From Gammaproteobacteria bacterium (GTDB taxonomy: Bacteria > Pseudomonadota > Gammaproteobacteria > Steroidobacterales > GCA-2729495), in NCBI GenBank assembly GCA_021773815.1, contig JAJFJS010000122.1, forward strand, positions 1 to 43,921: 43,921 nt of DNA, written 5' to 3'. The translations under genes were made by a program, and so were the position numbers. The notes beneath the pieces were generated by a model. That model was not told the DNA's origin. It saw only the letters and a program-made list of their open reading frames with translations, and did not search any database. Positions 1-43,921 of this stretch are shown here, one piece after another; position 1 is the stretch's first letter, and every line of letters starts with the position of its first letter.

Positions 1-80
1 ACACGCCGTGAACACGTCCATGTGGGCTTGGGGCCCGCGTCCCTGCGGGCCACAGTCTCGGAAAGGTGCCGCTCCGTCAT
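1..80. repeat. REP-like interspersed repeat with hairpin
   Basis: This non-coding stretch contains a perfect 7-bp stem (GGCCCGC at 32-38 with GCGGGCC at 45-51) around a 6-base loop. It is preceded by a segment beginning CACGCCGTGAACACGTCC. From memory, similar CGTGAAC...TCC segments followed by GC hairpins occur as scattered extragenic repeats in gammaproteobacterial genomes. No second copy was found in this window, so its repeat nature is an inference. Confidence 0.4.
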
Positions 81-119
81 GCCAGCCTGACAGGATGTGC
101 AAGGTTGTGGGACAGCAGT

Positions 120-142
120 GGTGTCTGACACCAATTTCTGAC
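120..142. repeat. partial copy of the GGTGTCtGACACC palindrome
   Basis: GGTGTC-T-GACACC followed by AATTTCTGAC lies directly after the stop of the minus-strand SIS-domain gene. The right half is identical to the palindromes at 39413-39437 and 39469-39489. The left flank, expected to read AATT, has diverged. It is a member of a short palindromic repeat family of which at least three copies lie in this window. Confidence 0.6.
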
Positions 143-145
143 GCC

Positions 146-1142
<997 letters not shown>

Positions 1143-3122
1143 GGCTGCGGGCTCTGGCTTTGGCTCTGACTATTGGCACCGCTCGTCCAGCGACCCTGTT
1201 CGGCGATCGGGTTCATCAACACCGGCCGACCGCGCTGAATCTTCGCCCACGGCAGGCGGCGCAGGATCCGGTTGCGGCTGTCGAGGTACAGCGTTCCGGT
1301 GACGCCTTCGATCTCACCGCGATAGCTGCCCGCGTTGACGATCGGGATCAACCGGTAGGCGTCGAAGCCGAGCGCATACAGGCGCGAGCGGCGTTCGGCC
1401 TGGTCGGGCCAGTATCGCTCCAGCGTTTCCTGCAGCTCGAGCGACAGGCCGTCCGGGGCAATGACCCACGGGGCGTCCGGAAACATGATGCCATTCAGGT
1501 CCGAGTTGTTGCGCGAGCCCTCCTGCCAGATCGCCGACGTCGAGTAGGTCGGCACATCTCCGGCGTAGTGGAAACGCAGTTGCGGACGAATCAGTTTGCC
1601 GGTTTCTGCGCGTGCCGCCATAAAGATTAAGTCGATATCGCCGCGGCGTCGCGGCTCATATTCGAACTGAATGCCCATATTTGTGCTCACCCGGTCGCGA
1701 CGGGCGCGACTCTCGTCGATCAGCAACAAGCGCTCGATGTTGCCGGAAAAATCCGGATTGCCGGGATCGTAAAACTGGTAGTCGAGCAGATAGCCGCCGA
1801 GTGCCTGCAGCTCCCCCGTGAAGCTGTCGAGCATCCGCCGGCCCCAGCTGTTGTTCGGCGCCAGTGCCAGCGCGCGGTGTTGCCCGAGTGCCGCGGCGCG
1901 ACGCGCGACCTGCCGCGCCTCGTCTTCCGGCGACAGTGAGAACTGGTAGAAACCGACCGACAGGGGTGATTCTTCGGGCAGAAAGTTCAGCGTCAGCGTC
2001 GGCGTCGAGATGCCGGTCAGCGCAAGCTCTTCGACCTCTTCCTTCAATAAGGGCCCGATGATGAATTCGGCGCCGTCGGTGACGGCCTGCGTATAGGCGC
2101 GGGTCGTGTCGGAAGCATTGATGTCGTAAAACGCGATCTGTGGGCGAATGTCGCGTGCGTCCGACCGGAAATGGGCGGCGAGCAGGCCGTCGCGCACCGC
2201 ACGGGCTGTCTGTTTCTGCGGGCCCGACAGCGGCAGCAGCACGGCAATGCGGGCCGGGTAATCGATCATGGCCGGCAGCCGGGCCAGGACCGAAGGCACC
2301 AGCGCACCGTTGGCCGGGTGCGTAAAGTGGCCGGCCTGCCAGGCGCGCAACGCGCTGCGCATCGTCATCGGGCTGGTGCGCTGGGCCCACGCGATGCGGC
2401 CCAGTTCCAGCCAGCCGGTCAGGATCGGATCGCCGGCGTCGTCCGCCGCAGCGGGCGGCAGTGCGCTGCCCCATGCCTGATAGCTCGTCCACAGTTCGGA
2501 TTGATGCGCGAGGATGGCGTCACGATTGTCGAGCCACGTCTCGCGTTCGATCAGTACGTTTGTCGCCGCGACGGGTCGGCCGGTGCGAAACAGGGCGTTG
2601 CCTCGCAGGCGCAGTATCTCCAGCGCCAATGCCGGATCGGTGGCCGGCGGCGCGCGCTCCAGGGCCGCCAGCGCCCGTTCCGGATCGTCCATGGCGATAT
2701 CTATCCCGGCGCGCACCGTGGTCCACAACAACAGGTTGGCGCCATCGATCGGATCGCCGAGGCGGCTCAGGATCGTCCCGGCGACCTCGGGGAAGCCGGC
2801 CAGCAGCCGTTCGCGCGCCATCAGGATCAGGAAGCGCTGGCGATCGGTTGGGCGTTCTGTGCCGCGGGCCAGTTGCAGATAGGCGTCGGCTGCTTCCTGG
2901 TGCAGGCCGCGTGCCGACAGCGCTTCGGCGCGATTGGCGGCGACGGCACCGGGCGGCGCGGCGGGTGCCGTCAGCGGCGTCGGGACACAGGCTGTCAGCG
3001 TGATGGCCACGAGCAGCAGCGCCACGCAGCCGGACATGATTTCGCGGCGCGTTGATGACGCGCGTAGACTTGTGATCTGTGAGCGGAGATGGTGCACGAA
3101 TGGACTCAGGAGTTGACTGGTT

Positions 3123-3968
3123 TTGACCTCGGATCCCGGAACGCTGTTCGTCGTCGCGACGCCGATCGGTAATCTCGGCGACATCAGCGCGCGCGCGCGC
3201 GAAGTGTTGCAGCGTGTAGCGATCGTGGCAGCCGAGGATACCCGCCGTGCGGGGCAATTGCTAACGCATCTGGGCATCCGGACCCGCCTGCTGTCGCTGC
3301 ATGAACACAATGAATCGGCGCGGGTGGAGCAGGTGCTCGCGGCCCTGATCGACGGGGGCGATATCGCGCTGATCAGCGATGCCGGCACGCCGCTGATCAG
3401 TGACCCCGGTTACCGGGTCGTCGAGCAGGTGCGCGCGGCCGGGTTGCCGGTCAGTCCGATACCCGGCTGCTGTGCGGCCATCGCGGCGCTGTCGGTCGCG
3501 GGTCTGCCGACGGACCGGTTTCGGTTCGAGGGCTTTCTGCCGGCCCGGCCCGGCGCCCGCCGCAAGCGACTCGCGGTGCTGGCCGACGCACCCGAAACGC
3601 TGATCCTGTATGAATCGGTCCACCGGATCGCCGACATGCTGGCCGACGTCGAGGCGGCGTTCGGCCCCGGGCGGCCTGTGACGCTGGCTCGTGAGATGAC
3701 CAAGCTCCATGAGACGATTTACCGCGGGGACGTGGCCGCGGTCCGGGCGCAACTCGCCGACGATCCCGGCGGCGGCAAGGGCGAATGCACGCTCGTTATC
3801 GGCGGTGCGCCGGTTGTCGACAGCGTTGTGTCGGCGGACCTCGAACGAGTGCTGGCCATCCTGCTGCGGAGCCTGCCGGCCAGCCAGGCGGCCGCGATCG
3901 CGGCCGAGATTACCGGCGCGCGAAAACGCGAGACCTATCAGCTAGCCAATGACCTCAAGTCGGAATGA
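3123..3968 (+). CDS. rsmI: 16S rRNA 2'-O-ribose C1402 methyltransferase RsmI
   Basis: This 281-residue protein belongs to the SAM-dependent tetrapyrrole-methylase fold family. It shows the N-terminal LFVVATPIGNLGDISARARE, AEDTRRAGQLL near residue 40, ISDAGTPLISDPGYRVVE near residue 85, and the central ESVHRIADML and LAREMTKLHETIYRG motifs. RsmI methylates the ribose of C1402 in 16S rRNA, the base whose N4 is methylated by RsmH, encoded 2.2 kb downstream. The start is TTG, preceded by CAGGAG at 3107-3112 with a 10-base gap; no in-frame ATG precedes the conserved N-terminus. A mobile element has inserted directly after the gene. Confidence 0.95.
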   Translation: MTSDPGTLFVVATPIGNLGDISARAREVLQRVAIVAAEDTRRAGQLLTHLGIRTRLLSLHEHNESARVEQVLAALIDGGDIALISDAGTPLISDPGYRVVEQVRAAGLPVSPIPGCCAAIAALSVAGLPTDRFRFEGFLPARPGARRKRLAVLADAPETLILYESVHRIADMLADVEAAFGPGRPVTLAREMTKLHETIYRGDVAAVRAQLADDPGGGKGECTLVIGGAPVVDSVVSADLERVLAILLRSLPASQAAAIAAEITGARKRETYQLANDLKSE

Positions 3969-3987
3969 TTGGTGCCGGTGCGTGATT

Positions 3988-4022
3988 GGTGCCGGTGTAC
4001 AGTTTCTTAAGTTTCTGAAGTT
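3988..4022 (+). repeat. left 35-bp inverted repeat of RAYT unit
   Basis: This pairs with 4961-4995 with one mismatch (T to G at 4017). It contains the TAA stop of the RAYT gene on the minus strand (4007-4009). Confidence 0.85.
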
Positions 4023-4906
4023 TTTCGCCGCAACGCATTTCGTCTGGCGCTGACGGCCTGACTGATGGCCGACTCCGATCGGTGCAGTCGTCTGGCCAGT
4101 TCTGCAATATTTGCGATGCCTTGCTCGAGTGCGTCCATGGCAATGTCAGTCCTGACCTGCGTGATATATCTGGCCCTGCTCGGCCCTGTCAGCAGGGCTT
4201 CCGTGAGATCGCTGGCCTGGAGATGACCCCGGATAATCGATTCGAGAGTCAGGGGAGGCAGCCGCGGCGGGGGTGCAGTCAGGCTGCCAAAGCTAGCGGT
4301 CGTGTCATTCAAAACTTCATCTGCTTCGTGAACGCCCGTTCGATATCGGGATAAGTCCTCGTCATCCTCTGCGAGCATGAAGGTCAGGTAATGTCGCCGG
4401 GCCGCCCGCCTCGTCGCGCCGAATACCCCGAGCACGGCCCGGGTCTCCAGCCAGTTCTTTTCCAGATGACCCGCATAGGCAAGATGGCTGCTCCAGGGGT
4501 ACTGATCCATGCGATCAACCAGACCGGCGCGCACAGGATTGTCATGAATATAGCGGACCAGCCCCTTCAGGTAGCTGTCGTCCTGTACGGGAGCCGCGCC
4601 GTGGCGACGCTCGAAAAGATGGCCGGTGCGTTGCTCGCGCAGATTGATTTTTCGCGCGTACTGGCTGGCGGCAAAACGTATCGTTGATGCGAGCGGCTCC
4701 TCTGCAACCTGGATTATCAGGTGCATGTGATTGGTCATCCAGCAGTAGCCGTGAACGGTGGCCTGATAACGTTTCAGTGCAGTCTGAAGGATGGACTCCC
4801 AGAGCCGCCGGTCGGAGTCGAGAAAGAAAATGGTTTGGCGATCATTACCGCGCAGCGTGACGTGGTATAGCGCGCCGGGGTAATGGATGCGGGGTTGACG
4901 AGCCAT
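4007..4906 (-). CDS. REP-associated tyrosine transposase (RAYT, Y1/IS200-like)
   Basis: This 299-residue protein opens with the RAYT signature ARQPRIHYPGALYHVTLRGN. It has the metal-binding HUH-type motif NHMHLIIQ near residue 60 and the helix YLKGLVRYIHDNPVRAGLV near residue 125, which carries the candidate nucleophilic tyrosine. The C-terminal 70 residues (DIAMDALEQGIANIAELARR and following) resemble the DnaA-type helix-turn-helix found in one RAYT subgroup. RAYTs process REP hairpins as single-stranded DNA. The frame is intact with all core residues, so the enzyme may be active. It is opposite in orientation to the flanking rsmI and rnpB and bounded by inverted repeats. Confidence 0.93.
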   Translation of the reverse strand: MARQPRIHYPGALYHVTLRGNDRQTIFFLDSDRRLWESILQTALKRYQATVHGYCWMTNHMHLIIQVAEEPLASTIRFAASQYARKINLREQRTGHLFERRHGAAPVQDDSYLKGLVRYIHDNPVRAGLVDRMDQYPWSSHLAYAGHLEKNWLETRAVLGVFGATRRAARRHYLTFMLAEDDEDLSRYRTGVHEADEVLNDTTASFGSLTAPPPRLPPLTLESIIRGHLQASDLTEALLTGPSRARYITQVRTDIAMDALEQGIANIAELARRLHRSESAISQAVSARRNALRRKTSET

Positions 4907-4960
4907 GGGCCCAGCATAGGCACTGGGATCTGGGTTGTGACATGACTCAATGCGGCCAAT

Positions 4961-4995
4961 AACTTAAGAAACTTAAGAAACTGTACACCGGCACC
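4961..4995 (-). repeat. right 35-bp inverted repeat of RAYT unit
   Basis: This is the inverted partner of 3988-4022. It ends about 20 bp before the RNase P RNA gene, in the zone where that gene's promoter would be expected. Confidence 0.85.
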
Positions 4996-5015
4996 AGTCC
5001 TCGCTATCGTCGGGG

Positions 5016-5392
5016 TTGGAGTCGGCCGGGCAATCGCCTGGGGCTTATGCCCCGGGAGGAAAGTCCGGGCTCCGGCGGACAGGGTGCCAGGTAATGCCTG
5101 GGGGGCGCGAGCCTACGGAAAGTGCCACAGAAAACAGACCGCCACGGGCCGGCAACGGCTAGAGGTAAGGGTGAAAAGGTGCGGTAAGAGCGCACCGCGC
5201 GGGTGGTAACACGCCGCGGCACGGTAAACCCCACCCGGAGCAAGACCAAATAGAGGAGTATTCGCCGGCCGTAAGGTCGGTGGAACCGTCGTCCGCGCGG
5301 ACTCCCGGGTAGGTCGCTAGAGGCCGCTGGTGACAGCGGCCCCAGATGAATGATTGTCCTCGACAGAACCCGGCTTACAGGCTGGCTCCTTC
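5016..5392 (+). ncRNA. rnpB: RNase P RNA, bacterial class A
   Basis: All universally conserved blocks of M1 RNA are present: GAGGAAAGTCCGGGCTCC near 5056, CAGGGTGCCAGGTAATGCCTG near 5080, ACAGAAAACAGACCGCC near 5126, GGTAAGGGTGAAAAGGTGCGG near 5163, CCACCCGGAGCAAGACCAAATA near 5232, and CAGATGAATGATTGTCCTCG with ACAGAACCCGGCTTA near 5343-5376. The terminal P1 helix forms between GGAGTCGGCC at 5018-5027 and GGCTGGCTCC at 5380-5389. The RNA cleaves 5' leaders from tRNA precursors. Ends are placed by P1 pairing and are accurate to a few bases. Confidence 0.97.
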
Positions 5393-5606
5393 ATTATCAG
5401 TGAGTTGCGCGGCGTCGTGCGCAACCGGGCGGCACCGCCCGCGCACAGGCCCCGTTCCGGGGCCTGGCCTTCACACTTCAATATCTGCCGAAAGAAAGCT
5501 TTCTAAGCCCATGATTTTGCGTATGAGGCCACTCGGAATAGTCGCCTCCTGATTCGTAAAACCACGGCTAAGTCGCTGTCCTGAAAAGAATTAATTGTCT
5601 CGATTA
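5393..5606 (+). other. rnpB-mraZ intergenic region with three hairpins
   Basis: There is no gene here. Three hairpins follow rnpB in series: GTTGCGC/GCGCAAC (5404-5425), GGGCGG/CCGCCC near 5428-5440, and a very strong 9-bp CAGGCCCCG/CGGGGCCTG with a 3-base loop (5446-5466). None has a long T run, but together they are probably the 3' processing or termination region of rnpB. The rest is AT-richer and leads into the mraZ promoter. Confidence 0.5.
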
Positions 5607-5636
5607 TTGACAGTCGGTCAGCCCGCTCCCTATAGT
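5607..5636 (+). promoter_or_regulatory. sigma-70 promoter of the dcw cluster (Pmra)
   Basis: A consensus -35 box TTGACA (5607-5612) and -10 box TATAGT (5631-5636) are separated by 18 bp. They lie immediately upstream of the MraZ operator repeats, predicting a transcript start near 5643. This is the equivalent of the strong mra promoter that drives the first part of the division cluster in Escherichia coli. Confidence 0.8.
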
Positions 5637-5674
5637 GTCGGCAAGTGGTAAAAAGTGGGAGGAAATGGGCAAAC
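5635..5674 (+). promoter_or_regulatory. MraZ operator, 10-bp direct repeats
   Basis: Four consecutive 10-bp units begin GTGTC, GTGGT, GTGGG and ATGGG at 5635, 5645, 5655 and 5665. MraZ of Escherichia coli binds direct TGGG-type repeats with 5-bp spacers at its own promoter. The last three units here match that pattern in spacing and sequence, implying autorepression of the cluster. Confidence 0.7.
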
Positions 5675-6144
5675 TTGTCTCCATTTCAATGCTTCGCGGA
5701 CCGACAAAAATCACCCTGGATGCCAAGGGGAGGCTATCACTGCCGACCAAGTATCGCGAGCGGATCACCGCCCGCTGCGATGGTCAGCTGATATGCACTG
5801 TCGATCTGCGCAGCTGCCTGCTGATTTACCCGTTGCCGGACTGGGAAGAGGTCGCGCGAAAGCTGATGCGTCTGCCGAATCTGCATCCGATGTCACAACA
5901 ACTGCGCGGGTTGCTGATGGGTTACGCGACGGATGTGGAGCTGGATAGCCACTTTCGCCTGCTGATTCCCAAGGAGCACCGTGAATTCGCCGGTCTTGAT
6001 CGTCAGGCGATGATGTTCGGACAGGGCAACAAATTTGAGGTGTGGGACGAGGGCCGCTGGAACGAGCAACTGAGTCGCTGGATGGCGCCCGGATCTGCGG
6101 ATGCGGCGGGGCTGACCGCCGAGTTGGAAAACCTGTCGTACTAG
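5665..6144 (+). CDS. mraZ: transcriptional regulator MraZ
   Basis: This is a 159-residue reading of a two-domain AbrB/SpoVT-like DNA-binding protein. It has the paired signatures LDAKGRLSLPTKYRERI near the N-terminus and LDSHFRLLIPKEHREFAGLD near residue 105. MraZ forms a ring and represses the mra/dcw operon by binding its repeats. Homologues begin at the methionine of MLRGPTKI (5689), giving 151 residues, but no ribosome site precedes that codon. The ATG at 5665 has GGGAGG 2-3 bases upstream and lies in the last operator repeat. The predicted transcript starts near 5643, which excludes the longer GTG start at 5635. First gene of the dcw cluster. Confidence 0.95.
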   Translation: MGKLVSISMLRGPTKITLDAKGRLSLPTKYRERITARCDGQLICTVDLRSCLLIYPLPDWEEVARKLMRLPNLHPMSQQLRGLLMGYATDVELDSHFRLLIPKEHREFAGLDRQAMMFGQGNKFEVWDEGRWNEQLSRWMAPGSADAAGLTAELENLSY

Positions 6145-6208
6145 CGGCCGGTTCTCGCCGGTTTAGAAAATTGAGGGTGGTCGTTCCCCGGTGTTTCAGG
6201 GGGTTGGG

Positions 6209-7135
6209 GTGGATTCACATGTGCCGGTGTTGCTCGCAGACTCGGTCGACCAGTTGCATGTCGTCACGGATGGCGTCTATGTCGACGGGACGTTCGGGCG
6301 CGGCGGCCACAGCCGTGAAATTCTTCGCCGCCTCGGGCCTGAAGGCCGTCTGTTCGCGCTGGACCGCGACCCGCAGGCCATGGCCGCTGGCCGGGCGCTG
6401 GCCGGCCAGGATCCGCGGTTCACGATCGAGCAGCACAATTTCGCGGAGTTGCGGGAATTTTTGCAGGCACATGACAGGTTCGGCCGGGTCGACGGCGTGT
6501 TGCTCGATCTGGGCGTGTCGTCACCACAGCTCGATGACGGGCAGCGTGGGTTTGGTTTCAGGGTGGATGGTCCGCTCGACATGCGCATGAATCCCGGTGA
6601 GGGACCCAGCGCCTGCGACTGGCTGAATACGGCGACGGAAGAATCAATCAAGACCGTGTTATACCGTTATGGAGAAGAACGCGCCGCGCCGCGGATTGCG
6701 CGCGAGATCTGCCGGCAGCGTGCCGAGCGGCCGCTCGCGACCACCGGTGAACTGGCCGCGCTCGTCGAGCGCGTCGTGCGGCGCAAGCCGGGTGCGAAGC
6801 ATCCGGCGACCAAATCTTTCCAGGCGATCCGCATCCATATCAATGACGAACTCGGCGCCATCGAGCGCGTGCTGGGCCAGGCGGTCGACGCGCTGCGTCC
6901 CGGCGGTCGGCTCGCCGTGATCAGCTTTCATTCGCTCGAGGACCGTCTAGTCAAACGCTATCTGCGCGATCAGTCGCGCGTGGACCCGGCCCTGTCCCGA
7001 CTGCCGCAGGTGCCGGAGTCCGCGCTGCCCAGATTGCGTCTGCCCACGCGGGCGATACGGCCCGGCGCGGATGAACTGCAGCGGAATCCGCGCTCCCGCA
7101 GCGCGACGCTGCGGGTCGGGGAGCGGATCCGATGA
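6209..7135 (+). CDS. rsmH: 16S rRNA N4-cytidine C1402 methyltransferase RsmH (MraW)
   Basis: This 308-residue methyltransferase has the N-terminal DSHVPVLLADSVD, the SAM-binding YVDGTFGRGGHSREIL near residue 30, LLDLGVSSPQLDDGQRGFGF near residue 100 with the following MRMNP, and the C-terminal AVISFHSLEDRLVKRYLRDQ. It adds the N4-methyl group to C1402 of 16S rRNA, complementing RsmI. The GTG at 6209 has AGGGGG 5 bases upstream; a GTG at 6191 would add six residues and has a weaker, distant GAGGG. Its last codons overlap the ftsL start. Confidence 0.96.
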   Translation: MDSHVPVLLADSVDQLHVVTDGVYVDGTFGRGGHSREILRRLGPEGRLFALDRDPQAMAAGRALAGQDPRFTIEQHNFAELREFLQAHDRFGRVDGVLLDLGVSSPQLDDGQRGFGFRVDGPLDMRMNPGEGPSACDWLNTATEESIKTVLYRYGEERAAPRIAREICRQRAERPLATTGELAALVERVVRRKPGAKHPATKSFQAIRIHINDELGAIERVLGQAVDALRPGGRLAVISFHSLEDRLVKRYLRDQSRVDPALSRLPQVPESALPRLRLPTRAIRPGADELQRNPRSRSATLRVGERIR

Positions 7136-7410
7136 CGGCGCGCATGACCCAGGTCATCGCGCTGGCGCTGATCGTCGGCGGGCTGATCGCTTCGGCGATC
7201 GGCGGCATCTATGCGAAGCACGAAACGCGCAAGTTGTTCACCGAGTTGCAGCGCCTCAACGTCGAGCGTGACCGGATGGAGGTCGAGTGGGGGCAGTGGC
7301 AGCTCGAGCAAAGCACATTGGCGACCTACGGCCGGGTCGAGCGGCTGGCCCGCGAGAAAATGAGCATGCGCCCACCGGTGGCCACCGAAATGACGTTGCT
7401 CGAACCGTGA
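7132..7410 (+). CDS. ftsL: cell division protein FtsL
   Basis: This 92-residue bitopic membrane protein has a short cytoplasmic tail, one membrane segment (VIALALIVGGLIASAIGGIY, about residues 7-26), and a periplasmic leucine-heptad coiled coil. It ends with the conserved REKMSMRPPVATEMTLLEP segment. FtsL forms a trimer with FtsB and FtsQ that activates FtsW-FtsI at the septum. The ATG overlaps the rsmH stop, and its own TGA shares its last base with the ftsI start. Confidence 0.95.
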   Translation: MTARMTQVIALALIVGGLIASAIGGIYAKHETRKLFTELQRLNVERDRMEVEWGQWQLEQSTLATYGRVERLAREKMSMRPPVATEMTLLEP

Positions 7411-9134
7411 TGTCCAAGGCGCAAACGGAGGCAATGCTCAGCCGCAGTTTCCTGCTGCGCGGATACTGGGCTGTCGGGATCTTGATCGGACTGGTTGCGG
7501 TGCTCCTCGTGCGCGCCGTGTGGTTACAGGCTTTGGACGTTGACTTCCTGACGCATCAGGCGGATGTGCGACATCTGCGGGTGGCAAAGATCCCGGCGCA
7601 TCGCGGCGTGATCACGGACCGCAACGGCGAGCCGCTCGCGGTCAGTACGCCGGTCGACAGCATCTGGATCAATCCGCGTGAGATCGTCCAGGCCGCCGAC
7701 CGTATTCCGCAACTGGCGGTTGCACTGGGCATGGATGCCGACGCGCTGGCGCAACGACTGACGCGCAATATCGAGCGCGAATTCATGTATCTGAAACGCC
7801 ACCTGCGGCCAGTGGATGCCGCGGCCATCGCCGCGCTCGAGATCCCCGGCGTCGACATCGAGCGCGAGTACCGGCGTTACTATCCGGCCGGCGAAGTCGT
7901 CGGGCACCTGATCGGTTTTACCGACATCGACGATGCCGGCCAGGAGGGTATTGAGCTCGCTTTCGATCAGTGGCTGGCCGGCAAGCCCGGCAAGCGCCGC
8001 GTATTGAAGGACCGGCTTGGGCGGATCGTCGAGGACGTCGAGCGTATTCAGTCGCCGAGCCCGGGTCGCGAACTGGCGACATCGATCGATCTGCGCATTC
8101 AGTACCTGGCCTATCGCGAGCTCAAGTCGGCGATTCAGCGCAGCGGCTCGGCATCCGGATCGATCGTCGTGCTCGATGTCGCGACCGGCGAGGTCCTTGC
8201 CATGGTCAACCAGCCGTCCTTTAACCCGAACGATCGCGCGCAGTTCGCGGCCGAGAAGTATCGGAACCGGGCCATCACGGATATTTTTGAGCCCGGTTCG
8301 AGCCTCAAGACGCTGGTGATCGCCGCGGCGCTCGAGAGCGGGCAATACGATGCCGCGAGTCGCGTCGACACATCGCCTGGGCGCATCAAGGTCGGCTCAA
8401 AGGTCATCGAGGACAACCACAATCTCGGCAGGATTGACCTGCAGACCATTCTCGCCCGATCGAGTAACGTCGGTGCGACGAAAATCGCGATGTCGCTGCC
8501 GCCCGAGAGGCTGTATGGCGTGCTGTCCGGTTTTGGGCTCGGGCGGCTCAGCGGCAGTGGCTTTCCCGGCGAGTCGGCAGGGTTGCTCAGTCACTATGCA
8601 AACTGGAGGCCGATCAGCCAGGCAACGCTCGCCTATGGTTACGGGCTGTCCGTGACGCCACTCCAACTGGCTCAGGCCTATGCCGTGATCGCGGCCGGCG
8701 GGTTGCATCGACCCGTGTCCCTGTTGCGGGTCGAGCAGTCGCCGATCGCGCGGCGTGTGATCAAAGCGTCAACCGCCAATGCCGTGCTGTCGATGCTCGA
8801 AACCGTTGTCGGTCCCGACGGCACCGGTCAGCGGGCCGCGGTGGCCGGCTACCGCGTCGCGGGCAAGACGGGAACCTCCAAGAAATTCGTGCCCGGCGGC
8901 TATTCGGAAGACCGTTACACGGCATTGTTCGCCGGCACGGTGCCGGTCACGCAGCCGCGGTTGGTCGTCGTCGTCGTCATCGATGACCCGTCGAATGGTG
9001 ACTATTACGGTGGCGAAGTCGCCGCGCCGGTGTTTGCCAATGTGGTCGAGGGTGCCTTGCGCATCCTGGCCGTTCCCCCGGACAACTTCGTGCGCCCCGG
9101 CGCCACGACACGACTCGCGGTGGCCGGTCAGTGA
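7410..9134 (+). CDS. ftsI: septal peptidoglycan transpeptidase FtsI (PBP3)
   Basis: This 574-residue class B penicillin-binding protein has an N-terminal membrane anchor (about residues 15-35), a pedestal domain with RGVITDRNGEPLAVSTPVDS near residue 65, and a transpeptidase domain carrying all three catalytic motifs: S297-S-L-K300, S351-S-N353 and K486-T-G. It cross-links septal peptidoglycan with FtsW in the divisome. The ATG at 7410 overlaps the ftsL stop by one base and agrees with the family start; a GTG one codon upstream is also possible. Length is typical. It is followed directly by murE with a 4-bp overlap. Confidence 0.97.
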   Translation: MSKAQTEAMLSRSFLLRGYWAVGILIGLVAVLLVRAVWLQALDVDFLTHQADVRHLRVAKIPAHRGVITDRNGEPLAVSTPVDSIWINPREIVQAADRIPQLAVALGMDADALAQRLTRNIEREFMYLKRHLRPVDAAAIAALEIPGVDIEREYRRYYPAGEVVGHLIGFTDIDDAGQEGIELAFDQWLAGKPGKRRVLKDRLGRIVEDVERIQSPSPGRELATSIDLRIQYLAYRELKSAIQRSGSASGSIVVLDVATGEVLAMVNQPSFNPNDRAQFAAEKYRNRAITDIFEPGSSLKTLVIAAALESGQYDAASRVDTSPGRIKVGSKVIEDNHNLGRIDLQTILARSSNVGATKIAMSLPPERLYGVLSGFGLGRLSGSGFPGESAGLLSHYANWRPISQATLAYGYGLSVTPLQLAQAYAVIAAGGLHRPVSLLRVEQSPIARRVIKASTANAVLSMLETVVGPDGTGQRAAVAGYRVAGKTGTSKKFVPGGYSEDRYTALFAGTVPVTQPRLVVVVVIDDPSNGDYYGGEVAAPVFANVVEGALRILAVPPDNFVRPGATTRLAVAGQ

Positions 9135-10633
9135 TTGCGGCGCCTGACGTGACACCACTGCGCCACCTGCTGGCGGGCATGGACCTGACGATGCCGGATG
9201 TCGCGGTCACCGATATCGCCGACGATCATCGCGATGCCGTCGCCGGCGGAATGTTCCTGGCCTGCGCCGGCGGTGCCCGTCACGGACTCGAGTTCCTGCC
9301 GCAGGCGATCGATGCCGGAATCCGGGTCCTGGCCTGGGAGCCGGCGGCCGGCGTCGATGCCCCGGTGCTGCCGACGACGGTGACGGGCATCCGCGTTGTC
9401 GGTTTGCGGGCCAGGCTCGGTGTGATTGCCGACCGGTTTTTCGGTGCGCCGTCGGCCGACATCGACGTGACGGGGATTACCGGCACGAACGGCAAGACGA
9501 CCACCGCGTATCTCGTCGCACGGGCCCTGAATCGTCTCGGCATGCATGCCGGATACATCGGCACGCTCGGCTACGGTGCCGGCAACGCGCTGCGGCCCAG
9601 TGCGCTGACGACGCCCGGTTGCGTCACGCTGCATCGCCGGCTGCGTGAACTGACCGGGGATGGCGCGCGCCGCGTGATCGCCGAGGTTTCATCGCATGCG
9701 CTGGACCAGCATCGCGTCGATGGCGTGCGCTTCCGGATCGCGGCGCTGACGAACCTGAGCCGCGACCATCTCGATTACCACGGCAGCATGGAGCGATATG
9801 CCGAGGCCAAGGCGCGATTATTCGCCGGCGGAGACATTCGTACGGCCGTGCTGAACGTCGGCGACCGGTTCGGCGCCGAACTGGCGGGTCGACTCGATTC
9901 GGGGGCTGAGTTGATCTCGGTTGCCGTCGTCGATACGGATGGCGCCGCGCCCGACGCACGGCTGCGCGGGCGCATCGTCGGCGAGCGGGCGGCCGGTATC
10001 GGCTTGCAGCTCAGCGGCGATTTCGGTGACGCGTTGCTTGAAAGCGCGCTCTGGGGTCGGTTCAACGCCGAGAATCTGGCGATGGCAGTCGGCATTTTGC
10101 TGGCCAACGGTGTCGGTTTCGACGCGGCGATCGCCGCGCTCGATCATGCCGCCGCGCCGCCGGGGCGCATGGAGTTGATCCGCAGCGGCAAGGCGCGGCC
10201 GACCGTCATCGTGGATTTCGCGCATACGCCCGACGCGCTTGGCAAGGCGCTCGAGACGGTCCGGCGTCACACGGACGGTCGGATCTGGTGCGTGTTCGGT
10301 TGCGGGGGCAATCGCGACCGCGGCAAGCGCCGCTCGATGGGTGCGATCGCTGCATCGCTGGCCGATTTCATGATCGTGACCGACGACAACCCGCGTGAAG
10401 AAGACCCGCAGGCGATCGTCGAACAGGTGCTGGCCGGCGTCGATCCGGCGGCGCATTGTGAAGTCGTGCACGACCGCGCGGTGGCGATCCGTGCCGCGAT
10501 CGATGCGGCTGCGGCAGGCGACGTCGTGCTGATCGCCGGCAAGGGTCATGAAACCGTGCAACGGATCGGCAATGCGGCATTGCCGTTCTCCGATGCCGCG
10601 GTCGCGCGCCTTGCGCTGGGTCGGGTGGAATGA
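9131..10633 (+). CDS. murE: UDP-MurNAc-L-Ala-D-Glu:meso-diaminopimelate ligase MurE
   Basis: This 500-residue Mur ligase has the three usual domains. The ATP P-loop is GITGTNGKTTT (residues 115-125). The central domain has EVSSHALDQHRVDGVRF near 185 and the C-terminal domain has IVDFAHTPDALGKAL near 360. DNPR at 419-422 is the motif of enzymes that add meso-diaminopimelate rather than lysine. It acts in the cytoplasm on the third residue of the stem peptide. The GTG start overlaps the ftsI stop, and the end overlaps murF by 4 bp. Confidence 0.97.
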   Translation: MIAAPDVTPLRHLLAGMDLTMPDVAVTDIADDHRDAVAGGMFLACAGGARHGLEFLPQAIDAGIRVLAWEPAAGVDAPVLPTTVTGIRVVGLRARLGVIADRFFGAPSADIDVTGITGTNGKTTTAYLVARALNRLGMHAGYIGTLGYGAGNALRPSALTTPGCVTLHRRLRELTGDGARRVIAEVSSHALDQHRVDGVRFRIAALTNLSRDHLDYHGSMERYAEAKARLFAGGDIRTAVLNVGDRFGAELAGRLDSGAELISVAVVDTDGAAPDARLRGRIVGERAAGIGLQLSGDFGDALLESALWGRFNAENLAMAVGILLANGVGFDAAIAALDHAAAPPGRMELIRSGKARPTVIVDFAHTPDALGKALETVRRHTDGRIWCVFGCGGNRDRGKRRSMGAIAASLADFMIVTDDNPREEDPQAIVEQVLAGVDPAAHCEVVHDRAVAIRAAIDAAAAGDVVLIAGKGHETVQRIGNAALPFSDAAVARLALGRVE

Positions 10634-12033
10634 CGATGGGCACGCTGAACATGGTTGCCGAATCGGTCAGCGGGACGCTGATCGGCGCGGATCGCAGCTT
10701 CGATTCGGTGAGTACCGATACCCGGTCGCTGACGCCGGGACAGCTGTTCTTCGCGCTGCGCGGCGAGCGTTTCGACGCCGCCGCGTTCATTGCTGATGCC
10801 GAACGGCGCGGCGCGGCCGGTGCGGTCGTGGAGCAGCGTCAGGCCGTCGGACTGCCGCAGGTCGAGGTGCCGAATACGCAGATTGCACTCGGCGCGCTGG
10901 CCAGAACATGGCGCGACCAATTCGACGTGCCGGTCGTCGCGGTGACGGGCAGCAACGGCAAGACAACGGTCAAGGAAATGATCGCCGCCGTGTTGCGCGG
11001 CCATTTTGGCGGCGCCGACACGACGCTCGCCACGATCGGCAACCTGAATAATGAGATCGGTCTGCCGCTGACGGTACTGCGGCTGCGTGCGGCGCACGCG
11101 GCGGCGGTCCTGGAAATGGGCGCAGCCCGGCCGGGTGATATCGCCTATCTGACCGGTATTGCCATGCCGACGATCGGCATCGTCACGAATGCCGGTGCGG
11201 CGCACCTGGCCGGATTCGGCTCTGAGCAGGTCGTCGCCGAGACCAAGGGTGAATTGTTCGCGGGCCTGGGCGCGGCGGGCACGGCCGTGATCAACCGTGA
11301 CGATCCGCATGCCGGGCTCTGGCGACGACTGGCCGGTTCGGCGCGCGTCGTGACCTTCGGCCTGCACGAAACCGCCGACTACCGTGCCGAAAATATTCGG
11401 CAAACCGTCACACCACAAGGATATGAATTGTCGTTCGATGTGCGCGAGGCAACAGATCGGTTTTCGATCAGATTGCCAATGGTCGGTCGTCACAATGTGC
11501 TCAACGCACTTGGGGCGATCGCGGTGACCCGGGCGGCCGGCGCGGCGTGGGATTCGATCGGTGCGGGACTTGCATCGATCGAAAACGTCGCCGGCCGCCT
11601 GCGGACCCTGCGCGGCCGTGACGGCATTCGCCTCATCGACGACACGTATAACGCAAACCCGGTGTCGGTGTGCGCTGCGATTGATGTGCTCGCGGACCGG
11701 CCGGGTTATCGCTGGCTGATCCTCGGCGATATGGCCGAACTCGGCGAAACCAGCAACGCGCTGCACGCGGCTGTCGGACGGCATGCCAAGGCGGCGGGTA
11801 TCGATCGCCTGTGGACGCTCGGCCGCAGTGCGCGGGACGCCGCTGATGCCTTCGGCGTCGGGGCGCGCGCGTTCGACGCGCGTGATGCGCTGCTCGCGGC
11901 GATCGCCGTCGATCCGGATGCGGGCCGCGGCGACGATTGCACCATCCTCGTCAAGGGCTCGCGTTGCATGGGCATGGAGCACGTCATACAGCGCCTCGCC
12001 GATGATGCCGGGACCGTCGGAGGATCTGCCTGA
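10630..12033 (+). CDS. murF: UDP-MurNAc-tripeptide:D-Ala-D-Ala ligase MurF
   Basis: This 467-residue Mur ligase has an N-terminal domain with [20 protein letters not shown], the P-loop [15 protein letters not shown] near residue 100, [13 protein letters not shown] near 140, and a C-terminal domain with [13 protein letters not shown] near 340. It attaches D-alanyl-D-alanine, made by the Ddl encoded 7 kb downstream, to complete UDP-MurNAc-pentapeptide. The ATG overlaps the murE stop; its stop shares a base with the mraY start. Confidence 0.97.
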
Positions 12034-13115
12034 TGCTGTTGTGGCTGGCCGAGACCCTGAAAGATTATGTGTCCGGGTTCAATGTGTTCACGTATATCAC
12101 CATGCGCGCGATCATGGGCGCGCTGACTGCGCTGGTGATCTCGCTGGTTGCCGGGCCGCGGATGATCCGGCGCCTGAGTGTGCGGCAGATCGGTCAGACG
12201 GTCAGGACCGACGGCCCCGAGAGTCATCTGCCCAAGGCGGGTACGCCGACGATGGGCGGGGTGCTGATTCTCGTCGCCATCATCGTCAGTACGCTGCTGT
12301 GGGCCGACCTCAAGAGCGCCTACGTCTGGATCGTCATCGCCGTGACTGCGGCGTTCGGCATGATCGGCTTCGTCGACGACTACAAGAAGCTCGTGCTGCG
12401 CGATCCCGCCGGCATGTCTGCGCGCGGCAAGATCTTCTGGCAATCGCTGACGGCGATTGCCGTTGCCGTGATTCTGTTCCTGCTCGCCGACAATCCCGAT
12501 GACACAGCGCTGCTGATCCCGTATTTCAAGGGCGTCGCCATACCCCTCGGTGCGTTCTATATCGTGCTGACGTATTTCGTCATTGTCGGCACGTCCAATG
12601 CCGTCAATCTGACCGACGGGCTCGATGGTTTGGCGATCATGCCGGCGGTTCTGGTCGGCGGTGCGCTGGGCATCTTCGGCTACGCGGCCGGTAACAGCAT
12701 CTTTTCCGGTTATCTCGACATCCCGTATATCAGCGGGGCCGGCGAGATGATGGTGTTCTGTGCGTCGATGTCCGGTGCCGGGCTCGGCTTCCTGTGGTTC
12801 AACACCTACCCGGCGCAGGTATTCATGGGCGACATCGGTGCGCTGGCCCTCGGCGCGGCGCTCGGCACGGTCGCGGTGATCGTGCGCCAGGAACTGGTGC
12901 TGGCGATCATGGGCGGGCTGTTCGTCGTTGAGACGTTGTCGGTCATCATCCAGGTCGCTTCGTTCAAGCTGACCGGCCGGCGCATCTTCCGTATGGCGCC
13001 GCTGCACCACCATTATGAATTGAAGGGCTGGGCCGAGCCGAAGGTGATCGTCCGGTTCTGGATCATCACCGTGATTCTCGTGCTCGTCGGCCTGTCGAGT
13101 CTGAAACTGCGGTGA
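12033..13115 (+). CDS. mraY: phospho-MurNAc-pentapeptide translocase MraY
   Basis: This 360-residue integral membrane enzyme has about ten membrane segments. Family motifs in order are [13 protein letters not shown]-like [17 protein letters not shown] near residue 70, FVDDYKKL near 117 with the catalytic Asp pair, [12 protein letters not shown] near 190, [15 protein letters not shown] near 265, and the signature HHHYELKGW near 325. It transfers phospho-MurNAc-pentapeptide to undecaprenyl phosphate, making lipid I on the inner leaflet. All family hallmarks are intact. Confidence 0.98.
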
Positions 13116-14491
13116 TGATGATGTCAGCGATGAAAATCGATCCTGCTGCCAACGCCGTCTCCGTCGAGCCGACGGCGCTGGTCATGGGCATGGGTCTGAC
13201 GGGTGCATCCTGCGCGCGGTATTTCGCGGCTCGTGGCATTGCGGCCGAGTTCGTGGATACGCGCGCTGCGCCACCCGGCCTGGACGCGATACTTGATGTC
13301 ATGCCGGATGCGCGCGTGCATGTCGGCGGGCCGATGCCCGCGCTCGGCGCCGCGATCAAGCGCGTCGTTGTTTCGCCGGGCGTCGATATCGGCGCCGCAC
13401 TGCTTGCCGAGGCGCGCGGGCGCGGGCTCGACATCGTCAGCGACATTGATCTGTTCGTCGCCGAATGCGCCGTGCCGATCTGTGCGATCACCGGTTCCAA
13501 CGGCAAGAGCACGGTCACGGCGATGCTGGGCGAAATCCTGACCGCGGCCGGCATGCGCGCCCTGGTCGGCGGTAACATCGGTACGCCGGCGCTGGACCTG
13601 CTCGACGCGGCGGACGGCGCCGAGGTCTGCGTGCTGGAGTTGTCGAGCTTCCAGCTCGAGCGCAGCCGCCCGGTACCGGCGGCCGCGGCCGTCATATTGA
13701 ACCTGTCGCCGGATCATCTGGATCAGCACGGCGACATGTCGGCCTATATCGTTGCCAAGGCGCGCATCTACGAGGCCTGTCGTCACGGCGTCGTCAATCG
13801 TGATGCGCCGGCGTTGGCCGGGCTCGTGCCGGGGTCCACACCGGTGACGACCTACGGCATGGATCGGCCTGCCGCCGGGCAGTTCGGCGTGCGCCGGACG
13901 GCGCACGGCGAGTGCATCGTCCGCGGTGACGAATTGCTGCTGTCGATCGACGACCTGGCCCTGATCGGCCGGCACAACGTTTCGAACGCGATGGCGGCGC
14001 TGGCGCTTGGCGCCGCCGTCGGCGCGAACGTGAACATCATGGCGCAGGCGCTCAAGCAGTTCGGCGGGCTGCCGCACCGGATGCAGGTCGTGTCGACCGC
14101 GCACGGCATCACGTGGATCGATGATTCGAAGGCGACCAATGTCGACGCCGCGCTGACGAGTCTTGCCGCCATAGACGACCCGTTGGTGCTGATCGCCGGC
14201 GGCGACGCGAAGGGCGGGACGTTCTCCGCGCTGGCCACGGCGCTGGCCGGTCGTGACGCCAGCGTGATCCTGCTCGGCCGTGACGCTGCGTTGATTGCCC
14301 GTGAACTCGACGGTGTGTGTGCGCTGCGGATGGTGACCGATATGCGCGAGGCGGTCGGCGCCGCGCGCGACCTCGCCGCGCCGGGACACACGGTGCTGCT
14401 CGCGCCGGCCTGCAGCAGTCTCGACATGTATCGCAGTTATGCCGAGCGCGGCGACGTGTTTGCGGCAGCCGTCGCGGGGCTCGGGCAGTGA
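13112..14491 (+). CDS. murD: UDP-MurNAc-L-alanine:D-glutamate ligase MurD
   Basis: This 459-residue Mur ligase begins with a Rossmann-like domain ([20 protein letters not shown]). It has the P-loop [17 protein letters not shown] near residue 125, LELSSFQLE near 175, [13 protein letters not shown] near 195, and a C-terminal domain with [14 protein letters not shown] and [11 protein letters not shown]. It adds D-glutamate to UDP-MurNAc-L-Ala. Several ATG codons stand in a row at 13112-13120 and at 13130; the first overlaps the mraY stop and was taken. The stop overlaps the ftsW GTG. Confidence 0.97.
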
Positions 14492-15690
14492 CGGCCGCCA
14501 CTGCAACCCGCAGGTCGCGAGCCACGACGGCTGCTACGTTCGATTTCGATCGACATATCGACTGGATGCTGGTTCTGATCGTCGCGACGTTGTTGTGCGT
14601 TGGTCTGGTCATGCTGACGTCGGCATCGATCTCGCTGGCCGAGCGCAATACCAGCAACCCGCTGTTCTACTTCGAACGCCAGCTCGTCGCCGTCTTCATC
14701 GGGCTGACCGGCGCCGCCGCGATGTTGCGGGTACCGACCGTGTTCTGGGAGCGGATCGCCTTCGTCTTCGTCTGCTTGGCTATTGCGCTGTTGATCGCCG
14801 TGCTGATCCCGGGCCTTGGCAACATGGTCAACGGCAGCACTCGCTGGCTCAGCGTCGGCGGCGTCAACGTCATGCAGGTGTCCGAGCCTGCTCGCCTGCT
14901 GATGCTCATGTATATCTCCGGTTATGCCGTTCGTCACCGCACCGAACTGCGCGAGCGGCTGTGGGGATTCGTCAAACCGATGCTGCTGATCCTGATGATC
15001 TGCGGGCTGTTGCTGCTGGAGCCGGATTTCGGCGCATCGGTCCTCATGCTTGCGATCTCGCTGGCCGTGTTGTTCATCGCCGGCGCCCGGCTGCGGGACT
15101 TTTTGGCCGGCAGCCTCTTCATCGGCGGCGGCGCCGTCATCCTCGCCCTCGTGTCGCCGTATCGTCTCAAGCGACTGACCGGGTTCATGGATCCGTGGGC
15201 GGATCCGTTCGATTCGGGATTCCAGCTGACGCAGTCGCTGATCGCCATCGGCTCCGGGAAGTGGTTCGGTGTGGGCCTCGGCGGCAGCGTGCAGAAGCTG
15301 TTTTACCTGCCCGAGGCGCACACTGACTTCGTCTTTGCGGTGATTGCCGAAGAATTCGGTCTCGTCGGCAGCGTGTTGCTGATCGCGCTGTTCGCGGCGC
15401 TGGTCTGGCGTGCGCTCGGTATCGCCCGCAATGCCGCGGCGGCCGGTCGCTGGTACCAGGCCTATCTCGCCTTCGGTCTTGCGATCTGGATCGCGGTGCA
15501 GGTGTTCATCAACATCGGCGTCAACATGGGCGTGCTGCCAACCAAGGGCCTGACGCTGCCGCTGATCAGCTACGGGCGCAGCAGCATGATCATCATGCTG
15601 ACGGCGCTCGGCCTGTTGTTGCGCATCGAGATGGAGACCCGGCAGTTGGCGGATGCTCCCGGCGGCCGGGCCAGGGCGGGCAGGCGATGA
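14488..15690 (+). CDS. ftsW: SEDS-family septal glycosyltransferase FtsW
   Basis: This 400-residue protein has about ten membrane segments after a short cytoplasmic tail. Characteristic motifs are NGSTRWLSVGG near residue 115, DPWADPFDSGFQLTQS near 235, and LPEAHTDFVFAVIAEEFG near 275, whose Asp is the residue essential in SEDS polymerases. FtsW polymerises lipid II with FtsI at the septum. The signature usually written ISYGGSS reads ISYGRSS (Arg364). The start is GTG overlapping the murD stop; longer upstream reading lies inside murD. It overlaps murG by 4 bp. Confidence 0.96.
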   Translation: MTAATATRRSRATTAATFDFDRHIDWMLVLIVATLLCVGLVMLTSASISLAERNTSNPLFYFERQLVAVFIGLTGAAAMLRVPTVFWERIAFVFVCLAIALLIAVLIPGLGNMVNGSTRWLSVGGVNVMQVSEPARLLMLMYISGYAVRHRTELRERLWGFVKPMLLILMICGLLLLEPDFGASVLMLAISLAVLFIAGARLRDFLAGSLFIGGGAVILALVSPYRLKRLTGFMDPWADPFDSGFQLTQSLIAIGSGKWFGVGLGGSVQKLFYLPEAHTDFVFAVIAEEFGLVGSVLLIALFAALVWRALGIARNAAAAGRWYQAYLAFGLAIWIAVQVFINIGVNMGVLPTKGLTLPLISYGRSSMIIMLTALGLLLRIEMETRQLADAPGGRARAGRR

Positions 15691-16784
15691 GCGGGCAGGC
15701 AATGAGCGGGCCAATCCTGATCATGGCGGGCGGTACCGGTGGACACGTATTTCCGGCGCTGGCGGTGGCGCGCGCGCTGCGCGGACGCGATCAGGAAATC
15801 GTGTGGCTCGGCTCGCGTCACGGCATCGAGAACGAACTCGTGCCGCGCGATGGTTTTCCGCTCGAGGCAACCCGCGTCTCGGGCCTGCGCGGCAAGGGCG
15901 CATGGTCATGGATCATTGCACCGCTGCGGCTGCTGCTGGCCGTCTTCGACGCACTGCGCGTCGTGCGCCGCCGGCAACCGAAACTCGTGCTGGGCATGGG
16001 CGGCTTCGCGTCGGGTCCGGGCGGACTTGCCGCGTGGCTGCTTGGCAAACCGCTGGTGATTCACGAACAAAATTCCGTCGCCGGGCTGACGAACCGTCTT
16101 CTGGCTGGACTGGCCCGGGAAGTGCTTGAGGCCTTCCCGGGCAGTTTTTCTTCCGGTGTCCGGGCGCGACTGGTCGGCAACCCGGTGCGGGCCGATATCG
16201 CCGCGCTGGCAGCGCCGACCGAGCGGTTGGCCGGGCGCAGCGGGCGCCTGCGCGTCCTCGTGCTCGGCGGCAGCCAGGGCGCACGCGCGCTGAACGAAGC
16301 GCTGCCGGCGGCCGTCAGCCTGCTCGATGCGACGCAGCGGCCGGCCGTCTGGCATCAGGCCGGCCGGATCGACTGCGAAGCCACGCGCGACGCTTACCAG
16401 GCGGTCGGTATCGAGGCCCGCGTTGATGCGTTTATCGATGATATCGCCGAGTGTTACGGTTGGGCCGACCTCGTCGTGTGCCGGGCCGGCGCGCTGACGA
16501 TTGCCGAACTGACCGCAGCCGGTCTCGGTTCAATCCTCGTGCCCTATCCGAGCGCCGTCGACGATCATCAGACCAGGAATGCCCGCTACCTGGCCGATGC
16601 CAGTGCTGCGGTATTGTTGCCGCAGTCGGAATTGACGGCCGAACGGCTGGCCGCCGAGTTGCGCGGCTGTTGCGCGGACCGCGCGCTGATTGTCGCGCGT
16701 GCCGAGCGCGCCCGCTCACTGGCGCGGCCCGATGCGACCCGCGACGTGGTCGAAGTCTGCTTATCCCTGGTGCAGGCGTCATGA
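15687..16784 (+). CDS. murG: lipid II synthase MurG (GlcNAc transferase)
   Basis: This 365-residue GT-B glycosyltransferase has the N-terminal loop [19 protein letters not shown], the second glycine-rich loop [15 protein letters not shown] near residue 105, and [15 protein letters not shown] near 130. [14 protein letters not shown] lies near 195, and the UDP-GlcNAc-binding region [15 protein letters not shown] lies near 265. It adds GlcNAc to lipid I at the inner membrane face. The ATG at 15687 overlaps the ftsW stop; a second ATG five codons later is possible. The stop overlaps the murC ATG. Confidence 0.97.
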
Positions 16785-18190
16785 ACAAGCGCATGCGAAA
16801 AATTAACCGGGTGCATCTGATCGGCATCGGCGGTGTCGGCATGGGCGGTATTGCCGAGGTATTGATCAATCTCGGGTACGGCGTGCAGGGATCGGACCTG
16901 AAAGAATCCAAGGTTACGCGGCGTCTGGCGGGACTCGGCGCGGATATCGCCATCGGTCATCGCGGTGAAAATATCGGCGATGCGGATCTCATCGTCGTGT
17001 CCAGTGCGATCGACCCGCAGAATCCCGAGATCATCGTGGCGCGGGACCGGCGCCTGCCGATCATCCGGCGCGCCGAGATGCTCGCCGAATTGATGCGCTT
17101 TCGGTACGCGATTGCGGTGTCGGGCACGCACGGCAAGACGACGACGACCAGCCTGGTGGCCAGTGTGCTGGCGGAAGCCGGCGAGGATCCGACATTCCTG
17201 ATCGGCGGGCGCCTGATGAGCGCTGATGCGAACGGCAGACTTGGCGCCGGCCATTATCTCGTCGCCGAAGCCGATGAGAGCGATGCGTCGTTTATTCATC
17301 TCAACCCGATGATGGCTGTCGTCACCAATATCGATGCCGATCACATGTCGACCTACGGCGGCGACATACAGGCCTTGCGCGACAGCTTCCTGGAGTTCCT
17401 GCACAACCTGCCGTTCTACGGCGTGGCGATCATGTGCCTGGATGATGCGGGCGTGCGCGCGGCCCTGCCCGGCGTCAAGCGAGCCGTGCTGACCTATGGC
17501 ATGAGCGCCGACGCCGACGTGCGCGCGGTTGATATCGAGAGCCGCGGCACCGGCTCCCGTTTTTCGGTGTGGCGGCCCGGCTGCACCGAAGCGCTGGCCG
17601 TCGAGCTAAATCTTCCCGGTCGCCACAATGTGGCTAACGCGCTGGCCGCTATCGCCGTTGCGCATGAACTGGAACTTGCCGACGACGCCGTGTGCCGCGC
17701 GCTGGCGGAATTTGCGGGCATCGAACGACGGATGCAGATTGTTGCCGACGTCGCGCTGCCGGCCGGGCAGGTGCTGTTTGTCGATGATTACGGTCATCAC
17801 CCGACCGAGATCGCCGCGACGCTGCAGGCCGTACGCGACAGCTGGCCGGACCGTCGCCCGGTTGTGGTGTTTCAGCCGCACCGGTATTCGCGCACCCGCG
17901 AACTACTCGATGATTTTGCCGAGGTTCTTGCCGAGGCCGACGTGCTGTTTGTCGCCGAGGTGTACGCGGCCGGCGAAGACCCGATTCCCGGCGCCGACGG
18001 CCGGGCGATCTGTCGCGCGATTCGTACGCGCGGGCGTGTCGAACCCGTGTTCGTCGCCGATCTGGCGGCGTTGCCCGGGTTGCTGGCCGATATGCTGGTC
18101 GACGGCGACATCGTGCTGACACTCGGCGCCGGCAGCATCGGCGCCGTGGCGAGCGGATTGCCCCGGGCAGTCGCGGAGGCGCAGCGGTGA
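16781..18190 (+). CDS. murC: UDP-MurNAc:L-alanine ligase MurC
   Basis: This 469-residue Mur ligase starts with the Rossmann motif [18 protein letters not shown]. It has the P-loop [18 protein letters not shown] near residue 115, [14 protein letters not shown] near 165, [13 protein letters not shown] near 190, and the C-terminal [15 protein letters not shown] and [12 protein letters not shown]. It commits UDP-MurNAc to peptide synthesis by adding L-alanine. The ATG overlaps the murG stop and the 3' end overlaps murB by 4 bp. Confidence 0.97.
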
Positions 18191-19053
18191 ATACGGTGCT
18201 AACCAAAGAACCGATGTCCCGACACACGACGTGGCGAGTCGGCGGGCCCGCGGATGTCTATTTCCGGCCCGCATCGGTCGGCGAACTGCAGGCCTTTCTC
18301 GGTGATCTGGATCGTGACACGCCGATTCACTGGACCGGTCTCGGCAGCAATCTGCTGGTGCGCGACGGCGGGATCCGCGGCGTCGTGATCGCGCCCGGTC
18401 GGGCGCTGGGTGACATGGTTCGGCGCTCCGACTGCTGCGTCGAGGCCGGCGCCGGCGTGCCGTGCACCAGTTTTGCACGGCGCTGCGCCGGCTGGGGGCT
18501 CGGGCCGGCCGCATTTTTTGCCGGCATACCCGGCACGATCGGCGGTGCGCTGGCGATGAATGCCGGCGCCTTCGGCGGTGAGACCTGGGATACGGTCATC
18601 GATGTCGATACTCTCGATCGCGCCGGCCGCATACGCACTCGCCCGCGGTCCGACTTTACCGTCGGCTACCGGCAGGTTACCGGCCCGGCCGATGAATGGT
18701 TCCTGGCCGCACGATTCGAATTTGTCGCGCAGTCGGGTCACGACGCCGACGCGGTCCGCGACCTGTTGCGCGAACGCCAGCAGACGCAACCGCTCGGTCT
18801 GCCCAGTTGTGGTTCGGTATTTCGGAACCCGCCCGGTGGGCATGCGGCGCAGCTGATCGAATCGGCCGGCCTCAAAGGTGAGCGAATCGGCGGTGCCGAA
18901 GTGTCGGCCAAGCATGCCAATTTCATCATCAACACCGGTGACGCCACGGCGGCCGATGTCGAGGCATTGATCGCGCGGGTCCGTGACCGGGTCGAGGCGA
19001 ATCACGGTGTGCGTCTCGAACTCGAGGTGCACATCATCGGGGAGGCCGCATGA
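18187..19053 (+). CDS. murB: UDP-N-acetylenolpyruvoylglucosamine reductase MurB
   Basis: This 288-residue FAD enzyme is of the short type (type II-like in length). It has [13 protein letters not shown] near the N-terminus, the FAD-binding [15 protein letters not shown] near residue 55, and [20 protein letters not shown] near 117. The proton-donor serine motif [12 protein letters not shown] lies near 205, and [14 protein letters not shown] lies near the end. It reduces the enolpyruvyl group to give UDP-MurNAc. The start is GTG overlapping the murC stop. Placement between murC and ddl is usual in many proteobacteria, though Escherichia coli has moved the gene elsewhere. Confidence 0.97.
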
Positions 19054-20039
19054 TGGGCGGTGAGCGCAGGCATGTCGTCAGTGATCCGCAGCAATTCGGC
19101 AAGGTTGCCGTGCTGCTCGGCGGGCGATCGTCGGAACGCGAGGTTTCGCTGATGTCCGGCGCGGCCGTCAACAAGGCGTTGCTGGCGCGTGGCGTCGATG
19201 CTCACCGCGTCGATACGGCCGATGCGCTGATCAGCACGTTGCAGACCGGTGAATTCGACCGTGCGTGGATCGCGCTGCACGGCCGGGGCGGCGAAGACGG
19301 CCGCGTGCAGGGTTTGCTCGAGTCGTTCGGCGTTCCTTACACGGGCAGCGGCATCAAGGGTTCGGCCATCGCGATGGACAAGCTGCGCACCAAGCAGTTA
19401 ATCGCCGGCGCCGGACTCGGAACGCCTGCCTACAGCGTCATCGGCGGGCCGCAGGACTTCGGCGTGACCATCGATACGCTGGGATTGCCGCTGATGATCA
19501 AGCCCGCCGAGGAAGGTTCCAGTATCGGTCTGACACGTGTCGAGCGTATCGATGAGTTGGCCGCGGCCTATGCCGAGGCCGCGCGCTACGGCTCGGAAGT
19601 ATTTGCCGAACGCTGGGTGACCGGCATCGAATACACGGCGGCTGTCCTGCAGGGTGAAGCGTTGCCACTGGTGCGCATCGATGCGGCGAACACTTTCTAC
19701 GATTACGATGCGAAATATTTCAGCGATAAAACCAGCTACGTCTGTCCGAGTGGCCTGGGCGCGGAACGCGAACATGAATGGGGGCAGATGGCATTGCGCG
19801 CGTTCCGGGCCGTCGGTGCGCAGGGTTGGGGGCGCGTTGATTTTATGCTTGGCGATGCGGGCGAACCGCTGCTGCTCGAGGTCAACACCGTGCCCGGCAT
19901 GACATCGCACAGTCTCGTGCCGATGGCGGCGGCGGCGGCGGGCATCGATTTTAATGAACTCGTCTGGCGGATCCTCGAGACCAGCATGCGGGATCCTGCG
20001 CCGGTGGACGGCCGGACGGAGGCGATGGATGTCGGTTAA
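19050..20039 (+). CDS. ddl: D-alanine:D-alanine ligase
   Basis: This 329-residue ATP-grasp ligase has VLLGGRSSEREVSLMSG at the N-terminus, LHGRGGEDGRVQGLLE near residue 75, and GSGIKGSAIAMDKLRTK near 95. The ATP-binding KPAEEGSSIGLTRV lies near 150, and the catalytic loop EVNTVPGMTSHSLVPMAA lies near 280. It supplies D-Ala-D-Ala to MurF. It corresponds to ddlB by position in the dcw cluster. Its last codons overlap the ftsQ start by 11 bp. Confidence 0.97.
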   Translation: MMGGERRHVVSDPQQFGKVAVLLGGRSSEREVSLMSGAAVNKALLARGVDAHRVDTADALISTLQTGEFDRAWIALHGRGGEDGRVQGLLESFGVPYTGSGIKGSAIAMDKLRTKQLIAGAGLGTPAYSVIGGPQDFGVTIDTLGLPLMIKPAEEGSSIGLTRVERIDELAAAYAEAARYGSEVFAERWVTGIEYTAAVLQGEALPLVRIDAANTFYDYDAKYFSDKTSYVCPSGLGAEREHEWGQMALRAFRAVGAQGWGRVDFMLGDAGEPLLLEVNTVPGMTSHSLVPMAAAAAGIDFNELVWRILETSMRDPAPVDGRTEAMDVG

Positions 20040-20853
20040 GGGCAAGCAAAATCGCAAACGCCGGACGAAGCGCGAGAACCCGTTCGGGACCTGGCCGGCG
20101 ACACTGCGGCAGGAATGGCAACGGATCCCGTGGGTGCGCCTGGTCACGATCTGTACCGTGGGTGCGATCTCGGCCCTGGTATACGTCACGACGCTGTGGT
20201 TGATGAACCGGCCGATCCGGGCGGTCGTTATCGACGGCGCCTTCGCGCGCGTGTCGGCAATACAGGTCGAGGATGCGCTGTCGCCGCACGTGCAGGCGGG
20301 ATTCCTGAGCGCCGATCTGAAGGCAATGCGCGGCCAGCTCAAGGAGCTGTCGTGGGTTGCGAATGCCACGCTGCGACGCCGGTGGCCGGGGACGATCGAG
20401 GTCCGTATCGAAGAGCAGAGCCCGGCCGCGCGCTGGAAGGATACGGGCCTGCTGAATCTCGACGGCGAGCTGTTTGTCGACGATGTCACGCACGCGCCCG
20501 CGGAACTGCCCCTGCTCAGCGGACCGGGCGGCAGCGAGCGGCGGGTTGCCGAGATGTACTTTCGTGTTCAGAAACGCCTCGAAAGACGCGGCATGGCGGC
20601 GACTGCGCTGCGACTCGACGAGCGTGGCGCGTGGGAATTGCTCCTGAGCAGCGGCATTCGGGTCCGGCTCGGGGCGCGAAAGATCGAGTCGCGGCTCGAT
20701 CGGCTATTTGAGGCGCTCGACAAGGTCGTCGTAGCGCGAGCGGAAGACGTGGACTACATCGATATGCGATATACGAACGGTTTTGCCATCGGCTGGAAGA
20801 ATCAGGCTTCCATGAATGCAAAAGCCGGCGACGGGGAAGATGCTCATGTCTAA
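20029..20853 (+). CDS. ftsQ: cell division protein FtsQ
   Basis: This 274-residue protein has a basic cytoplasmic tail (KGKQNRKRRTKRENPFG), one membrane segment at about residues 38-60, and a POTRA domain beginning RAVVIDGAFARVSAIQVEDA. The FtsQ domain contains WVANATLRRRWPGTIEVRIE. It anchors the FtsQ-FtsL-FtsB complex in the divisome. The ATG at 20029 lies inside the end of ddl and matches the family N-terminus. The stop lies inside the first codons of ftsA. Confidence 0.95.
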   Translation: MSVKGKQNRKRRTKRENPFGTWPATLRQEWQRIPWVRLVTICTVGAISALVYVTTLWLMNRPIRAVVIDGAFARVSAIQVEDALSPHVQAGFLSADLKAMRGQLKELSWVANATLRRRWPGTIEVRIEEQSPAARWKDTGLLNLDGELFVDDVTHAPAELPLLSGPGGSERRVAEMYFRVQKRLERRGMAATALRLDERGAWELLLSSGIRVRLGARKIESRLDRLFEALDKVVVARAEDVDYIDMRYTNGFAIGWKNQASMNAKAGDGEDAHV

Positions 20854-22081
20854 GAAAGTGGACAAGGGCCTGATTGTCGGGCTCGACATCGGTACCTCGA
20901 AAGTCGTCGCGATCGTCGGTGAGGTTCAGGAAGACGGCGATCTGGAGGTCATCGGCTTCGGGATGCACCCGTCACGCGGACTGAAGAAGGGTGTCGTCGT
21001 CAACATCGAGTCCACCGTCAACTCGATACAGCGCGCCATCGAAGAAGCCGAACTCATGGCCGGTTGCGAGATTAATTCGGTGTTTACCGGGATTGCCGGC
21101 AGTCACGTGCGGAGTCTGAACTCGCACGGCATCGTCGCCATCCGTGATCGCGAGGTCACGCGTACGGATGTTGACCGGGTCATCGATGCGGCGCGCGCGG
21201 TCGCGATACCGGCGGACCAGCGCATCCTGCATGTGCTGCCCCAGGAATTCATCATCGACGGTCAGGAAGGTATCCGAGAGCCCATCGGTATGTCGGGCGT
21301 GCGACTCGAAGCGCGCGTGCACATGGTGACCGGCGCCGCGAGCGCGGCGCAAAATATCGTCAAGTGCGTCCAGCGTTGCGGGCTGGAGGTCGATGACGTC
21401 GTGCTCGAGCAGCTCGCATCGAGTTTCGCGGTGCTGACCGAGGATGAGATGGAACTCGGCATCTGTCTCGTGGACATCGGCGGCGGCACGACGGATATCG
21501 CCGTATTCAACGGCGGCGCGATCCGGCATACGGCTGTGATCCCGATCGCCGGCGACCAGGTCACGAACGACATCGCGATCTCGATGCGCACGCCGACGCA
21601 ATACGCCGAGGAGATCAAGATCAAGTATGCGTGCTGCCTGTCGCAGCTCGCGAATCGTGACGAGACGATCGAGGTGCCGAGTGTCGGTGACCGGCCGCCG
21701 CGCCGCCTTGCGCGGCAGACGCTGGCCGAGGTCGTCGAGCCGCGCTACGAGGAGTTGTTCAGCCTGATTCGAGATGAACTGCGGCGCAGCGGCTTCGAGG
21801 ACATGGTGGCGGCCGGCGTCGTGCTGACCGGCGGCAGCTCAAAGATGGAAGGCGCGGTCGATCTGGCCGAAGAGGTCTTTCACATGCCGGTACGCCTCGG
21901 CCTGCCGCAACACGTGCGTGGCCTCGGTGACGTCGTGCGCAACCCGATTCATGCGACCGGCGTCGGTCTGCTGCTGTATGCGCGCAGTCGTGTTGGCTCG
22001 CAATTTGGCGATCACCCGGTCGGCGGCGGGCTGCGCGAAGTGTGGGAACGAATGAAGTCCTGGTTTCAGGGAAATTTCTAG
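20846..22081 (+). CDS. ftsA: cell division protein FtsA
   Basis: This 411-residue actin-like ATPase has the phosphate-1 loop LIVGLDIGTSKVVAIVGEV, the 1C domain unique to FtsA in place of actin domain 1B, phosphate-2 VDIGGGTTDIAVFNGG near residue 205, and adenosine-binding VVLTGGSSKMEG near 325. The C-terminal amphipathic helix GLREVWERMKSWFQGNF tethers Z-rings to the membrane. The ATG at 20846 follows GGGGAAGA and matches homologues; the upstream methionines are out of family register. Confidence 0.97.
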   Translation: MSKKVDKGLIVGLDIGTSKVVAIVGEVQEDGDLEVIGFGMHPSRGLKKGVVVNIESTVNSIQRAIEEAELMAGCEINSVFTGIAGSHVRSLNSHGIVAIRDREVTRTDVDRVIDAARAVAIPADQRILHVLPQEFIIDGQEGIREPIGMSGVRLEARVHMVTGAASAAQNIVKCVQRCGLEVDDVVLEQLASSFAVLTEDEMELGICLVDIGGGTTDIAVFNGGAIRHTAVIPIAGDQVTNDIAISMRTPTQYAEEIKIKYACCLSQLANRDETIEVPSVGDRPPRRLARQTLAEVVEPRYEELFSLIRDELRRSGFEDMVAAGVVLTGGSSKMEGAVDLAEEVFHMPVRLGLPQHVRGLGDVVRNPIHATGVGLLLYARSRVGSQFGDHPVGGGLREVWERMKSWFQGNF

Positions 22082-22132
22082 TTGTCGTTTTTTGTTGTTG
22101 TTTTTAAGTTGTTGACGTGAGGAGATGCTGCA

Positions 22133-23284
22133 ATGTTTGAATTAATGGACGGATACAGTCAAAACGCTGTTATCAAAGTGCTCGGAGTCGGGGGTGGCGG
22201 CGGCAACGCGGTCAGGCACATGGTCAATTGCGGCATCGAGGGCGTTGATTTTATCTGCGCCAATACCGATGCCCAGGCGCTGCAGAGCACGAACGTGCGC
22301 ACACCGCTGCAGATCGGGTGCAACATCACCAAGGGACTGGGCGCCGGCGCCGACCCCGAGGTTGGCCGCCAGGCCGCGATGGAAGACCGTGATCGCATCC
22401 AGGAGGTCATCGAGGGCGCCGACATGCTGTTCATCACGGCGGGCCTCGGCGGCGGTACCGGGACCGGCGCGGCGCCGGTCGTGGCGCAGGTGGCGCGCGA
22501 GCTGGGCATTCTGACGGTGGCCGTCGTGACAAAGCCGTTCCGGATGGAAGGCGCCAAGCGTTCATCGATCGCCGATCAGGGCATCAATGACCTGGGCAAA
22601 TACGTTGATTCGCTGATTACGATTCCGAACGAGAAGCTGCTGTCGGTGCTGGGGCCGGAAACTACGCTACTCGACGCGTTTAAGTCCGCCAACCAGGTGT
22701 TGCAGGGTGCCGTGCAGGGTATTGCGGAACTGATCACGCGGCCGGGTTTGATCAATGTCGACTTCGCTGATGTGCGTACCGTCATGGGTGAGATGGGCAT
22801 GGCGATGATGGGTTCCGGATGTGCCTCGGGTGAGGATCGTGCGCGTGAGGCCGCCGAGGCGGCGATATCCAGCCCGCTGCTGGAGGACATCAATCTGCAG
22901 GGCGCGCGCGGCATCCTCGTCAACGTCACGGCCGGCATGGACCTGTCGATCGGCGAATTCCAGATTGTCGGCGATACCGTCAAGGCATGCGCCTCGGATG
23001 ATGCGACGGTCGTCGTCGGTACCGTGATCGATCCGGATATGAGTAACAACATCCGGGTGACCGTGGTGGCAACGGGTCTCGGGCAGCCGATCCGCAAGCA
23101 GGCGGTCCCGCCGATCCATGTCGTCACGGCAGCGCCGCAGGCTGAGGCAGCGGCGCCGAACTACAAGGAGTTCGAGCGGCCGACGACGAGCCGCCAGCAG
23201 GCGCCGGTCGATCAGGGCGTGCCTGACCGCCCGGAGTTCGATCTGCTCGATATCCCGGCATTTCTGCGCCGGCAGGCCGACTGA
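22133..23284 (+). CDS. ftsZ: cell division GTPase FtsZ
   Basis: This 383-residue tubulin homologue has VLGVGGGGGNAVRHMV near residue 20 and the GTP-binding tubulin signature GGGTGTGAAPVVA near 105. The T7 synergy loop NVDFADVRTVMGEMGMA lies near 205. A short linker leads to the conserved C-terminal peptide LLDIPAFLRRQAD, which binds FtsA and other partners. An AGGAG site stands 8 bases before the ATG. The 51-bp ftsA-ftsZ gap is rich in T and G and holds no further gene. Confidence 0.98.
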   Translation: MFELMDGYSQNAVIKVLGVGGGGGNAVRHMVNCGIEGVDFICANTDAQALQSTNVRTPLQIGCNITKGLGAGADPEVGRQAAMEDRDRIQEVIEGADMLFITAGLGGGTGTGAAPVVAQVARELGILTVAVVTKPFRMEGAKRSSIADQGINDLGKYVDSLITIPNEKLLSVLGPETTLLDAFKSANQVLQGAVQGIAELITRPGLINVDFADVRTVMGEMGMAMMGSGCASGEDRAREAAEAAISSPLLEDINLQGARGILVNVTAGMDLSIGEFQIVGDTVKACASDDATVVVGTVIDPDMSNNIRVTVVATGLGQPIRKQAVPPIHVVTAAPQAEAAAPNYKEFERPTTSRQQAPVDQGVPDRPEFDLLDIPAFLRRQAD

Positions 23285-23353
23285 GGGGCTGGCCGATAGT
23301 TTCTCTTTGGTATTCAGGGGGTCTCGGTCCGGAAGTTAAATGATTTGCTGAAC

Positions 23354-23383
23354 TTGTATCGTTTTCCGGCTATGTGGTAATTT
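23354..23383 (+). promoter_or_regulatory. possible sigma-70 promoter of lpxC
   Basis: TTGTAT (23354-23359) and TAATTT (23378-23383), 18 bp apart, lie in the 249-bp ftsZ-lpxC gap in an AT-rich segment. Each matches consensus at four of six positions. A separate lpxC promoter would agree with the gap size, but no experimental mark is visible in sequence. Confidence 0.3.
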
Positions 23384-23533
23384 GTTGCCCATTACGGGTT
23401 GTTAAATCGTGCGCGGCCGAGAAAAAAGCCGTTCATTCAATGGGTTGCCACTAGACAGGGAGAGGTGTACGCGACAATTCGTGCGCAGGAACGCGGTTCC
23501 GGCGCACCGGACGGGAGCACACCGATCAAACCT

Positions 23534-24442
23534 ATGCTCAGACAGCGAACGCTTAAAAATTCGATCCGCGCGACCGGTATCGGGCTGCATTCCGGCCAGA
23601 AGGTCTACATGACCCTGCGGCCGGCGGCCGAGAACACGGGTATCGTGTTTCGGCGCCTGGATCTCGAGCCGCCCGTGGATATCAAGGCGGAAGCGACGGC
23701 CGTGGGCGACACGATGCTGGGCACGACGCTGGTGTGCGGTTCGGCGACGGTGGCCACCGTCGAGCACCTGATGGCGGCGCTGGCCGGGCTGGGCATCGAC
23801 AATGCGTTTGTCGACCTGAGTGCGTCCGAGGTGCCGATCATGGACGGCAGCGCGGCGCCGTTCGTGTTCCTGTTGCAGTCGGCGGGTATTGCCGAGCAGG
23901 GCGCGCTGAAGCGGTTTATGCGCATCAAGAAAACGATCTGCGTCGAGGACGGCGACAAGCGTGCCGAGTTTCGACCGTACGCGGGTTACAAGGTCAACCT
24001 GAGCATCGATTTCGATCATCCGGTGTTCAAGAAGCATACGCAGACGACCAGTATCGACTTTTCGACGACGTCCTTCGTCAAGCAGGTCAGCCGTGCGCGT
24101 ACGTTTGGTTTTCTGCGCGACATCGAGGCACTGCGTGCCCGCAAGCTGACGCTCGGCGGCACCATGGACAATGCGATCGTTCTCGATGACTACCGCGTCC
24201 TGAACGAGGACGGGCTGCGCTACGAAGATGAGTTCGTGCGGCACAAGATCCTCGACGCGATCGGCGACCTGTACCTGCTCGGGCACAGCCTGCTGGGTGA
24301 ATTCACCGGCTACAAATCGGGCCACGACCTGAACAACCGGCTCGTGCGCGCTTTGTTGGCCGATGCGAGCGCATGGGAGATCGTCACGTTCGACGATACG
24401 AACAAGGCGCCGGTTTCTTACGCCGCTCCCGTTACCGCCTGA
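23534..24442 (+). CDS. lpxC: UDP-3-O-acyl-GlcNAc deacetylase LpxC
   Basis: This 302-residue zinc deacetylase starts with the family N-terminus [20 protein letters not shown]. It has [18 protein letters not shown] near residue 75 with the first zinc His. The C-terminal half has the zinc motif [15 protein letters not shown] near 235 and the catalytic His in [13 protein letters not shown] near 260. It performs the committed step of lipid A synthesis. The reading frame extends 45 codons upstream, but that part is unlike LpxC and the ATG at 23534 fits homologues. No good ribosome site is seen. Confidence 0.96.
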
Positions 24443-24451
24443 TTCATCGGC

Positions 24452-24763
24452 TCAGTCTGTCGGGTGTGCGACGCGCACCCTGACCTGTACGGCACCCGGA
24501 TGGCACTCCCTGCCGAGCGTCAGCAGTCGTTCGGATTCGAACCGCAGGCGGGCGGCCCATTCCGGACCCGCAACCCGCACGATCAGCGTACCGTCGTCTT
24601 CCAGGCTGCAATGAACGACCTCGGCCGCCAGCGCCGGCGCCAAACCCGCGCGGATATGGTCGGTCAAACCGATTTTTGCGCGGGCGCGGGCCGCCAGACG
24701 GCCCAGATCGGACTCCGCAGAACCAATCAATTCGGACAATGATTTGGGGCGATTTCTTGACAT
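24452..24763 (-). CDS. dciA: DUF721 protein, DciA-like helicase loader
   Basis: This 103-residue protein fits the short gammaproteobacterial DUF721 family, with the N-terminal RPKSLSELIGSAESDLGRLA and the KH-like core GTLIVRVAGPEWAARLRFES near residue 60. DciA helps load the replicative helicase DnaB in bacteria lacking DnaC. Assignment rests on family resemblance and on its usual place between lpxC and secA. It faces lpxC tail-to-tail with a 9-bp gap and diverges from the riboswitch-M23 unit. Confidence 0.8.
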   Translation of the reverse strand: MSRNRPKSLSELIGSAESDLGRLAARARAKIGLTDHIRAGLAPALAAEVVHCSLEDDGTLIVRVAGPEWAARLRFESERLLTLGRECHPGAVQVRVRVAHPTD

Positions 24764-24820
24764 ATTACATTAAGTTAAAAGCCCGGAATGGGGAGTCCGT
24801 TCCTTGTCTTCACCGGGACC

Positions 24821-24925
24821 ATTGGGCATAGTCTAGCCCGCAAAAGGCATACCCGTCGAAAGTCGGGGACGCAAAGCCACCGGTCTAATGGTTCTTCCGA
24901 CGATAGCGGGGTTGCCCAATGGGGT
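24821..24925 (+). promoter_or_regulatory. cyclic-di-GMP-I (GEMM) riboswitch
   Basis: The core matches the class I aptamer: GGCATACCC, a stem capped by a GAAA tetraloop, GGGGACGCAAAGCC at 24873, CGGTCTAA, then ATAGCGGGGTTGCC at 24903. GACGCAAAGCC, the CTAA segment and AGCGGGGTT are the most conserved parts of the family. An exact 8-bp closing stem joins ATTGGGCA (24821-24828) to TGCCCAAT (24913-24920). It lies 139 bp upstream of the M23 peptidase start. No terminator with a T run follows, so control may act on translation or by another fold. Confidence 0.93.
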
Positions 24926-25058
24926 TTTCAAGGATGGTTTCCTTCAGGTTGCTGGGCCTGAAAAAGCCGACTACATCATCTGCCGACAAGCGTTCCGGGC
25001 CGTGTGCGGCCAGCGCGATGACAATTGCGCGGATGATACGGGGGTTTAAACGAATCCG

Positions 25059-25979
25059 ATGAAACTGATTCTGCTGACTCAGAGCAGGACGGCCGCGCGT
25101 CATGCCCATATTTCCTGGCCGCTGCTGGCGGCCTGCTCGGCCGTAGTATTGCTGATCGTCGCCGCCGGCACCGGCTATCTTGCGGCCCGCGGGCTGGCGA
25201 CGCCGCAACCGGTGGTGGCCGTCGAAGCGCTGCGCGGCGACCTGGCCGCCCGGCAAGCCGAAATCGGCGAACTGCGGGATCGGGCGCAGGAGCAAATCGA
25301 TGCGCTGGCGGTCCGGCTCGGCGCGCTCAATGCGAGTGCGATCCGCCTCAATGCACTGGGAAAACGCTTGACCGATATGGCCGGTCTCGATGACGGCGAA
25401 TTTGATTTCGACAGCGAGCCCGCACTCGGTGGTCCGCTGGAGCCCGGTGCGACGCCGGCGGCAGGGCAGGTCGGGACGTTCCTGGCCGACATCGATTCCA
25501 TGGATCGGGCGCTGTACGGTCAGGAGCAGCAATTGATCGTACTCGAGCGATTGATGCTGAACCGCAAACTGCGTGACAGTGTCTATCCGAGTGGTCGTCC
25601 GGTCACAGCGGGCTATATTTCCAGCCACTTCGGCAAACGCGCGGATCCGTTTAACGGCAAGACCGCCAGCCATCGCGGCGTCGATTTTGCCGGCAAGCGC
25701 GGCAGCGACGTCGTGGCCGTGGCCGGCGGCGTCGTGACGTTTTCGGGGCCGCGTTCGGGCTACGGCAACATGGTCGAGATTAACCACGGTAACGGCTACG
25801 TCACGCGCTATGCGCATAATGAAAGCAATCTCGTGGCGCCCGGCGACCGGATCCAGCCGGGCCAGAAGATCGCGCTGATGGGTTCGACCGGCCGCGCGAC
25901 CGGCCCGAACCTGCATTTCGAGGTCTGGCACCGTGGGCGTCCCGTCAATCCCCTGACGTTTATTCGCCAGAAGACCTGA
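25059..25979 (+). CDS. M23 family peptidoglycan metallopeptidase, membrane-anchored
   Basis: This 306-residue protein has one N-terminal membrane segment (about residues 18-43), a coiled-coil region to about residue 110, and a C-terminal LytM domain. Zinc and active-site residues visible are H205 and D209 (HRGVDFAG), H253 (RYAHN) and H286 (NLHFEV). The position normally occupied by the first His of HxH is Asn284. Enzymes of this type cut peptidoglycan cross-links in the periplasm; this subfamily is found next to secA in gammaproteobacteria. A cyclic-di-GMP riboswitch precedes it. The ATG at 25059 has only a distant GGGGG, which could suit a regulated start. Confidence 0.93.
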
Positions 25980-26032
25980 CTGCCGCCACCCGGAATCTCC
26001 GGATGCCCGGCATGCGCCATTCCTGGCCGGCG

Positions 26033-26061
26033 TTTCCAGCGGTACCCGTTGCCCTTACAAT
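26033..26061 (+). promoter_or_regulatory. possible sigma-70 promoter of secA
   Basis: TTTCCA (26033-26038) and TACAAT (26056-26061) are 17 bp apart in the gap between the M23 gene and secA. The -10 is good (5 of 6) and the -35 moderate. Confidence 0.4.
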
Positions 26062-26074
26062 AGCCGACTTTCTG

Positions 26075-26127
26075 CGGGTGCCGGAGCCACCGCAGCGGGC
26101 GGCAGCGCGAACTGCCGCCGACACCCG
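26075..26127 (+). promoter_or_regulatory. structured leader of secA
   Basis: A perfect 8-bp hairpin, GGCGGCAG (26098-26105) with CTGCCGCC (26112-26119), is nested inside a second pairing, CGGGTG (26075-26080) with CACCCG (26122-26127). The AGAGG ribosome site at 26134-26138 follows directly. No SecM-like reading frame is convincing, so if the leader regulates SecA it would be by RNA structure. Confidence 0.4.
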
Positions 26128-26145
26128 GCAGACAGAGGTACTGGT

Positions 26146-28878
<2,733 letters not shown>

Positions 28879-28882
28879 CGCG

Positions 28883-29308
28883 GTGGATCGCGGCGCCGCT
28901 TCCCCGACGGGCCGCCCCGCGATCGACGTGGCTGCCGGGGTCCTGACCGACGCGCGCGACCGGGTCCTGATCGCGCAACGCCCCCCCGGCGCTCACCAGG
29001 CCGGCTGGTGGGAGTTTCCGGGCGGCAAAATCGAGACCGGCGAATCCCCGTATGAAGGCCTGGTCAGGGAGCTGCGCGAAGAGCTCGGGATCGAGGTCCA
29101 CGCGGCCGACGCATTGCTGACTTATACGCACGAATACCCGGAACGCATCGTCACGCTGCACGTCTTCCGGGTCGGGAACTGGTCGGGCCGGCCATCGGCC
29201 GTCGAGGGTCAGGCGCTGTGCTGGGCGCGCGTGCCGGCGTTGATGGATGCGGGATTGCTGCCGGCCGACCTGCCGATAGTCAGCGCGTTGCTCCGTTCAG
29301 GAGGTTGA
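28883..29308 (+). CDS. mutT: MutT-type Nudix hydrolase (8-oxo-dGTPase)
   Basis: This is a 141-residue reading with the full Nudix box G-x5-E-x7-REUxEExGU, beginning GGKIETGESPYEG near residue 51 and ending LREELGIEV. It also has VAAGVLTDARDRVLIAQRPP and WWEFPGGK. MutT removes 8-oxo-dGTP from the nucleotide pool. The gene lies immediately after secA, as in Pseudomonas relatives, but the argJ gene that often lies between them is absent. The GTG at 28883 is four bases beyond the secA stop, suggesting coupling; a later GTG at AIDVAAGVL is possible. Confidence 0.9.
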   Translation: MDRGAASPTGRPAIDVAAGVLTDARDRVLIAQRPPGAHQAGWWEFPGGKIETGESPYEGLVRELREELGIEVHAADALLTYTHEYPERIVTLHVFRVGNWSGRPSAVEGQALCWARVPALMDAGLLPADLPIVSALLRSGG

Positions 29309-29388
29309 TCCGGCATAGAATCGGGCCTGAAACAATCAAGGCCTTATCGGCGTATGCTTCAGGGGATTGGCAATCAGGAGACATCGAG

Positions 29389-31041
29389 ATGTCTTGGCAC
29401 CTGAATCGTTCCCCATTTACCATTTTTGCGGTTATTTCCGTTTTTTCCTTTTCGGCACAGCCAATGGCGATGCCCCTGGCCGATCCCATTCCCGGCAACA
29501 TCCCAACCGGTCCCTTCATCCTCACACTGGCGGATGTAGTTCCCCCCATCGAATTCGCGACTGACCCGGAAATGCCTTCGGATGGCAGTGGGCGAATATT
29601 CGTTACGTTGCGCGAGGGGAAAGTTCTGATTGTGGACAATGGCGTCGTATTGGGTACCCCTTTCCTGGATATTTCCGCTACGACCGTCTCCAACTCGGGC
29701 AGCGCCATGTCGGCGATAGCCTTTCATCCGGATTTTGCCACGGTGGGCGCGGACGGCGAGGGTTTGTTTTACACGGTGTCTCAGGAACTGACCGGAACCG
29801 GAGTTGCCCATTTCTCCGGAACGGCAGCAGTAGCAGCTCATCAGAGCGTGATATACGAGTGGAAAGTTAGCGCCGGCGATCCCAATCTTGCCGAACTTTC
29901 CTCGCAGCGCGAGATTATCCGAATTGATGAGGATGTCATTGTGCACAACATTAATGACATCGCATTCGGACCGGACGGTTACCTCTATGTCGCCCGCGGC
30001 GATGATGATATGTCAGATACCGAGATTCTGGACGGTACGACGATCTTCGGCTCTGTCCTGCGCATTGATGTAGACGATACAAGCGGCAACGGCCGCTACA
30101 GTATTCCTGCCGATAACCCATATGTGGGAAATGCCGACGGAAAAATTGCCGAGATCTATGCGTACGGGTTCCGTAATAATTGGCGCTTGAGTTTTGATCG
30201 CGAGACGGGCGAGCTCTATGTCGGCGATATCGGCGAAGATCAAATTGAAGAGATCAATATCGTCCAGCCCGGCGGCTATTACGGATGGATCCAGAAAGAG
30301 GGTTCATTTGTCTTCCTGGGTTTTCCAAACCCCACTGATGTATCCGATGACCTGAGTCTGTTGCCGCCGGATTTCGACGGCATTGACCCGTTCGCGCAGT
30401 ACGATCACACGGAAGGTGATCAGTCCATCACCGGCGGGTTTGTCTATCGAGGCAGTCGCATCCCGTCGCTGGTGGGGCACTATGTATTCGGTGACTGGGT
30501 CAGTGGCCGTTTGTTCAACCTTGACCCGAATACGCTGGAGATACAGGAGATCAGCATTGATCCGGCGGGAGATTCCGGCGGTAAATATATTGGTTTTGGT
30601 GAGACCCCGGCAGGTGAGCTATTGGTAGTGACCGCGGACTTTGCCGATAATCCGCCGAGCCGGTTGATCGAAGTGGTCAGCGGCCTGGCACCGGGCCTGG
30701 ATTCGGATGGGGATGGCGTAGATGACGACTTCGATAATTGCATATCCACCAGTAATCCGAGCCAGGTCGATAGTGGCGGGGTTGCGACCGCGATACCTGA
30801 CGGTATCGGCGATGCGTGTCAGTGTGGCGATGTCAGTAACAACGGCATTGTCGACAATACTGATGCCGTGCTGATCAAGCGCCATGTGCTCGGGCTGCCG
30901 CCCGGCGTGGATCCGGATAAATGCAACATCAATGCCGGGGGCAGCTGTGACAACACCGATGCGGTCCTGATTCAGCGTGCCGTTCTGGGTCTGCCGCCGG
31001 GGCTGACGCAAAGCTGTGTCCTGGCCGGTGCGGCGCCGTAA
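29389..31041 (+). CDS. secreted PQQ-dependent sugar dehydrogenase-like protein with TSP3 and dockerin repeats
   Basis: This 550-residue protein has a signal peptide (hydrophobic stretch FTIFAVISVFSF, cleavage near SAQPMAMP). A six-bladed propeller of the glucose/sorbosone dehydrogenase (HHIP-like) family follows, with VHNINDIAFGPDGYLYVARG, AYGFRNNWRLSFDRETGELY, QPGGYYGWI and SLVGHYVFGDWVSGRLFNLD. A calcium-binding thrombospondin type 3 repeat (DSDGDGVDDDFDNC) lies near residue 438. Two dockerin-type repeats, GDVSNNGIVDNTDAVLIKRH and the related NTDAVLIQRAVLGL, span about 480-541. The substrate is unknown and PQQ use is inferred from the family. CAGGAG lies 8 bases before the ATG. Base composition is AT-richer than neighbouring genes, suggesting acquisition. 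Confidence 0.88.
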   Translation: MSWHLNRSPFTIFAVISVFSFSAQPMAMPLADPIPGNIPTGPFILTLADVVPPIEFATDPEMPSDGSGRIFVTLREGKVLIVDNGVVLGTPFLDISATTVSNSGSAMSAIAFHPDFATVGADGEGLFYTVSQELTGTGVAHFSGTAAVAAHQSVIYEWKVSAGDPNLAELSSQREIIRIDEDVIVHNINDIAFGPDGYLYVARGDDDMSDTEILDGTTIFGSVLRIDVDDTSGNGRYSIPADNPYVGNADGKIAEIYAYGFRNNWRLSFDRETGELYVGDIGEDQIEEINIVQPGGYYGWIQKEGSFVFLGFPNPTDVSDDLSLLPPDFDGIDPFAQYDHTEGDQSITGGFVYRGSRIPSLVGHYVFGDWVSGRLFNLDPNTLEIQEISIDPAGDSGGKYIGFGETPAGELLVVTADFADNPPSRLIEVVSGLAPGLDSDGDGVDDDFDNCISTSNPSQVDSGGVATAIPDGIGDACQCGDVSNNGIVDNTDAVLIKRHVLGLPPGVDPDKCNINAGGSCDNTDAVLIQRAVLGLPPGLTQSCVLAGAAP

Positions 31042-31356
31042 GCGGCTGACCTCATTCATCGTTGACCTGATACAAGGTCGTTCGTCTTGGCATCACGCAT
31101 GAGACTCCGGGCCAACCCGGCCCGTTTCGGACGTCTTGGGCCGGACAGTGCATCACGGCCATCACCTGCAGTGCCCGGCAGGATGCGTCGTTCGATGGCT
31201 GCCTGTTGATTCTTGCAGGGGGGCAACTGATCCTGTAGTGTGACCCCATGATGACGCACATCCTGACCCTTTGGGTCGGGGTGTTGCGTCTTTTTTTTTG
31301 GCCGTACAGAAAAGTACCAGCGGTTTGCAGCAAACTGCATTAAGGGGAAAGAAAAC
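31042..31356 (+). other. intergenic region between dehydrogenase and VPLPA-CTERM genes
   Basis: No gene is convincing here. It holds a 6-bp GC hairpin CGGGCC/GGCCCG at 31108-31124 without a T run, a strong terminator at 31253-31299, a perfect GTTTGC-A-GCAAAC palindrome at 31323-31335, and the AAGGGG ribosome site of the next gene. Confidence 0.5.
31253..31299 (+). terminator. rho-independent terminator or attenuator
   Basis: A long stem runs from GACGCACATCC to GGGGTGTTGCGTC around a GACCC-TTT-GGGTC core, with a few G-U pairs, and is followed by nine T residues (31291-31299). It stands 212 bp after the dehydrogenase gene and 57 bp before the VPLPA-CTERM gene. It may end the first transcript or act in the leader of the second. 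Confidence 0.75.
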
Positions 31357-31974
31357 ATGAAGCAGCTCAATCGGGTGCGTCGCTGGTTCGGAATCCGGCA
31401 AATCAACAGTCAGAAACGGTTCGTTGCCACGTATGTGGCAGGCGCATTGCTTTTCGCGGGTTTTTCCTTAAACGCCAATGCGTTCACCGTTTGGGCCGTT
31501 AATAGTGGTGAACTCTCGTCATCCAATACCGCCGGAAACCCACTGAATGTGATCGAGGGCACCAACAGCATCGATTTATTTTTTGATACGGAAGGTGATA
31601 TCAGCTGGGGTTGGGACATTCTGCTGGAGATAACGGATGGTTCCGGTACCGTCTCGGCCGTAAACGGTGGTGACATCAAGGGCGGATTGGGAAACTCTCA
31701 GCCGGACGGTGGCTGGAGACAGTTGGGCGGTGATCCCGCAGTTGACCTGAACAGCCCCGCAGTTCTGATGTTTTCCTTCACCTTCGAGGTCGGCCCGAAT
31801 GCAGTGCTATCGATTGGGACCGGTTCGACCTATACGAGCGGTAGTACATTTCAAAGTGAGCCTGTAGCCCCAGCAGATCTGGTTCAGGCGGTAGTGCCGT
31901 TGCCGGCAGCTGGGTGTTTATTCTTAAGTGGCCTGGGTTTGCTTGGCGTTGCCGGACGAAGGTTGACTCGGTAG
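31357..31974 (+). CDS. VPLPA-CTERM sorting-domain surface protein, possible cohesin-like fold
   Basis: This 205-residue protein has a long-n-region signal peptide (cleavage after NANA, near residue 42), a beta-rich domain, and a C-terminal tripartite sorting signal: VPLPAAGCLFLSGLGLLG, a hydrophobic helix, then GRRLTR. Such signals are processed by exosortases; none is encoded in this window. The central part (NSIDLFFDTEGDISWGWDIL, VSAVNGGDIKGGL, VLMFSFTFEVGPNAVLSIGT) has the strand pattern of cohesin-type domains, a weak resemblance. AAGGGG precedes the ATG. The gene lies co-directional with a dockerin-bearing enzyme. Confidence 0.85.
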   Translation: MKQLNRVRRWFGIRQINSQKRFVATYVAGALLFAGFSLNANAFTVWAVNSGELSSSNTAGNPLNVIEGTNSIDLFFDTEGDISWGWDILLEITDGSGTVSAVNGGDIKGGLGNSQPDGGWRQLGGDPAVDLNSPAVLMFSFTFEVGPNAVLSIGTGSTYTSGSTFQSEPVAPADLVQAVVPLPAAGCLFLSGLGLLGVAGRRLTR

Positions 31975-32151
31975 CGTTTAGTCGACGCCGCTGATTCGAG
32001 GCTGCAGTGCCAGTCACATTCGGCACCGACGGCGCGCACACGTCGCCGATGCAGGTGAAGTGTGGGCGGTGGCCGTCGACGTGTCGGCCAGCCGGGATGC
32101 CGGATAGAAGAATGCCAGCATCGACATGACGCCAGGCGAGGTTGGACTGTC

Positions 32152-33117
32152 TTAGTTCAGGTCCTGAACCGCAAGCACCAATTTGCCGCGTGTGCGACCG
32201 CTCTCGGAGCGCCGATGCGCATCTGCCGCGGCGTCCAGCGGCAGTACTTCGATCTGCGGTAGCGGCAGCAGTCCGTCACGATACAGGGCGACCAACTCGG
32301 CCAGCATCCGGCCATCGGTGCGGTGGTGCAGGAATTTGGTCTTGATTTGTCTTTCAGCGATGTCCGGGATATCGGGCGGTTCGTTGTTCATGAAAACGAC
32401 GACCCCGCCAGTCTTCGCGAGCCGGATCGCGGCTTCGGCGATACCCTCGCCAAGCAGGGACTCGAGTACGAGGTCGACACCTTCCGGTTCGCATTTACGA
32501 ATTTCCGTCTCATAATCGACGCTCGTGTAATCAATGATGTGATCTGCGCCGCGGCTACGCAGGTACTCGAAATTCTCCGGTCGGGCCGTGGTATACACCG
32601 TGGCCCCCAGGTGCTTCGCCATCGGGATCGCAACGCTGCCCAGTCCGCCGGCACCTGCCTGAATGAAAGCTGTTTGCCCGCGTTTCAGCTCGCCAAACTC
32701 GGCCAGGGATTGCCAGGCTGTCAGGCTGACCAGGGGCAGGGCAGCCGCCTCGGTAAAGGATAATTCGGTTGGCTTCACGGCTAACGCCGACGCGTCGATC
32801 GGTGTGTACTCGGCATAGCTGCCATGCTGTATCGACCACGTGAACGCCAGGCCGAGCACATCATCGCCCACGTGCCAACCGGTGACTTCCTCGCCGACTG
32901 CGACGATGCGTCCGGCCAGATCCCAACCGGGCACGACGGGGAACGTGCGCGAAATGTACTCCTGGAGTTCGCCGCCACGGAGACGGCGATCAATCGGGTT
33001 GACGCCCGCCGCGGCGATTTGCACGAGCACCTGATCGGGGGCGGGTTCGGGCACCGGCAAGTTGCCAAGCTGGAGTACGTCAGGGTCGCCATGGGATGCG
33101 TAATAGACGGCGCGCAT
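32152..33117 (-). CDS. zinc-independent medium-chain dehydrogenase/quinone oxidoreductase-like protein
   Basis: This 321-residue protein begins MRAVYYASHGDPDVLQLGNL and has the GroES-like N-terminal domain with AAGVNPIDRRLRGG and VVPGWDLAGRIVAVGEEV. The Rossmann segment AFIQAGAGGLGSVAIPMAKH lies near residue 150. It lacks the structural-zinc cysteines of alcohol dehydrogenases, as expected for the NADPH:quinone reductase group. The substrate is unknown. The ATG at 33117 follows AAGGGG at a good distance. It lies downstream of zapD, where many gammaproteobacteria have yacG, and converges on the VPLPA-CTERM gene. Confidence 0.9.
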   Translation of the reverse strand: MRAVYYASHGDPDVLQLGNLPVPEPAPDQVLVQIAAAGVNPIDRRLRGGELQEYISRTFPVVPGWDLAGRIVAVGEEVTGWHVGDDVLGLAFTWSIQHGSYAEYTPIDASALAVKPTELSFTEAAALPLVSLTAWQSLAEFGELKRGQTAFIQAGAGGLGSVAIPMAKHLGATVYTTARPENFEYLRSRGADHIIDYTSVDYETEIRKCEPEGVDLVLESLLGEGIAEAAIRLAKTGGVVVFMNNEPPDIPDIAERQIKTKFLHHRTDGRMLAELVALYRDGLLPLPQIEVLPLDAAADAHRRSESGRTRGKLVLAVQDLN

Positions 33118-33298
33118 CAAGATACCCCTTTCAGCAAGTGGTCAACGTCTGGTCGATGTGCTCGACGGGCAGCCGCGAACGGCCAGAATACCCGAGCCAT
33201 CTCTCGCTTATGGCCGCAGCAACGCGTGACTGCCTCGGTCTTTGCAAGGGATCGGCAATCCTGGCGCGTCAGCGCGCCGCTCCGTTCCGGATGCCGGG

Positions 33299-34102
33299 CT
33301 AGCAGATAATCAGGTCGAATTCGACGTCTTCGGCGGTCTGGATGGCCAGCGCCGATGCATCCGGCCAGTGCTTGAAGCGAATGCTGAACCGGTGACGACC
33401 GCCGCTGATTTCCGGAAAACTCGCGGTGCCGGCCGGCAGGGCAATCCGGATCAGGCTGGCCGCCGCATTGCGCTCGAGCGACTGGTGAAACACGCCGTTG
33501 ATGGCCACGTAGTGATGCGCCTCACCGCGGCTGCGCAGCAGCCATAACAACTCCGCGACGCTGTCGCACAGCGGCAGCAGTTTGCTGATCCAGTTGGCGA
33601 TATCGGCCCGGCGCCGTTCGTACGGTTGCCGGAGCCAGTGGCTGAAGGCCGGCAGATCGAATTCGCAGGTCCCCCCCGGAATGGCGCTGCGGTGTTTGAT
33701 GGCGCTAAGGAACTCGCTCTCCCGCAGGTCGTTGAGATACTGCGGCCCGATCGCGTGCAGGCTGCGGTGCAGCTCGCGCAGGTTCCCCAGCACGCGGGCG
33801 ACGCGTTGCGTATCGACGTTGGGGGATTGCTGGTAGCCGTCGAAAACGGTGATTTGCCGCTCGACTTCCTTGAGCATGTCGCCGCGCATGTCGCCGCGGC
33901 TCAGGATTGCGGCGATGTCGAGCAGGTTCGCAACCGCTCTGCGGCTGGCCCACTGGGATTTGCGCTCGAGGTGAAAACGCAGTTCCCGGTACAGGCCCTC
34001 GATGCGCAGATAGGTCCGCATGCGTTCGCTGAGTGGGTACTCGTAACGCACGGTCGCGGCTGCGGGCATCGATTCGGTCAGTCGTTCAGCAGGTTGGGCC
34101 AT
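33299..34102 (-). CDS. zapD: Z-ring-associated protein ZapD
   Basis: This 267-residue protein matches ZapD (YacF) in length and in the N-terminal YEYPLSERMRTYLRIEGLYR. It also has the central ANLLDIAAILSRGDMRGDML and ILSRGD-type helices, HWLRQPYERRRADIANWI near residue 155, and the terminal EDVEFDLIIC strand. ZapD cross-links FtsZ filaments and so works with the ftsZ product encoded 11 kb away. It follows coaE, the conserved neighbour, by 82 bp. No yacG reading frame is seen in the 181 bp after it. Confidence 0.93.
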   Translation of the reverse strand: MAQPAERLTESMPAAATVRYEYPLSERMRTYLRIEGLYRELRFHLERKSQWASRRAVANLLDIAAILSRGDMRGDMLKEVERQITVFDGYQQSPNVDTQRVARVLGNLRELHRSLHAIGPQYLNDLRESEFLSAIKHRSAIPGGTCEFDLPAFSHWLRQPYERRRADIANWISKLLPLCDSVAELLWLLRSRGEAHHYVAINGVFHQSLERNAAASLIRIALPAGTASFPEISGGRHRFSIRFKHWPDASALAIQTAEDVEFDLIIC

Positions 34103-34184
34103 GAGGTGTCGCCATGGGGGTCGGGCGAGATTTCTCTGCGTCCTGGATGCGGTTATTCTGCGCTACCGGGCGCGCGGTCGCAAA

Positions 34185-34829
34185 TCATCGCGGCGCCCTT
34201 GCGAACCGCAGGTACTGCGCATGCAGCGCATCGACCCGGGTGCGCGTCTGCTCCGGCGTGCCGCTGTTGTCGATGACGTCATCGGCTCGTGACAGGCGGG
34301 TCTGGCGGTCGGCCTGTGCCGCCAGAATGCGTTCGACCCGATCCGGGGTTTCGTCGTCCCGGGCCAGCAGCCGGCTGCGTTGGACGCTTTGGGGACAATC
34401 GACGACGAGTGTCCGGTCTACGAGCGCATCGAAGCCCGTCTCGAAGAGCAGGGGGACGACGAGCACCTGGTAGGGGCCGCCGGCCCGGTCCGCGATTTCG
34501 AGTGTTTGCGCGCGAATCAGCGGGTGCAGCGCCGCCTCGAGGTCACGGCGTGCGTCGGGGTCGTCGAAGACGAGTGCGCGCAGCCGGCGCCGGTCGAGGC
34601 GGCCGTCGTCACCGAGCACCGTGGCGCCGAACCGGGTGTGGACGGCGTCCCAACCCGGCTGGCCGGGTTCGACAACCTGCCTCGCGATGACATCGGTATC
34701 GATCGTCGGCACGCCGTGCTCGGCGAAGCGGGCGGCGACGAGGCTCTTGCCGCTCGCGATGCCGCCCGTCAGCCCGATGCGAAATACGCGGTTTTGGGGT
34801 TTGTCCATCGCCGGCCCGGGGTTATCCAT
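34185..34829 (-). CDS. coaE: dephospho-CoA kinase CoaE
   Basis: This 214-residue kinase has the P-loop IGLTGGIASGKSLVAARFAE near residue 20. It also has TIDTDVIARQVVEPGQPGW near 45, the lid region LHPLIRAQTLEI, and LVVPLLFETGFDALVDRTLV near 115. It completes coenzyme A synthesis by phosphorylating the 3' hydroxyl. The start may be ATG at 34829 or at 34808; neither has a strong ribosome site. It lies between pilD and zapD, the usual gammaproteobacterial order. Confidence 0.95.
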   Translation of the reverse strand: MDNPGPAMDKPQNRVFRIGLTGGIASGKSLVAARFAEHGVPTIDTDVIARQVVEPGQPGWDAVHTRFGATVLGDDGRLDRRRLRALVFDDPDARRDLEAALHPLIRAQTLEIADRAGGPYQVLVVPLLFETGFDALVDRTLVVDCPQSVQRSRLLARDDETPDRVERILAAQADRQTRLSRADDVIDNSGTPEQTRTRVDALHAQYLRFARAPR

Positions 34830-34849
34830 CGAGGTTTATCGATACAGGT

Positions 34850-35761
34850 TCATTGGCTGCCGGCGGCGCCCAGCCAGATTGACAGCAACTCCGGCCCCCA
34901 CAGCAGCGCGATGAAGCCGGCGACCGCCAGGTAGGGGCCAAACGGGATCGGCACCTGGCGGTTGTGGCCGCGGAAGACGACCATGACCAGCGCCGCGGCG
35001 AGACCAACGCCGGCCGACAGCAGGATCACGATCGGCAATAGCTGCCAGCCGAGCCATGCACCGATGGCCGCCAGCAGCTTGAAATCGCCGTAACCCATGC
35101 CTTCCTTGCCGGTCACCAGCCGAAAACCCTGGTAGACGCTCCACAGAGACAGGTACCCCGCCAGCCCCCCGATGATCGCCGAACGCGGATCCGTGAGCAC
35201 GACGCCGCCGTCCGCACCCGTCAGCAGACTGAAGCCGAGGCCGAGCCACAGCAGCGGCAGCGTGATGCGGTCCGGCAGCAGCTGGCGATCCAGATCGATG
35301 CCGGTCAGCGCGATCAACGCCCAGGTCAGGATGAGCCCGCCGGCGCAGGCGGCTGAGAAGCCGAAGCGCCAGGCCACGAGGACGGAGGCGATACCGGTCA
35401 GCGCCTCGATGACCGGGTAACGGATCGGGATGCCGGCGCCGCAGCCGGCGCACCGGCCGCGCAGCAGCAGGTAACTCAGGATCGGCAGGTTCTGGTGAGC
35501 CCGGACAGCGGCGCCGCACTGCGGGCATGCCGAACGGGGCCGGATCAGGTCGAACGGCGGTTCGGCCGCGGGCTCCGGCGCCGCCGCGGTCGCGTCGAGT
35601 TGCGCGGTCAGGGCCCTGTGCCACGCGCGTTCCTCGCGGTCCATCATGATCGGCAGGCGATAGATCACGACGTTCAGAAAACTGCCGATGAGCAGGCCCA
35701 GTACGCCGGCGACAACGTCGAATGCGATCGGGTAGGCGGTAAAGATCTCGGCGAAAATCAG
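34850..35761 (-). CDS. pilD: type IV prepilin peptidase/N-methyltransferase PilD, non-standard start
   Basis: The protein is about 303 residues when read from a CTG at 35761. The conserved N-terminal membrane segment VLGLLIGSFLNVVIYRLP is followed by the zinc tetracysteine CPQCGA...CAGCG, the aspartic-protease motifs LIALTGIDLDRQLLPD and EGMGYGDFKLLAAIGAW, and further membrane segments. It cleaves prepilin leaders and methylates the new N-terminus. The first standard start in frame is a GTG at 35668, inside that conserved segment. Upstream the frame stays open to a stop at 35798-35800 with no ATG, GTG or TTG. CGGAG precedes CTG 35761 by 6 bases and ATT 35758 by 9. Either an unusual codon is used or the sequence has an error. 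Confidence 0.9.
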   Translation of the reverse strand: MIFAEIFTAYPIAFDVVAGVLGLLIGSFLNVVIYRLPIMMDREERAWHRALTAQLDATAAAPEPAAEPPFDLIRPRSACPQCGAAVRAHQNLPILSYLLLRGRCAGCGAGIPIRYPVIEALTGIASVLVAWRFGFSAACAGGLILTWALIALTGIDLDRQLLPDRITLPLLWLGLGFSLLTGADGGVVLTDPRSAIIGGLAGYLSLWSVYQGFRLVTGKEGMGYGDFKLLAAIGAWLGWQLLPIVILLSAGVGLAAALVMVVFRGHNRQVPIPFGPYLAVAGFIALLWGPELLSIWLGAAGSQ

Positions 35762-35939
35762 GTCAGTCTCCGTCAGTGGGCGATGTCCGCCTCCGGTTCA
35801 CGTGCGCCGTTGACAGCCCTGTCACGGCCGGTGTGCGACAACGCGAAGTTACGCGGCCCAACACTCCGGTTCGTGGGCATTCCGGGGCGCATTCGCAATG
35901 CGTTATTGCGCATGCCGAATCGGTTCGCAGCGCGCAGCA

Positions 35940-35960
35940 GCCGGTCGAGAAGGCCTCAGG
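35940..35960 (+). repeat. left 21-bp inverted repeat of pilC-pilD spacer element
   Basis: GCCGGTCGAGAAGGCCTCAG and one further base pair with 36124-36144 in inverted orientation with two mismatches. Confidence 0.65.
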
Positions 35961-35965
35961 TGAGG

Positions 35966-36020
35966 GCGCCCCAAGGGCACTTCCTTCGGGCGCACCCCAA
36001 GGGCACTTCCTTCGGGCGCA
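35966..36020. repeat. two tandem 26-bp REP-like hairpin units
   Basis: The unit starting CCCCAAGGGCACTTCCTTCG is repeated exactly at 35969-35994 and 35995-36020. With the preceding bases the first copy folds as GCGCCC-C-AAGG, loop GCACTT, CCTT-C-GGGCGC. No T run follows, so it resembles an extragenic palindrome more than a terminator. Confidence 0.75.
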
Positions 36021-36123
36021 AGATCAAGCCGGGAATGGAGGCAAGGGTGCAGTGTAAACGCCAGTACATGAGCCCTCGTTGACCAGAATAAGGGTCTTGC
36101 ATTCTTAACGCCAGATTGAGCCG

Positions 36124-36144
36124 CCCGAGGCCTTCTCAACCGGC
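36124..36144 (-). repeat. right 21-bp inverted repeat of pilC-pilD spacer element
   Basis: This is the inverted partner of 35940-35960. It ends two bases before the pilC stop codon. Confidence 0.65.
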
Positions 36145-36146
36145 GA

Positions 36147-37364
36147 CTAAATGACGGCGCCCATCTTGAAGATCGGCAGATACATCGCGACGACCAGGCC
36201 GCCGACGAGCACGCCGAGAATGGCCATGATCATCGGTTCGAGCAGGCTGCTCATGTTGTCAACCGCATTGTCGACGTCTTCCTCGTAAAAGTCAGCGACC
36301 TTGCTCGACATCTCGTCCAGCGATCCCGACTCTTCGCCGACTGCGATCATCTGGATGACCATGTTCGGGAACAGCTCGGTATTTTCCATCGCGCGCTGCA
36401 GCCGCTGTCCGGTCGAGACCTCGTCGCGCATTTCCATGACGGCATTCTCATAGACGATATTGCCGGTGGCGCCGGCCACTGATTGCAGCGCTTCGACGAG
36501 CGGTACGCCGGCCGCGAACATCGTCGCCAGCGTCCGCGCAAAGCGGGCAATCGCGGCCTTGACCAGAATCGAGCCGACGACCGGCATCTTCAGCATCACG
36601 CGGTCCTGGGTTTCGCGCAGCGCCCGCGAGCGCTTGTACATCGCCAGGTAACCGGTGACGGCACCGACGCTGCCGATCAGCAGCAGCCAGCCCTGGTCGC
36701 GCATGAACTCGGACAGGTTGATGACCATGCGCGTGAACGCCGGCAGGTCGGCGCCGAAACCCTGGAACAGCGATTCGAATTCGGGGATCACGAAGATCAG
36801 CAGGATCGTCGTTACGACCGCCGCGACGACAATGACGGCAGCCGGATAGGTTAGCGCCTTCTTGATCTTCTTCTTGATGGCCTCGGTCTTTTCCTTGTAG
36901 GTCGCGATCTTGTCGAGCAGTGTCTCGAGCGCACCGGCTTGCTCGCCGGCCTCGACGAGGTTGACGAACAGGTCATCGAAATACAGCGGATGCTTGGACA
37001 GCGCCTCGGCCAGCGCCGTGCCGCCCTCGACGTCCTGTTTGATCGCAAAGATCAGCTTTTGCATCGCCGGGTTATCGTGCCCGCTGCCGACGATCTCGAA
37101 TGCCTGTACGAGCGGGATGCCGGCCGACAACATCGTCGCGAGTTGGCGGCTGAAGATGGCGATGTCGGCGGGCGTGACCTTGCCCCGCTTCTGGAAGAGT
37201 GTGGATTCCTTGCGCACGCGCAGCGGTACCACGCCCTGCCGGCGCAACTCCGCACGTACCGCGGCCTCGCTGATAGCCACGGTTTTGCCCTTGACGCGCT
37301 TGCCGCGACTGTCGGTGCCTTCCCAGTTAAACGGGGATTGATTGACTGCTAGAGACTGAGCCAT
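36147..37364 (-). CDS. pilC: type IV pilus inner-membrane platform protein PilC
   Basis: This 405-residue protein has an N-terminal FNWEGTDSRGKRVKG motif and two copies of the GspF domain. The first copy has IAIFSRQLATMLSAGIPLVQ near residue 70 and the second IARFARTLATMFAAGVPLVE near 270. Three membrane segments lie near 170, 220 and 380, and the end has LLEPMIMAILGVLVGGLVVA. PilC couples the PilB motor to pilus assembly in the inner membrane. It starts 37 bp after pilB and is probably co-transcribed with it. Confidence 0.97.
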   Translation of the reverse strand: MAQSLAVNQSPFNWEGTDSRGKRVKGKTVAISEAAVRAELRRQGVVPLRVRKESTLFQKRGKVTPADIAIFSRQLATMLSAGIPLVQAFEIVGSGHDNPAMQKLIFAIKQDVEGGTALAEALSKHPLYFDDLFVNLVEAGEQAGALETLLDKIATYKEKTEAIKKKIKKALTYPAAVIVVAAVVTTILLIFVIPEFESLFQGFGADLPAFTRMVINLSEFMRDQGWLLLIGSVGAVTGYLAMYKRSRALRETQDRVMLKMPVVGSILVKAAIARFARTLATMFAAGVPLVEALQSVAGATGNIVYENAVMEMRDEVSTGQRLQRAMENTELFPNMVIQMIAVGEESGSLDEMSSKVADFYEEDVDNAVDNMSSLLEPMIMAILGVLVGGLVVAMYLPIFKMGAVI

Positions 37365-37401
37365 GTCCTTGGTTTCCAGGGGTCATTTACACACACAACA
37401 A

Positions 37402-39123
37402 CTACTCGATTGTAACGCGGTTGATCTCTTCAAGACCGGTAAGCCCGTCCTTGACTTTCTGCAATCCGCCTGCTCGCAGATCGAGTACACCTTCCTTGAG
37501 GGCCTGATCGGCGATCTGCATCGAGTTGCCGCCTTCCATAATGATGCGCTGAATCGATTCGGTGATCGGCATGACCTGGAAGATGCCGAGCCGGCCCTTG
37601 TAGCCGGCGTTGCACTGGCTGCAGCCGACCGGCCCGTAAATCTTCACGCCCGCATCGATATCCTGTTCGGTGAAGCCCTCCTGTAGCAGGGCCTCTTTGG
37701 GGATGTCGCGGATCTCCTTGCAGTTGTCGCAGAGCTTGCGGGCGAGCCGCTGGGCGATGATCAATTGCACGGTACTGGCAATCGCGTACGGCTTCACGCC
37801 CATGTCAACCAGCCGGGTCAGCGTGCGCGGCGCGTCGTTCGTATGCAGCGTCGACAGCACGAGGTGACCGGTCTGCGCGGCCTTGATGGCGATCTCGGCC
37901 GTCTCCAGGTCGCGAATCTCGCCGACCATGATGACATCCGGATCCTGACGCAGGAAGGCGCGCAGCGCTGACGCGAACGTCAGGCCAACCTTGTTGTTGA
38001 CGTTGACCTGGTTGATGCCCGGCAGGTTGATTTCGGCCGGGTCCTCGGCCGTCGAGATGTTGCGGTCTTCGGTATTGAGAATATTCAGACCCGTATACAG
38101 CGACACGGTCTTGCCGCTGCCGGTCGGGCCGGTCACGAGAATCATGCCGTACGGTCGGCCCAGCGCGTCCATGTACAGCTTTTTCTGCTCGGGCTCGTAG
38201 CCGAGCGCGTCGATGCCGAGTTTCGCGCTGCTCGGATCGAGGATACGCAGCACGATTTTTTCGCCGAACAGCGTCGGGCACGTGTTCACGCGGAAATCGA
38301 TGGCGCGGTTCTTCGACAGCTTCATCTTGATGCGCCCGTCCTGGGGCACTCGGCGCTCGGCGATGTCCATGCGCGACATGACCTTCAGGCGCGCACAGAC
38401 CTTGTTCGCGAGTGCCGTCGGTGGCGAGGCGACCTGGGTCAGCACGCCGTCGAGGCGCGTGCGGATGCGGAAGATCTTTTCGTACGGTTCGAAGTGAATG
38501 TCGGACGCGCCGCGCTTGATGGCGTCGAGCAAAATCTTGTTGACGAAGCGAACGACCGGTGCATCTTCGATGTCGTCGCGGTTGGAATCCTCTTCCAGTT
38601 CTTCATCGCCGCCGGAGATTTCGAGGCTCTCGAGGTCGAAGTCGTCTTCGTCGAAGTTGGACATCGACGTGTCGACGGCCTCGAGCGCCTTGGCGACCAG
38701 CGCTTCGAGTTTGTCCTGCTCGACGACGACCGGGTCAATCCGGCAGCCGGTCTGGAACTTGATCTCGTCGATCGCGGCCAGATTGGTCGGGTCGGAGACG
38801 CCGAGAAACATGCGGCGGCCGCGCAGCACGAGCGGCAGCACCTGGTGCTTGCCGATCAGCTTCTGATTGACGGACTTGACCGCTTCGAGGTCGAGTTCGA
38901 GTACGCCGATGTCCATCAGCGGTACGCCAAATTCATGCGATGCGGCGATCGCGATGCTGCGGGGGTCCGCGTTGGCCTCGTTGACGAGATACGGAACCAG
39001 CCCGATCTTGCGCTTGCGGGCCTCCCTGACGGCCCCCAGAACGGCCTCTTCGTCGACGATGCCGTCCTGAACGAGACGACGCGGCAATCCGGTCAGTGTT
39101 GAGGTGGTTGCGCTGACGGCCAT
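37402..39123 (-). CDS. pilB: type IV pilus assembly ATPase PilB
   Basis: This 573-residue GspE-family ATPase has an N-terminal MshEN/GspII domain (GLPRRLVQDGIVDEEAVLGA). The N2 domain has APVVRFVNKILLDAIKRGAS near residue 190 and the arginine-finger region RASDIHFE-type SDIHFEPYEK. Walker A is VTGPTGSGKTVSLYTGL near 330, Walker B is IMVGEIRDLETAEIAIKAAQ near 395, and LSTLHTND follows. The zinc tetracysteine CDNC...CSQC lies near 465-505. It powers pilus extension. GGGAG stands before the ATG. The Arg and Gln expected for cyclic-di-GMP binding by MshEN are not evident. Confidence 0.97.
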   Translation of the reverse strand: MAVSATTSTLTGLPRRLVQDGIVDEEAVLGAVREARKRKIGLVPYLVNEANADPRSIAIAASHEFGVPLMDIGVLELDLEAVKSVNQKLIGKHQVLPLVLRGRRMFLGVSDPTNLAAIDEIKFQTGCRIDPVVVEQDKLEALVAKALEAVDTSMSNFDEDDFDLESLEISGGDEELEEDSNRDDIEDAPVVRFVNKILLDAIKRGASDIHFEPYEKIFRIRTRLDGVLTQVASPPTALANKVCARLKVMSRMDIAERRVPQDGRIKMKLSKNRAIDFRVNTCPTLFGEKIVLRILDPSSAKLGIDALGYEPEQKKLYMDALGRPYGMILVTGPTGSGKTVSLYTGLNILNTEDRNISTAEDPAEINLPGINQVNVNNKVGLTFASALRAFLRQDPDVIMVGEIRDLETAEIAIKAAQTGHLVLSTLHTNDAPRTLTRLVDMGVKPYAIASTVQLIIAQRLARKLCDNCKEIRDIPKEALLQEGFTEQDIDAGVKIYGPVGCSQCNAGYKGRLGIFQVMPITESIQRIIMEGGNSMQIADQALKEGVLDLRAGGLQKVKDGLTGLEEINRVTIE

Positions 39124-39412
39124 TGACTCCCGGTACCCTTGAAAATTACCCAGTCAATCAGGCGCATAGGCCCGATAATGTGACATAGTCTTACTGATTA
39201 TGGACGCCGGGCGCAACCGATTATTCGGTGAATCCCGGCTTTTTTTACGCCGGATCACGATTTCGTGACCTGGTCGTGAGGCTGCAGCATCGTGGGAAAA
39301 GTTTCCTTGCGGTCAGGTGCGTAAAGCGATGTTGGGTTCCGAGCAACAATCGCTGCGCATATCCTGCCATTTCCCCGGAATTCAGGGGACAGTCTACCTG
39401 CTCTCCGGCACA

Positions 39413-39437
39413 GAAATTGGTGTCAGACACCAATTTC
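39413..39437. repeat. 25-bp perfect palindrome, GAAATTGGTGTC family
   Basis: GAAATTGGTGTC (39413-39424), a central A, and GACACCAATTTC (39426-39437) form a perfect 12+1+12 palindrome. Its relatives lie at 39469-39489 and 120-142. Confidence 0.85.
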
Positions 39438-39468
39438 CAGGTTCCTTCATTCAACCGCCCGCCGGAGC

Positions 39469-39504
39469 AATTGGTGTCTGACACCAATTTCTGACATCAA
39501 TTTC
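39469..39504. repeat. second palindrome of the family plus half-site
   Basis: AATTGGTGTC-T-GACACCAATT is a perfect 10+1+10 palindrome (39469-39489), followed by a degenerate half copy CTGACATCAATTTC to 39504. Confidence 0.8.
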
Positions 39505-39548
39505 GGCGAGTTAAGTAATCCGTCCCGTCGATTCTGCCCTCTACAGGC

Positions 39549-39578
39549 AAAAAAACGGGGGGCAAATGCCCCCCGTTT
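39549..39578 (-). terminator. rho-independent terminator of pilA
   Basis: Read on the minus strand, an ACGGGGGG / CCCCCCGT stem around a CATTTG loop is followed by a run of T residues (39550-39555 as A on the plus strand). It lies 47 bp after the pilA stop, and suits a highly expressed single-gene transcript. Confidence 0.9.
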
Positions 39579-39624
39579 CCTTGTCGCGTGGCCCGCAGGC
39601 AACGCGGCGTTTCGCTAGCGCAGA

Positions 39625-40125
39625 TCAGGCGCGGCACTCGGCCGGAGCGTACTTGGCGAGCAGCGTGCCGACGGCATTCGTCGCGCCCGTCATGATCGTG
39701 CCCGGTGTGGCCGTCGAACCCACGGCGCGGCACTTCCATGAAATGCTGCCGTCCACGCTCGTGTACGGTACGAGCATCAGCGTTGCGCCGTTGATGTTTG
39801 CATGCGCGCGGCGCGGCGACACGTTGCTGTACGTGACCCTGATGACGCCGTTGGTGATCAGCAGGCCCGACACGTAGTTGCCGACCGTGTCACCTTCGTT
39901 GACGCTCATGCCGGCTGCCTGGCGGTTGGCCGGTGCGGCGCCCGTGTTGGAAAACGTTTCCGAGACGGCAGCTTTCGCCTGGGCCGCCAGCGTCAGGCCT
40001 TCTGAGACCTGGCCGCGGATCGTATAGTCCTGATATGCCGGGATCGCGATCGCGGCGAGGATGCCGATGATCGCCACGACGATCATCAGTTCGATGAGGG
40101 TAAAACCTTGCTGAACCTTGTGCAT
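39625..40125 (-). CDS. pilA: type IV major pilin PilA
   Basis: This 166-residue prepilin has a short leader MHKVQQG cleaved by PilD before F, followed by the class IVa N-terminus [20 protein letters not shown] with the essential Glu5. [16 protein letters not shown] follows, then a globular domain. Two cysteines (WKCRAV and PAECRA) near the C-terminus form the D-loop disulfide typical of major pilins. It is expressed from a sigma-54 promoter and followed by a strong terminator, both expected for the abundant structural subunit. It polymerises into pili for twitching and adhesion. Confidence 0.96.
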
Positions 40126-40186
40126 GAGATGCTCCTGCTGTTGATAAATTCGTTCGTACGGCGACGTGCCGACTGATCAGGAATAA

Positions 40187-40202
40187 AGCAAGGACCGTGC
40201 CA
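40187..40202 (-). promoter_or_regulatory. sigma-54 promoter of pilA
   Basis: Read on the minus strand, TGGCACGGTCCTTGCT matches the -24/-12 consensus TGGCACG-N4-TTGC exactly, 61 bp before the pilA ATG. The sigma-54 activator PilR is encoded immediately upstream, so PilR control is the natural inference. Confidence 0.95.
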
Positions 40203-40310
40203 GAATCGGGTCGTCCTGCATAAGTTACTGATAATAGTTGTGAAAAAAATTTCCGGTTCCGACGTCCGGTGGCGGGGCTGAACATAACTTCCGCAGCCGT
40301 CAGGGCCGGG

Positions 40311-40335
40311 GTGACGTTCAGCGTCACAATGTGAC
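40311..40335. promoter_or_regulatory. overlapping GTGAC/GTCAC inverted repeats, candidate activator site
   Basis: GTGACG-TTCAG-CGTCAC (40311-40327) overlaps a perfect GTCACA-A-TGTGAC palindrome (40323-40335). They lie about 110-135 bp upstream of the pilA sigma-54 promoter, the usual distance of an enhancer for an NtrC-type protein. They could instead be 3' structure of the pilR transcript. Confidence 0.4.
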
Positions 40336-40376
40336 CATCCGCGTCACCCTGCCGCCGGCGTTGCCCGGCGCGGGCT

Positions 40377-41744
40377 TCAGTCGATGCCCAGTTTCTGCAT
40401 CCGGTAGCGAAGCGCCCGCAGCGTCAGGCCCAGTTGCCGCGCCGCGGCGGTCTTGTTGTAGCGTGTCTGCTCGAGCGCCGCGATGATCTCATGGCGTTCG
40501 ACGTCCTCGAGCCGGTTGCCGAGTGCCCCACCGGTCGCGCTATCGGCAGCCCCATCAGTGGCTTTATCGCTGGCAACCGTGCGGGCGGCTCCCGGGACAT
40601 CGGCAATGCGTTGCAGGCCGATGTCGTCGGACGATATCGGTGCATCGCCGGACAGCGCGACGGCCCGCTCGAGGATGTTCTCCAGTTCCCGGACGTTGCC
40701 CGGGAAGGAATAACCGGCGAGTTTCCGCCGGGCATCGGCGGTTAGCGCCGGCAACGCGACGCTGAGGTCGCGGGCCAGACGGGCCAGCATGTGGTCGGTC
40801 AGTGGTTCGATGTCGTCGGCGCGCTCGCGCAGCGGCGGCACCTTCAGTTCGATGACGTCGATCCGGTAGAACAGGTCTTCGCGAAACTGGCCCGCGGCGA
40901 CGAGCGCACGCAGATCCTTGTGGGTTGCGCTCAGCACCCGGACATCAACCGGGATCTCTTCGGCCGCGCCGACCGGCCGCACGGATTTCTCCTGGATCAC
41001 GCGCAACAGCTTGACCTGCATCGCCAGCGGCAGGTCGGCGATCTCGTCCATGAACAGCGTGCCGCCTTCGGCCGTCTGGAACAGCCCCTTGTGGTCGCCG
41101 ACCGCGCCCGTGAACGAGCCCTTGCGGTGACCGAAGAATTCGCTCTCCATCAGCTCGGATGGGATCGCGCCGCAGTTGACCGGTATGAAAGGCCCGCCGG
41201 CCTGGGCGCCCCCTTCGTGGATCATCCGCGCGACCAGTTCCTTGCCGGTGCCCGACTCGCCGGTGATGTGCACCGGTGCGCGGCTGCGCGAGACCTTGTC
41301 GATCATGCCGAGCAGTTCGACGATGGCCGGCGAACTGCCGAGCAGGCGTGCCTCGCCGGTCGGCTCATCGGCGTCGCGCTTGAGCTTGAGTGCGCTGTCG
41401 ATCAGTTTGCGCAGCGCCGTCAGGTCGAGCGGCTTGGAGATGAAATCGAAGGCGCCGAGCTTGAGCGCGCGGACGGCGGTTTCGACATTGCCGTGCGCGG
41501 TGATCACGGCGACCGGCGTCGTGATGCCGCCGGCCTGCATCCACGCGACGAGTTCCAGCCCGTCGCCGTCGGGCAGGCGCATGTCGGTCAGGCACAGGTC
41601 GAAGCGCGTCGCGGTGAGCTTCTGCTTTGCACAGGTGACGTCACCGCAAGTCTCGGCGTCGATCTGCATCCGGTTTAGCGTCAGTGCGAGCAGTTCGCAA
41701 AGGTCCGGCTCGTCATCGACGATCAATGCCAGCGGCCGGCTCAC
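40377..41744 (-). CDS. pilR: sigma-54-dependent response regulator PilR
   Basis: This 455-residue NtrC-family protein has a receiver domain ([19 protein letters not shown], phosphoacceptor Asp in [12 protein letters not shown]). The AAA+ domain has Walker [19 protein letters not shown] near residue 165, sigma-54 contact loop [13 protein letters not shown] near 215, and Walker [17 protein letters not shown]. It ends in a Fis-type helix-turn-helix ([20 protein letters not shown]). It activates pilA when phosphorylated by PilS. The GTG at 41744 overlaps the pilS stop by 4 bp and fits the family start; the longer reading lies within pilS. The loop has Ser in place of the first Ala of GAFTGA. Confidence 0.95.
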
Positions 41745-43408
41745 GAGATGGTTCCCCAGCGCTTCGGATCGGCAAACACAACGCGAAAAACGCCGCCGCC
41801 GCCGCGTCGTTGCTCGTATAGCAGCGTCGCACGATTGCATTCGCACAGCTCGCGCGAGATGAACAGGCCGAGGCCCGTGCCACCGATCCGCCCGGTCGCG
41901 AACGGTTCGAACAATTGCTCGCGCATGTCGTCAGGGATGCCCGGCCCGCGGTCCGCGATCTCGAGGAACGGCCTGCGATTGCCGCTGAGCCGCCCGCAGG
42001 TGACCGTAATGACCTCGCAGCGGCCGACCGGATCGGCGTAGCGCAGCGCGTTCTCGCAGAGATTCCAGCAGACCTGATGCAAATGCCCGGGGTCCATCTG
42101 GACTTCAAGTTCCTCGGGGCAGACGATCTCGAAACGGTCGTCGGGCACTTCGAGGGTTGATGTGAATTCCTTGATGAACGTCCCGATCCATTCGGTCAGC
42201 GCGATCGGCTGCGGGTTTGTCGGTTCGCGGCGTGACAGGCGCATGACGTTATCGACGATCTCGCTGACGCGCTTGGAATTCGTGCCGATGATATCGATCA
42301 GGCGCTGCTCGAGTTCGCCGGCCAGCGGCGATTCGGCGAGCAGCTGGCCGGCGTGGCTCAGCGCGCCGACCGGGTTGCGGATTTCGTGCGCGATGCTCGC
42401 GCTCAGGCGGCCGAGTGCCGCGAGCTTGGTCTGCTGGACCTTCTCGGCGATCAGGCTCGTGTCCTCGAGGAAGATCAGCACCGGCCCGTCGTCGCGGCCG
42501 ACCAGCGGCGCAACATGTACGTTGATCTGCGTCGAGCCGTCCGCCGATGTCAGCAAGCGCGGCGCGCCATCGCTGGCGTCCTTGGCGCGCCAGCCGAGCA
42601 CGATGCGGTGCAGGTCGGGCGCGACCGCGGCGAGGCTGCGTCCGGTCTGGCGGCGATCGGCGCCGAGGTGTTCGGCGGCCGACTGGTTGATCAGGCGGAT
42701 GTGCCCGGTCGCATCGACAACGACGATGCTCTCGCGCAGATGCTGGATGATGTAGTCGTTGAGCTGGGCCATGTTCGCCAGGTCGATGCCGCGCTGGAGG
42801 GCAAGTGCCTCGCTCTCCAGCAGCCGGCGTGCGAGCGGGTTGGCCGCGGAGGCGATCGTGAAGATGATGGCGCCGAGCACGCCCGCGGGGATGAAGGCGT
42901 TGGCCGGGCTCAGGTCCAGGATGAACGATGCTGATTGTTCGCCGAGAATCGCCAGCGCAGCAACGGCGGCGCCGAGATAGGCGTGGCGGCTGTGCAGTGT
43001 CAGGCTGGCGGCGCCGATGAAGACCACGAGCAGGCCGCCAATGCCGCTGGAGATGCCGCCGCTGGCGTGCATCATGACGGAGATGCCGAGGATGTCGGCA
43101 AACAACTGGATCGGGATGAGGGCGGTGCCCGGATCCTTGCTGCGTACCATGTACCACAGGCTGATCCAGGCCAGCAGCGCGTAAATCGCGGCCGTGGTGG
43201 TGAACAGGCTCGGGTAGCGTTCGCCGAGCACCGGCGGATCCGTGAACAGGAGCCCTGTCAACAACAGGCCGACGGCGATCAGCCCGCGGAACAGGCCGAC
43301 GAGCCGCTGCAGGCGCCGCGACGTGTCGGTCGCGAGCGGGCGGCTCAGTCCTTCCAGCGAAGCCTTCAGCTGGCCCTGAATTGTCTGTTCGGCAAATGCT
43401 ATATCCAC
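41741..43408 (-). CDS. pilS: sensor histidine kinase PilS
   Basis: The kinase is about 555 residues. An N-terminal membrane domain of six segments begins near VGLFRGLIAVGLLLTGLLF. A PAS domain follows (LNDYIIQHLRESIVVVDATG), then the HisKA dimerisation helix with the phosphorylated His in ASIAHEIRNPVGALSHAGQ. The ATPase domain has NLCENALRYAD, IADRGPGIPDDM and GTGLGLFISRELCE. PilS senses pilin in the membrane and controls PilR phosphorylation. The start is uncertain: GTG 43408 was chosen; the frame is open to 43549, and neither end has a clear ribosome site. Confidence 0.93.
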   Translation of the reverse strand: MDIAFAEQTIQGQLKASLEGLSRPLATDTSRRLQRLVGLFRGLIAVGLLLTGLLFTDPPVLGERYPSLFTTTAAIYALLAWISLWYMVRSKDPGTALIPIQLFADILGISVMMHASGGISSGIGGLLVVFIGAASLTLHSRHAYLGAAVAALAILGEQSASFILDLSPANAFIPAGVLGAIIFTIASAANPLARRLLESEALALQRGIDLANMAQLNDYIIQHLRESIVVVDATGHIRLINQSAAEHLGADRRQTGRSLAAVAPDLHRIVLGWRAKDASDGAPRLLTSADGSTQINVHVAPLVGRDDGPVLIFLEDTSLIAEKVQQTKLAALGRLSASIAHEIRNPVGALSHAGQLLAESPLAGELEQRLIDIIGTNSKRVSEIVDNVMRLSRREPTNPQPIALTEWIGTFIKEFTSTLEVPDDRFEIVCPEELEVQMDPGHLHQVCWNLCENALRYADPVGRCEVITVTCGRLSGNRRPFLEIADRGPGIPDDMREQLFEPFATGRIGGTGLGLFISRELCECNRATLLYEQRRGGGGVFRVVFADPKRWGTIS

Positions 43409-43579
43409 GGGATTCGTTGTCGCGACAAAGTCGTTCCTGCTCGCCGGATTATGTCTGATCGCCCAGCCTTTAGTGTGAAGCGTGTCGCAGAACCTATGCA
43501 ACAGCGGAACCTGGTGCCGGGTTTTGCGGCCACAGCGCGCCGGTGCCAACTTCGGGGCAGATTGTCAGGGCGAAGGCCG

Positions 43580-43593
43580 GGAGTACGGTTCAG
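43580..43593 (+). repeat. TTCAGGGGACAG repeat segment
   Basis: GGTTCAGGGGACAG here shares TTCAGGGGACAG with 39380-39391. It is short, but both copies sit in non-coding spacers next to other repeats. Confidence 0.4.
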
Positions 43594-43736
43594 GGGACAG
43601 ATGCCGTCTTCCCGCATCATCGTATCTGATATCGCGGTCTTGCCGAGTCGGCGGTTTCCGAATATCACCGCAAATAGATCATTGGGCAAGCTTATGCGTT
43701 CTCGGGCAGTCATGAATTCACCTTTTGCGCTGAATC

Positions 43737-43766
43737 GGTCTTTGGCGTCGGGTTCCCCTCGGAAAC
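43737..43766 (+). repeat. left arm of perfect 30-bp inverted repeat
   Basis: The arm begins GGTCTTTGGCGTCGGGTTCC and is the exact reverse complement of 43819-43848. The arms are 52 bp apart and could be a MITE-like element or a long hairpin. Confidence 0.9.
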
Positions 43767-43818
43767 GCCGCTTGAATCTTATGCGGGCATCGCGTTTACG
43801 TGGCTCGGGCGGCTGAAG

Positions 43819-43848
43819 GTTTCCGAGGGGAACCCGACGCCAAAGACC
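43819..43848 (-). repeat. right arm of perfect 30-bp inverted repeat
   Basis: This is the exact inverted partner of 43737-43766. Confidence 0.9.
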
Positions 43849-43921
43849 ATCGACACCCGTGTGGAACGCCGCAACCACCAAAGTGCGGCACGCTAATCTC
43901 TGGGGGCCGATCTTCGCGGCA

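Follow-up and report, generated by a model that had tools for sequence, protein, structure and literature searches.

A c-di-GMP-I (GEMM-I) aptamer lies upstream of an M23 peptidase gene in the DNA analysed here, and the comparative evidence supports a c-di-GMP-I riboswitch at this position that recurs in a large group of bacteria. The gap between aptamer and gene is filled by a short open reading frame (ORF), which begins in the final bases of the aptamer and whose stop codon overlaps the start of the M23 gene. We propose that c-di-GMP folds the aptamer, shuts initiation at this leader ORF and lowers the coupled translation of the M23 gene, a reading that we regard as probable. The leader ORF is new, being absent from the initial annotation of this DNA, which had interpreted the region as a c-di-GMP riboswitch working through competition between a closing stem and a short GGGC/GCCC pairing. 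The riboswitch stands; switching through the closing stem does not, in view of the promoter DNA, lost pairing and contact base described below, and the evidence favours the overlapping leader ORF over it. In what follows, the window is the whole stretch of 43,921 nucleotides that was analysed. The features of the locus are as follows.

23399-24442, + strand: lpxC, upstream neighbour (profile match)
24452-24763, - strand: dciA, divergent neighbour (profile match)
24804-24809, + strand: -35 element TTGTCT of the riboswitch/M23 promoter (conserved pattern in 40/40 loci)
24827-24832, + strand: -10 element CATAGT (conserved pattern; transcription start predicted at about 24836-24840, the 5' edge of the aptamer)
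24837-24920, + strand: c-di-GMP-I (GEMM-I) aptamer (Rfam; contacts G20 = 24846, A47 = 24873, C92 = 24915)
24908-24911, + strand: GGGG, Shine-Dalgarno-like (3' strand of P3 in the consensus fold; 7 nt before the leader-ORF ATG)
24919-25062, + strand: leader ORF of 47 aa, ATG to TGA (begins within the 3' end of the aptamer; TGA shares bases with the M23 start codon)
25059-25979, + strand: peptidase of the M23 family with a LytM domain and a single hydrophobic segment near the N terminus (Peptidase_M23 profile, E 1.9e-35; translation)
26146-28878, + strand: secA, downstream neighbour (profile match)

A covariance-model search of the region with RF01051 (c-di-GMP-I) returned a significant match at 24837-24920 on the + strand, with 74 bits against a cut-off of 35, which agrees with the near-consensus GEMM-I aptamer described earlier. 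Its 3' end is 138 nt from the M23 gene start. The P2 and P3 helices with a GAAA tetraloop are present, as judged from an alignment and pair counts over 32 sequences including the window. The bases of Vc2 that touch c-di-GMP are G20, A47 and C92 (excerpts of PMC4744006 and PMC3764141), and the equivalent positions of the window are G, A and C, the c-di-GMP set. Among the M23-linked aptamers, window included, A47 and C92 are found in 40/40 and G20 in 36/40. The P1 helix of the window keeps the pair G14-C93 and is poor at 13-94, which is C-C. By fixed spacing the standard 13-94 pair is absent in 10/40 loci, some of them perhaps because of a wrong register.

It might be argued that the aptamer has decayed or that it binds another ligand in this species, of the RF03167 or the cGAMP type. 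The weakened P1 of the window and the presence of A20 in four relatives point that way, as does the cmscan comparison, in which RF03167 (c-di-GMP-I-GGC) is the clan-best match on the aptamer (67.3 bits; cut-off 59). We nevertheless hold this explanation to be quite improbable, given the G20, A47 and C92 of the window and its RF01051 score, and given that RF01051 is the best Rfam family in 16 of 20 relatives examined (RF03167 in 3, no match in 1, L073). The RF03167 ligand variant was rejected for the window, although its score passes the cut-off: position 47 is G in the consensus of that model and A in the window and in 39/39 aptamer-bearing relatives. We take "GGC" in the family name to mean residues 20, 47 and 92. 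The four M23-linked aptamers with A20 in Vc2 numbering (L093, L082, L084 and L077, at 2805-2887 in each) belong to one clade of the M23 tree; A20 is typical of cGAMP-sensing GEMM-I RNAs.

The arrangement was then followed in 80 named orthologue loci, taken from an M23 search of genome contigs. An aptamer was found just upstream of the M23 gene and on the same strand in 39 of them (E below 1e-12). The aptamer model was built from a 32-row alignment in which 12 rows, the window among them, are M23-linked aptamers, so that part of the matches in this set and in the whole-genome set of 30 loci is true by construction; the alignment did not include L004, L006, L007 or L017, the last being identical in sequence to L016. 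Weak matches were dropped, 6/45 rows in the 80-locus search and 5/28 rows in the whole-genome search. The latter gave an aptamer in 23/30 M23 loci, window included, many of the genomes being shared with the 80-locus set. In further species, held out in that none of their 51 loci is in the model alignment, the aptamer was present upstream of M23 in 38/51. Recurrence upstream of orthologous M23 genes, by which the initial annotation proposed to judge the riboswitch, is seen in both the 80-locus and the held-out set. Gaps between aptamer and gene measure 27-152 nt (with the L095 start moved from a GTG to an upstream ATG).

The M23 tree, built from 81 proteins, unites 38 of the 40 aptamer-bearing rows in one 42-row group (support 80, not starred). 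The other two, L115 and L121, lie outside the main group, and the aptamer label needs four changes on the tree. The 80 loci include some from Luteibacter, Dokdonella and Pseudomonadales-type bacteria, and in these no aptamer was found upstream of M23. Two loci, L073 and L074, from the same genomes as L044 and L046, carry the promoter within the 300 nt before the M23 start, followed by a diverged aptamer-like sequence with a P2-like hairpin. L073 has no Rfam match, and L044 and L046 gave weak scores of 12.7 and 11.8 with the aptamer model. The sequences of L073 and L074 look like those of a decaying or altered riboswitch.

The target is, as had been annotated, a membrane-anchored M23 gene between lpxC and secA (E 1.9e-35; one hydrophobic stretch). 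The initial annotation did not mention dciA, which lies on the minus strand; its phrase "next to the divisome" describes gene order only. A promoter-like site precedes secA at 26033-26061, and elsewhere in the window 5018-5393 matches RNase P RNA class A with 314.9 bits. Membership in PF01551 is indicated by the profile match and by the zinc ligands H205, D209 and H286, which are present in 81/81 aligned proteins, as is H253. The first His of the HxH motif has a catalytic role. In the window this residue is Asn (N284; residues 284-286 = 25908-25916), where the five PDB relatives whose alignments are shown have His. The zinc ligands were assigned by analogy with H210, D214 and H293 of LytM (excerpts of PMC4594094). 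Asn occupies position 284 in 36/39 loci with an aptamer versus 7/41 without. A link between N284 and the aptamer was considered and rejected: the tree needs two N284 changes and four label changes, too few for a test, and as the two share a clade we claim no causal connection. The active site of this putative peptidoglycan-cutting enzyme appears to be changed, as in most of the group.

We searched for a promoter using the pattern TTGnnn-N15..19-YATWnT, at most 70 nt upstream of the aptamer. It was present in 40/40 aptamer-bearing M23 loci versus 85/8000 random windows from the same loci. In 33/40 loci the reported match has an N17 spacer and a CATAGT or CATATT that ends 2-6 nt before the aptamer. 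A scan with a generic promoter consensus left the riboswitch/M23 promoter below its cut-off and so did not report it. From this conservation, transcription would start 4-8 nt past the -10 element.

The promoter bears directly on the closing stem. The two arms of the "exact closing stem" of the initial annotation, CCATTGGGC at 24819-24827 and GCCCAATGG at 24914-24922, are perfectly complementary over 9 bp in the window. The two arms also pair in the minimum-energy fold of a stretch beginning upstream at 24780. Switching would on that account oppose this long P1 stem to the GGGC/GCCC pairing within its 5' arm. We give almost no credence to it. The 5' arm, CCATTGGGC, lies inside the promoter pattern found in 40/40 loci and so probably precedes the transcription start. 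Averaged over the other 39 loci, 4.3 of the 9 positions of the arms pair, compared with 3.4 by chance; the longest run is 6 (L075), and it is at most 4 in the remaining relatives. Finally, the 3' arm, GCCCAATGG, contains C92 and C93, and the stem would tie up the contact base C92. We rejected 24819-24827/24914-24922 as a closing helix on these three grounds, and the GGGC/GCCC competition within its 5' arm was discarded with it. The remark that the expression platform has no terminator was in contrast accurate: a scan of the window found no terminator-like site between the aptamer and the M23 gene.

What the gap does contain is the leader ORF. Its TGA (25060-25062) overlaps the M23 ATG as ATGA at 25059-25062. 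Counting gaps of at least 60 nt, which left out 2 of the 40 loci (L115 and L121, with shorter gaps), the frame that ends at the M23 start was open in 37/38, where dinucleotide shuffles predict 10.6 +/- 2.5; frames 0 and 2, the remaining forward frames, were open in 10 and 4 of 38. In the held-out species the leader frame was open in 33/37 (11.5 +/- 2.6 expected) and the other frames in 11 and 5, so that the two sets together have it open in 70/75 gaps. Three held-out gaps of 264-269 nt are open as well, with ORFs of 88-90 codons from the aptamer edge to an ATGA. One reverse frame was open in 26/38 gaps of the first set but in 13/37 of the second. The shuffle comparison overstates the significance of these counts because the loci are related; the held-out set and the controls carry more weight.

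M23 genes without an aptamer served as a control and gave no clear excess: the frame was open in 10/39 versus 9.0 expected (2 of 41 loci, L105 and L116, were dropped for too little upstream sequence) and, in the held-out set, in 6/13 versus 3.8 expected. Two loci, L070 and L072, have kept the promoter with neither an aptamer nor a leader ORF. Their M23 gene begins about 35 nt past the -10 element, and this short leader looks like a natural deletion.

The leader ORF starts at the aptamer edge in most loci. An ATG, GTG or TTG in the right frame was found between -1 and +4 relative to the aptamer end in 35/40 loci of the first set (34 by script; L075, whose stop lies 7 nt into M23, was added) and, scanning from -2 to +8, in 26/37 held-out loci. 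The exceptions number 5/40 in the first set (L108, L081, L079, L131 and L103, the last with a broken frame) and 11/37 in the held-out set. Position matters: an 11-nt window at the edge holds an in-frame start codon in 33/38 and 26/37 loci, while windows 15-75 nt downstream hold one in 4-7/38 and 2-8/37 (2/34 for one window). A GGRG (GGGG or GGAG) stands 6-11 nt before the start codon in 60/61 edge-starting ORFs, and the consensus fold places it in the 3' strand of P3. A Shine-Dalgarno sequence in or next to the aptamer together with a stop/start overlap, the hallmarks of a riboswitch with a coupled leader ORF such as that of ppe2 (see below), was thus found in 35/40 and 26/37 loci.

In Woeseiaceae and neighbouring groups the gaps are mostly 119, 122, 113, 101 or 95 nt long, differing by multiples of three. 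Among ten leaders of the Woeseiaceae group, no single-base codon difference involves a stop in the leader frame, compared with 84 and 62 such differences in the other two frames. The synonymous share in the same leaders, 0.319 in the leader frame versus 0.222 and 0.406, shows no consistent excess, and in four smaller groups the leader frame has the highest share in two, the middle one in one and the lowest in one; these data thus give no evidence of leader-peptide conservation. A Pfam search with the leader peptide of the window returned no match. This pattern fits a frame that would be kept for the passage of ribosomes rather than for its product.

We propose the following mechanism. With the promoter directly in front, the M23 transcript would have the aptamer at its very 5' end, and the 3' edge of the aptamer would double as the translation start region of the leader ORF, with the GGGG of P3 as the Shine-Dalgarno site. 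The start codon would lie 6-11 nt past this GGGG, and the frame would run to the M23 start, which it would meet in an ATGA, a TGATG or a short overlap. Bound c-di-GMP is expected to lock P3 and P1 and hide the initiation site. In its absence, ribosomes would start on the leader ORF, translate to its stop codon and use the overlap to move on to M23, so that M23 translation would rely at least partly on ribosomes arriving from the leader ORF. An untranslated leader may in addition expose the mRNA to Rho. The prediction is an OFF switch, with the M23 peptidase made at low c-di-GMP. We expect this direction with reasonable though limited confidence, which we lowered slightly because the terminator-less Vc1 acts as an ON switch. 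ON control is unlikely here, though far from negligible, and a response in neither direction is rather improbable.

Folding energies computed for the 38 leaders revealed no clear switch, and they neither support nor refute the relay from leader ORF to M23. In ensemble folding, the Shine-Dalgarno sequence of the leader ORF was mostly paired even without ligand (mean unpaired 0.17). Holding the leader unfolded made the M23 site more open in 19 and less open in 10 of the 38, and the fold of the window leader has a z of -1.16.

Alternatively, a distal platform may let the riboswitch control the M23 ribosome-binding site itself, the open leader frame being a by-product or an accessory. A GGGG or GAGG close before the start is indeed present in many M23 genes of the Woeseiaceae group, which could allow direct translation. 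In the ten Woeseiaceae-group leaders a small stem encloses the GGGG close to the M23 start, and a hairpin between aptamer and gene shows changes on both sides (the pair 128-152, for example, is G-C in 5 and A-U in 5). Inspection by eye of the alignment for the group to which the window belongs did not reveal this hairpin. As a distal platform would leave both the open frame in 70/75 gaps and the start codons at the aptamer edge unexplained, we judge it unlikely. A second possibility, Rho-dependent or RNase-linked control, holds that the ligand keeps the leader untranslated and exposed and that the overlap with M23 is incidental. It is in keeping with the lack of a terminator-like site between aptamer and gene, and translation of the leader ORF would presumably protect the leader; it does not by itself require the stop/start overlap of most loci. 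As the sole explanation it is rather improbable, and as an added layer it is compatible with the leader-ORF relay, which remains our preferred reading.

Extended to the whole clade, the proposal is that the aptamer itself is the ribosome-binding site of the leader ORF with no separate platform, that this ORF serves solely to bring ribosomes to the target start it overlaps, that the frame is selected while the peptide drifts, that the regulated gene encodes a membrane-anchored M23 protein whose active site has one residue changed, and that the one lineage with A20 senses cGAMP or a mixture of ligands. This generalization could well hold in full, but we offer it tentatively.

The genome of the window has 7 c-di-GMP-I matches and 17 GGDEF matches. 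One of these other aptamers, L004:1501-1626, lies upstream of pilM (type IV pilus) and is preceded by a TTGCCA/CATATT stretch. Among 24 c-di-GMP-I loci not linked to M23, L036 (aptamer at 1501-1586) has an edge ORF of 40 codons that ends in TGATG, and the edge ORFs of L004, L009 and L035 end in GTGA. In two further loci (L001:1501-1587 and L019:1501-1585), the start codon at the 3' edge of the aptamer is in frame with a long downstream protein. These two aptamers may hide the ribosome-binding site of the target itself.

The comparative evidence points to a specific relay, in which a ribosome-binding site embedded in the aptamer would drive a leader ORF overlapping the target gene. Such a relay would place a peptidoglycan peptidase gene under the control of a lifestyle second messenger, in a group of bacteria that includes the Woeseiaceae. 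Overlapping leader ORFs that start at the aptamer edge are worth seeking behind other riboswitches whose expression platform is apparently missing.

Our literature search, which covered papers outside the founding GEMM target lists and in part only excerpts of them, returned no paper on a c-di-GMP riboswitch with an M23 target or with a coupled leader ORF. The aptamer of the window shares with V. cholerae Vc1 and Vc2 (RF01051) the aptamer score, the G20, A47 and C92 residues and the P2/P3 architecture. For Vc1, likewise, the excerpts of PMC4744006 describe a transcript that begins at the aptamer, with no terminator or anti-Shine-Dalgarno sequence found. Unlike Vc1, the window has an M23 gene as its target and a leader ORF that runs from the 3' edge of the aptamer and overlaps the target start; the terms "leader peptide" and "upstream open reading frame" were sought in the Vc1 paper (PMC4744006) and not found. 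Vc1 loses expression when c-di-GMP falls, which makes it an ON switch, whereas OFF is predicted for the window, and in c-di-GMP-I riboswitches that lack a terminator the route from binding to expression can be obscure, as the authors of the Vc1 paper state for Vc1 and Vc2 (PMC4744006).

With regard to the target, the nearest published parallels that we found, as described in the excerpts of the respective papers, are EagA of Erwinia amylovora and zmpI of Clostridioides difficile. EagA is also an M23 peptidoglycan hydrolase regulated by c-di-GMP, but control is exerted on transcription of the znuA-eagA operon, and the excerpts of PMC7705223 mention no riboswitch for eagA. The C. difficile gene zmpI (PPEP-1) likewise encodes a metallopeptidase and is regulated negatively by c-di-GMP through a class I riboswitch; its product is a Pro-Pro endopeptidase that acts on surface proteins and not an M23 cell-wall enzyme (excerpts of PMC6366702). 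For the mechanism, the comparison is with the B12 riboswitch of Mycobacterium tuberculosis ppe2, where the leader ORF uPPE2 shares an AUGA with ppe2 and is required for its expression (excerpts of PMC11260477). The control of a leader-ORF initiation site by the riboswitch, the AUGA overlap and the OFF relay are alike in the two systems, the last as predicted for the window. They differ in ligand and RNA class, and the ppe2 relay was established by experiment in one organism, whereas ours is a prediction from recurrence in many species within one order.
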